Shown here in pieces: positions 1 through 38,514 of a DNA stretch of 38,514 bases. A program made the position numbers and the translations under genes. The stretch covers positions 3,661 through 42,174 of the forward strand of contig JAPLDR010000097.1 in NCBI GenBank assembly GCA_026391655.1, in the 5' to 3' direction. The stretch's first letter is position 1; every line of letters begins with the position of its first letter. This stretch comes from Bacteroidia bacterium. GTDB taxonomy: Bacteria; Bacteroidota; Bacteroidia; Bacteroidales; Prolixibacteraceae. Below the pieces are notes generated by a model. That model saw only the letters and a list, made by a program, of their open reading frames with translations, ran no database searches and had not been told where the DNA came from.

Positions 1-1
1 C

Positions 2-658
2 TATCCCAAACAAGAGATTCAGAGATTTTTGGGCGAAAAAACAGTCAATGCACTTTTTGTTCCTTATGCCGCTGTGACATTCTCTTTTGATCTTTATGAA
101 TCAAAAGTGGAGGAGCGTTTTGCCGAAATCGGACATCATGTAACTTCTATTCATCATTTCAGCGATCCCGTTGAGGCTGTACGAAACGCTGAAGTTATTG
201 TTGTTGGTGGCGGCAATACGTGGCAACTCGTGCGTATGATGCACGATAACCGGCTGATGGATGCGATCCGGAAGAAGGTTGCAAATGGAACCCCATATAT
301 TGGCTGGAGCGCCGGTTCGAACGTGGCTTGTCCAACTTTGCAAACTACAAATGATATGCCCGTTGTTGATCCAAAAGGGTTCGATTGTATGGGATTGGTA
401 CCGTTTCAAATCAATCCCCATTATCTCGATGCCAATCCTGAAGGTCATGGCGGCGAGACGCGCGAACAACGTATCGGGGAATTTCTTGAAATAAATTCTG
501 GAATCACGGTCGTCGGACTTCGCGAGGGTACGATGCTGAAATATGAGAACAATTCACTAAAATTAATTGGCAACCGAAGTGCAAGGATTTTCAAAAAAGG
601 TGCTGCTCCACAGGAATTAAATTTCGGCGATGACTTTAGTTTTCTGCTTAAACATTAG
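2..658 (+). CDS. pepE: Dipeptidase E (alpha-aspartyl dipeptidase), 5' end outside the window
   Basis: Peptidase family S51 enzyme that hydrolyses N-terminal Asp-Xaa dipeptides in the cytoplasm. The reading frame is open to the left edge, so the start codon lies upstream; a TTG at 29 is not a believable start because clear family sequence precedes it. Visible motifs are VGGGNTWQL, the nucleophile Ser motif GWSAGSN, and a conserved stretch from TTNDMPVVDP through QINPHYLDANPEGH to GETREQRI. These follow E. coli PepE almost word for word, including the Asp and His expected for catalysis. Only about 20-30 N-terminal residues seem to be missing. It is followed by a 148-bp gap and the esterase gene on the same strand. 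Identification is very secure. Confidence 0.95.
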   Translation, partial: YPKQEIQRFLGEKTVNALFVPYAAVTFSFDLYESKVEERFAEIGHHVTSIHHFSDPVEAVRNAEVIVVGGGNTWQLVRMMHDNRLMDAIRKKVANGTPYIGWSAGSNVACPTLQTTNDMPVVDPKGFDCMGLVPFQINPHYLDANPEGHGGETREQRIGEFLEINSGITVVGLREGTMLKYENNSLKLIGNRSARIFKKGAAPQELNFGDDFSFLLKH

Positions 659-806
659 ATATTTAATGCTTTGTTATTAGGTAAATGTGGCTAGTGGCTG
701 GCTACTCTTCGTAAGTACCTGAATCATATAACCCGTTTTAAAAATTTGTAGATTTGTTCACCTTTATAATATCATTCTTTATTTAGTTCATCGAAAAAAA
801 CATATC

Positions 807-1541
807 ATGAGAAGAATTAGTCCTTTATGGTTTTTATTGTTTTCCCTGTTTGTAAGTTGCGCCTCGGCAAAGTTGATCACTGTCTACACAATTGGTGATT
901 CGACAATGGCTAATAAAAAGGCGGAGGTTTATCCCGAAACCGGTTGGGGCCAGGTTTTCCAAAGCTATTTCGATACGAAAGTCAGGGTGAGTAATCATGC
1001 CGTAAATGGCAGAAGTTCGAAAAGTTTTATCGATGAAGGGCGTTGGAAAACAGTATTCGACAGTCTTAAACGAGGTGATTATGTCTTTATTCAGTTCGGA
1101 CATAATGACGAGAAAGCTGATAAACCGGCAGTCTACGCCGATGCATCTTCAACCTACAGGCTGAATCTCGAAAAGTATATTGTCGAAACAAGGGCGAAAG
1201 GTGCAACACCGATCCTGCTCACTTCTATTGTCCGCCGGAAATTTGATGAAACAGGAAAACTTATAGATACTCATGGGAAGTATCCCGATGCAGTTCGTGA
1301 ATTGGCTTCAAATCTTAAAGTAAATATTGTTGATATGGAGTTGCTTACAAAAACACTTGTCAATTCATTGGGCGATGAACCTTCTAAGAAATTGTATTTG
1401 TGGACAGCTCCTGACCAAAAATTCCCGGAAGGGAGAAAGGATGACACCCACTTATGTGTTGAAGGTGCCGGAACTTATGCTGGTTTGGTTGCTACTGAAG
1501 TGGCTAAAATGAAAACTCCGCTGGCACGACATGTGAAATAG
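807..1541 (+). CDS. Secreted SGNH/GDSL esterase, rhamnogalacturonan acetylesterase-like
   Basis: A 244-residue exported hydrolase of the SGNH superfamily, closest in layout to rhamnogalacturonan acetylesterase (RhgT/CE12 type), which removes acetyl groups from the pectin backbone. The N-terminus is a signal peptide ending near CASA-K22; the Cys at 18 is preceded by FVS, a poor lipobox, so soluble periplasmic export is more likely than lipidation. Block I is IGDST with Ser32, then the Gly/Asn blocks NHAVNGRSS and FGHND, and the C-terminal Asp-x-His of DDTHLC. All four SGNH blocks are present. The next gene encodes a secreted DUF4350-like protein, which fits a pectin-degradation role. The exact substrate is inferred from family resemblance. 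Confidence 0.85.
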   Translation: MRRISPLWFLLFSLFVSCASAKLITVYTIGDSTMANKKAEVYPETGWGQVFQSYFDTKVRVSNHAVNGRSSKSFIDEGRWKTVFDSLKRGDYVFIQFGHNDEKADKPAVYADASSTYRLNLEKYIVETRAKGATPILLTSIVRRKFDETGKLIDTHGKYPDAVRELASNLKVNIVDMELLTKTLVNSLGDEPSKKLYLWTAPDQKFPEGRKDDTHLCVEGAGTYAGLVATEVAKMKTPLARHVK

Positions 1542-1635
1542 ACAGCAAATACCTGGCGATCAACATAGGGGAATATTCAATTTATTGAAGTTTCTATTTA
1601 TTAGACGTGCAATCGATTGTTTAATGCAATCTGAT

Positions 1636-1643
1636 TATATTTG
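1636..1643 (+). promoter_or_regulatory. Bacteroidota -7 promoter box TATATTTG
   Basis: TATATTTG matches the Bacteroidota TAnnTTTG consensus. It lies 65 bp upstream of the ATG at 1708, which argues that translation starts there and not at an in-frame upstream start near 1585, since the promoter would fall inside that longer frame. No good -33 TTTG is seen at the usual spacing. Confidence 0.5.
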
Positions 1644-1707
1644 TTTGACTTTCCGGAAATACCCGGAGAATTATTGTCTGAAATTCTTAAAACAAAACTA
1701 TAAAAAC

Positions 1708-2496
1708 ATGAAACAGAATTATTTTTCGTTGAAGAGTGTTATATTATTGATTATATGTGCGATCGCCTTTAATGGTTTTGCTCAGAAAACCGTTGGTCTC
1801 GACAATTGGTACAATCACGAAACCAATGCGAAAACCGGAAAGGTCTATCATTACACCTGGGATGATACCCAAAACAGCGGTTTTTCTCAACTCGGCGACG
1901 TTTTTAAAAGCAAAGGAGCGGCATTGAAAACTATTGAAACCAAAGCTGATGCAAAGAGTCTTGCAGGTATCGGTCTTTACATTATTGTTGACCCCGATAC
2001 CACTTCTGAAAATCCAAAACCTAATTACATCATGCCAATTGATGTCAAAGCCATTTCGAAATGGGTGAAGAATGGTGGCGTGCTCCTGATTTTAGCCAAT
2101 GATAAACCAAACTGCGAATTCACTCATCTGAACCTGTTGGGCAAAGAGTTTGGTATCCATTTTAATCCGGTGACCCTAAATCCCGTGATCAATCGGGAGT
2201 GGAATATGGCAGCCGAAATAAACCTGCCTAATCATCCTTTGTTTAAAGGAGTGAATAAGATCTATATGAAAGAGGTTTGTTCGCTTGGTTTAAGCAAAGC
2301 TGCCAAAGCTGTTTTGACTGATAACGGCCAGGTGTATATTGCCGAAACTTCATTCGGGAAAGGGTTTGTTTTAGCTGTTGGCGATCCCTGGTTGTATAAC
2401 GAATACATCGATCATGCCATGTTGCCGGCTGATTTCGAAAATTTGAAGGCTGCCAATAACTTAACTGAATTCCTTCTTTCGAAAGTGAAAAAATAA
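1708..2496 (+). CDS. Secreted DUF4350-like protein, pectin-utilisation context
   Basis: A 262-residue exported protein. The ATG at 1708 is chosen because it gives a clean signal peptide (hydrophobic SVILLIICAIAFNGFA, then Q-K) and because a promoter-like TATATTTG lies just upstream. The mature part starts with DNWYNHE and YHYTWDDTQNSGFSQLG, then has VDPDT and WVKNGGVLLILANDKPNCE. This pattern resembles the amidotransferase-fold (DUF4350-like) domain that in Bacteroidota is often attached to GH105/GH88 unsaturated rhamnogalacturonyl hydrolases. Here it stands alone without the hydrolase domain. Its biochemical role is unknown; partnership with the upstream esterase is inferred from position only. 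Confidence 0.7.
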   Translation: MKQNYFSLKSVILLIICAIAFNGFAQKTVGLDNWYNHETNAKTGKVYHYTWDDTQNSGFSQLGDVFKSKGAALKTIETKADAKSLAGIGLYIIVDPDTTSENPKPNYIMPIDVKAISKWVKNGGVLLILANDKPNCEFTHLNLLGKEFGIHFNPVTLNPVINREWNMAAEINLPNHPLFKGVNKIYMKEVCSLGLSKAAKAVLTDNGQVYIAETSFGKGFVLAVGDPWLYNEYIDHAMLPADFENLKAANNLTEFLLSKVKK

Positions 2497-2500
2497 AACG

Positions 2501-3343
2501 ATGAAGTTATTAGATAAAGGTCATTATAACAAAGCTGCTATTTTGCTTAAAGAGGTCTCGTTCAATCATCTGTTTGCCCGGGCAGTCGTGGAGCAGAAAA
2601 TTGACGGGTTGATTTATACTGACAATACCGAATCCCCGACAAGCTTTTATATCCTTCATCCGTATGGGATGTCGCTGCTGACAGGTAATTATAAAAATGG
2701 AGAATTCAACAATCAATTAGTTGAATATCTGTTAAATAAAGATAGATTGCGCAATCGGATTGACTGGATACAAGTTTATCCGGAAGGTTGGAGCGACCAA
2801 CTTTCGACGTTACTGGGTAATCAGCTTTTAACCAAAAAGCAAAAAGACGAAGGTGGTTTTCCCGAAACGGAACTTATAAAGGCTGAGGAGCATACCAGGG
2901 TCAATTTCAAATTTAACCTTAATAAATACATTGAATATAGAACAAGCTATCCCGTTGAGCACTATGAAATTTTCCGTACTGGTGAAGAAGAGTTTCAAAA
3001 TATGCCGGGAACAGTAGTCCCGAAATTCTTCTGGCGGAGCGCTTCCCAATTTTTAAATGAGGGAATTGGTTTTAGTTTGCGGTTTAATGGGGAACTGGCG
3101 TCTACAGCATTTTCTGCCTTTATTGATAATCATCAATTGGAATTGGGGATCGAATCATCACCGCAGTTTCGCGGAAAGGGATTCGCCATGTACACCTGTG
3201 CTGCTCTGATCGATTATTGTATTGTAAACAAATACGAACCGGTTTGGTCTTGCAGACTGGAGAACACGGGATCGTATCTTCTCGCTCAAAAACTCGGATT
3301 TGAACCGATTTATTTTCATCCGTTTTACAAGGTGAATATTTAG
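2501..3343 (+). CDS. GNAT family N-acetyltransferase
   Basis: A 280-residue cytoplasmic protein whose C-terminal third has a GNAT fold signature: the acetyl-CoA motif A region SSPQFRGKGFAMYTCAALIDYC, with R-x-x-G-x-G/A-like loop QFRGKGFA, followed by NTGSYLLAQKLGFEP, the usual motif B end of the fold. The N-terminal half resembles the extension of the GNAT_acetyltran (ZmaR-like) group. The ATG is only 4 bp after the stop of the preceding gene, so the two are probably cotranscribed. The acceptor substrate cannot be read from the sequence. Confidence 0.8.
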   Translation: MKLLDKGHYNKAAILLKEVSFNHLFARAVVEQKIDGLIYTDNTESPTSFYILHPYGMSLLTGNYKNGEFNNQLVEYLLNKDRLRNRIDWIQVYPEGWSDQLSTLLGNQLLTKKQKDEGGFPETELIKAEEHTRVNFKFNLNKYIEYRTSYPVEHYEIFRTGEEEFQNMPGTVVPKFFWRSASQFLNEGIGFSLRFNGELASTAFSAFIDNHQLELGIESSPQFRGKGFAMYTCAALIDYCIVNKYEPVWSCRLENTGSYLLAQKLGFEPIYFHPFYKVNI

Positions 3344-3372
3344 AACCGCTTACTAAATTGGCTTTTATGTAC

Positions 3373-4554
3373 CTATTGCAAAGGGTCATCGAATTTAAGG
3401 CTGAAAACAACCACCTCAGGAGTATTACCCAATCTTACAGGAGGACCCCACGAACCAAAACCTGAGGAAACATAGATATTTGTATTTCCTTTTTTAAGAA
3501 ATCCCCAACTGAGTTCATACACTGCTTTGGTAATGTAGTTGAAAGGCCAGAGCTGCCCATGGTGGGTATGTCCCGAAAGGTGTAAGTCAACGCCCTCATT
3601 TACTGCCTCATCTAAATTGAAGGGTTGGTGGTTCATTACGATTACGGGAAAAGTTTTGTCGAGACCAGTCATCAATTCTTTGAGTGATTTTCGTCCGTTC
3701 TCATCACCCATCCGTCGGTTGTCCCGATCATCGCATCCCACCAACTGAACTCCGTTTGACAAAATAAGGGTTTTGTCACGTAAGATATTGATATTAATAC
3801 TCTCCAGGTAGGGTAGGGTTTTTTGGATTCCACCGATATACTCATGATTTCCAGGAATAGCGTAAACACCCATTGGAGTCTTTATCTCCTGAATGTGCCG
3901 TCCCAGATTATTACGAAGTGCAGATGCCACATCACCGTCAACCAGATCACCGCAAAGCAGCACCAAATCAGGTTTCTGATTATTGATGATATCGACCAGG
4001 CTCTTTTCGCGGTTCTCACCAATTAAGGCGCCAAGATGGATGTCGGATGCCATAAGAATTTTCATTTCGCGATTTCCCTTGACCTTTTTGTGGATGGTGA
4101 GCGAGATTTTATTAACTCTTGTATTTAAAGCATTGATGTGACCTGCCAGAACAATCAGTGAAACAAAAGCAATTGTAAACAAGCCAATTCTGAACCGAAG
4201 GGTTTGGTTCATCTCCGGAAGGAAATGGATAAAGTAATTGAACAGACGGATAACATCAAACAGAAGAAGCGTTAAAGTGAAGTAGAGCATAAAAGCAAGC
4301 CAGAATGCGCCGATACGATAAATCCATTCACTGGTCAGTGAGGAGTGGGTATGCTCGAGTATTTCACCAATAATAAAACTCGACACAATCAGCCAAAAGA
4401 CAATGATATAACTTCTTCGCCACGTGGGTGATATTGAAAAAGCTTGTAAACCCCGGGAATAGATATAAAAATTAACTGAAAAATAGATCAGAAGAACTGT
4501 TCCGAAAAAGATAAGAAATGTAGTGGCACGCATAATTGAAAATATTTTATTCAA
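3373..4554 (-). CDS. Membrane-anchored calcineurin-like metallophosphoesterase
   Basis: A 393-residue protein with about four N-terminal hydrophobic helices (roughly residues 10-33, 48-65, 80-105, 122-140), then a calcineurin-like phosphoesterase domain. Metal-binding motifs in order are ASDIHLG (Asp171, His173), CGDLVDGD, IPGNHEYIGG, MNHQPF and SGHTHHGQLWPF, a full set. The layout is that of YkuE/YaeI-type enzymes, which in other bacteria act on lipid-linked phosphate such as UDP-2,3-diacylglucosamine-like molecules; the substrate here is unknown. It converges with the GNAT gene and is divergent from the DUF6452 gene. An alternative start at Met8 would leave the first helix intact. Confidence 0.9.
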   Translation of the reverse strand: MNKIFSIMRATTFLIFFGTVLLIYFSVNFYIYSRGLQAFSISPTWRRSYIIVFWLIVSSFIIGEILEHTHSSLTSEWIYRIGAFWLAFMLYFTLTLLLFDVIRLFNYFIHFLPEMNQTLRFRIGLFTIAFVSLIVLAGHINALNTRVNKISLTIHKKVKGNREMKILMASDIHLGALIGENREKSLVDIINNQKPDLVLLCGDLVDGDVASALRNNLGRHIQEIKTPMGVYAIPGNHEYIGGIQKTLPYLESININILRDKTLILSNGVQLVGCDDRDNRRMGDENGRKSLKELMTGLDKTFPVIVMNHQPFNLDEAVNEGVDLHLSGHTHHGQLWPFNYITKAVYELSWGFLKKGNTNIYVSSGFGSWGPPVRLGNTPEVVVFSLKFDDPLQ

Positions 4555-4647
4555 AAATATACTTTATTTAAAGAATTCGATCAGACCCGATTGACAATTG
4601 CAGACCTAACTTTGTTCAGAAGCTGGAAGCAATCGTTTCAATTTTTT

Positions 4648-4655
4648 TATCTTTG
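4648..4655 (+). promoter_or_regulatory. -7 promoter box TATCTTTG
   Basis: TATCTTTG fits the Bacteroidota TAnnTTTG consensus and sits 24 bp before the ATG of the DUF6452-like gene. No clear -33 TTTG occurs at about 19-21 bp spacing. Confidence 0.45.
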
Positions 4656-4679
4656 TAAATTAACAAATTAATCCTTTTC

Positions 4680-5168
4680 ATGAGATTTTCTCTTTTCATA
4701 ATTTCGCTGCTCATTTTCGGAATGGTGTCGTGTAATGATGGAAACCGCTGTTACGATTCGGTAGATACTTTAATGGTAACATCCTTTTCAGTAAATGGGT
4801 ATAAATCAATTAAAACCATGGTAATTAATGGGGTTGATCGCAATGATGTGGGTGATATACTTGTGAATGACACGGATTCAGCCTTGACTAAAAGGTATCC
4901 TCTTCCACTTTCATTGTCGGCTGATTCGACGGGATTTGTCCTCAAAGCTAATGGAAAAAAAGACACGCTGTATATCAGACATACGATGATAATAAGCTTT
5001 ATATCAGAAAACTGCGGATTTGCCCCAAACTATGTTATTTCCGGTTTCCGGTACACAAAGGGGATCGATTCGGTAAAGATTTCCGATACAAAGGTTAATC
5101 CAAATTCAATATTGAAAAAAACGAATGATCAAAATATTAGTATCTACTTTAATTCTGCTGCTCATTAG
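4680..5168 (+). CDS. DUF6452-like lipoprotein
   Basis: A 162-residue lipoprotein. The signal peptide ends in the lipobox-like GMVSC (Cys18), and the first mature residues are CNDGNRCYDS. The body is a beta-rich, Ser/Asp-rich domain containing a second conserved-looking block around HTMIISFISENCGFAPNYVISG. In Bacteroidota a DUF6452 lipoprotein gene usually lies directly before a DUF6048 outer-membrane-like protein gene, and that order is seen here with a 44-bp overlap (5125-5168), implying translational coupling. Function is not known. The family call rests on remembered pattern and on this neighbour relation. Confidence 0.75.
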   Translation: MRFSLFIISLLIFGMVSCNDGNRCYDSVDTLMVTSFSVNGYKSIKTMVINGVDRNDVGDILVNDTDSALTKRYPLPLSLSADSTGFVLKANGKKDTLYIRHTMIISFISENCGFAPNYVISGFRYTKGIDSVKISDTKVNPNSILKKTNDQNISIYFNSAAH

Positions 5169-5916
5169 CAGTTCTCCGGGTTTTTCGCAGAAGAAAGTCC
5201 CGGTTTGGCGTTACGAAGGTCCTCGTATTGGGATTGATCTGTCACGGTTTTTGATACCTTATATGCAAAAGGGAAACCGTAATGGCTGGGAAATTCAGGC
5301 AGATGTTCCGTACAAAGGCAACTGGTTTCCGACTTTTGAATTTGGGATGCAATGGTTTGACGATAAGCGTGATGGCTTTCGTTATAAAAATAATGGCACC
5401 TATGCCAGAGTGGGTGTTGACATGAATATTGTAAAATTCGAATCATTAAAAGATCACGATTTGGTTTTTATCGGGGGGCGCTATGGTTATTCCATCTTCA
5501 ATCAGGAAACGAGTGGCATTGGGTATTCAAATTATTGGGGATCAATTACATCGTCTGTTCCCAAACGAATGTTGAATGCTCATTGGGCCGAGCTGGTTTT
5601 TGGGATGAAGGGGGAAATTTTCAGTAATTTCTTTCTTGGATGGGCACTCAGGGCAAAATTTCCGTTTTCGGTCACCAAAGATTCAAATATCAAACCTTAT
5701 ATTATTCCGGGAATTGGTAAAACCACTACTGATGTTCCCTTCGATTTTTCAATTGGCCTCTATTACCGCTTCCCGATATTCAGGACCAAAACCTTACCAA
5801 AACCAATCAAAATGGGTGGTACTAAACATCCGGGACAGAATGATGAAAATAATCCCAACAATCAGGGAACATCCGGCACCGGCGGATTACGAAGTCTAAG
5901 AGGTGGCGGACAGTAG
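5125..5916 (+). CDS. DUF6048-like secreted beta-barrel protein
   Basis: A 263-residue exported protein with a signal peptide (ILVSTLILLLISSSPGFSQ). The mature protein shows alternating aromatic/Gly strands (GPRIGIDLSRFL, WFPTFEFGMQWF, YARVGVDMNIV, LVFIGGRYGYSIF, WAELVFGMKGE, FFLGWALRAKF, FDFSIGLYYRFP), as expected of a small outer-membrane beta-barrel. The tail from about residue 225 is low-complexity, Gly/Asn/Pro-rich, ending in LRSLRGGGQ. It starts inside the preceding lipoprotein gene, so the two products may act as a pair in the envelope. Function unknown. Confidence 0.75.
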   Translation: MIKILVSTLILLLISSSPGFSQKKVPVWRYEGPRIGIDLSRFLIPYMQKGNRNGWEIQADVPYKGNWFPTFEFGMQWFDDKRDGFRYKNNGTYARVGVDMNIVKFESLKDHDLVFIGGRYGYSIFNQETSGIGYSNYWGSITSSVPKRMLNAHWAELVFGMKGEIFSNFFLGWALRAKFPFSVTKDSNIKPYIIPGIGKTTTDVPFDFSIGLYYRFPIFRTKTLPKPIKMGGTKHPGQNDENNPNNQGTSGTGGLRSLRGGGQ

Positions 5917-5970
5917 GAAAACTAAGAATAAATGATCAGTTGTTACCATTATCATCTCTCCATCAAGGAA

Positions 5971-6834
5971 CTAAGGGCGGTAAGTTTTGCTCATGGAGGC
6001 TGGCGTACAAAGGATATAATCGGCCAATCCAAGGTTTTCCTTGTCTAGTTCCTCTATTTCTTCTTGTTCTGTTGACCCGATGGTCAATACTTTCAGGTTG
6101 GGATTCGATTTCATTAGATACCATTGAACTCCCTGATGCCGATCACTATGGTAGGAGCCATTAAAGTGAATAATTGTTTTTCCTTCTGAATAATTATTCA
6201 GGATAAAGTGTGCCATTGTTGCATCTTTGATTGCCTGTGACTTAGGCAGGTTTTGACCTCCATGACCTTTGGCCTGAGTGAAAATATCTTTATAGCATGT
6301 CAGGGTGCTGTCATACAATATTGGAAGCGGAGCTATCCATCGTCTGGCCTCGCCGTTGATGCTATCGAGTTTCTCTAAACCTTTGCTGTAAACCATATTG
6401 GCATAACGTCTGGGGATATTGGCAGCAATAAACCTTAGTTTATTTTTCTTTGCGAAATCAAGCAACGGTTTATAGTCGCTAGGAAAATTTGTCCATAGTT
6501 TGGCTTCATCTTTCAATGTTTTTTCAGAAATATCACCTGAAAGATATTCATCTATAGTTATTTGATCGTCTGACTCAAACATTTCAGTACTAAGAATAAG
6601 ATTTTCTTTTTTACTGGCATAAAGATCTTTCGTTAGTTCCTGCTCCAACCAATGATCAATTGGATTGTCGTGCAACTCACCAAAGAGAATTACATCTGCA
6701 TCTTTTGCGTCTTCCAAAAGTTTCGCGTAATGGGTTTCTTTCCCCTTTGAGTCAAATAATTGATAAGCTTTTTTATCACTCTTGAAAGCTAATAGAGTGA
6801 CAGATAATGCGGTCAATATCAGGAATCGCTTCAT
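5971..6834 (-). CDS. ChaN-like (DUF399) haem-binding family protein
   Basis: A 287-residue exported protein of the ChaN/EreA/Tiki-like fold. It has an N-terminal signal-like segment (FLILTALSVTLLAF), then the hallmark VILFGELHDNPIDHWLEQEL around residues 48-67 with the conserved Glu and His, FAANIPRRYA-like block AANIPRRYANMV, and FNGSYHSDRHQGVQWYL near residue 225 with the second conserved His. These correspond to the active/haem-site positions of the family. Family members bind haem or cleave esters or peptides; the activity of this one is unknown. It converges with the DUF6048 gene. Confidence 0.85.
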   Translation of the reverse strand: MKRFLILTALSVTLLAFKSDKKAYQLFDSKGKETHYAKLLEDAKDADVILFGELHDNPIDHWLEQELTKDLYASKKENLILSTEMFESDDQITIDEYLSGDISEKTLKDEAKLWTNFPSDYKPLLDFAKKNKLRFIAANIPRRYANMVYSKGLEKLDSINGEARRWIAPLPILYDSTLTCYKDIFTQAKGHGGQNLPKSQAIKDATMAHFILNNYSEGKTIIHFNGSYHSDRHQGVQWYLMKSNPNLKVLTIGSTEQEEIEELDKENLGLADYILCTPASMSKTYRP

Positions 6835-6960
6835 TTTTGTCTGTTTTATTTATTTCTAAAAAACCAAAGATAAGGAATTACATTAATCTGGCATTAGTTT
6901 ATGGTTTTCGTGGTATGAAGAATATTAATTGAACCTTAAAACATCGGCTGAATATTGTAT

Positions 6961-6996
6961 ACAAAAAAGGCCAAAACCAAATGGTTTTAGCCTTTT
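6961..6996 (-). terminator. Rho-independent terminator after tRNA-Asn
   Basis: Arms 6965-6978 and 6983-6996 pair with one mismatch around a 4-nt loop and give a T-run on the minus strand. It begins four bases after the tRNA 3' end, so tRNA-Asn is a single-gene transcript. Confidence 0.8.
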
Positions 6997-6999
6997 AAG

Positions 7000-7073
7000 C
7001 TCCTCAGGTAGGACTTGAACCTACGACCTACGGATTAACAGTCCGCCGCTCTAACCAACTGAGCTACTAAGGA
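7000..7073 (-). tRNA. tRNA-Asn(GTT)
   Basis: On the minus strand the 7-bp acceptor stem TCCTTAG pairs with CTGAGGA (one T-G wobble), the D-arm reads GCTCAGTTGGTTAGAGC, the anticodon loop CTGTTAA gives GTT, and the T-loop is TTCAAGT. The discriminator is G and no CCA is encoded, as is usual in this phylum. A partial, scrambled relative of this gene lies on the other strand at 8302-8394. Confidence 0.95.
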
Positions 7074-7149
7074 ATACAATTAATTTTTGCTTTAGTTCTT
7101 TTTTCTTCTAAAGCGTTGCAAAAATAGTAAGTTTTTCAATAAACTGAAA

Positions 7150-7157
7150 TATATTTG
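7150..7157 (+). promoter_or_regulatory. -7 promoter box TATATTTG
   Basis: TATATTTG lies 27 bp before the adenosine kinase ATG and fits the TAnnTTTG consensus. No convincing -33 element is visible. Confidence 0.45.
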
Positions 7158-7184
7158 TAAAATAAACGGAAAATAATCTGCTAA

Positions 7185-8165
7185 ATGAGTAATCTAAAAA
7201 TTTTGGGAATAGGAAATGCTCTTGTTGATATTATGGTATTGTCTGAAGATGATCAGATTATCAATTATTTAAATCTTCCTAAAGGGGGTATGACACTGGT
7301 CAATGGGGATCTTTCGGCCATGATTCAGAAGGAAATTTCGCACATGAACATTAAAATCGCCACGGGTGGATCGGTCGCCAATGCCATAAATGGAATAGCC
7401 GGATTGGATGTTGAGTGCGGATTTGTTGGTGCAATAGGGCGCGACGATCTTGGTTTGTTATTCAAAAATGATATGCTTAAACGGGGAATTGAGGTTCTGC
7501 TTAAAGAAAATGAGTTTCCTACTGGTCGGGCGGTCGGCTTTGTTAGTCCGGACGGCGAACGAACTTTTGCCACCTATTTGGGTGCCGCCGTTGAAATGGG
7601 ACCCGAAGATATCACTCCTGAACTCTTTGCAGGTTATGATTTGTTTTTTATCGAAGGTTACCTTGTTTTTAACCAGGCTTTAATTATGGCAGCTGCTTCT
7701 GCTGCAAAATCAGCCGGACTTAAAATAGCTCTCGATCTTTCAAGTTACAATGTGGTAGAGGCCAATATGGATATTTTGAACGAATTGGTTGACAATTATA
7801 TTGATATTGTATTTGCAAACGAAGAGGAGGCAAGGTCTTTTACTGGACTGCCACCCGAAGAGGCACTCGAAAATCTGGCTGACAGATGCGATATTGCTGT
7901 TGTGAAAGTAGGGAAGGAAGGGGCTTTTGTTCAGCAAGGAGCTCAAAAATGGCATATTCCTACTATCGCAACTTCAGTCATCGACACCACGGGTGCTGGT
8001 GATTATTTTGCGGCAGGATTCCTGGCAGGGCTGGCTACCGGTTGCCAACTCGAAAAATGCGGCATAATCGGCGCAATAATGGCTGGTGAGGTTATAAAGG
8101 TTATCGGCGCTGAGCTTGAAGATAGCCGGTGGGAAGAGATAAAAATCAAAGCAAAATTTCTTTGA
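7185..8165 (+). CDS. PfkB-family sugar/adenosine kinase
   Basis: A 326-residue cytoplasmic kinase of the ribokinase/PfkB family, most like the bacterial adenosine kinase group that phosphorylates adenosine to AMP. Motifs are GIGNALVDI at the N-terminus, the substrate-side glycine pair region ATGGSVANAINGIA, ERTFATYLGAA, LDLSSYNVVEAN, VFANEEEA and the catalytic anion-hole motif DTTGAGDYFAAGFLAG near residue 270. Full length for the family. It lies between tRNA-Asn and a tRNA-Asn-like mosaic that are in inverted orientation. Specificity for adenosine over ribose or other nucleosides is inferred from overall resemblance. Confidence 0.88.
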   Translation: MSNLKILGIGNALVDIMVLSEDDQIINYLNLPKGGMTLVNGDLSAMIQKEISHMNIKIATGGSVANAINGIAGLDVECGFVGAIGRDDLGLLFKNDMLKRGIEVLLKENEFPTGRAVGFVSPDGERTFATYLGAAVEMGPEDITPELFAGYDLFFIEGYLVFNQALIMAAASAAKSAGLKIALDLSSYNVVEANMDILNELVDNYIDIVFANEEEARSFTGLPPEEALENLADRCDIAVVKVGKEGAFVQQGAQKWHIPTIATSVIDTTGAGDYFAAGFLAGLATGCQLEKCGIIGAIMAGEVIKVIGAELEDSRWEEIKIKAKFL

Positions 8166-8301
8166 AATTTTTGACATTTTGCACACGGAACGGATGAAAA
8201 TATGGTTCATATTAGATGAGTAAAAGGTTTATTCATAAGTTAATTGAAAATAAGAATAATCCGGATTTCTTCCAAAAACTTACTAATGACATTATTAATG
8301 C

Positions 8302-8394
8302 TGGTTAGAGCGGTCCCGTGAGGAACGATACGGGATTAATCCGTAGGTGGTTCCCGAATCGATTCGCTCTCGGGACAAGTCCTACCTGAGGAGC
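8302..8394 (+). pseudogene. tRNA-Asn-like mosaic with two hairpin insertions
   Basis: Three blocks match tRNA-Asn(GTT) of this window: 8302-8313 (D-loop side, TGGTTAGAGCGG), 8336-8348 (TTAATCCGTAGGT, including half of the anticodon) and 8376-8394 (T-arm, acceptor 3' strand and discriminator). The match continues through the next 10 bases. Between blocks sit inserts that fold as hairpins: TCCCGT...ACGGGA (8314-8335) and TCCCGA...TCGGGA (8352-8375). The 5' acceptor strand is absent, so no normal tRNA can form. A possible 30-codon frame (8216-8308) ends in the first block. It is probably a decayed or rearranged tRNA copy; a non-tRNA structured RNA is the alternative. Confidence 0.6.
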
Positions 8395-8396
8395 TT

Positions 8397-8431
8397 AAAA
8401 GGCTGAAATCGAGTGATTTCAGCCTTTTTTT
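8397..8431 (+). terminator. Perfect terminator after the tRNA-Asn-like mosaic
   Basis: Arms 8397-8410 and 8415-8428 are perfectly complementary around a GAGT loop and are followed by a run of T. This is a stronger hairpin than the one behind the true tRNA-Asn gene and shares its first ten bases. It could also end transcripts from the adenosine kinase gene. Confidence 0.85.
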
Positions 8432-8482
8432 GTTTTATCCTCTCCGAACATCGCCGGGATTGGTCAAAACACGAATTCAATA

Positions 8483-9406
8483 TTAATGACCCTCCTTGTC
8501 CATTAAAAGCTTTTTCACAACATCATCATAATAGGGTTTTTCTTTCAGGCTTGAATGAGAACCAGGGAAATAGAGAATATCCACTTCGATAAAATTGGGA
8601 AAGTCGAAATCACGCATCACTACTGCACAACGCATATCATTGGAAAGACGCGTATTGTCAATCATCGGAAATTGAAAATAATCTATCGTGAATTCCTGTG
8701 TAACCATGTTTATAAACTTATCGTTGATAGAGGTTTCAATATCCAGCCTCACGTTAACAGTTTTTTCATCCACATTAAATCCCGTGGCTTTTAGAAATAC
8801 GACTCTTTTATAAACACTATTTGTGTTTCCAGCTTTGATTGTATCATTAAACACCTTAGAATCTTTCCAATCTATGGCAAAATCCTGAGATAGGCCTGGT
8901 TTATACTTGATCGAATCGCCCGGAAAAGTAATAAACATCGTCTCACTGGCTGCTGCGCCTTCGAGGCTCGAAATTTGCTTTGAAATAACATCGCCTGCCA
9001 TTTTATACAACCGCTTCCGGTATTCTGTTTTGAGCAGGACGTTTTTTTCAGCGGCGATTTGCCTGTCCATGTAAACAAAAAGGGGCATCAGGTTCAGCGA
9101 CTCATGGAAATTATAAGCCAGCAGTTCGAGTTGCAGGATATTTTCATCTAATGAATGCGAATCTTTGAGGATAGTACCAAGAATCGAGTTGAACATATCT
9201 TTCCTGAGGGCGCTTTCTGACTGTTCCCGACTGCTCATTAATTGAGTATAGAGACTTATTTTGGCTTCATTGTTCTGTTTGTTATTCAGATAAGAAGAAC
9301 CATAATAGCTTACTAATGCTATTGTCAGCGCGGTAATCAGACCACCAATGGGACGCAAAATAATTTCTATTTTGTCCCATAAATCCCGCTTTTCTTTTTT
9401 TTTCAT
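8483..9406 (-). CDS. Membrane-anchored protein of unknown function
   Basis: Not recognised. The product (307 residues from the ATG at 9406) has a charged N-terminus (MKKKEKRDLWDK), one transmembrane helix (about IGGLITALTIALVSYYG), a coiled-coil-like helical stretch (NNKQNNEAKISLYTQLMSSREQSESALRKD region), and a C-terminal mixed alpha/beta domain with FINMVTQEFTIDYFQFP. The chosen ATG overlaps the stop of the upstream gene as TAATG, suggesting translational coupling; an alternative ATG at 9427 would add seven residues. It is probably an inner-membrane protein with a periplasmic C-terminal domain working with the small secreted protein encoded upstream. Confidence 0.65.
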   Translation of the reverse strand: MKKKEKRDLWDKIEIILRPIGGLITALTIALVSYYGSSYLNNKQNNEAKISLYTQLMSSREQSESALRKDMFNSILGTILKDSHSLDENILQLELLAYNFHESLNLMPLFVYMDRQIAAEKNVLLKTEYRKRLYKMAGDVISKQISSLEGAAASETMFITFPGDSIKYKPGLSQDFAIDWKDSKVFNDTIKAGNTNSVYKRVVFLKATGFNVDEKTVNVRLDIETSINDKFINMVTQEFTIDYFQFPMIDNTRLSNDMRCAVVMRDFDFPNFIEVDILYFPGSHSSLKEKPYYDDVVKKLLMDKEGH

Positions 9407-9735
9407 TAAATGCTCTTCAGTATCCATTTGTCACCGGCTTTATTCATCAATAAATTGTAACGAGTTGACTTATTCGATGAAAAAACATCAAAACTTGCGT
9501 CCTTGTATCCGGCAACTTCAAGTTTAAATTTCCCTACTTCATTTAATGTTACCGTAAAGTAGCCGTTTGCATCAGTTGTAGCGGAGGCCATTACTTTGTC
9601 ATTTTGCATTATACGTACAACCTGATTAGTCAATGGCTTTCCATCATCACCTTTTATTGTTCCATAAATTTCTCCTGCATTTGATAGAAATGGGACGAAC
9701 AATAAGATTAAAATAAGTACTGTTGTTGTTTTCAT
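9406..9735 (-). CDS. Small secreted carboxypeptidase-regulatory-like (CarboxypepD_reg) domain protein
   Basis: A 109-residue exported protein: signal peptide ILILLFVPFLSNA, then a beta-sandwich repeat of the carboxypeptidase regulatory-like type, GTIKGDDGKPLTNQVVRIMQND..ASATTDANGYFTVTLNEVGKFKLEVAGYKDA. The G-x-V/I-D-G-x-P-L and T-D-x-x-G-x-F/Y signatures are clear. In Bacteroidota such domains usually cap surface proteins; a stand-alone copy is small but not rare. It is translationally coupled to the membrane protein gene downstream (TAATG), so the two probably form an envelope module of unknown role. Confidence 0.8.
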   Translation of the reverse strand: MKTTTVLILILLFVPFLSNAGEIYGTIKGDDGKPLTNQVVRIMQNDKVMASATTDANGYFTVTLNEVGKFKLEVAGYKDASFDVFSSNKSTRYNLLMNKAGDKWILKSI

Positions 9736-9806
9736 AAAGCCTTTATTTTTTAAAGTTTAACTTACTAGTTTTTAATTGAAGAGTCCACTCTGAATAGTCT
9801 TCTTCT

Positions 9807-9890
9807 GCCACAAAGTCACAAAGCTCCACTAAGATTATAACACTGATATTTAAAACTTTGTGTAACTTGGTGCCTTGGTGTCTTTGTGGC
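9807..9890. repeat. CACAAAG-type intergenic inverted repeat, copy 1
   Basis: GCCACAAAG (9807-9815) and CTTTGTGGC (9882-9890) bound a segment built of further CACAAAG-like units and their complements, giving a long imperfect hairpin. Related elements are at 27702-27784 and 29758-29862. The rest of the 376-bp gap 9736-10111 shows only AT-rich sequence and no gene. Confidence 0.7.
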
Positions 9891-10111
9891 ATTTTTGATT
9901 TTTTGATTTTTTTGACTTTTCGGAACAGACTCAATTGAAATATAACAAACATAAGCTAAAAAATGGAATAATCCAATAAATTCCAGATTATTCTGATGTA
10001 TAATTCAGCAATACAAAACTCAAAACCAGATACGATAACTTAAACCTGATATTCTTCAGTAAGAACCTGAAAAGTTTAATCTATATTTCGCACTTTAAAA
10101 ATATCTGAAAA

Positions 10112-11365
10112 ATGAACAAAATATTATTAACCATCGGTTTGTTTGCCGTGCTGACTTTAACCAGCCTGGCCCAAAATGTAAGCAAAGGCAAAATAATTAC
10201 TGAAGTTAAAGGTAAAGGTTTTTACATCGAATCGATCCTGAAGGATGTGACTGCCGTTGAAGAAAAACAGGCAGAAAAAGAACCTTATAAACGTTTTGTG
10301 ATGGACCAGTCGGGCATGGATTTGCCTAACAATCAGGCTTTGTACAAAACAGTGTGGAGCAATCCAACCCAGTCGCAGGGAAATGCCGGAACTTGCTGGA
10401 GTTTTTCAACTACCTCCTTCTACGAATCGGAAGTGCTGCGCCAGCAAAACAAAAAAGTAGAAATCTCTGAAATTTATCCTGCATATTGTGAATACATCGA
10501 AAAAGCGCGCCGGTTTATTGAAAAGAGAGGTAACTCAGTGTTTTCAGAAGGATCAGAAGGCAATGCACTGGCCCGCATCATGAAAATGTATGGCGCTGTT
10601 CCTGATGAAGCCTTCACGGGATTAATCGATGGACGAAAATTTCACAGTCATGCCAAAATGGTGCAAGAAATGACCGCCTTCCTGAATTCAATGAAAACTT
10701 CGAATGCCTGGAATATTGAATATGGTTTGGAAACCATCAAATCGATTATGAACCATTATATTGGCGTTCCGCCAACCGAATTTCTGGTTGATGGCAAAAC
10801 TTTTACGCCGCAAACTTATCTGAAAGACTACCTGAAAATCAATCCGGATGATTATGTTGAAATCCTTTCGTACAAACAGGAACCTTACTGGCAGCAGGTT
10901 GAATACAAGGTGACAGACAACTGGTGGCACAATAAAGATTACTACAATGTTCCGCTCGATGATTTTATGGATGCACTCAAAAAAGCCATTAAAAGCGGAT
11001 ATACGATGAGTATTGGAGGTGATGTGTCTGAATCGGGTTTCAGCCGCGAAACCAACTGTGCTTTGATTCCTGATTACGACATTCCTTCAGCATATATCAA
11101 TGAAGATGCACGTCAATTCAGATTTTCCAACGAAACAACCACCGACGATCATGGAATGCAACTGATTGGCTACCTTGAAAATTATAAAGGTTCCGGCAAA
11201 GATTGGTTCCTGATTAAGGATTCAAGTTCCGGATCAAGAAATGTGGGTTCAGACAATCCCAATTTCGGATATTATTTCTTTCACGAAGATTACATCAAAT
11301 TGAAAATGATGGGCTTTACGGTTCACAAGGATGCCGTAAAAGATTTGCTAAAGAAATTTAAATAG
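10112..11365 (+). CDS. Secreted C1-family cysteine peptidase (PepC/bleomycin-hydrolase-like)
   Basis: A 417-residue exported papain-like peptidase related to bacterial aminopeptidase C and bleomycin hydrolase. After a signal peptide (TIGLFAVLTLTSLAQ) comes the oxyanion Gln and nucleophile in QGNAGTCWSFSTTSF (Gln89, Cys95), and the His motif TTDDHGMQLIGY (His347). The third catalytic position, normally Asn before Ser-Trp-Gly, reads FLIKDSSSGS here (Asp370), a change that may be shared by this Bacteroidota branch. The C-terminus FTVHKDAVKDLLKKF is typical of the branch. It probably degrades peptides in the periplasm. It stands alone between a repeat-filled gap and thpR. Confidence 0.88.
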   Translation: MNKILLTIGLFAVLTLTSLAQNVSKGKIITEVKGKGFYIESILKDVTAVEEKQAEKEPYKRFVMDQSGMDLPNNQALYKTVWSNPTQSQGNAGTCWSFSTTSFYESEVLRQQNKKVEISEIYPAYCEYIEKARRFIEKRGNSVFSEGSEGNALARIMKMYGAVPDEAFTGLIDGRKFHSHAKMVQEMTAFLNSMKTSNAWNIEYGLETIKSIMNHYIGVPPTEFLVDGKTFTPQTYLKDYLKINPDDYVEILSYKQEPYWQQVEYKVTDNWWHNKDYYNVPLDDFMDALKKAIKSGYTMSIGGDVSESGFSRETNCALIPDYDIPSAYINEDARQFRFSNETTTDDHGMQLIGYLENYKGSGKDWFLIKDSSSGSRNVGSDNPNFGYYFFHEDYIKLKMMGFTVHKDAVKDLLKKFK

Positions 11366-11409
11366 TTTGCAGATTGTCCCAAAAGTCAAAGAACAATGAA
11401 AACGATTAA

Positions 11410-11432
11410 TTTTACCTTCTGGTTAGGTAAAA
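11410..11432. repeat. Short perfect palindrome between the peptidase gene and thpR
   Basis: TTTTACCT (11410-11417) and AGGTAAAA (11425-11432) form an 8-bp stem with a 7-nt loop ten bases before the thpR ATG. No T-run follows, so it is not a standard terminator; an operator or an RNA hairpin affecting thpR translation is possible. Confidence 0.4.
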
Positions 11433-11441
11433 TCAAATTAC

Positions 11442-12026
11442 ATGGTTGTGAAAAGGATTTTTCTGGCTTTGCCCCTCGAACCGGTTGGGCCAGTCATTGA
11501 AAAAATTAAACAGTTGCAGAAACTGCTTCATGATTACAGCATTAAATGGGTTAGTATAGAAAATTTTCATCTGACGCTTTTCTTTTTCGGTGAAATACCT
11601 GTGCAACAAATACCTGTGATTAAAGAGCTTTTGGGTTCGTCCTTTAAAAATTCATCGGCTTTTACGTTTTCACTCACCGGGCCAGGCATTTTTAAGAAGG
11701 GGAAAGAACCCCGGGTATTGTGGTTTGGCATTAAAGCCACTGATCAACTGTTTGAAATAAAAAAAGATATAGACAAAGCCGTGGCGACTTTAGGTTTTAT
11801 TCCGGATAATATAGTCTTTCGCCCACATGTGACACTTGGGCGTTTCTTGCCGCGCCAGGAGGTCTCATCTGTTCTGGATAATGCCTTGAAAGACGAGCAA
11901 CTTAGGGAGCCATTCTTGTATTCTGCGTCAAAACTAATCCTTTTTGAAAGCAAACTGTTTCCAACAGGGCCCCAATACTATCCGGTTGAAGTTTTTCCGT
12001 TAATGACAAGTTCTAAGTCATACTAA
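11442..12026 (+). CDS. thpR: RNA 2',3'-cyclic phosphodiesterase (2H family)
   Basis: A 194-residue cytoplasmic 2H phosphoesterase (LigT/ThpR type) that opens 2',3'-cyclic phosphate ends of RNA. Both H-x-T-x catalytic motifs are present: HLTLFFFGE (His43) and HVTLGRF (His129). The N-terminal KRIFLALPL and the WVSIENFHLTL context are characteristic. Full length for the family. It lies 76 bp after the peptidase gene on the same strand, separated by a small palindrome. Confidence 0.9.
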   Translation: MVVKRIFLALPLEPVGPVIEKIKQLQKLLHDYSIKWVSIENFHLTLFFFGEIPVQQIPVIKELLGSSFKNSSAFTFSLTGPGIFKKGKEPRVLWFGIKATDQLFEIKKDIDKAVATLGFIPDNIVFRPHVTLGRFLPRQEVSSVLDNALKDEQLREPFLYSASKLILFESKLFPTGPQYYPVEVFPLMTSSKSY

Positions 12027-12257
12027 CTCCCGATATCCAGAAACAACTTACCGGGCAGAACTACCCTGTCAATTCTTCAAAATATAGAATATTCGCTTCA
12101 TAGAATCCATTTTTAAAATAGTCATTAGCGGATATCCAATAAAATCATAAAAAAAGCTCAAAAAAGATTTTAGATCGTATTGCATTCAATATTGAAATAA
12201 TTTATTTATTAGTTTTGGCAAAGATGTGATTTAACCGAAGATAAAAAACTTTGCGAA

Positions 12258-13541
12258 ATGAGCCTACTTAAAGATCTCCCCGAACTTGTAAGTGCCAACA
12301 TCATCTCAAACGACACTGCACAACAAATTACTGAGTTTTACAAACAGAAACAGGTCCCTTCTCCCAACAAACAATTACTTATTTTCGGCATTTTAGGAGC
12401 ATTGCTGGTTGGAATTGGTCTGATGTTTATCATTGCCAATCAGTGGGATGAACTATCTGATGTTGTCAAAACTATTTGCGCTTTTCTTCTCCTTATTATT
12501 CCACAATTTTTGTGCGGCTATGTCCTTCTAAAGAAACAGGATAAAGTAGTCTGGAGAGAGAGCACGGCACTCCTGTTGTTTTTTGCAGTTGGAGCCAATA
12601 TTTCCCTGATCAGCCAGATATATCATATCAACGGTGACGCGAGCTCTTTTCTTCTGACATGGATGATCCTGACAGTGCCCTTGATATACCTGCTTAACTC
12701 TTCAGCCGTCTCTCTGGCATACTTTTTTGGAATAATATTTTACTGCTTTTCAGCCAGATTTGATCCAACAATTCCGGCAGGAGAATATATCTACTGGCTT
12801 CTTTTTGTTTTGCCGTTGCCCCGTTATTATCAGTTATTTAATAAATCTCCTGAAAATCTGCTATTTATTTTGCATCACTGGATGATCCCTTATGTACTCA
12901 CGCAGACCCTGAGTACACTCGCTCATGGGTCAAAAATGCTGATGTACCCTGCGTTCATTTTTATGTTTGGACTCTTTTATTTTATTGGGAATAACCCTTT
13001 CTTTCGGAACCGATCTCTCATTCAAAACGGATATCGTGTATTTGGTTTTGCAGGTACAGTCGTTGCTTTACTGGTGATGACATTTAAATACAGCTGGAAG
13101 GGTCTTGCGGACCAACATTTTAATAATCTGATAGTAGCACCCGAATTTATTGCCTGCGTGATTTTATTTCTGCTGGCATCAATCCTATTATACCGGCAAA
13201 ACAAAAGCAAAAAATTGACCGACTGGAAGTTGATTGATGTAGTCTACCTCTTGTTTCTGCTCATTTTTATTTTGGGAATCCGGTTTACCTCGCTGTCGGT
13301 TATTCTGGTTAACCTGCTGGTTTTTGTATTGGGGATTTTGCTGCTCAGAGACGGCTCAAAACAGAGTCACCTGGGAATTTTAAACATAGGAATGTTCATT
13401 ATTGCACTACTGGCAATTTGCCGGTCATTTGATTCTGATTTAACCTTTGTCGTCAAAGGCACCATGTTTGTGCTGGTCGGCCTGGGATTTTTTGTTGCTA
13501 ACTGGTTGATGATCAAAAAAAGAAAAGAAAATGAACTCTAA
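12258..13541 (+). CDS. DUF2157 multi-spanning membrane protein
   Basis: A 427-residue integral membrane protein. The cytoplasmic N-terminus (MSLLKDLPELVSANIISNDTAQQITEFYKQKQ) and the first helices (LLIFGILGALLVGIGLMFIIANQWDELS) carry the DUF2157 signature; I count about 11-12 hydrophobic segments. The gene overlaps the next one by 11 bp. In many bacteria a DUF2157 gene is followed by a GDYXXLXY-domain gene, as here, so the pair probably forms a membrane complex. Its function is not established. Confidence 0.85.
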   Translation: MSLLKDLPELVSANIISNDTAQQITEFYKQKQVPSPNKQLLIFGILGALLVGIGLMFIIANQWDELSDVVKTICAFLLLIIPQFLCGYVLLKKQDKVVWRESTALLLFFAVGANISLISQIYHINGDASSFLLTWMILTVPLIYLLNSSAVSLAYFFGIIFYCFSARFDPTIPAGEYIYWLLFVLPLPRYYQLFNKSPENLLFILHHWMIPYVLTQTLSTLAHGSKMLMYPAFIFMFGLFYFIGNNPFFRNRSLIQNGYRVFGFAGTVVALLVMTFKYSWKGLADQHFNNLIVAPEFIACVILFLLASILLYRQNKSKKLTDWKLIDVVYLLFLLIFILGIRFTSLSVILVNLLVFVLGILLLRDGSKQSHLGILNIGMFIIALLAICRSFDSDLTFVVKGTMFVLVGLGFFVANWLMIKKRKENEL

Positions 13542-14124
13542 AAAACTGTTATTGACCGCTTTTATTCTTGTTGCCCTGGCGCAGCTGTTTGTTCCCTGGC
13601 AGATGATTAGCAAACAAGCCGGGATTGCTGAAACTGGTACAGAATTTAAATTTAAAACAGAGTTTAAAATTAACAGGGCGAATAACCGCGCCGGTTCTTC
13701 CCTCGGGGGAAAGTATATCTGGTTACAGTTCGCAGAGAACCATATAAAAATAGCTGATAAAAAAGAGTGGGAAGAAAATCAGAGCGCTTACGTATTATTT
13801 AGTATGGATAGTGCAGGGTTTGCAAAAATTAAATCGGTCACTAAAGACAAACCAATCAACAGCAGTGACTGGGTGAGAGCCAGGACAATGATATACTGGA
13901 AAGATTCCACTTCTCTCCAATTAATCTATCCCTTTAACAACTACTATATTGAAGATACAAATCCTAAAGATATTGACGCGATTATTAACAAGGAACTCAA
14001 TGATTCGTTGAAAATTAATTATTTGAAAGTCAGAATTAAAGAAAATCAGTTCATAATCAAGGATCTGTTGATTGATGGTGTACCTTTTAAGGAGAAAGTC
14101 CGAAATTCTAAAAAAAATCATTGA
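13531..14124 (+). CDS. GDYXXLXY-type membrane-anchored protein
   Basis: A 197-residue protein with one N-terminal hydrophobic helix (LLLTAFILVALAQLFVPW) and an extracytoplasmic domain. The family motif G-D-Y-x-x-L-x-Y appears as GKYIWLQF around residue 59, with Lys in place of Asp and Phe for the last Tyr, so it is a variant. Its start lies inside the DUF2157 gene, implying coupled translation. Its stop is one base away from the convergent tyrS stop. Function unknown; partner role inferred. Confidence 0.75.
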   Translation: MNSKKLLLTAFILVALAQLFVPWQMISKQAGIAETGTEFKFKTEFKINRANNRAGSSLGGKYIWLQFAENHIKIADKKEWEENQSAYVLFSMDSAGFAKIKSVTKDKPINSSDWVRARTMIYWKDSTSLQLIYPFNNYYIEDTNPKDIDAIINKELNDSLKINYLKVRIKENQFIIKDLLIDGVPFKEKVRNSKKNH

Positions 14125-14125
14125 A

Positions 14126-15367
14126 CTATCCGGCAATCAGAAGAAAATAGTTCTTCTTCCCTTTTTGTACCAAAAGGTATTTACCACCTATTAGTTTTGA
14201 AGGAGTAACTATTTCGTCAGGACCTTCAACTTTCACCTTGTTTACTGCCACACCACCGCCTGCAATCGTCCGGCGCGCTTCCCCTTTTGACGGGAAAACT
14301 GTTGTTTTTTCGGTCAGCAAATCGATGATATTTATTCCTGTCTCCAATTCAGATTTGGCGATTTCGAATTGTGGAACACCTTCAAATACAGATAGAAAGG
14401 TAGCTTCGTCAAGTTTGCGCAAGGTTTCTTCAGTCCCTTTTCCAAAAAGAATTTCCGAAGCCTCTACGGCTAAATTGTGATCGGCCTCTGAGTGAACCAT
14501 ACAGGTAACTTCTTTGGCGAGTACCTTTTGAAGCTGACGCAGATGAGGCGCCAGTTGATGCTCTTCAATCAACTGATTTATTGTTTCTTTTGATAAAACA
14601 GTGAAAATTTTAATGTATTTTTCAGCATCAGCATCCGAAGTATTTAACCAAAACTGATAGAATTTATAAGGTGAAGTTCTCACCGGATCGAGCCATACAT
14701 TGCCCGATTCTGTTTTCCCAAATTTTGCGCCATCGGCTTTTTTAATCAGCGGACAAGTAAGTGCGAAAGCTTCGCCACCCGCTTTTCTGCGAATCAGCTC
14801 AGTTCCTGTGGTGATATTTCCCCACTGATCGGAACCTCCCATTTGTAATTTACAGTTCTTTGTTTCATAAAGGTGAAGAAAGTCGGTTCCCTGAACCAAC
14901 TGATAGGTAAACTCTGTAAAAGACATTCCAGCTTCACCGCTGTCGGGATCGAGCCGTTTTTTTACCGAATCCTTTGCCATCATATAGTTGACGGTGATGT
15001 GCTTGCCAATGTCACGAATAAAATCGAGGAAACTGAAATCCTTCATCCAGTCGTAGTTGTTGACCATCTCGGCGACTTTTGCCTCCTTTGTGTCGAAATC
15101 GAGGAATTTTGCGATCTGGACTTTCAGGCATTCCTGGTTGTGACGCAAAGTGCTTTCATCTAACAAATTGCGCTCAATGGGTTTGTGTCCGGCCAGCTGG
15201 AAATGCTTGAGCATCATCACGCCTACGAGGTGCCCGATATGCAATGAGTCGGCAGTCGGGTCAATACCCACATAGGCCGACGTAACCTCTCTTTTCAACT
15301 GTTCTTCCAATCCGGGCATCATATCATGGATCATACCTCTCCATGTCAGTTCTTCAACAAAATTCAT
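14126..15367 (-). CDS. tyrS: Tyrosyl-tRNA synthetase lacking an active-site segment
   Basis: A class Ic aminoacyl-tRNA synthetase that charges tRNA-Tyr. Visible are the HIGH motif (HIGHL, residues 43-47), [15 protein letters not shown], the KMSKS-equivalent KFGKT (from Lys215) and a C-terminal S4-like RNA-binding domain ([22 protein letters not shown]). Between AGHKPI (to Ile64) and ERNLLDE (from Glu65) the family normally has about 18 residues containing G-G-A-T-G-x-I-G-D-P-S; these are missing here, in frame, at about 15175/15176. The deleted loop carries the Asp that binds the tyrosine amino group. Length 413 against about 430 fits. It is either a defective copy or an assembly error. Confidence 0.93.
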
Positions 15368-15554
15368 TGTATATTGTAGTTAAATAATTATATTTCAAGT
15401 TATCAGCCAAATTCAAACGAATATTTTATTTCCTGCAAATATTCAATTCGCTGAGTATTATCAGACTGAAAATATTCGGGCAAAGATACAACTTCAGATT
15501 TAATCGAACTTTTTCTTTTGAATTTTTCAATTCCTGTAAACGAAAGAGCCGAAG

Positions 15555-15959
15555 TTATACAACAGAGTTAAATTCAGTTCCTATTCTGTGAATGCCTTCA
15601 ATGATTTTTATTCGTTGCGCCGGTCGGGGGTTTCTGTGACCGGTAGTATAATGACCTAATTGGCGTTCATTGATTCCAGTAATGCGGGCTAAAGCCGAAC
15701 GCGTTAGAATACCATCGAAATAATGAAGTAATGCCCGAATATTCAATTCAAATTCCAATTCGTAATCACCTTGTAATGAATCGGGTATTTCGTCTCTGTC
15801 GGCGTTCATAGCCTGCAGGTGCCAACCCAAAGATTCCGTATAAGCTTTTTTAACACCTTCCAATGTTTTGTGAGTAGCGACACAACCTGGTACTTCATTG
15901 CTGCCAGCTCCATAATTATCCAACCAACTTATTTGAACTTTAATTTTTTGCATATTCAT
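15555..15959 (-). CDS. hicB: HicB-like antitoxin with C-terminal helix-turn-helix
   Basis: A 134-residue antitoxin candidate, the second gene of a toxin-antitoxin pair. The N-terminal part (KIKVQISWLDNYGAGSNEVPGCVATHKTLEGVKKAYTES) is a HicB-type partial RNase-H-like fold with the GCVATHKTLEG segment typical of the family. The C-terminal part (LTRSALARITGINERQLGHYTTGHRNPRPAQ) is a helix-turn-helix that would bind the operon promoter. It starts 15 bp after the hicA stop. A palindrome overlapping the promoter (16195-16212) is the likely operator. Confidence 0.88.
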   Translation of the reverse strand: MNMQKIKVQISWLDNYGAGSNEVPGCVATHKTLEGVKKAYTESLGWHLQAMNADRDEIPDSLQGDYELEFELNIRALLHYFDGILTRSALARITGINERQLGHYTTGHRNPRPAQRIKIIEGIHRIGTEFNSVV

Positions 15960-15974
15960 ATATTTTTTTGGGGT

Positions 15975-16169
15975 TTATCGCCAACCCGCTTGTTTGAAAA
16001 TGATGTTTAAAATAAATTGCTCTAAAGTATCGCCAGGTCTACCATTTACCGTGACTTTTCCTTTTTTAGTTGGGTGCTTAAATTGTCGGTGACTTCCTTT
16101 TTGATTCTGTAAATACCATCCATCATCACCAAGCAGTTTCAAAATTTCAAAAACTTTTAGTTTTTTCAT
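15975..16169 (-). CDS. hicA: HicA-type mRNA interferase toxin
   Basis: A 64-residue toxin with a double-stranded-RNA-binding-like fold that in known HicAB systems cleaves mRNA. The sequence shows the family pattern: VFEILKLLGDDGWYL, then QKGSHRQFKHPTKKGKVTV with the catalytic His27 in GSHRQF, and the C-terminal IIFKQAGWR. Length is normal. It is the first gene of the hicA-hicB operon, in the classic toxin-first order. Confidence 0.9.
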   Translation of the reverse strand: MKKLKVFEILKLLGDDGWYLQNQKGSHRQFKHPTKKGKVTVNGRPGDTLEQFILNIIFKQAGWR

Positions 16170-16190
16170 CGGTGGTTAAGTTTGATTCTG

Positions 16191-16221
16191 CAAAGATAGT
16201 AGGAATACTATCAATTACAAT
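16191..16221 (-). promoter_or_regulatory. hicAB promoter with overlapping palindromic operator
   Basis: On the minus strand TATCTTTG (16191-16198) matches the -7 consensus and ATTG (16218-16221) lies 19 bp upstream as a near -33 element. A perfect inverted repeat, GATAGTA (16195-16201) and TACTATC (16206-16212) with a 4-bp spacer, overlaps the -7 box. Binding by the HicB helix-turn-helix there would block the promoter; this is inferred. Confidence 0.6.
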
Positions 16222-16285
16222 ATTTTTCTTCGATTATTTGAAAGAGTTTTAAATATGCTACTTTTAACTTTCAAATACAATTCAA

Positions 16286-17383
16286 ATGAGAAAAGCCGGA
16301 TTTCAAATTAAAGCATTGTTGCTGTTGATCTTCCTCTTCCTGAACACGGTTCAGGGGCAATCGCAGCATCGCGTAGTATTGCTACATCCTACCGTGAGTA
16401 ATATCGAGAATATGGTATGGATGGTTGAAAATAAGATCATCGATATTCCCGGAGTGGAGTTGCTTGGTGTATATTATGCGAAAGAAGCGTATAATTATTC
16501 TGCTTCTGAAAAATATCTGGCTGAACATCATATAAATAACTATAAGCTCCTTAAAATTGCTGGTGATATCAGGCCTGCAGAGATTTATCGGGAAAACAGT
16601 TGTACCACGGCTTTCCGAAAACTATTCGAAGAGTCGGATGCCATACTTTTCTTTGGTGGCCCCGATATTCCTGCTGCAATTTATGGTGAAGAGCAACACT
16701 TACTTACAGTCGTGACTGATCCGCATCGTCATTATTTCGAAACCTCGTTGTTTTTCCACCTGATTGGCGGAAGCCGAAACCCTGGATTTAAACCGTTTTT
16801 AACTGATAATCCCGATTTTATTATCAGGGCATTTTGTCTGGGTATGCAAACCATGAATGTGGCAGCAGGAGGAACTTTGATCCAGGATATTCCGATGGAA
16901 ACCTATCACCTCTACACATTAGAAAAAGTTGCAGCACAGCCAGTTGAAAATCAGCATCGAAGTTATGTTTCGCCCTTATATCCCCTTGATGATTTGTTTG
17001 GAGGCAATTTTCACCCGATCAGAATTGCGAAAACCGGATATCTTCAGGAAATCGCCGGAATGTCGGGTGCTACTACACCAAAAGTGCTGAGTTACCATCA
17101 CCAGGCAGTTGAACGTTTGGGCTCAAATCTGAAGGTGATTGCTAAATCTATGGACAAAAAAATTATTGAGGGTTTACAACATACTGAATTTAAAAATGTT
17201 GTAGGTGTTCAGTTTCATCCGGAACCCTCATCACTGTATAAGCCCGAAACAAAATATACAACTGTGCCGGGAAACCCTTTTCCCCCCAACGAAATGCTGT
17301 TAAAATCAAACAGCCTGAAATTTCACAAGTTGTTTTGGAAAGATTTCTCTGAAAAGGTGATAAAAAGCAGACGTCTCAAATAA
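16286..17383 (+). CDS. Secreted class I glutamine-amidotransferase-like (peptidase C26-type) protein
   Basis: A 365-residue exported protein with a class I amidotransferase fold. The signal peptide is IKALLLLIFLFLNTVQGQ. Motifs: FFGGPDIPAAIYGE (as in gamma-glutamyl-GABA hydrolases), nucleophile Cys184 in RAFCLGMQTMNVAAGGTLIQDI, SYHHQAVERLG, and the His311-x-Glu313 pair in VGVQFHPEPSS. The complete Cys-His-Glu triad suggests an active gamma-glutamyl hydrolase. Export makes a role on peptides or cell-wall material more likely than cytoplasmic amide transfer. It converges with cvpA, 16 bp apart. Confidence 0.85.
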   Translation: MRKAGFQIKALLLLIFLFLNTVQGQSQHRVVLLHPTVSNIENMVWMVENKIIDIPGVELLGVYYAKEAYNYSASEKYLAEHHINNYKLLKIAGDIRPAEIYRENSCTTAFRKLFEESDAILFFGGPDIPAAIYGEEQHLLTVVTDPHRHYFETSLFFHLIGGSRNPGFKPFLTDNPDFIIRAFCLGMQTMNVAAGGTLIQDIPMETYHLYTLEKVAAQPVENQHRSYVSPLYPLDDLFGGNFHPIRIAKTGYLQEIAGMSGATTPKVLSYHHQAVERLGSNLKVIAKSMDKKIIEGLQHTEFKNVVGVQFHPEPSSLYKPETKYTTVPGNPFPPNEMLLKSNSLKFHKLFWKDFSEKVIKSRRLK

Positions 17384-17399
17384 GAAATGGTAATCCTAC

Positions 17400-17927
17400 C
17401 TAAGTTGAAGGATTTTTAGGTGATTTCTCAGGCATCTTCTCTTTTTCTGCTTTCAGGAATGGAAAAATATTGGGAGCCATGTTTTCGATCGGCCCATAAA
17501 ACCTCGATTCCACTTTTGCTTTCTCGGGAATGATGGTAATTGTAAAATCCTCGATTTTTGAGATAATGATCATCAGGATGCTAAGGATGAATGCTGCCTT
17601 TAAGGCACCGAATATAGCACCGGCCAGTCGGCTGAAAATGTTGAGTGCTATCGCTTCTACGAATTTTTCGGTGAGCGTTGCAATCAAGTGAACCAGAATG
17701 ACCACAAAAACAAAAACCAGGATAAATGACACAAGGCGCATGGAGTCGTTGCTCCAGGTAAGGTATCTTGACAACCAATGCTGAACCAAACCTGAAAATT
17801 CAACTGCAGCCCAAATTCCCAGTATCAATGAGGCTATTGAGGCCAGTTCCACAAAAAAGCCTTTAGTAAAGCCATTGACGGCAGCACCTACGAGGAGGAC
17901 TACCAAAACGATATCGACCACATTCAT
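17400..17927 (-). CDS. cvpA: CvpA family membrane protein
   Basis: A 175-residue inner-membrane protein with four hydrophobic segments. The N-terminus VDIVLVVLLVGAAVNGFTKGFFVELASIASLILGIWAA is the diagnostic CvpA sequence, followed by LVSFILVFVFVVILVHLIATL and LAGAIFGALKAAFILSILMIII. The C-terminal tail is soluble and Lys/Glu/Pro-rich. CvpA proteins are linked to colicin V production and envelope maintenance in other bacteria. It is a single gene here. Confidence 0.9.
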   Translation of the reverse strand: MNVVDIVLVVLLVGAAVNGFTKGFFVELASIASLILGIWAAVEFSGLVQHWLSRYLTWSNDSMRLVSFILVFVFVVILVHLIATLTEKFVEAIALNIFSRLAGAIFGALKAAFILSILMIIISKIEDFTITIIPEKAKVESRFYGPIENMAPNIFPFLKAEKEKMPEKSPKNPST

Positions 17928-18231
17928 GAGCGTATTATTTGTTTTTAAATAGCCTCATAAAACAACCATAAAATCGTTATCTCTATTTTGTGAGCATAAG
18001 TTCATGGATGTTTCATTCGGATAAGGTTTTATATTTGTCGCAATAAATTTATAAAAATTATCATAAGCACTCTGTGTAATTTGCGGAAAATTACTAAATT
18101 TCATCCGAATAATTCAATTTATTAACAGATGGAATAAAATTGGGAAGATGTCTTTGTAAAGAGTTGTAGCAGTTAAACATACTTCCTGATCTCCAAACTG
18201 ATTAACTTCAGATAAACAATCATCAAAGAGC
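17928..18231. other. Gene-free gap between cvpA and the GH3 gene
   Basis: AT-rich divergent gap of 304 bp. A TATATTTG at 18030-18037 (+) fits a -7 box about 190 bp before the GH3 start, which would give a long leader. No gene, terminator or repeat was recognised. Confidence 0.4.
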
Positions 18232-19755
18232 ATGGCTATAGTCAATTCGATTATAAACTGGATCAATTATAAACGCATTTACGAAATCGATCTCTACCGG
18301 GAACACGCCCGGGAGATTCAGGAGGAGGTGCTCTTTAATCTGTTAAATACAGCAAAAGGTACCGAATGGGGTGAAAAATACGATTACGCGAACACCAAAA
18401 CCTGGGCCTGCTTCAAAGAAAGAGTTCCAATTAGCCGTTACGAGACATTAGAACCTTTGATCAACCGTATGATTCAGGGCGATAAAAATGTTCTTTGGCC
18501 TGGTGTGATGAAATGGTTCGCCAAATCGTCGGGAACAACAAACGCTAAAAGCAAATATATACCGGTCTCGAAAGAGTCGCTCGACGACTGCCATTTCAGA
18601 GGAGGAAAAGATGTACTTGCCATTTATTATCGCAATTATCCCGAGGCATCCCTCCTTTCAGGAAAGAGTCTGACTTTGGGTGGTAGTCATCAGATAGCCA
18701 ACATAAGCAATAAGGCGTATTATGGTGATCTGTCTGCAATTATGATCGAAAACCTTCCGTTTTGGACCGATTTTCATCGCACACCCCCTACCGAAATTGC
18801 ATTGATTCCTGAGTTTGAAGAGAAAATTGCTCAAATCACAAAAACAGCTATAAATGAGAATGTTACATCTTTAGCTGGTGTTCCTTCGTGGTTCTTGGTA
18901 CTTCTGCGGTACATTCTCGAATATACGGGGAAGTCGAATATCCTTGAGGTATGGCCCAATCTGGAACTATTTATCCATGGCGGAATCTCTTTCGATCCGT
19001 ACCGGGGACAATATCATCGGATTATTCCCTCGGAGACAATGAATTATATGGAGACCTACAATGCATCAGAGGGTTTTTTTGCGATTCAGGATAATCCGGA
19101 AAGTTCTGATATGCTGCTGATGCTCGACTATGGCGTTTTCTATGAGTTTATTCATGTGTGCAATGTTGACGATGAACATCCCGTTACAATTCCGCTTTGG
19201 GAAGTTGAGATAGGGGTCAATTATGCCATGGTGATCTCTACGAACGGCGGACTTTGGCGATACATGATTGGCGATACGGTGATGTTTGCATCTAAAGATC
19301 CTTATAAACTGAAGATTACAGGTCGGACAAAACACTTTATCAATGCTTTTGGTGAGGAGGTAATTATCGATAATGCCGAGAGAGCCATCAAAGAAGCATG
19401 TGTCGCAACCGGGGCAATTATCAGCGATTATACTGCCGGACCAATTTTTATGAGCGAAAGTCAGGCAAAAGGGGCTCATCAATGGCTGATTGAATTCGAT
19501 ACGCCACCTCACAATCCGGATAAGTTCGCAACAATTCTCGATCTGAAATTGCAGGATTTAAACTCTGATTATGAGGCGAAAAGGCATAATAATGCGACGC
19601 TCGAAGCGCCACATGTTATGGCTGTAGCTAATGGTACTTTCATGCAATGGATGCGTGAACGGGGAAAAGTCGGCGGTCAGAATAAAGTACCCCGATTATC
19701 AAATAACAGGGAATATCTTGACAGTTTGCTTCGTATTCATGAATCGCTGAAATGA
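18232..19755 (+). CDS. GH3-family acyl-acid-amido synthetase-like protein
   Basis: A 507-residue cytoplasmic protein of the GH3 branch of the acyl-adenylate-forming superfamily, first known from plant auxin conjugation and common in Bacteroidota. ATP-binding motifs are KSSGTTNAKSKYIP (residues about 101-114), the second motif YNASEGFFAIQD, and YMIGDTVMF followed by KITGRTKHFINAFGEEVIID. The C-terminal KVGGQNKVPRLSNNREYLDSLL is also typical. These enzymes adenylate a carboxylic acid and pass it to an amino acid or another nucleophile; the bacterial substrate is unknown. It is transcribed alone with the deoxynucleoside kinase following. Confidence 0.93.
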   Translation: MAIVNSIINWINYKRIYEIDLYREHAREIQEEVLFNLLNTAKGTEWGEKYDYANTKTWACFKERVPISRYETLEPLINRMIQGDKNVLWPGVMKWFAKSSGTTNAKSKYIPVSKESLDDCHFRGGKDVLAIYYRNYPEASLLSGKSLTLGGSHQIANISNKAYYGDLSAIMIENLPFWTDFHRTPPTEIALIPEFEEKIAQITKTAINENVTSLAGVPSWFLVLLRYILEYTGKSNILEVWPNLELFIHGGISFDPYRGQYHRIIPSETMNYMETYNASEGFFAIQDNPESSDMLLMLDYGVFYEFIHVCNVDDEHPVTIPLWEVEIGVNYAMVISTNGGLWRYMIGDTVMFASKDPYKLKITGRTKHFINAFGEEVIIDNAERAIKEACVATGAIISDYTAGPIFMSESQAKGAHQWLIEFDTPPHNPDKFATILDLKLQDLNSDYEAKRHNNATLEAPHVMAVANGTFMQWMRERGKVGGQNKVPRLSNNREYLDSLLRIHESLK

Positions 19756-19919
19756 AATTTAAAGTTTAAATATCTGAAGTACAACACATAAAAATTAGAG
19801 CATTAAACTGAATTCTAAAACAGAAAATTAATGAAACGAGCATGTTCGCTAAACACTAACACGGATGAAAACTTTGCATGCGAGTTCCATCCGGCAATTA
19901 AAAAACAAATAATTCAAGG

Positions 19920-20555
19920 ATGAAAAAGGAAACCTCTACAATGCATATAGCTATAGCCGGAAATATAGGAGCCGGAAAAACAACACTGACCGGTATCCTG
20001 GCAAAGCATTACGGATGGGAAGCTCATTACGAAGAGGTGGATGGAAATCCATATCTAAATGATTTTTACCATGATATGCAGCGTTGGTCTTTCAATTTGC
20101 AGGTTTATTTCCTCAATAATCGTTTTAGCCAGATTATTGATTTTCGCCATTCGGGAAAAACGGTGATTCAGGATCGGACGATTTACGAAGATGCTGAGAT
20201 TTTTGCCCCGAACCTTCACGACATGGGGCTCATGAGTACCCGGGATTTCGAAACCTACCACACGCTTTTCGACCTTATGGGAAAGTTGATTCTGGCACCC
20301 GATCTGATTATTTATTTACGCGCTTCAATCCCAACGCTGGTTCAGCAAATTCAAAAACGGGGAAGAGATTATGAAGATTCAATCCGGCTCGATTATCTCA
20401 AGCAACTTAACCAACGTTACGAAGCATGGGCAACACGATACCGGCTGGGTAAAATGTTAGTGATTAATGTTGACGAACTTAATTTCGCTGATAATAAAGG
20501 AGATATGAGCAAGGTGATTGACCGTATCGATGCACAGCTTCATGGACTTTTCTAA
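19920..20555 (+). CDS. Deoxynucleoside kinase
   Basis: A 211-residue dNK-family kinase that phosphorylates deoxynucleosides for salvage. Motifs: P-loop GNIGAGKTTLT, EVDGNPYLNDFY with the substrate-site Glu/Asp, DMQRWSFNLQVYFLNNRF, the catalytic DRT in IQDRTIYEDAEIF, and the lid LIYLRASIPTLVQQIQKRGRDYE. It ends with the common RIDAQLHGLF. Met8 (19941) is an alternative start that would match the usual family N-terminus MHIAIAGNIG; the longer form is kept because AAGG sits directly before the first ATG. Which nucleosides it uses cannot be told. Confidence 0.92.
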   Translation: MKKETSTMHIAIAGNIGAGKTTLTGILAKHYGWEAHYEEVDGNPYLNDFYHDMQRWSFNLQVYFLNNRFSQIIDFRHSGKTVIQDRTIYEDAEIFAPNLHDMGLMSTRDFETYHTLFDLMGKLILAPDLIIYLRASIPTLVQQIQKRGRDYEDSIRLDYLKQLNQRYEAWATRYRLGKMLVINVDELNFADNKGDMSKVIDRIDAQLHGLF

Positions 20556-20857
20556 AAGCAGGAGACTTTGAGAAGATGAGAAAGTGAGAAGGTGAGATTT
20601 TTTGTGAGCAAAATGCACAATTTCTAAATTCGATAAACAACGCATCAGAAAGTCCTCACATTGTCGAATTGCCGAATTTTCAAATTGCCGAATTCCAGAC
20701 TTTAAGCTTACTAATTAACTACTTCAAAAACATCTTTATAAGCCGGGTAATACCGGCTTTTGTCATTTGCAGTTCTTTAAATAATTCGTACGATTGGGCT
20801 AAAATTTAGCCGTTGAAAATAAGCAGTAAAGTTTTTAACTAATTCTACTAATGTATT
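20556..20857. other. Gap with GAGA-rich repeat before the hut cluster
   Basis: 302 bp without a gene. It opens with a degenerate purine repeat (20561-20597, units like TGAGAAxx), then has two copies of ATTGCCGAATT, and a terminator (20740-20761). The last 95 bp are AT-rich and probably hold the hutH promoter, but no convincing box was found. Confidence 0.5.
20740..20761 (+). terminator. Rho-independent terminator upstream of hutH
   Basis: AAGCCGG (20740-20746) and CCGGCTT (20753-20759) form a 7-bp stem with a GTAATA loop, followed by T residues. It would end the deoxynucleoside kinase transcript and insulate the hut cluster. Confidence 0.75.
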
Positions 20858-22450
20858 ATGGAACAAACATATAAGCGCAACAATAATGGCTTCAGCTTCG
20901 GAGAAGATACACTCACAGCCGGTCTGGCACTGAAACTGGCTGCCGGAAAAATTATCGGTACAATAGGTCGGACGGCTACAGTTCGGATCATGAATAGCCG
21001 AAGAATTGTTGATGCCATTGTCGCCAATCATGAAACAGTTTATGGAATCAATACTGGTTTTGGTCCGCTTTGTACAACCATTATCTCAGAAAGCGATACC
21101 AAGAAATTGCAATTAAACTTGTTAAAGAGTCATAGCGTGGGCATAGGTGATCCCATCAATCCTGAACTGGCCAAACTGATGATGATCCTGAAAGTGCATG
21201 CTTTGGCTCATGGATATTCGGGCATTGCAATAAATACGCTTGAACGGATTATATGGCATATCAATCAGAACGTTATACCTGTTGTTCCGTCGCAGGGTTC
21301 TGTTGGCGCTTCGGGCGATCTGGCTCCGCTGGCTCATCTTTTTCTCCCTCTGACCGGAAATGGGAAAGTCCATTACAAAGGTAAATTGGTCGAAATGTGT
21401 AATCTGCTCAAAAAGTTTGGAATGACTCCTTTAGAGCTTGGAGCCAAGGAAGGTCTTGCATTGATTAATGGCACACAATTTATTGCAGCTCATGCGATAA
21501 AAGTTTTAGAAAGATTGCAGAACTGTCTCGATAATGCCGATTTGATTGCTGCAATGAATCTCGAGGCAATGTTGGGATCGGTAAAAACTTTTTCTCCGGA
21601 ATTACATGCGCTTCGGCCTTATCAGGGAATAATATATGTAGCAGAGCGGATGAGAATGCTCATTGGCGATTCTGAGATTGTACAGTCGCATAAGAATTGC
21701 TCACGGTTGCAGGATCCGTATTCTCTGAGATGTATCCCTCAGGTTCACGGAGCCTCGCGTAATGCCTGGCTTCACCTGAAGGAACTGTTGCGCATCGAGC
21801 TCAATTCGGTCACCGATAATCCAATCATTCTTCAGGATGGACGCGCGATCAGCGGTGGTAATTTTCATGGACAGCCACTGGCCATGGCTCTTGACTATGT
21901 TACTGTTGCTGCCGCGGAACTTGGAAATATTGCCGACCGACGTATTTATTTGTCGCTTAACGATTCTATCGAAGGATTACCTAAACTTTTAATGCGCGAA
22001 ACCGGGCTGAATTCAGGTTTTATGATTCCGCAATACACAACAGCAGCCTTAGTCAGCGAAAATAAAAGTTTCTGTTTTCCGGCCAGTGCCGACAGTATTC
22101 CTACCTCGATGGGTCAGGAAGATCATGTAAGTATGGGGTCGATCAGCGCCCGAAAAGCGCTTATGGTGATTGATAACCTCGAAAAAATACTGGGAATTGA
22201 ACTTTTCTGTGCGGCGCAGGGTTTCGATTTCAGGAAACCTCTCAAATCGGGAGGAATCATCGATGAATGCCATCGTTTTGTCAGGCAGACCATTCCATTT
22301 GCCGAATCTGATCACATCATGTCAGACGAAATGAATAAAGCGATCAATCTGGTTAAAAATAAAACCTTGATAGCCGTTTCCGGGAAAATCGCTAAAAAAC
22401 TGAAAATCAATCTTAAAAACGAACATGATGAATTATTCGGAATTTATTAA
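20858..22450 (+). CDS. hutH: Histidine ammonia-lyase
   Basis: First step of histidine use: deaminates L-histidine to urocanate. At 530 residues it is slightly long for the family. The cofactor-forming Ala-Ser-Gly triad is in [14 protein letters not shown] (151-153), which cyclises to the MIO group. The catalytic Tyr region is [11 protein letters not shown] (Tyr62), with NGTQF, DNP and QEDHVSMG further on. The C-terminus overlaps the hutU start by 26 bp, a sign of coupled translation. It opens the hutH-hutU-hutI-ftcD cluster; no HutC-type repressor gene is in the window. Confidence 0.96.
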
Positions 22451-24101
22451 AAAATACGCCACACATCCCAACTATAAGGCTCCTACAGGAAATCTGTTAC
22501 ATGCAAAATCGTGGCAAACTGAAGCGCCGCTGAGGATGTTACTCAACAACCTCAATCGTCAGGTGGCTGAAAACCCCGAAGAACTTGTGGTTTACGGCGG
22601 TACAGGTCAGGCCGCGCGGAATCCCGAAGCATTATTGCAGATTATTAAATGTCTGCTAGAACTGGATGAAGACCATAGTTTGTTGGTTCAATCGGGCAAA
22701 GCGGTGGGAATTGTCCGGACACATCCCGAAGCGCCAAGGGTATTCATTGCAAACAGCAATCTTGTGCCGGCCTGGGCTACATGGAATCATTTCGAAAAGC
22801 TGAAAAGCGAGGGATTGATGATGTACGGCCAGATGACTGCCGGAAGCTGGATCTATATTGGTACACAGGGAATTCTGCAAGGGACATACGAAACTTTTGT
22901 AGCCTGCGGCGAGAAATATTTCAAAGGCGACCTGAAACATAAACTACTAGTTTCTGGCGGTCTCGGCGGTATGGGTGGAGCTCAGCCGCTGGCTGCAACA
23001 ATGGCCGGCGCCACATTTCTTGGGGTTGATATTGATCCTGAACGAATTAAAAAGAGATTGGCTTCGGGTTATATCGACTATATTTCCTATTCTTATGATG
23101 AAGCTATAGCAATGGTTCTTAAGGCTAAAGAAAAAGGTGAAGCCATTTCCATGGGACTTGTTGCTGATATTGGCGACACGCTTGAGCAATTACTCATCGA
23201 TGGAATAATTCCCGATGTTGTCACGGATCAGACTTCTGCCCACGACCCTTTGCATGGATATGTACCTAATGATCTTACACTTGATCAGGCAAAAGCTCTT
23301 CGAAAAGCTGATCCCGAAAAATATAAAAAACTGTCGGTGAAGAGCATGGCGCGACATGTCGGGTTTATGCTCGAAATGAAGCGGCAAGGGAGTATTGTGT
23401 TCGATTACGGCAATAACCTTCGTGAAATGGCCAGACAGGGAGGAGAAAATAATGCGTTTGACTTCGACGGATTTATTCCTGAATTTATCCGGCCACTCTT
23501 TTGCGATGGAAAGGGTCCTTTTCGTTGGGCTGCATTATCGGGTGATCCTGAAGATATTCGAATTACAGATCGTGCCCTGATTGAAGCTTTTCCGGAAAAT
23601 ATACATATGATCAACTGGTTGCATAAAGCAGAAGAACGAGTTGAATTTCAGGGTCTTCCTGCCCGAATCTGCTGGCTGGGAATGGGCGAACGCGAAAAAG
23701 CAGGAGTTTTGTTCAATAATCTTGTGAAAGAAGGGAAAGTAAAAGCACCAATCGTCATCGGGCGCGATCATCTTGATTGTGGTTCAGTCGCTTCACCTAA
23801 CCGGGAAACAGAAAAAATGATGGATGGAAGCGATGCGGTTTCCGACTGGCCACTCCTGAATCTTATGGCCAACACGGGTGGAGGTGCAACATGGGTATCG
23901 TTCCATCACGGCGGTGGAGTCGGGATGGGATATTCGCAACATGCCGGTATGGTTGTTCTGGCCGATGGATCCGAAAGGGCAAAAACCTGCATCCGGAGGG
24001 TGTTGTATAATGACCCTGCAATGGGAATATTCAGGCACAACGATGCAGGTTATACTAAAGCTGAAGAGAATATGAAAACGTTTAATCTTGATTTTCGGTG
24101 A
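22425..24101 (+). CDS. hutU: Urocanate hydratase
   Basis: Second step of histidine use: converts urocanate to imidazolonepropionate with tightly bound NAD. A 558-residue protein with [36 protein letters not shown], the NAD-binding [33 protein letters not shown], and the active-site region [34 protein letters not shown] with its conserved Cys. The start overlaps hutH; ATG codons at 22425 and 22428 are both usable. Full length and intact by eye. Confidence 0.96.
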
Positions 24102-24193
24102 TCAGGTAAGTTTGAGTTTTATGCTGATTGTAGTAATTCATTCATGTTTTAAATATCCAGGAAAATGGATTTCTTGTCTGACTATCTGTTCTG

Positions 24194-24333
24194 TTTAACC
24201 TCTACGAGGTATAATATGATATCGGGAAATCTTTTATCTACAAAACTTAATCGCCTACGGCGAATTCCGCGTAGCGGATATAGTATTGTAGAATAGAAAG
24301 TTGCAAAATATGCATTTCCTCGTAGAGGATTAA
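24194..24333. repeat. CTACG-module palindromic repeat between hutU and hutI
   Basis: CCTCTACGAGG (24199-24209) and its exact complement CCTCGTAGAGG (24318-24328) bound a 130-bp element, flanked by TTAAC-like bases on both sides. Inside are two more CTACG-like modules, CGCCTACGGCG and CGCGTAGCG, so the element is made of four related units. It interrupts the hut cluster without touching a coding region. Confidence 0.7.
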
Positions 24334-24383
24334 CAATTTTTCCATACATTGCAAGTTAATTGTTTTTCAATTTATTTTGCATC

Positions 24384-25634
24384 ATGATAAAAACCAAAAT
24401 AATAGGCCCTTTCGTTCAGCTTTTGACGATGGACAATATTCCATTGAAGGGAAGCGTGAACGATAGTCAGCTCGAAATCATCCCCAATGGCGGGGTGGTA
24501 GTTTGCGAAGGAAAAATTGTAAAAACGGGGAATTTCGAACAACTCTGTTATGAGTTCAGAGATCAGCATACGATTATTGATCGTATTGATAAAGATATGG
24601 TTGCCATACCCGGAATGGTCGATCCGCACACGCATATTTGCTGGGCAGGCAGTCGTGCAATGGATTATTCGCTCCGGTTAGCCGGGAAAAGTTACCTCGA
24701 AATCGCTCAAAGTGGCGGGGGTATTGGCGATACAGTGACGAAAACAAGGGCTGCCACTATAGCCGAACTCGAATCCTTGCTCACCGAACGCGCAATTGCT
24801 CATCTAAATAATGGCGTGACCACCATTGAAGTAAAAAGTGGCTATTGCTTAAACACCGAAGGTGAGCTTAAACTGCTGGAAGTAATCGGAAACGTGAATA
24901 AAACAATTCGTGTTGACCTGATTTCAACATGTCTTGCAGCTCATATCAAACCAAATGACTTTGAAGGTAAACCATCAGATTACCTGGAAAGTATTGTTAA
25001 CGAACTGCTTCCTGAAATTAAAAAACGAACACTCTCAAACCGGATTGATATCTATATCGACAATGGAGCATTTACAGTTAATGAAGCACGGGTTTATCTG
25101 AAACATGCAAAAAAGATGGGTTTCGATCTTGTCATACACGGAGATCAGTTTACCATCGGCGGTAGCTTGCTGGCTTGTGAGTTGGAGGCACTTTCAGTTG
25201 ATCATCTTGAAGCGGTTAATGACCTGGAAATTAAATTACTGTCAGCATCAAATGTGATTTCCATTGTACTACCGGGTGCCTCTCTGGGATTAGGCTGTGG
25301 ATTTGCTCCAGCCAGAAAGCTATTGGATGCAGGTTGTTCCCTGGCCATCGGCTCTGACTGGAATCCGGGTTCGGCGCCAATGGGAGATTTGTTGCTGCAA
25401 ACAGCAATTTTGGGTATCTTTGAGAAAATGACCATGGCTGAATCGTTGGCAGGAATTACTTTCAGGGCAGCAAGGGCGCTTGATTTGACTGACCGCGGCA
25501 TTTTAAAAGAGAGATTTCTGGCTGATCTTGCCGGATTTCCGACTTCCGATTACCGCGAGATTCTTTACAATCAGGGAAGTTTAAAACCTTCAGCGGTTTG
25601 GAAAAAGGGCGAAAATGTGAGGGTGAGAATATGA
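24384..25634 (+). CDS. hutI: Imidazolonepropionase
   Basis: Third step of histidine use: hydrolyses imidazolonepropionate to N-formimino-L-glutamate. A 416-residue amidohydrolase. The ATG at 24384 is chosen because the upstream in-frame TTG would add an odd hydrophobic leader. Metal and active-site motifs: DPHTHICWAGSR (His82, His84), the SGGGIGDTV substrate loop, VIHGDQFTIGG, SVDHLEAV and GSDWNPGSAPMG with the catalytic Asp. The last residues (KKGENVRVRI) are encoded by the start of a GAGA-rich intergenic repeat, so the C-terminus may have been rewritten by it. Confidence 0.95.
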   Translation: MIKTKIIGPFVQLLTMDNIPLKGSVNDSQLEIIPNGGVVVCEGKIVKTGNFEQLCYEFRDQHTIIDRIDKDMVAIPGMVDPHTHICWAGSRAMDYSLRLAGKSYLEIAQSGGGIGDTVTKTRAATIAELESLLTERAIAHLNNGVTTIEVKSGYCLNTEGELKLLEVIGNVNKTIRVDLISTCLAAHIKPNDFEGKPSDYLESIVNELLPEIKKRTLSNRIDIYIDNGAFTVNEARVYLKHAKKMGFDLVIHGDQFTIGGSLLACELEALSVDHLEAVNDLEIKLLSASNVISIVLPGASLGLGCGFAPARKLLDAGCSLAIGSDWNPGSAPMGDLLLQTAILGIFEKMTMAESLAGITFRAARALDLTDRGILKERFLADLAGFPTSDYREILYNQGSLKPSAVWKKGENVRVRI

Positions 25635-25650
25635 GATGGTGAGAAAAACT
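25612..25650. repeat. TGAGA-rich degenerate repeat at the 3' end of hutI
   Basis: Short units of the form GTGAGGGTGAGAATATGAGA run across the hutI stop codon. Similar tracts lie at 20561-20597 and 28970-29038, each just after the end of a gene. Confidence 0.5.
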
Positions 25651-25793
25651 GAATGGGGCTTTCAGAACGAAGCATATTCTTAATGCGCTGTTCAGCAAGC
25701 CGCCAGTCCCCAGTAGCCAGCACCTCAGGCAAATGGAATACTAAAAAATAAAGAGTTTTTGATCAGGTTTATTAATTTTTAATTTCTTCAAAA

Positions 25794-27485
25794 ATGAATC
25801 AGATTATCGAGTGCGTCCCAAATTTTTCAGAAGGGCGTGATCTTTCCATTATAAAACAAATTACCGATGTCATCGAAAGTGTGAAAGGAATCAGACTGCT
25901 AAATGTCGATCCCGGATACGCTACGAACCGGACAGTGGTCACTTTTGTTGGTGAACCAGAGCTGGTTATCGAAGCTGCATTCAAGGCTATTCAACGCGCA
26001 TCGGAACTGATTGATATGCGCTATCATAAAGGGGAACATCCCCGTTTCGGAGCTACTGATGTTTGTCCTCTCGTTCCGGTTTCGGATATCACGATGGAAG
26101 AAACTGTTGATTACGCCCATCTCCTCGCAAAACGGGTTGGTAATGAATTGAATATTCCGGTCTATTGTTACGAATCAGCTGCTTTTGAGGAGAAACGCCG
26201 GAGTTTAGCTAGCTGCCGTGCCGGAGAATATGAAGGGCTGGCAGAAAAAATGAAAACTACGGGTTGGCAACCCGATTTTGGTCCGGCAACTTTTAATCCT
26301 CAATCCGGTGCAACTGCTATTGGAGCAAGAAATTTCCTGATCGCCTATAATATTAACCTGAATACTACCTCGGTTCGACTGGCTAATTCCATAGCTTTCG
26401 ATGTTCGCGAAGCAGGACGCATCAAAAGGGAAGGCGATCCTATCACAGGAAAAATCGTTACAGATGAACATGGAGAACCAATAAGGATTCCGGGAACCCT
26501 GAAAAAAGTAAGGGCTATCGGATGGTTTATTAAGGAATATGGAATCACGCAGATATCGATGAATCTGACAGATATTACAACAACATCGGTTCACCAGGCT
26601 TTTGATGAAGTTTGTGAACGGGCACGCGACCGGGGAATTCGGGTCACAGGCTCCGAATTAATTGGAATAATCCCATTACAGGCTATGCTTGATGCGGGAA
26701 AGTATTTTCTCAAAAAGCAGCACCGTTCTGTCGGAATCCCTGACTGCGAAATCATTAAAATTGCCGTTAAATCTTTGGGCCTTGACGATCTGGCACCATT
26801 TGATCCAGATAAAAGAATAATTGAATACCTTCTTGAAAATAATGATAAAAAACTAATTGATATGTCACTAACTGAGTTTGTTCATGAAACGGCATCTGAA
26901 TCACCCGCACCAGGCGGCGGTTCTGTTGCTGCTTATGTAGGCGCCATGGGAGCCTCACTTGGCACGATGGTGGCAAACCTTTCATCGCATAAAAGGGGTT
27001 GGGACAGTCGCTGGGAGGAGTTTTCGGAATGGGCTGAAAAAGGAAAAGTTATCTGCGAAGAGTTGCTGAAGCTCGTCGATAAAGATACTGAAGCCTTTAA
27101 TCAGATTATGGAGGCATTCAAATTGCCGAAAGAAACTACTGAAGAGATTGCCATTCGTAAAAATGCAGTTCAATTGGCAACAAAAAATGCCATTGATATC
27201 CCATTCAGGGTGATGCAATTATCGTATGATTCGATGGAAGTGATTGAAGTGATGGCAGAAACGGGTAATCCCAATTCTGTGACCGATGCCGGAGTCGGGG
27301 CACTATGTGCATCAACCGCAGTTTCGGGGGCGTACCTTAATGTATTGGTTAATGCCTCTTCGTACGAGGATAAAGAGACGATAAAACAACTACTGGATAA
27401 GGCCGCAACTCTTGATCTTGAGGCTAAAAACCGTTGTGAGAAGATTCAGTTACTTGTCAGAAAAAAATTGAAAATTAAACTTTGA
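25794..27485 (+). CDS. ftcD: Bifunctional glutamate formimidoyltransferase / formimidoyl-THF cyclodeaminase
   Basis: Final step of this histidine pathway: moves the formimino group from formiminoglutamate to tetrahydrofolate, then cyclises it to methenyl-THF with release of ammonia. 563 residues. The transferase half (about 1-300) begins IIECVPNFSEGRD and contains YHKGEHPRFGATDVCPLVP and TLKKVRAIGWFIKEYG. The cyclodeaminase half (about 345-563) begins SLTEFVHETASESPAPGGGSVAAYVGAMGASLG and has GNPNSVTDAGVGALCA. The fused animal-like layout is common in Bacteroidota. It closes the hut cluster and replaces HutG/HutF branches. Confidence 0.96.
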   Translation: MNQIIECVPNFSEGRDLSIIKQITDVIESVKGIRLLNVDPGYATNRTVVTFVGEPELVIEAAFKAIQRASELIDMRYHKGEHPRFGATDVCPLVPVSDITMEETVDYAHLLAKRVGNELNIPVYCYESAAFEEKRRSLASCRAGEYEGLAEKMKTTGWQPDFGPATFNPQSGATAIGARNFLIAYNINLNTTSVRLANSIAFDVREAGRIKREGDPITGKIVTDEHGEPIRIPGTLKKVRAIGWFIKEYGITQISMNLTDITTTSVHQAFDEVCERARDRGIRVTGSELIGIIPLQAMLDAGKYFLKKQHRSVGIPDCEIIKIAVKSLGLDDLAPFDPDKRIIEYLLENNDKKLIDMSLTEFVHETASESPAPGGGSVAAYVGAMGASLGTMVANLSSHKRGWDSRWEEFSEWAEKGKVICEELLKLVDKDTEAFNQIMEAFKLPKETTEEIAIRKNAVQLATKNAIDIPFRVMQLSYDSMEVIEVMAETGNPNSVTDAGVGALCASTAVSGAYLNVLVNASSYEDKETIKQLLDKAATLDLEAKNRCEKIQLLVRKKLKIKL

Positions 27486-27701
27486 TTCCACTCCGATAAG
27501 TTAAAAAAACCAGGAATGCCACCAAGGAATCGGGAGTGGTGAAACTTGAACCTCAAAACAGATAAAAAAAATTTACTAACCTCAAAACAGATAACAAAAA
27601 TTTACTATAAATCAAATGATTACAAAAGAGTTAACGATGAGTTTCATATCATTTACCAATGCGCATCCTTGGCTTATCTTGAGAAAAAGAGTTATATAGG
27701 A

Positions 27702-27784
27702 GGCACTAAACACAAAGCTGCACAAAGCTTTGAATGTCTGCAATATATTCTTAGTGAAACTTTGAGACTTCGTGCTTTGGTGGC
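27702..27784. repeat. CACAAAG-type intergenic inverted repeat, copy 2
   Basis: GGCACTAAACACAAAG at the left is the imperfect complement of CTTCGTGCTTTGGTGGC at the right, with more CACAAAG and CTTAGTG-like units inside. A lone GCCACCAAGG at 27515-27524 may be the left end of a second, broken copy. The 376-bp gap 27486-27861 has an open frame across this element, but its reading is repeat-derived and no gene is called. Confidence 0.6.
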
Positions 27785-27861
27785 AAAAAAACTTTTCTTA
27801 GCAGGCCCAACAATAAACGTGGTATATAAACATTAGAGCACTTAAAAAACTAATCTTACCA

Positions 27862-28971
27862 ATGCAAGTCAACGGAAAAAACTACCATACAATCTGGGTT
27901 CATCCCGATAATAAGCAAATTATTCAGGTGATTGATCAACGCAAAATACCCTTTGAATTTCAGATCGTCAATCTTAAAACGCCTGAGGATGCTTTCGAAG
28001 CCATTAAAAACATGACTGTCAGGGGTGCGCCGCTGATTGGAGTTACGGGTGCCTATGGAATCTATCTTGGTTTGATTTCAGGTGATGACAAAAATTGGAA
28101 AGCCAACCTTGAAAAGTCTGCTGAGTACCTTAAATCAGCACGTCCCACGGCTGTCAATCTGGCTCTTCTGATCGATGAGATGATGCATAAACTTGCCGGT
28201 TGCACAACAATAGAGCAGGCTTGTATTATGGCTCTTGAAGAAGCAAACCGAATGAAATTAAGGGAAATTGCATGGTCGGAAGCGATTGGAAATTATGGAT
28301 GCGAACTGATTGAAGCCATCAGCAAAAAAAAGAATGGTCAGCCAGTTAATATTCTAACCCATTGCAATGCCGGGTGGCTGGCCTGCATCGACTGGGGAAC
28401 TGCAACTGCACCCATGTATAAAGCGTTTCTGAAAGGAATTCCGATCCATGTCTGGGTTGATGAAACACGACCCAGGAACCAGGGTGCGAGATTGACTGCC
28501 TGGGAATTATCGCAGGAAGGAGTACCACATACAGTAATTCCGGATAATGCAGGTGGCCATCTGATGCAGCATGGTTTGGTCGATCTTTGCATTGTGGGAA
28601 GCGACCGGACAACCTCAACAGGTGATGTGGCCAACAAAATCGGAACCTATCTGAAAGCGCTTGCTGCTTCCGAAAACAACATACCATTTTACGTGGCGCT
28701 CCCCTCCTCTTCTATTGATTTTACAATGAAAGACGGAATTCATGAAATTCCAATCGAACAAAGGGATGGCGAGGAGGTCAGCCACATGGAAGGTAAACTT
28801 GAAAATGGGGAAATCAAAAAAATCAGGATCGTTAATGAATTGTCCCCGGTAGCCAATTACGGCTTCGATGTCACTCCCGCGAAATACGTCACAGGTTTGA
28901 TTACGGAAAGAGGAATTTGCAAAGCGGACAGGGATGATATTCTCAGGTTATTTCCGGAAAAGAAAGACTGA
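27862..28971 (+). CDS. mtnA: S-methyl-5-thioribose-1-phosphate isomerase
   Basis: Isomerises methylthioribose-1-phosphate to methylthioribulose-1-phosphate in salvage of 5'-methylthioadenosine. 369 residues, full length. Motifs: MTVRGAPLIGVTGAYG, ARPTAVNL, the catalytic Cys168 in THCNAGWLACIDWGTA, VDETRPRNQGARLTAWEL, and Asp248 in VGSDRTTSTGDVANKIGTY. The positions agree with the Cys/Asp pair of the B. subtilis enzyme. It precedes a class II aldolase gene and mtnP on the same strand, suggesting a three-gene salvage group. Confidence 0.95.
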   Translation: MQVNGKNYHTIWVHPDNKQIIQVIDQRKIPFEFQIVNLKTPEDAFEAIKNMTVRGAPLIGVTGAYGIYLGLISGDDKNWKANLEKSAEYLKSARPTAVNLALLIDEMMHKLAGCTTIEQACIMALEEANRMKLREIAWSEAIGNYGCELIEAISKKKNGQPVNILTHCNAGWLACIDWGTATAPMYKAFLKGIPIHVWVDETRPRNQGARLTAWELSQEGVPHTVIPDNAGGHLMQHGLVDLCIVGSDRTTSTGDVANKIGTYLKALAASENNIPFYVALPSSSIDFTMKDGIHEIPIEQRDGEEVSHMEGKLENGEIKKIRIVNELSPVANYGFDVTPAKYVTGLITERGICKADRDDILRLFPEKKD

Positions 28972-29038
28972 GGGAGAGACTTTGAGAGGGAGTAAGGGAG
29001 AGAGGGAGTGAAGATGAGAAGTTGAGAAAATGAGAAAA
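28970..29038. repeat. GAGGGAG/TGAGAA degenerate repeat after mtnA
   Basis: A purine-only-like tract of GAGGGAG units passing into TGAGAAAxx units directly after the mtnA stop. It is of the same kind as the tracts at 20561 and 25612. Confidence 0.5.
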
Positions 29039-29112
29039 TACTTCAATATGCGCCGCAAATTAAAACTTCTGATATATTTCTCATTATCTTTGATCATACT
29101 TAATCTATATCT

Positions 29113-29721
29113 ATGAATACTGCTCAACCTCAGGAAGGCTCCGTAAAATTTAACTGCCACCTTACATCCGAAAAGATCGTGATCCCTTCAGAACTTTTTA
29201 TCCCGTTGAACCACTGGAGAGAAGAGCTATGGCTCAAAAGCTTCATTGGCGCTTATCCCGACGGGATCGGATACGGAAACATCTCTGTAAGAGTACATCA
29301 TAGCGACCATTTTTATATTTCGGGTACTGCTACGGGAGGAATCCCTGAACTCGACCAGATTCACTATCCATTGGTAGAACGATGTGATCCGGCAAAAAAT
29401 GCAATCTGGTGCCGCGGATTAATCAAAGCTTCAGCAGAGTCGATGAGTCATGCGGCAATCTACGCTGCCAATCCCGAAGCCGGTGCTGTTGTCCATATCC
29501 ATAACCGTCAACTTTGGGATAAATATCTTGATAAACTTCCGACAACTGACAGGAAAGTTGAATACGGAACTCCCGAAATGGCTTATGAAATCAGCCGGAT
29601 AATGACGCTTCCGGAAACACTTAATAAAAAGGTTTTTGTGATGGGTGGTCACGAAGAGGGAATTATCTCGTTTGGAAAAACGGTTGAGGAAGCGGCATTG
29701 ACAATTTTGGTATTGGAATGA
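29113..29721 (+). CDS. Class II aldolase/adducin-family protein, probable methylthioribulose-1-phosphate lyase or dehydratase
   Basis: A 202-residue zinc-dependent class II aldolase-fold protein. Visible are YGNISVRV, YISGTATGG, the Glu109 region KASAESMSHAAIY matching the catalytic Glu of fuculose-phosphate aldolases, the zinc ligands His128 and His130 in VVHIHN, and the third candidate His180 in VMGGHEEGIISFG. Its place between mtnA and mtnP says the substrate is methylthioribulose-1-phosphate. It could cleave it to DHAP plus methylthioacetaldehyde (DHAP-shunt aldolase) or dehydrate it (MtnB). No other methionine-salvage genes are nearby, which favours the aldolase. Confidence 0.8.
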   Translation: MNTAQPQEGSVKFNCHLTSEKIVIPSELFIPLNHWREELWLKSFIGAYPDGIGYGNISVRVHHSDHFYISGTATGGIPELDQIHYPLVERCDPAKNAIWCRGLIKASAESMSHAAIYAANPEAGAVVHIHNRQLWDKYLDKLPTTDRKVEYGTPEMAYEISRIMTLPETLNKKVFVMGGHEEGIISFGKTVEEAALTILVLE

Positions 29722-29757
29722 ATAAACGCAGGAGGCTGTATGGAAAGGCAAAACCCA

Positions 29758-29862
29758 TTAACCGCAAAGACCGCAAAAAAATTACGCAAAGATCGCAATA
29801 TTTTTAATTACAGTATATTAACTTTGTGTTCTTTGCGCCAACTTTGCGTACTTTGCGGTTAA
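29758..29862. repeat. CGCAAAG-type intergenic inverted repeat, copy 3
   Basis: Perfect 12-bp ends TTAACCGCAAAG (29758-29769) and CTTTGCGGTTAA (29851-29862) bound internal CGCAAAG and CTTTGCG units, giving a hairpin about 105 nt long. It fills the gap between the aldolase gene and mtnP. Confidence 0.75.
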
Positions 29863-29919
29863 TAAACTCGTTTGAGACAACCCCGGCAGAAAATCAACAG
29901 ACACAATAATATATATACA

Positions 29920-30666
29920 ATGAAAAAAATCGCAATTATTGGAGGATCAGGACTTGAGAATCCTGAAATTCTGCAACATGCAGAACATATCACGTTAAAA
30001 ACACCTTATGGCGATCCAAGTTCTGATTTTATTTGCGGAACAATCGGCCAGGTGGAAGTAGCCATTTTATCCCGACATGGGCGTGATCATACGATTCCGC
30101 CTATGCAAGTCAATAACAGGGCCAATCTGCATGCGATTAAACAATTGGAATGCACCCATATTCTTGCAACAACAGCATGTGGAAGTCTTCGCGAAAATAT
30201 TGGCCGGGGAGATCTTGTTATTCCGGATCAGTTTATCGATTTTACACGGCACCGCGAAATAACATTCTTCAAGGAGTTTGAGCCCCATGTAATGAAGCAC
30301 ACACCAATGGCAGATCCGTTTGATAGTTATCTCAGGGAAAAACTCATAACAGCTGGTCGTGAACTTAAATTTAAGATTCATCCAAACGGGTGCATCCTTA
30401 CCATTGAAGGACCACGATTCTCGACGCGTGCAGAATCGCGGATGTTCCGTATCTGGGGTGGCGATATGATTAATATGAGTACTGCGCCCGAGTGTATGCT
30501 CGCCAAAGAGCTTGGAATACCTTATGCAGCAATAGCCATGGCCACCGACTACGACAGCTGGAAAGATGATGAAAAGCCCGTTTCATGGGAGGAGATTATT
30601 AAAGTATTTGGTCAGAATGTTCACAATGTGATTAATATTCTGCTAAAAGTGATTCCTGCTGTTTAA
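29920..30666 (+). CDS. mtnP: S-methyl-5'-thioadenosine phosphorylase
   Basis: Splits 5'-methylthioadenosine into adenine and methylthioribose-1-phosphate, the substrate for MtnA. 248 residues from the ATG at 29920; an upstream TTG in frame lies just past the repeat and would add unrelated residues. Motifs: IAIIGGSGLEN, LSRHGRDHTIPP, ATTACGSLRENIGRGDLVIPDQFIDFT, ILTIEGPRFSTRAESRMFR, MINMSTAPECMLAKELGI and ATDYDSW, whose two Asp residues are those that recognise adenine in the human enzyme. The full set supports methylthioadenosine over inosine derivatives. Confidence 0.93.
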   Translation: MKKIAIIGGSGLENPEILQHAEHITLKTPYGDPSSDFICGTIGQVEVAILSRHGRDHTIPPMQVNNRANLHAIKQLECTHILATTACGSLRENIGRGDLVIPDQFIDFTRHREITFFKEFEPHVMKHTPMADPFDSYLREKLITAGRELKFKIHPNGCILTIEGPRFSTRAESRMFRIWGGDMINMSTAPECMLAKELGIPYAAIAMATDYDSWKDDEKPVSWEEIIKVFGQNVHNVINILLKVIPAV

Positions 30667-30738
30667 TTTTCAAAAAGATTTGCAGGATACGGTACAATTG
30701 ACTAAAATTGCACACCGAAATTCAAATAAGAATTTTGA

Positions 30739-30812
30739 GGGCCTATAGCTCAGTTGGTTAGAGCATCTGACTCATAATCAGGGGGTCGCAGGATCATGCC
30801 CTGCTGGGCCCA
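30739..30812 (+). tRNA. tRNA with CAT anticodon (Met or lysidine-type Ile2)
   Basis: Acceptor stem GGGCCTA pairs with TGGGCCC (one T-G wobble), D-arm GCTCAGTTGGTTAGAGC, anticodon loop CTCATAA, T-stem GCAGG/CCTGC, discriminator A, no full CCA. The acceptor and D-arm resemble tRNA-Ile(GAT), so an Ile2 tRNA modified by TilS is quite possible; sequence alone does not decide. The T-loop is ATCATGC where TTCRANY is the rule: positions 54 and 58 read A and T instead of T and A. Confidence 0.88.
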
Positions 30813-30822
30813 CCCTAATATC

Positions 30823-30860
30823 AAACACTTACACATTAATTTGTGTAGGTGTTTTTTTTT
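30823..30860 (+). terminator. Terminator after tRNA(CAT)
   Basis: ACACTTACACA (30825-30835) pairs with TGTGTAGGTGT (30842-30852) around a 6-nt loop and is followed by nine T residues. Confidence 0.8.
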
Positions 30861-30973
30861 CACACCTTGGTTTAAATATGGTTTAACCCTATTTCAAACA
30901 GTTACTTATATTCTGCAAAGAACTTGTCGCATTTTGGTTGCTTGTGCAGTCCTAAAATTAACTGCTATTTTAT

Positions 30974-31221
30974 AAATCCCCCTTGTATTCCCCCTTTTTC
31001 TAAGGGGGAAAACGTTCACAATTAGTCTGATATCCAAAGAAATTTAATTGTTAAAACATTAATATTTAGAACAATAAACTTTCCTTCACGAACTCCCCCT
31101 TTCGCGAAATATCCATGAGTTTCTAGACATATTTATTTAATTAATCAAGCTTCATGGATATTCTATCTGGCCTTTAAAAAATAAAAGTATTCAGATAAAA
31201 GGGGGAACACAAGGGGGATTT
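30974..31221. mobile_element. MITE-like palindromic element with 25-bp terminal inverted repeats
   Basis: The ends 30974-30998 and 31197-31221 are inverted copies with 24 of 25 matching bases; each carries two CCCCC (or GGGGG) blocks. Inside, ATATCCATGA (31109-31118) and TCATGGATAT (31152-31161) form a second, nested pair. The element is 248 bp, has no coding frame and shows no evident target duplication. It lies in the 938-bp gene-free stretch 30667-31603, which otherwise holds only the tRNA, its terminator and a REP-type repeat. Confidence 0.65.
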
Positions 31222-31431
31222 GCCGTTGGTGTAAGCAATCAAATTTGATGCTGAAAAATCCTAAACCAGATCCCCCTCGTTTGCAACGAGGGGTTGGTTG
31301 TTTTGAGTTTTCAACTCACCGGCAAATTGTTGTTAGATTATTTCTATCCTTTTTGTTCCCGTAAAATCAATTTGATGTATTTATCGTTACAAACGACTGA
31401 CCACTATCCCCTCGTTACAAACGAGGGGGAG
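31219..31431. repeat. REP-type repeat, copy A
   Basis: A 213-bp unit containing the hairpin CCCCTCGTT-TGC-AACGAGGGG, then a conserved spacer (TTTTCAACTCACC through ATCAATTTGATGTATTTATCG) and a second CCTCGTTACAAACGAGG palindrome. A second copy in the same direction is at 32951-33144. The layout of two hairpins around a spacer is REPIN-like; no transposase is in the window. Confidence 0.8.
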
Positions 31432-31603
31432 CAATAGTCATTCCAACAAAAATGGATTGAATATAGGGTTGAACACACCAGACAATCTATGCCTGAAATG
31501 TGTGAATTATTAAACTTATTTCTAAAATTTTGTAACACTTATCGTTATAAAGTCAATCACCTTTGCAGGGCAAGTATCAATCACAATTTTAAATAAAAAC
31601 GAA

Positions 31604-31789
31604 ATGGCTAAATATTCAAAAAAAGCTCAGGAAAAAATTGAAGAGGTCATGCATGAATTTAAGCATGGAGAATTAAAATCAGGCAAAGATGGCAAAGGTG
31701 GAGTTGTAAAAAGCCGTGAACAGGCCATAGCCATAGGTATAAGCGAAGCGCGACATGCAGGGCTAAAAGTTCCTAAGGAAAATTCTTAA
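31604..31789 (+). CDS. Small DUF6496-like basic protein
   Basis: A 61-residue Lys/Gly/Glu-rich protein. The C-terminal half, VKSREQAIAIGISEARHAGLKVP, is the recognisable part of the DUF6496 family, in which a short SR/TK-E-Q-A-I-A-I-G-L/I-S-x-A-R block recurs. It is preceded by an AT-rich leader. Such proteins are often stress-related or found in accessory regions, but no function is established. It lies between two direct REP-type repeats. Confidence 0.75.
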   Translation: MAKYSKKAQEKIEEVMHEFKHGELKSGKDGKGGVVKSREQAIAIGISEARHAGLKVPKENS

Positions 31790-31798
31790 TCAGAATTC

Positions 31799-32110
31799 TT
31801 AACTTATCCAGTGGTCTGAAGTCTGGGGATTAATATATGGGAAAATTGATTGTAAGTGCAATTTAATAATTCTAAACTGGCTGTCATAGGATAGTAACTT
31901 CTTATTTATCAGTGATTGTAAAGCTTCATATATTTGTTTCTGATTGTATTTCCTCATGACGTAACTCTTACAGAAATCTTTAAAAGAAAAAATGGAAGGC
32001 GATGTAAGAATAGCATCAAAAAGTTCAGATTCAAGATCTGTAACATCATTTAAATGGAAAAGCTTATCAACTGAAACGGTGTCTTGTGGTAGTGAATTTA
32101 TATTTTCCAT
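31799..32110 (-). CDS. Hypothetical protein, small and helical
   Basis: Not recognised. 103 residues, mostly helical, with no signal peptide or membrane segment. SPSIFSFKDFCKSYVMRKYNQKQIYEALQSLINKKLLSYDSQFRIIKL resembles a winged-helix layout (helix, helix, short hairpin) and could bind DNA. Its 3' end is nine bases from the convergent DUF6496 gene. It is probably real because of its length in a gene-poor stretch and sensible composition, but support is weak. Confidence 0.45.
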   Translation of the reverse strand: MENINSLPQDTVSVDKLFHLNDVTDLESELFDAILTSPSIFSFKDFCKSYVMRKYNQKQIYEALQSLINKKLLSYDSQFRIIKLHLQSIFPYINPQTSDHWIS

Positions 32111-32406
32111 ATTCTTAAAGATTTAAATAAAACTATTTGGGTGCAATATAGGCTCTGTATTGTGAAAATTTCTCTAATAAAGAGTAAAGATCATTAATAT
32201 GCCCGTTTCTTATGATCATAGATGGTTATTATTAATTCTATTGTTAAAAAAATCAAGGAGTCACATTCAAAGATGCAACTCATGATAGCGCCATTTTTCA
32301 GTGGTTTTTTATTGGAATTTAATGCAGGGATAAAAAGTTTGTTTTTATGTTTTAAATGACTTCCTTTGAAACAGGAAAAATAAAATGATCAGATAATACA
32401 TCCCTT

Positions 32407-32940
32407 ATGAGAATAACCTTATTTGCAATACTCTTTCTATTTACCAGTCATTTAAGTTTTTCGCAAGACAGCATCTTTGTGTTGCATCCTTTTGTCGGAG
32501 ATACAATCGACAAATTTGAAAAGACTAAATTTCTGTTGTTTCCCGAAATTAACGATTCAAGTTTTTGTTACGGACAAATCCATTACTCAGATAAAAAATA
32601 CCTGTTGTATTCATATGCTGAGAATAACACTACTCCCCCAATTGAAGAAATCGATTCATTGACCATTAAAGAATACAACAGGAATATTCAAAAATTACTT
32701 GATTATTATACTGCTTTAATGAAAACCGATACAATCCATAAACCATTTAATGCGAATATGCAGAACGATTTGAATGTAAATCTAAACATCAGTCCCGAAT
32801 TGCGTAAGAAGTTAACCAATGAAATGTTCAGGTATCAATTTCTAAAATGGCATGCAGAACAACAAGGATTACAGGGAAAAGAGCAGGAGGATTATATAAA
32901 AACTTCAGGCTTTTTGACGATTCCTGTAAAACAAAAATAG
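32407..32940 (+). CDS. Secreted hypothetical protein
   Basis: Not recognised. 177 residues with a clean signal peptide (ITLFAILFLFTSHLSFSQ, cleavage before D-S-I). The mature protein is polar, with a beta-rich first half and a helical second half (NISPELRKKLTNEMFRYQFLKWHAEQQGLQGKEQEDYI). No catalytic motif is visible. It ends ten bases before the second REP-type repeat. The 296-bp gap before it (32111-32406) is AT-rich and shows nothing definite. Confidence 0.6.
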   Translation: MRITLFAILFLFTSHLSFSQDSIFVLHPFVGDTIDKFEKTKFLLFPEINDSSFCYGQIHYSDKKYLLYSYAENNTTPPIEEIDSLTIKEYNRNIQKLLDYYTALMKTDTIHKPFNANMQNDLNVNLNISPELRKKLTNEMFRYQFLKWHAEQQGLQGKEQEDYIKTSGFLTIPVKQK

Positions 32941-32950
32941 CAGAAGTGAC

Positions 32951-33144
32951 TTTGCTGTTGGTTTGGCCATTCAAATTTGATATTGAAAAACCTTAAACCA
33001 TATTTTCCAGATCCCCCTCGTTTGCAACGAGGGGTTTTTTGTTTTTAGTTTTCAACTCACCGTCAAATTGTTGTTAGATTATTTCTATCCTTTTTGTTCC
33101 CGTAAAATCAATTTGATGTATTTATCGTTACAAACAGAGGGGGA
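32951..33144. repeat. REP-type repeat, copy B
   Basis: Direct copy of 31219-31431, almost identical over the hairpin and the spacer. It lacks about 29 bp between two CGTTACAAAC units near the right end, as if lost by slippage, and has an extra TATTTTCC before the hairpin. Confidence 0.8.
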
Positions 33145-33153
33145 AATTAAAAA

Positions 33154-33681
33154 CTAGAACAAACTTAAGTTTGAAATACGAATTGTCATAGCGATTACAC
33201 TTACATCAAACATTTTCGCCAATTGTTTAACAACAACTTCATCTGTCAAATCTAGGAAGTGATTTTGTATTTGTTCAATAAGCAATTTCCTAGGCATAAG
33301 AATTGATGCAGCAAATGCATTTGCTTCTTGCTCTCTTTTGTTTTCGCCTGTAGCAGATTTTTGATCTCTGAAAAGAACTTTATATTCTTTGTCAATAAAA
33401 ATTGAGTCACTGGAATTTTTATGCAATAAGAAATGTCCCAATTCATGCGCCATAGTAAATCTCTGCCTTACAGATGGTTCTTTTGGATTTATGCCAATAA
33501 AGCCTTGATCTTGATTAATTACTAAAACACCAGAGATATTATCTCCTAAATCATAAGTGTGAATTTTTATTCCAAGCCGTTCAGCAATCTTTTTTATTGG
33601 AATAGGTAACTCATTCGAATTAAACTCCGTGAGAATTTGGGAAGTAATGTCTTCAATTTTTTTACGATTCATTTTTGACAT
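33154..33681 (-). CDS. ImmA/IrrE-family metallopeptidase
   Basis: A 175-residue zinc protease of the ImmA/IrrE (COG2856) family. The zinc motif is MAHELGHFLLH (His79, Glu80, His83), and the downstream block KREQEANAFAASILMPRKLL carries the third ligand Glu. Members cleave or inactivate a partner XRE repressor in response to DNA damage or other signals. The start overlaps the XRE gene by 13 bp, the classic repressor-protease operon. It may switch genes of the neighbouring accessory cluster. Confidence 0.9.
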   Translation of the reverse strand: MSKMNRKKIEDITSQILTEFNSNELPIPIKKIAERLGIKIHTYDLGDNISGVLVINQDQGFIGINPKEPSVRQRFTMAHELGHFLLHKNSSDSIFIDKEYKVLFRDQKSATGENKREQEANAFAASILMPRKLLIEQIQNHFLDLTDEVVVKQLAKMFDVSVIAMTIRISNLSLF

Positions 33682-34019
33682 TCTGAAGTAATTTCAATAA
33701 GAAAATCCTTTAATTTTTTTGTATCATTTGAATCACCCTTTGCGGCAATTTCAATTCTTTTTTGCCACATTGCTAGCAATTCGTCGCCTTTTTGTATAAC
33801 AGGAAGTATGTCAGTAATGTTCACTTCTGTTTTCTTACAAATATCATAAATCAAATGTATAGTAGCACGTTGTCTACCCTGCTCAATATTTGCAATTGAG
33901 GCCCTTGTAAGATTGAGTGACCGTGCAAATGACTCTTGATTCATACCCTTAGCCTGTCTGATTTCTTTTATTTTCAGACCAATGGCAATATAAAGTGCGT
34001 ATTTTTCTTGCTGTGTCAT
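33669..34019 (-). CDS. XRE-family transcriptional regulator
   Basis: A 116-residue DNA-binding protein. The N-terminal helix-turn-helix IGLKIKEIRQAKGMNQESFARSLNLTRASIANIEQGRQRATIHLIYDICKKTEVNI is typical. The ATG at 34019 is preferred over one at 34076 because the promoter boxes (34035-34066) lie between them and would be inside the longer frame. The partner ImmA-like protease is translated from an overlapping frame. Autoregulation through the palindrome at 34061-34075 is inferred. Confidence 0.9.
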   Translation of the reverse strand: MTQQEKYALYIAIGLKIKEIRQAKGMNQESFARSLNLTRASIANIEQGRQRATIHLIYDICKKTEVNITDILPVIQKGDELLAMWQKRIEIAAKGDSNDTKKLKDFLIEITSECQK

Positions 34020-34034
34020 ATACTTTTTGCGATT

Positions 34035-34075
34035 CAAAGATAATACAATGCATTGAATAATGCAAATAGTTTGCA
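34035..34075 (-). promoter_or_regulatory. XRE promoter with overlapping operator
   Basis: On the minus strand TATCTTTG (34035-34042) and TTTG (34063-34066) form a -7/-33 pair at 20-bp spacing. A perfect inverted repeat TGCAAA-TAG-TTTGCA (34061-34075) covers the -33 box, and a further ATGCAT lies at 34049-34054. This is what an autoregulated repressor site would look like. Confidence 0.65.
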
Positions 34076-34127
34076 ATAATACACATATTTATTTTTTTTG
34101 TGGTATTGTACATTCGAAAATTATTAT

Positions 34128-34135
34128 TATATTTG
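34128..34135 (+). promoter_or_regulatory. -7 promoter box for the 57-residue protein gene
   Basis: TATATTTG fits TAnnTTTG and lies 35 bp before the ATG at 34170. It is about 50 bp from the XRE operator and divergent, so the XRE protein might affect both directions. Confidence 0.45.
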
Positions 34136-34169
34136 CGAATTATATTTTGAACATTTAAATTTTTTGAAG

Positions 34170-34343
34170 ATGGCAACAAATAAGCCGTATGGTGACAATC
34201 ACCGAATTGGCGCTGTGAAAGACAGAAGCCAAGTGTACAATGGGAAAATTGAGAAGTTTGTTAAAAGAGATCCAGAAACTGGCAAGTTTCTGGATGTAAA
34301 ATCTGATGGTAAACCTTTCAAGGGAGTTCGTAAGGAAAAATAA
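34170..34343 (+). CDS. Small basic conserved-looking protein of unknown function
   Basis: A 57-residue protein starting MATNKPYGDNHRIGAV and containing RSQVYN, KRDPETGKFLDVKSDGKPFKGVRKE. The upstream in-frame ATG at 34098 is rejected because the -7 box would then lie inside the frame. The pattern (N-K-P-Y-G-D, G-A-V-K-x-R-S-Q, R-D-x-x-T-G-K-F) looks like a family I have met in Bacteroidota and others without a known role. It is highly basic and could bind nucleic acid. It is followed by a terminator and then the ubiquitin-like operon. Confidence 0.65.
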   Translation: MATNKPYGDNHRIGAVKDRSQVYNGKIEKFVKRDPETGKFLDVKSDGKPFKGVRKEK

Positions 34344-34345
34344 AA

Positions 34346-34378
34346 CCAGATTGTTGAACAACCTGGCTTTAGTTTTTT
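34346..34378 (+). terminator. Imperfect terminator after the 57-residue protein gene
   Basis: CCAGATTG (34346-34353) pairs with CAACCTGG (34359-34366) with one mismatch around a short loop and is followed by CTTTAGTTTTTT. It suggests that the ubiquitin-like operon is transcribed from its own promoter in 34380-34600, where no clear boxes were found. Confidence 0.55.
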
Positions 34379-34604
34379 AAAAGTATCAAGGTTAGCATCC
34401 TTGACAATGTTTTTTTCTTGGTTGGAACAAACATACTACTTTTCAAAGACATACACAAGCCTCTGTTGTCCATTCCTTCTGGAAGTATTAATTTTTAACA
34501 TTTTTTAACGCTAGTAAGAAAAGCAGTTAGTATTGCTACGTACAATCATTTGAGGTTTTGTATTTTTTAATAATGTGTTTTTTTAACCTTTAAAAGTAGT
34601 AAAT

Positions 34605-35534
34605 ATGAAATTATTTGTTCATTTAAATAATTCTCTGCAGTTTAAAACAGCGGAGATAAATGAGGACCAAAAAGTTGGTCATTTAGTAAAGGAGTTCGTT
34701 CCCGGAATGGCACACAATCAGGATGATCTTGAAGATGTTGAAGTTTATCTTGAAAACCAGGATGATGATTTCGATAAGGGAATATCAATCCTTGAGGCTG
34801 GGATTAAGCATGGCGATCATATTTTCGTCGGAAGATGCAAGAAGATCTCTGTCAATATAAACTATGCAGGGAAAAGCTTTGCAACGAATGTTGGACCTGC
34901 AACAAGTGCTAAAAAGCTCAAAAAGCTTTCACTTAATTATTTCGGCATTGATGATGTAAGTGGCGCAGAATTATTGCTCTGGTTTAATAAAGAGCCTTTA
35001 GATCAACGTCAACTTATTGGATCTTTAACTGATTATCCTTCCTGTGGTGTCAATTTAGTCCTTGCAGCTAAAGAAGATGTTAATGGAGATTTGTCCCATG
35101 ATTTATTTCAGGATCACCTTAGTTCTCCAGAATATCAATCTGGAGAAATCGAAGGTCGATGGGGAACTATTAGTAATGAAAACAGGCCTTCATGGCCTGT
35201 TTTCTTTTTTTGGGTAATCTCATCAACAAATGAAAAATTCAATTTTAAGTTTGATCTTACAGGTTATCCTAATGCTGCCCCAACCGGAGTATTATGGGAT
35301 ATCGAAAACAATAAGGTTTTAGAACAAAGTAAAAGACCTTTAAAAACAAAAAGACAATCTCAGGTATTTAAGGTTTGGGGTAAAGAATGTAATTATTTGC
35401 CATGCGACAGATTAGCATTTGATCCTGGACATGCTGTTGGCTGGACTGTTCAGCATGCAGGTTTAATCTGGAATCCTCAAACAGACACATTTTTTAAGTA
35501 TTTAAATGAAATTTACCAAATTCTAAACCCTTAA
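34605..35534 (+). CDS. Fusion protein: two ubiquitin-like domains plus an E2-like domain
   Basis: A 309-residue cytoplasmic protein. Residues 1-79 and 81-155 read as two beta-grasp ubiquitin-like domains (MKLFVHLNNSLQFKTAEI.. ILEAGIKHGDHIFVGR; then ISVNINYAGKSFATNV.. CGVNLVLAAKE). Residues about 165-309 resemble a bacterial E2/UBC-like domain: FNFKFDLTGYPNAAPTG, the presumed catalytic Cys267 in YLPCDRLAF, a His/Trp block, and IWNPQTDTFFKYLNEIYQIL as the C-terminal helix. No diglycine is present between the Ubl and E2 parts; DVNG (to Gly161) is the only plausible processing point. It is the first gene of a tight operon with JAMM and E1-like genes. Domain calls are by motif, moderately sure. 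Confidence 0.7.
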   Translation: MKLFVHLNNSLQFKTAEINEDQKVGHLVKEFVPGMAHNQDDLEDVEVYLENQDDDFDKGISILEAGIKHGDHIFVGRCKKISVNINYAGKSFATNVGPATSAKKLKKLSLNYFGIDDVSGAELLLWFNKEPLDQRQLIGSLTDYPSCGVNLVLAAKEDVNGDLSHDLFQDHLSSPEYQSGEIEGRWGTISNENRPSWPVFFFWVISSTNEKFNFKFDLTGYPNAAPTGVLWDIENNKVLEQSKRPLKTKRQSQVFKVWGKECNYLPCDRLAFDPGHAVGWTVQHAGLIWNPQTDTFFKYLNEIYQILNP

Positions 35535-35537
35535 GAA

Positions 35538-35999
35538 ATGCAATCAATTTCAATATCAATTGGCCTTTGGTTCAAATTAATGAAGGGTCTAAGGCGAAGA
35601 GGAGCAGGTTTCACGGAAAGTGGAGGTTTTCTTTTGTGTAATCCCGGGAAAAGTAAGGTTGTCAAGATTGTTTTCTATGATCAGTTTGATAAAACGGTAT
35701 CAGAATCTGGTATAATACAGTTTAAAGGAGCTGCATCTTTCTTTGAATATTTGGCAGAAGAAAAACTTGAAGTCTTGGCTGATATCCATACCCATCCGAC
35801 TAGGAACACTCAACAAAGTGATTCTGATAAGAAACATCCAATGATCAGAACAAGAGGACATATTGCCATAATTGCACCAAATTTTGCCAAGAATTTCCTT
35901 CTTTCTCCTAAACAGTGTTCAGTATATGAATACTTAGGTCATTTTGACTGGAGGAAATTTGAAATTTCAAAGTTCCCAATACATTTAAAACTGATTTAA
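35538..35999 (+). CDS. JAMM/MPN-domain deubiquitinase-like metalloprotease
   Basis: A 153-residue single-domain zinc protease. The JAMM signature is complete: Glu27 in FTESGGFLL, His84 and His86 in DIHTHP, Ser94 and Asp97 spaced as H-x-H-x7-S-x2-D. Bacterial relatives in ubiquitin-like operons process the Ubl precursor and remove it from targets. The ATG follows the previous stop by three bases and its own stop is one base before the E1 start. A role in freeing the Ubl from the Ubl-E2 fusion is inferred. Confidence 0.88.
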   Translation: MQSISISIGLWFKLMKGLRRRGAGFTESGGFLLCNPGKSKVVKIVFYDQFDKTVSESGIIQFKGAASFFEYLAEEKLEVLADIHTHPTRNTQQSDSDKKHPMIRTRGHIAIIAPNFAKNFLLSPKQCSVYEYLGHFDWRKFEISKFPIHLKLI

Positions 36000-36000
36000 A

Positions 36001-37338
36001 ATGGAAATAAAGCATACAAATAGAGTTGCCTTTGCAATAGCCGAGAAATATGATATTGACATTGAAGAAGCGATCAACAAAATGAACGATACTTCGATAT
36101 GGATAATGGCAGACGAATCAATCACAAATTCATATTCAAAGCAAGTAGCATTTTTAACAGCCGTAAACATCGCTCACCGGGTATTTCTTGGTGGAGTTAA
36201 TTGTCTGTTACCTGCCAATACTCCAAATCTGTTAAAACTTGAATCGCAGTATTTCAATGATTTAGTTTCTCAAAATGGTGGTATCATTACTGACAAAAAT
36301 CCAAGCCGTCAAGCAATAAAAATTCTTATTGGAATTGTATGTTATGATGATCAATGCATTGAATCTGCTTCTTCTGGTTGGAGAGGAGGAGTTAATTTTA
36401 ATAATCAAGATAGAGTAGTGTTTCCAGATTCTAATAACAAAATTTCATTAGGTCCAATTGCCTCAGCATCACTTGCCTGTTACTATGCATTTTGTAAAGC
36501 ATATCAGCTAAATAGTGATGGAATTGATTTGACTATTGGCATTTCGCTTTGGAATCTTAACGCAGCCAAGGAATGGTTTAATGATGAAAATGATGGTCCT
36601 AACAATGTGTACTTACCGAGAAATATTTGGACACTTGGCTTAGGGCATTTAGGTCAGGCATATCTCTGGACTTTAGGATTAATGCCATTTAATATCCCAA
36701 ATGAAACCCTATTTCTTCTACAAGATGCAGATATTGTTGAACCAGAAAATATTGGTTCACAGGTTCTATGTTCTGAACAAAACATTGGAAGACCAAAAAC
36801 AAGGGCATGCATGATTTTTTTGGAAAATCTAAATTTCAAAACTCAAATTGTAGAAAAGCCATTCATTTGGGGTGATTCGGAGCAAGATTGGATGAAAATC
36901 TATCCATTTCTTTTGAATGGAGTTGATAATATAAAAACCCGGAAAAGTATTAATAAAGATTCTTTAAAGCTGTTTCTGGATGGAGCGACGAATGGAAAAT
37001 TTGATTTGTTTGATAGTTTCACAATGAAGAATATTTCAAACATTGAAAAAAATATCAGTATGATTTGGCCGAAAGAGGAAGAAAATGACGTAATATTTCT
37101 CAAAAATCTATACCAGAAATATGAGAAGACACATCTATGTGGAAAATTAGCCAATATTGGAATATCTACTCCCTTTGTCGGCTTATTTGGCTCAACTATA
37201 ATTATTTCTGAATTGCTACGATCTCTGAATCAAGGTATAAGATATTCCATTGTTACTTTTCAACTGAGAGACTTGAGCTCAATGGAAGCAATTGAATGTG
37301 GAGTTTACAACAAAGAATTGTTGCGATTTGCAGTATAA
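36001..37338 (+). CDS. E1/ThiF-like Ubl-activating enzyme
   Basis: A 445-residue protein whose second half is an E1-like adenylating domain: nucleotide-binding loop TLGLGHLGQAYLWTLG (Gly213, Gly215, Gly218), LLQDADIVEPENIGSQ (Asp242, Asp244, Asn250), IGRPKTRA with the conserved Lys, and LLNGVDNIKTRK with the conserved Asp. The usual Arg of N-x-x-R-Q is Ser here. A candidate thioester Cys is Cys380 in THLCGKLANIG. The first 205 residues are an N-terminal domain of the kind seen in bacterial E1-like proteins, with SSGWRGGVNF, not identified further. It closes the operon; one base separates it from the JAMM gene. Confidence 0.82.
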   Translation: MEIKHTNRVAFAIAEKYDIDIEEAINKMNDTSIWIMADESITNSYSKQVAFLTAVNIAHRVFLGGVNCLLPANTPNLLKLESQYFNDLVSQNGGIITDKNPSRQAIKILIGIVCYDDQCIESASSGWRGGVNFNNQDRVVFPDSNNKISLGPIASASLACYYAFCKAYQLNSDGIDLTIGISLWNLNAAKEWFNDENDGPNNVYLPRNIWTLGLGHLGQAYLWTLGLMPFNIPNETLFLLQDADIVEPENIGSQVLCSEQNIGRPKTRACMIFLENLNFKTQIVEKPFIWGDSEQDWMKIYPFLLNGVDNIKTRKSINKDSLKLFLDGATNGKFDLFDSFTMKNISNIEKNISMIWPKEEENDVIFLKNLYQKYEKTHLCGKLANIGISTPFVGLFGSTIIISELLRSLNQGIRYSIVTFQLRDLSSMEAIECGVYNKELLRFAV

Positions 37339-37442
37339 GAGTCAATGTTATTGGTTTATCCTCTCGATTGTAATACGGGTTAAGTTGTCGGTCGTTTGTA
37401 ACTATAAACCTAAAATCATAAAATAAACATTTATCGGGTATT

Positions 37443-37471
37443 GTAGAGACAAGGCATTGCCTTGTCTCTAC
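37443..37471. repeat. REP hairpin downstream of the ubiquitin-like operon
   Basis: GTAGAGACAAGGCA and TGCCTTGTCTCTAC are perfect 14-bp complements with one central base. Such hairpins are common dispersed repeats in Bacteroidota; here it may also end the operon transcript. Confidence 0.75.
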
Positions 37472-37567
37472 GGGGGTCTTTCTTCGAATATATTCCTAAT
37501 CGTCAACCCGTTTACCCTTTGTTAATCTTTAATAAACGTATGTCATCCAAAACCCAATAACCGCAAC

Positions 37568-37752
37568 CTTACCAGTCGTGAAACGCAGGTTCTGCGTTGG
37601 TCGTAAAAGGGAAAACAAACACCATTATAGCGAAAGTATTGTTTATCAGTGTCGCGACGGCAAAGAAACATCGGACCAACCTGATTCAAAAAACAGGTGC
37701 GAAAAATTCTGCCGAACTGGCTGCACTGGCCATTGAAAGCGGGGAGTTTTGA
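37568..37752 (+). pseudogene. Remnant of a LuxR-type (GerE) helix-turn-helix gene
   Basis: The first frame gives LTSRETQVLRWS, a TAA stop, then KGKQT; a shift of frame then gives IAKVLFISVATAKKHRTNL followed by IQKTGAKNSAELAALAIES and a stop at 37750-37752. Together this is the LuxR DNA-binding domain (L-T-x-R-E-x-x-V-L, I-A-x-x-L-F-I-S-x-x-T-x-K-x-H-R-x-N-L). One stop and at least one frameshift break it, and no receiver domain lies upstream. Confidence 0.75.
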
Positions 37753-37754
37753 AA

Positions 37755-37862
37755 AATTAGACAATGTGACAATTAGACAATGTGACAATTAGACAATGTG
37801 ACAATTAGACAATTAGACAATGTGACAATGAGACAATGTGACAATGAGACAATGAGACAATT
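37755..37862. repeat. Short tandem repeats of GTGACAAT/TAGACAAT units
   Basis: About 13 imperfect 8-bp units of the types TGTGACAA, TTAGACAA and TGAGACAA lie head to tail. They fade into GTGCTAAT-like units up to about 37900. No coding meaning. Confidence 0.75.
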
Positions 37863-37949
37863 CGGTAATGTGCTAATATGCTAATGGGTTAATTTGCTAA
37901 TGGAAATGGAATCAATGTTTTGTGAGAACCCAGGAAGGGTGAAATATTT

Positions 37950-38176
37950 GTAGCCCGGGGTAAGAGAACGGAGTGAACGCAACCCCGGGTAAATGATGAA
38001 AAAAAGGAATCGGCGCAACCACAAAGAAGAATTGAAATGGAGACCTTCTTTGCGCCGAGAGATCGAAACCCCTAAATGAACATTCGACAAATTGCGGATA
38101 TCATTACGCATTTCATTTCTTGATTCACCCTGGTTTTGCGGCGCAAAGAACTTTTTTTCTCTGTTTTATATTTCCG
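37950..38176. repeat. 227-bp direct repeat, copy 1
   Basis: Begins GTAGCCCGGGG and holds two hairpins: CCCGGGG...CCCCGGG over about 35 bp, and GGCGCAA...TTGCGCC over about 45 bp. The rest is a spacer ending in TTTATATTTCCG. The second copy starts 338 bp later. No coding frame is conserved between the copies. Confidence 0.85.
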
Positions 38177-38287
38177 GTTGCGCCTCTTGTTGTTTATTGC
38201 CATTTTTCTACCCACATTTTGCTCCTCCGGAGCATTTGATTCAACTAATATAAAAATTGGAATCGAATCTATGTTTTGAGATTATGG

Positions 38288-38514
38288 GTAGCCCGGGGTA
38301 AGAGAACGGAGTGAACGCAACCCCGGGTTGAATGATAAAAAAAGAGACCGGCGCAACCATAAAAGAGAATTGAATTGGAGACCTTCTTTGCGCCGAAAGA
38401 TCGAAACCCCTAAATGAACATTCGACAAATTGCGGATATCATTACGCATTTCATTTCTTGATTCACCCTGGTTTTGCGGCGCAAAGAACTTTTTTTCTCT
38501 GTTTTATATTTCCG
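38288..38514. repeat. 227-bp direct repeat, copy 2 (reaches the window end)
   Basis: Nearly identical to 37950-38176, with a few changes clustered in the first 100 bases; the last 125 bases look identical. It stops at the window edge, so its true end and any further copies are unknown. Between the copies is a small GCTCC/GGAGC palindrome (38221-38233). Confidence 0.85.

What the first reader, a model, noticed from the sequence alone, without database searches (positions are those of the whole stretch)
34605..37338. Three-gene ubiquitin-like conjugation operon with Ubl, E2-like, JAMM and E1-like parts
Seen: three genes separated by 3 and 1 bases encode a double beta-grasp plus E2-like protein, a protein with a complete JAMM signature, and an E1/ThiF-like enzyme. 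Known: bacterial Bil-type systems use the order Ubl, E2, deubiquitinase, E1 and defend against phages by modifying virion proteins. Inferred: this is a compact relative in an accessory region with an XRE/ImmA pair and repeats next to it, so an antiphage role is likely.
Basis: partly seen in the sequence, partly recalled or inferred. Interest (0 to 1): 0.88.

Follow-up and report, generated by a model that had tools for sequence, protein, structure and literature searches.

The report
Bacterial ubiquitin-like defence operon with fusion
This is a bacterial ubiquitin-like (Bil) defence operon in which the tag protein and its carrier enzyme are made as one joined protein that probably has to be cut at a conserved glycine before the system can tag anything.

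Summary
Three genes at 34605-37338 lie 3 and 1 bases apart. PADLOC models identify all four parts of the Bil (bacterial ISG15-like) system: BilA fused in frame to BilB (34605-35534), BilC (35538-35999) and BilD (36001-37338). So this is a Bil system, with a modifier-E2 fusion. The intact fusion was found in three genomes of one bacterial family; in the 23 other Bil loci read here BilA ends at its own stop codon. BilA's terminal glycine is kept at the join (Gly161|Asp162) and is invariant in the 21 BilA rows aligned; 7 of 23 unfused BilA carry tails of 2-8 residues after it. No second BilA or BilB was found in the three fused draft genomes. Best explanation: BilC cuts the precursor after Gly161, releasing modifier and E2 one to one; BilD and BilB then attach BilA to targets, by analogy phage tail parts. 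Cleavage, conjugation and defence are inferred, not shown. A divergent CapH/CapP-like pair probably controls expression. Known kind, new architecture; nothing I saw in library searches describes it, but four key papers looked up were not held.

The parts
34605..35534 (+). bilAB: one ORF of 309 aa, double ubiquitin-like modifier (BilA) fused to E2-like enzyme (BilB)
   Evidence: PADLOC BilA 1-161 and BilB 164-308; same fused ORF in L004 and L005
34605..35087 (+). BilA part, residues 1-161, two ubiquitin-like domains, ends in ...EDVNG
35085..35090 (+). predicted cut site Gly161|Asp162; Gly161 aligns with the C-terminal glycine of unfused BilA
   Evidence: invariant in 21 of 21 aligned BilA rows; 23 of 23 unfused BilA end in it (16) or carry a 2-8 aa tail after it (7)
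35088..35531 (+). BilB part, residues 162-309, E2-like (Pfam DUF7665), candidate catalytic Cys267 at 35403-35405, His276 invariant in 20 of 20 rows
   Evidence: fold matches to chains of 8TZ0/8TYZ at low confidence
35178..35211 (+). intragenic terminator-like hairpin (11 pairs, 5-base loop) followed by seven T, inside the BilB part
   Evidence: present in all three fused ORFs
35538..35999 (+). bilC: JAMM peptidase with E27, H84, H86, S94, D97
   Evidence: PADLOC BilC 4.8e-44; PDB 8tyx_B DUB(BilC) 0.0036; conserved site
36001..37338 (+). bilD: E1-like enzyme, GxGxxG 213-218, D242, K266, D309, R314, candidate catalytic Cys380 (37138-37140)
   Evidence: PADLOC BilD 3.6e-86; invariant columns in 17 rows; profile finds 8tyz_A E1(BilD) 2.2e-4
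37441..37473 (+). terminator-like hairpin of 15 pairs after bilD
33154..33681 (-). capP-like ImmA/IrrE (M78) peptidase
   Evidence: PADLOC capP 1.1e-36; Pfam Peptidase_M78 1.8e-25
33669..34019 (-). capH-like HTH repressor (ATG start by eye; 34076 with a TTG start)
   Evidence: PADLOC capH 1e-8; a generic HTH_VI model scores better, 5.1e-11
34170..34343 (+). 57-aa PADLOC candidate defence protein PDC-S38, between the regulators and bilAB; a terminator-like hairpin at 34341-34371 is listed on the - strand and by eye has a T run on the + strand too, so it may be a separate transcript
   Evidence: next to bilAB in 3 of 3 fused loci

Best explanation
A Bil (bacterial ISG15-like) modifier system whose modifier and E2 are made as one precursor. 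BilC, the JAMM peptidase encoded 3 bases downstream, cuts after Gly161. That frees mature BilA with a C-terminal glycine and a 148-aa BilB in one-to-one amounts. BilD adenylates the glycine and carries BilA on Cys380; BilB takes it over on Cys267 and attaches it to target proteins; BilC can also remove it. By analogy with the Collimonas Bil system the targets are phage tail parts, so progeny phage are defective. The divergent CapH/CapP-like pair probably keeps expression low until single-stranded DNA from damage or infection activates the protease. Shown here: family identity of all parts, the fusion, conservation of Gly161 and of the catalytic residues, no second copies found in the three draft genomes. 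Inferred: cutting, conjugation, target, defence and regulation.
For: All four Bil profiles hit in order. Gly161 is one of three invariant columns in 21 BilA rows and is the last residue (16) or is followed by a short tail (7) in 23 of 23 unfused BilA; those 7 need trimming anyway, which a review says BilC does (PMC11354881, passages). The three genomes with the fusion have one BilA and one BilB match each at E <= 0.1, the fusion itself, so without a cut no known modifier with a free glycine exists. L005 has no in-frame ATG/GTG/TTG between codons 154 and 238, so a usual internal start cannot supply BilB there. JAMM, E1 and E2 catalytic residues are kept. Both halves are under purifying selection. 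The E2 model's best matches are chains of the bacterial E1-E2-Ubl complex. CapP-like and CapH-like neighbours; PMC13373217 (passages) describes CapH+CapP next to Bub operons and CapK+CapS next to Bil.
Against: No experiment. The structure of the full fusion could not be predicted; the E2 model is weak (pLDDT 59, best E 0.03) and the listing does not name the matched chains' subunit; sequence profiles found no E2 of known structure beyond E about 1. The fused rows are one lineage (two rows), so conservation of VNG|D among them alone says little. The window and L004 have a TTG codon where unfused BilB starts, so some free BilB could come from an internal start. The four-residue CEHH motif described for a solved Bil E2 is not present in full. 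No BilD relative was found in 50,697 phage records. Host defence cannot be tested here, and second copies could hide in gaps of draft genomes.
Confidence: 0.75

Rival explanations
1. BilAB stays uncut and works as an E2 with a permanently attached modifier-like cofactor (or as an inactive scaffold); another protein is the modifier.
For: Iyer et al. 2006 (PMC1779556, passages) report polyUbl proteins fused to an E2-like domain in another operon type (row 6e), where the E2 is inactive.
Against: Cys267 is kept here, the terminal glycine is kept at the join, the BilC site is intact, and no other BilA was found in the three draft genomes.
Confidence: 0.1
2. BilB is also made separately by an internal start at codon 163 (TTG), so the fusion is only partly a precursor.
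For: TTG at codon 163 in the window and L004 lies where unfused BilB begins (the register was judged by eye).
Against: L005 has TTA there and no ATG, GTG or TTG in frame until codon 239; the modifier would still need cutting.
Confidence: 0.12
3. The operon is a stress or housekeeping modifier system rather than an anti-phage one.
For: PMC13373217 (passages) says the related Bub operons have not been shown to protect against phage; CapH/CapP-type control answers DNA damage in general.
Against: Bil of Collimonas blocks phage by tagging the central tail fibre (as told in PMC11364771, passages); patchy occurrence, 3 intact of 140 genomes of the family, fits defence.
Confidence: 0.2
4. The locus is a decaying, non-functional remnant.
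For: A relative, G1130, has only the end of BilB, an open bilC and a broken bilD.
Against: All three ORFs are intact here, with dN/dS 0.1-0.2.
Confidence: 0.04

Closest known systems
Bil (BilABCD, bacterial ISG15-like) anti-phage system
   Same: All four parts by profile, same order, E1, E2 and JAMM residues, BilA terminal glycine
   Different: BilA and BilB are one polypeptide; three genes instead of four; BilD of the fused lineage on a long branch next to Bil of the same class
Solved bacterial E1-E2-Ubl complex 8TYZ/8TZ0 and BilC 8TYX
   Same: E1 and DUB relatives by sequence; best fold matches of the E2 model are chains of 8TZ0/8TYZ
   Different: Distant (E1 profile E 2.2e-4; E2 part not found by sequence); CEHH motif given for a solved Bil E2 in PMC11354881 not present in full
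Iyer 2006 row 6e operons (polyUbl, sometimes fused to an inactive E2/RWD-like domain; JAB-E1)
   Same: A tandem Ubl protein joined to a UBC-like domain
   Different: There the E2-like domain lacks its cysteine and JAB is mostly joined to E1 (passages); here Cys267 is kept and JAMM is separate
Eukaryotic ubiquitin precursors (polyubiquitin, ubiquitin-ribosomal protein fusions; recalled)
   Same: Modifier made with a C-terminal extension and released by a peptidase after glycine
   Different: The extension here is the E2 of the same pathway and the presumed peptidase is in the same operon
Bub (bacterial ubiquitination-like) operons
   Same: Related bacterial ubiquitination-like pathway with CapH/CapP-type neighbours (passages)
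   Different: Not compared by sequence here; primary papers not held

Membership tests
Bil system | BilA: two ubiquitin-like domains ending in glycine | tested here: met
   PADLOC BilA 4.1e-24 over 1-161; Gly161 invariant; two-domain ubiquitin chains found by profile. The glycine is internal until cut
Bil system | BilB: E2-like enzyme with catalytic cysteine | tested here: met
   PADLOC BilB 1.6e-34; Cys in 14 of 20 rows at Cys267, window included; fold support only at low confidence
Bil system | BilC: JAMM peptidase, E ... HxH ... SxxD | tested here: met
Bil system | BilD: E1-like with adenylation site and cysteine | tested here: met
Bil system | four separate genes A-B-C-D | tested here: not met
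   A and B fused; order kept. Treated as a variant because every part is present
Bil system | covalent tagging of phage proteins and protection | not testable with these tools
   none
Bil E2 with CEHH motif | Cys138, Glu144, His146, His151 as given in PMC11354881 (passages) | tested here: not met
   Cys267 and an invariant His276 (+9) present; +6 is Asp273 and +13 is Trp280
Iyer 6e polyUbl-inactive E2 fusion | E2-like domain without cysteine, JAB usually fused to E1 | tested here: not met
   Cys267 present; bilC and bilD separate
CapH/CapP regulator pair | HTH repressor plus ImmA/IrrE peptidase, divergent from the defence operon | tested here: met
   capP 1.1e-36 is the best hit; capH 1e-8 but generic HTH_VI 5.1e-11; orientation. 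Cleavage of one by the other not testable

The most novel reading that the evidence does not exclude
BilAB is a zymogen-like polyprotein: neither modifier nor E2 works until the operon's own deubiquitinase cuts it, so BilC is the on-switch as well as the eraser, and the conserved hairpin plus T-run inside the gene tunes how much E2, BilC and BilD is made relative to BilA.
Probability: 0.25. Interest if true: 0.68.

Novelty: new variant of a known kind. Interest (0 to 1): 0.5.

Why it matters
It is a natural modifier-E2 fusion in a bacterial ubiquitin-like system. If BilC proves to mature it, the fusion gives a one-gene, one-to-one supply of tag and carrier, makes the deubiquitinase essential for activation rather than only for removal, and offers a simple co-expression assay of BilC specificity (cut or no cut after Gly161). 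It also shows a distinct Bil architecture in Bacteroidota.

Tried and rejected
Sequencing or assembly error as the cause of the fusion: rejected, same 309-aa ORF in three genomes. Full-length structure prediction of BilAB from three sequences: useless (pLDDT 32). E2 relatives in the PDB by sequence: none for the fused protein or the 18-row BilB profile at E <= 1, one chance-like hit at E <= 10; a 7-row set of unfused BilB gave E 0.7-1.5 hits, six or seven of the eight being UBC9 entries. BilD relatives among phage records: none; the operon's DNA matched one phage record, in the PDC-S38 gene only. Viral contigs: none with the window's BilD alone; with alignments two Bil loci, both unfused. These draws overlap. 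RNA families in 30600-38514: only the tRNA. Integration at the tRNA-Met (30739-30814) was considered from position alone; no duplicated tRNA end was searched for. Papers: two Bil papers and two Bub-related papers looked up are not held, so absence of a BilA-BilB fusion in print is only as good as the listings of searches and the passages read.

Rows dropped before counts: L023 (B. cepacia plasmid, BilD match only, no BilA/B/C match), L003, and duplicate views of the same loci (L001, L026, L027, L030, L032, L033, L038-L040, L044-L049, L058-L060). Of 35 plasmid records with a BilD match, regions of 19 were fetched; 16 were not read. Among the 23 loci counted as unfused the test was that BilA ends at its own stop; in L021 no BilB match was seen at all and in L012 only part of one.

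Full report
WHAT IS THERE. Three genes on the + strand at 34605-35534, 35538-35999 and 36001-37338, 3 and 1 bases apart. PADLOC models give BilA (residues 1-161, E 4.1e-24) and BilB (164-308, 1.6e-34) within the first ORF, BilC (4.8e-44) for the second and BilD (3.6e-86) for the third. Pfam agrees more weakly: DUF7665 for the E2 part, Prok-JAB below its cut-off, ThiF above it.

THE FUSION. The first ORF joins modifier and E2 in frame. The same 309-aa ORF occurs in L004 (same genus, 90% identity) and L005 (same family, another genus, 79%) (kinship, matched by contig coordinates). In the family search 3 of 140 genomes have it intact; a fourth match (G1130) has only the end of BilB, followed by an open bilC and a broken bilD. 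In 23 other Bil loci, including three from the same class (L002, L028, L029), BilA ends at its own stop codon. A BilD tree of 21 rows puts the two fused rows available (L004 ends inside bilC) together on a long branch (2.17), grouped with the three same-class rows (100/99 support), so one fusion event is enough.

WHY A PRECURSOR. In 21 aligned BilA rows (3 fused, 18 unfused) only Leu125, Leu153 and Gly161 are invariant. The glycine is the last residue of 16 of 23 unfused BilA; the other 7 have tails of 2-8 residues after it. A review states that BilC acts on BilA to expose the glycine (PMC11354881, passages). In the fusion, BilB follows the glycine with no linker. Each fused genome has one BilA match and one BilB match at E <= 0.1, both the fusion (these are draft genomes, the own one 96% complete). 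An E1 adenylates a free C-terminal glycine (established mechanism), so either the fusion is cut or the system cannot conjugate this modifier. Internal starts cannot replace the cut for BilA; for BilB a TTG at codon 163 exists in the window and L004, but L005 has no ATG, GTG or TTG in frame between codons 154 and 238.

CATALYTIC PARTS. BilC keeps E27, H84, H86, S94 and D97, invariant in 19 rows, and matches the solved BilC 8TYX (E 0.0036). BilD keeps GxGxxG, D242, K266, D309, R314 and Cys380 in 17 of 17 aligned rows; a profile finds E1(BilD) 8TYZ at 2.2e-4. BilB keeps Cys267 in the PCDR motif, and His276, which is invariant in 20 of 20 rows; 6 of the 20 rows, all unfused, lack the cysteine. The E2 model (pLDDT 59, pTM 0.58) has 8tz0_D, 8tz0_C and 8tyz_C as best PDB matches (Foldseek probability 0.97, 0.90, 0.84; E 0.03-0.15). 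Both entries are titled bacterial E1-E2-Ubl complex; the listing does not say which subunit the chains are. Entries with UbcH7 and Ube2W appear lower, with probabilities of 0.14 and 0.16. The full fusion was not predictable. dN/dS between the window and L004 or L005 is 0.21 and 0.11 for bilAB, 0.11 and 0.15 for bilC, and 0.10 for bilD (L005 only, dS 2.0 and so saturated).

CONTROL. Divergently upstream lie a capP-like peptidase (33154-33681) and a capH-like HTH gene (33669-34019); for the latter a generic HTH model scores better than capH. L004 has the same pair; L005 has a different CapH/CapP-like pair at the same place. PMC13373217 (passages) describes CapH+CapP as a switch in which single-stranded DNA activates the CapP protease, and reports 219 of 544 Bub operons with CapW or CapH+CapP.

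FUNCTION. A Bil system of Collimonas attaches its modifier to the phage central tail fibre (as told in PMC11364771, passages). By homology the same is expected here; nothing was tested. No BilD relative was found in phage records; two viral contigs carry unfused relatives.

AN UNEXPLAINED FEATURE. Inside the BilB part, 35178-35204 forms an 11-pair hairpin followed by seven T. It is present in all three fused ORFs, with one A-U to G-U change and changes in the loop; 49 of 2000 synonymous shuffles of the ORF have such a site somewhere, and 0 of 8 degenerate conserved codons in it change, against 97 of 221 in the whole ORF (permutation 0.009, region chosen after seeing it). It may be an attenuator, or a side effect of the FFF codons.

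VERDICT. A known kind of system with a new architecture and a sharp, easily tested prediction. Score 0.5.

Noticed in passing
window 35178-35211: Terminator-like hairpin plus T7 inside the coding region of bilAB, conserved in all three fused loci with no synonymous change in 8 codons; function unknown.
   Followed up: partly
window 34170-34343; L042:4189-4359: PDC-S38, a 57-aa conserved protein, lies beside bilAB in all three fused loci and in L042 lies just upstream of a Multi_ubiq, DUF6791-ThiF, DUF6527 operon with an ImmA-type peptidase nearby, so it accompanies two different ubiquitin-like systems. It was found in 4 of 198 order genomes, the own one included. In L041 and L043 a neighbour looks like a GIY-YIG gene (by eye, name recalled).
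   Followed up: partly
window 34259-34343: 85 bases of the PDC-S38 gene match a hypothetical gene of Staphylococcus phage phiSP119-3 at 76.5% identity.
   Followed up: no
L009, L010, L011, L017, L022, L024: Six of 20 aligned BilB sequences lack the cysteine of the PCDR motif although their BilA glycine and BilD cysteine are kept; how they pass on the modifier is open.
   Followed up: no
window 35538-35999: BilC of the fused lineage has F68, F69, L72 and S128, where 18 of 22 rows have L, W, C and G respectively; could be drift or adaptation to the fused substrate.
   Followed up: no
window 31266-31394 and 33007-33135: 129-base direct repeat (97%) flanking three small ORFs; 26 full or partial matches across the genome.
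   Followed up: partly
window 37755-37861 and 37945-38514: 8-base tandem array (13.4 copies) and a 232-base repeat in two copies, 93% alike, after the operon.
   Followed up: no
L063: G1130 holds a decayed Bil locus: end of BilB only, open bilC at 82% identity, bilD matching in two separate frames with a stretch missing.
   Followed up: partly
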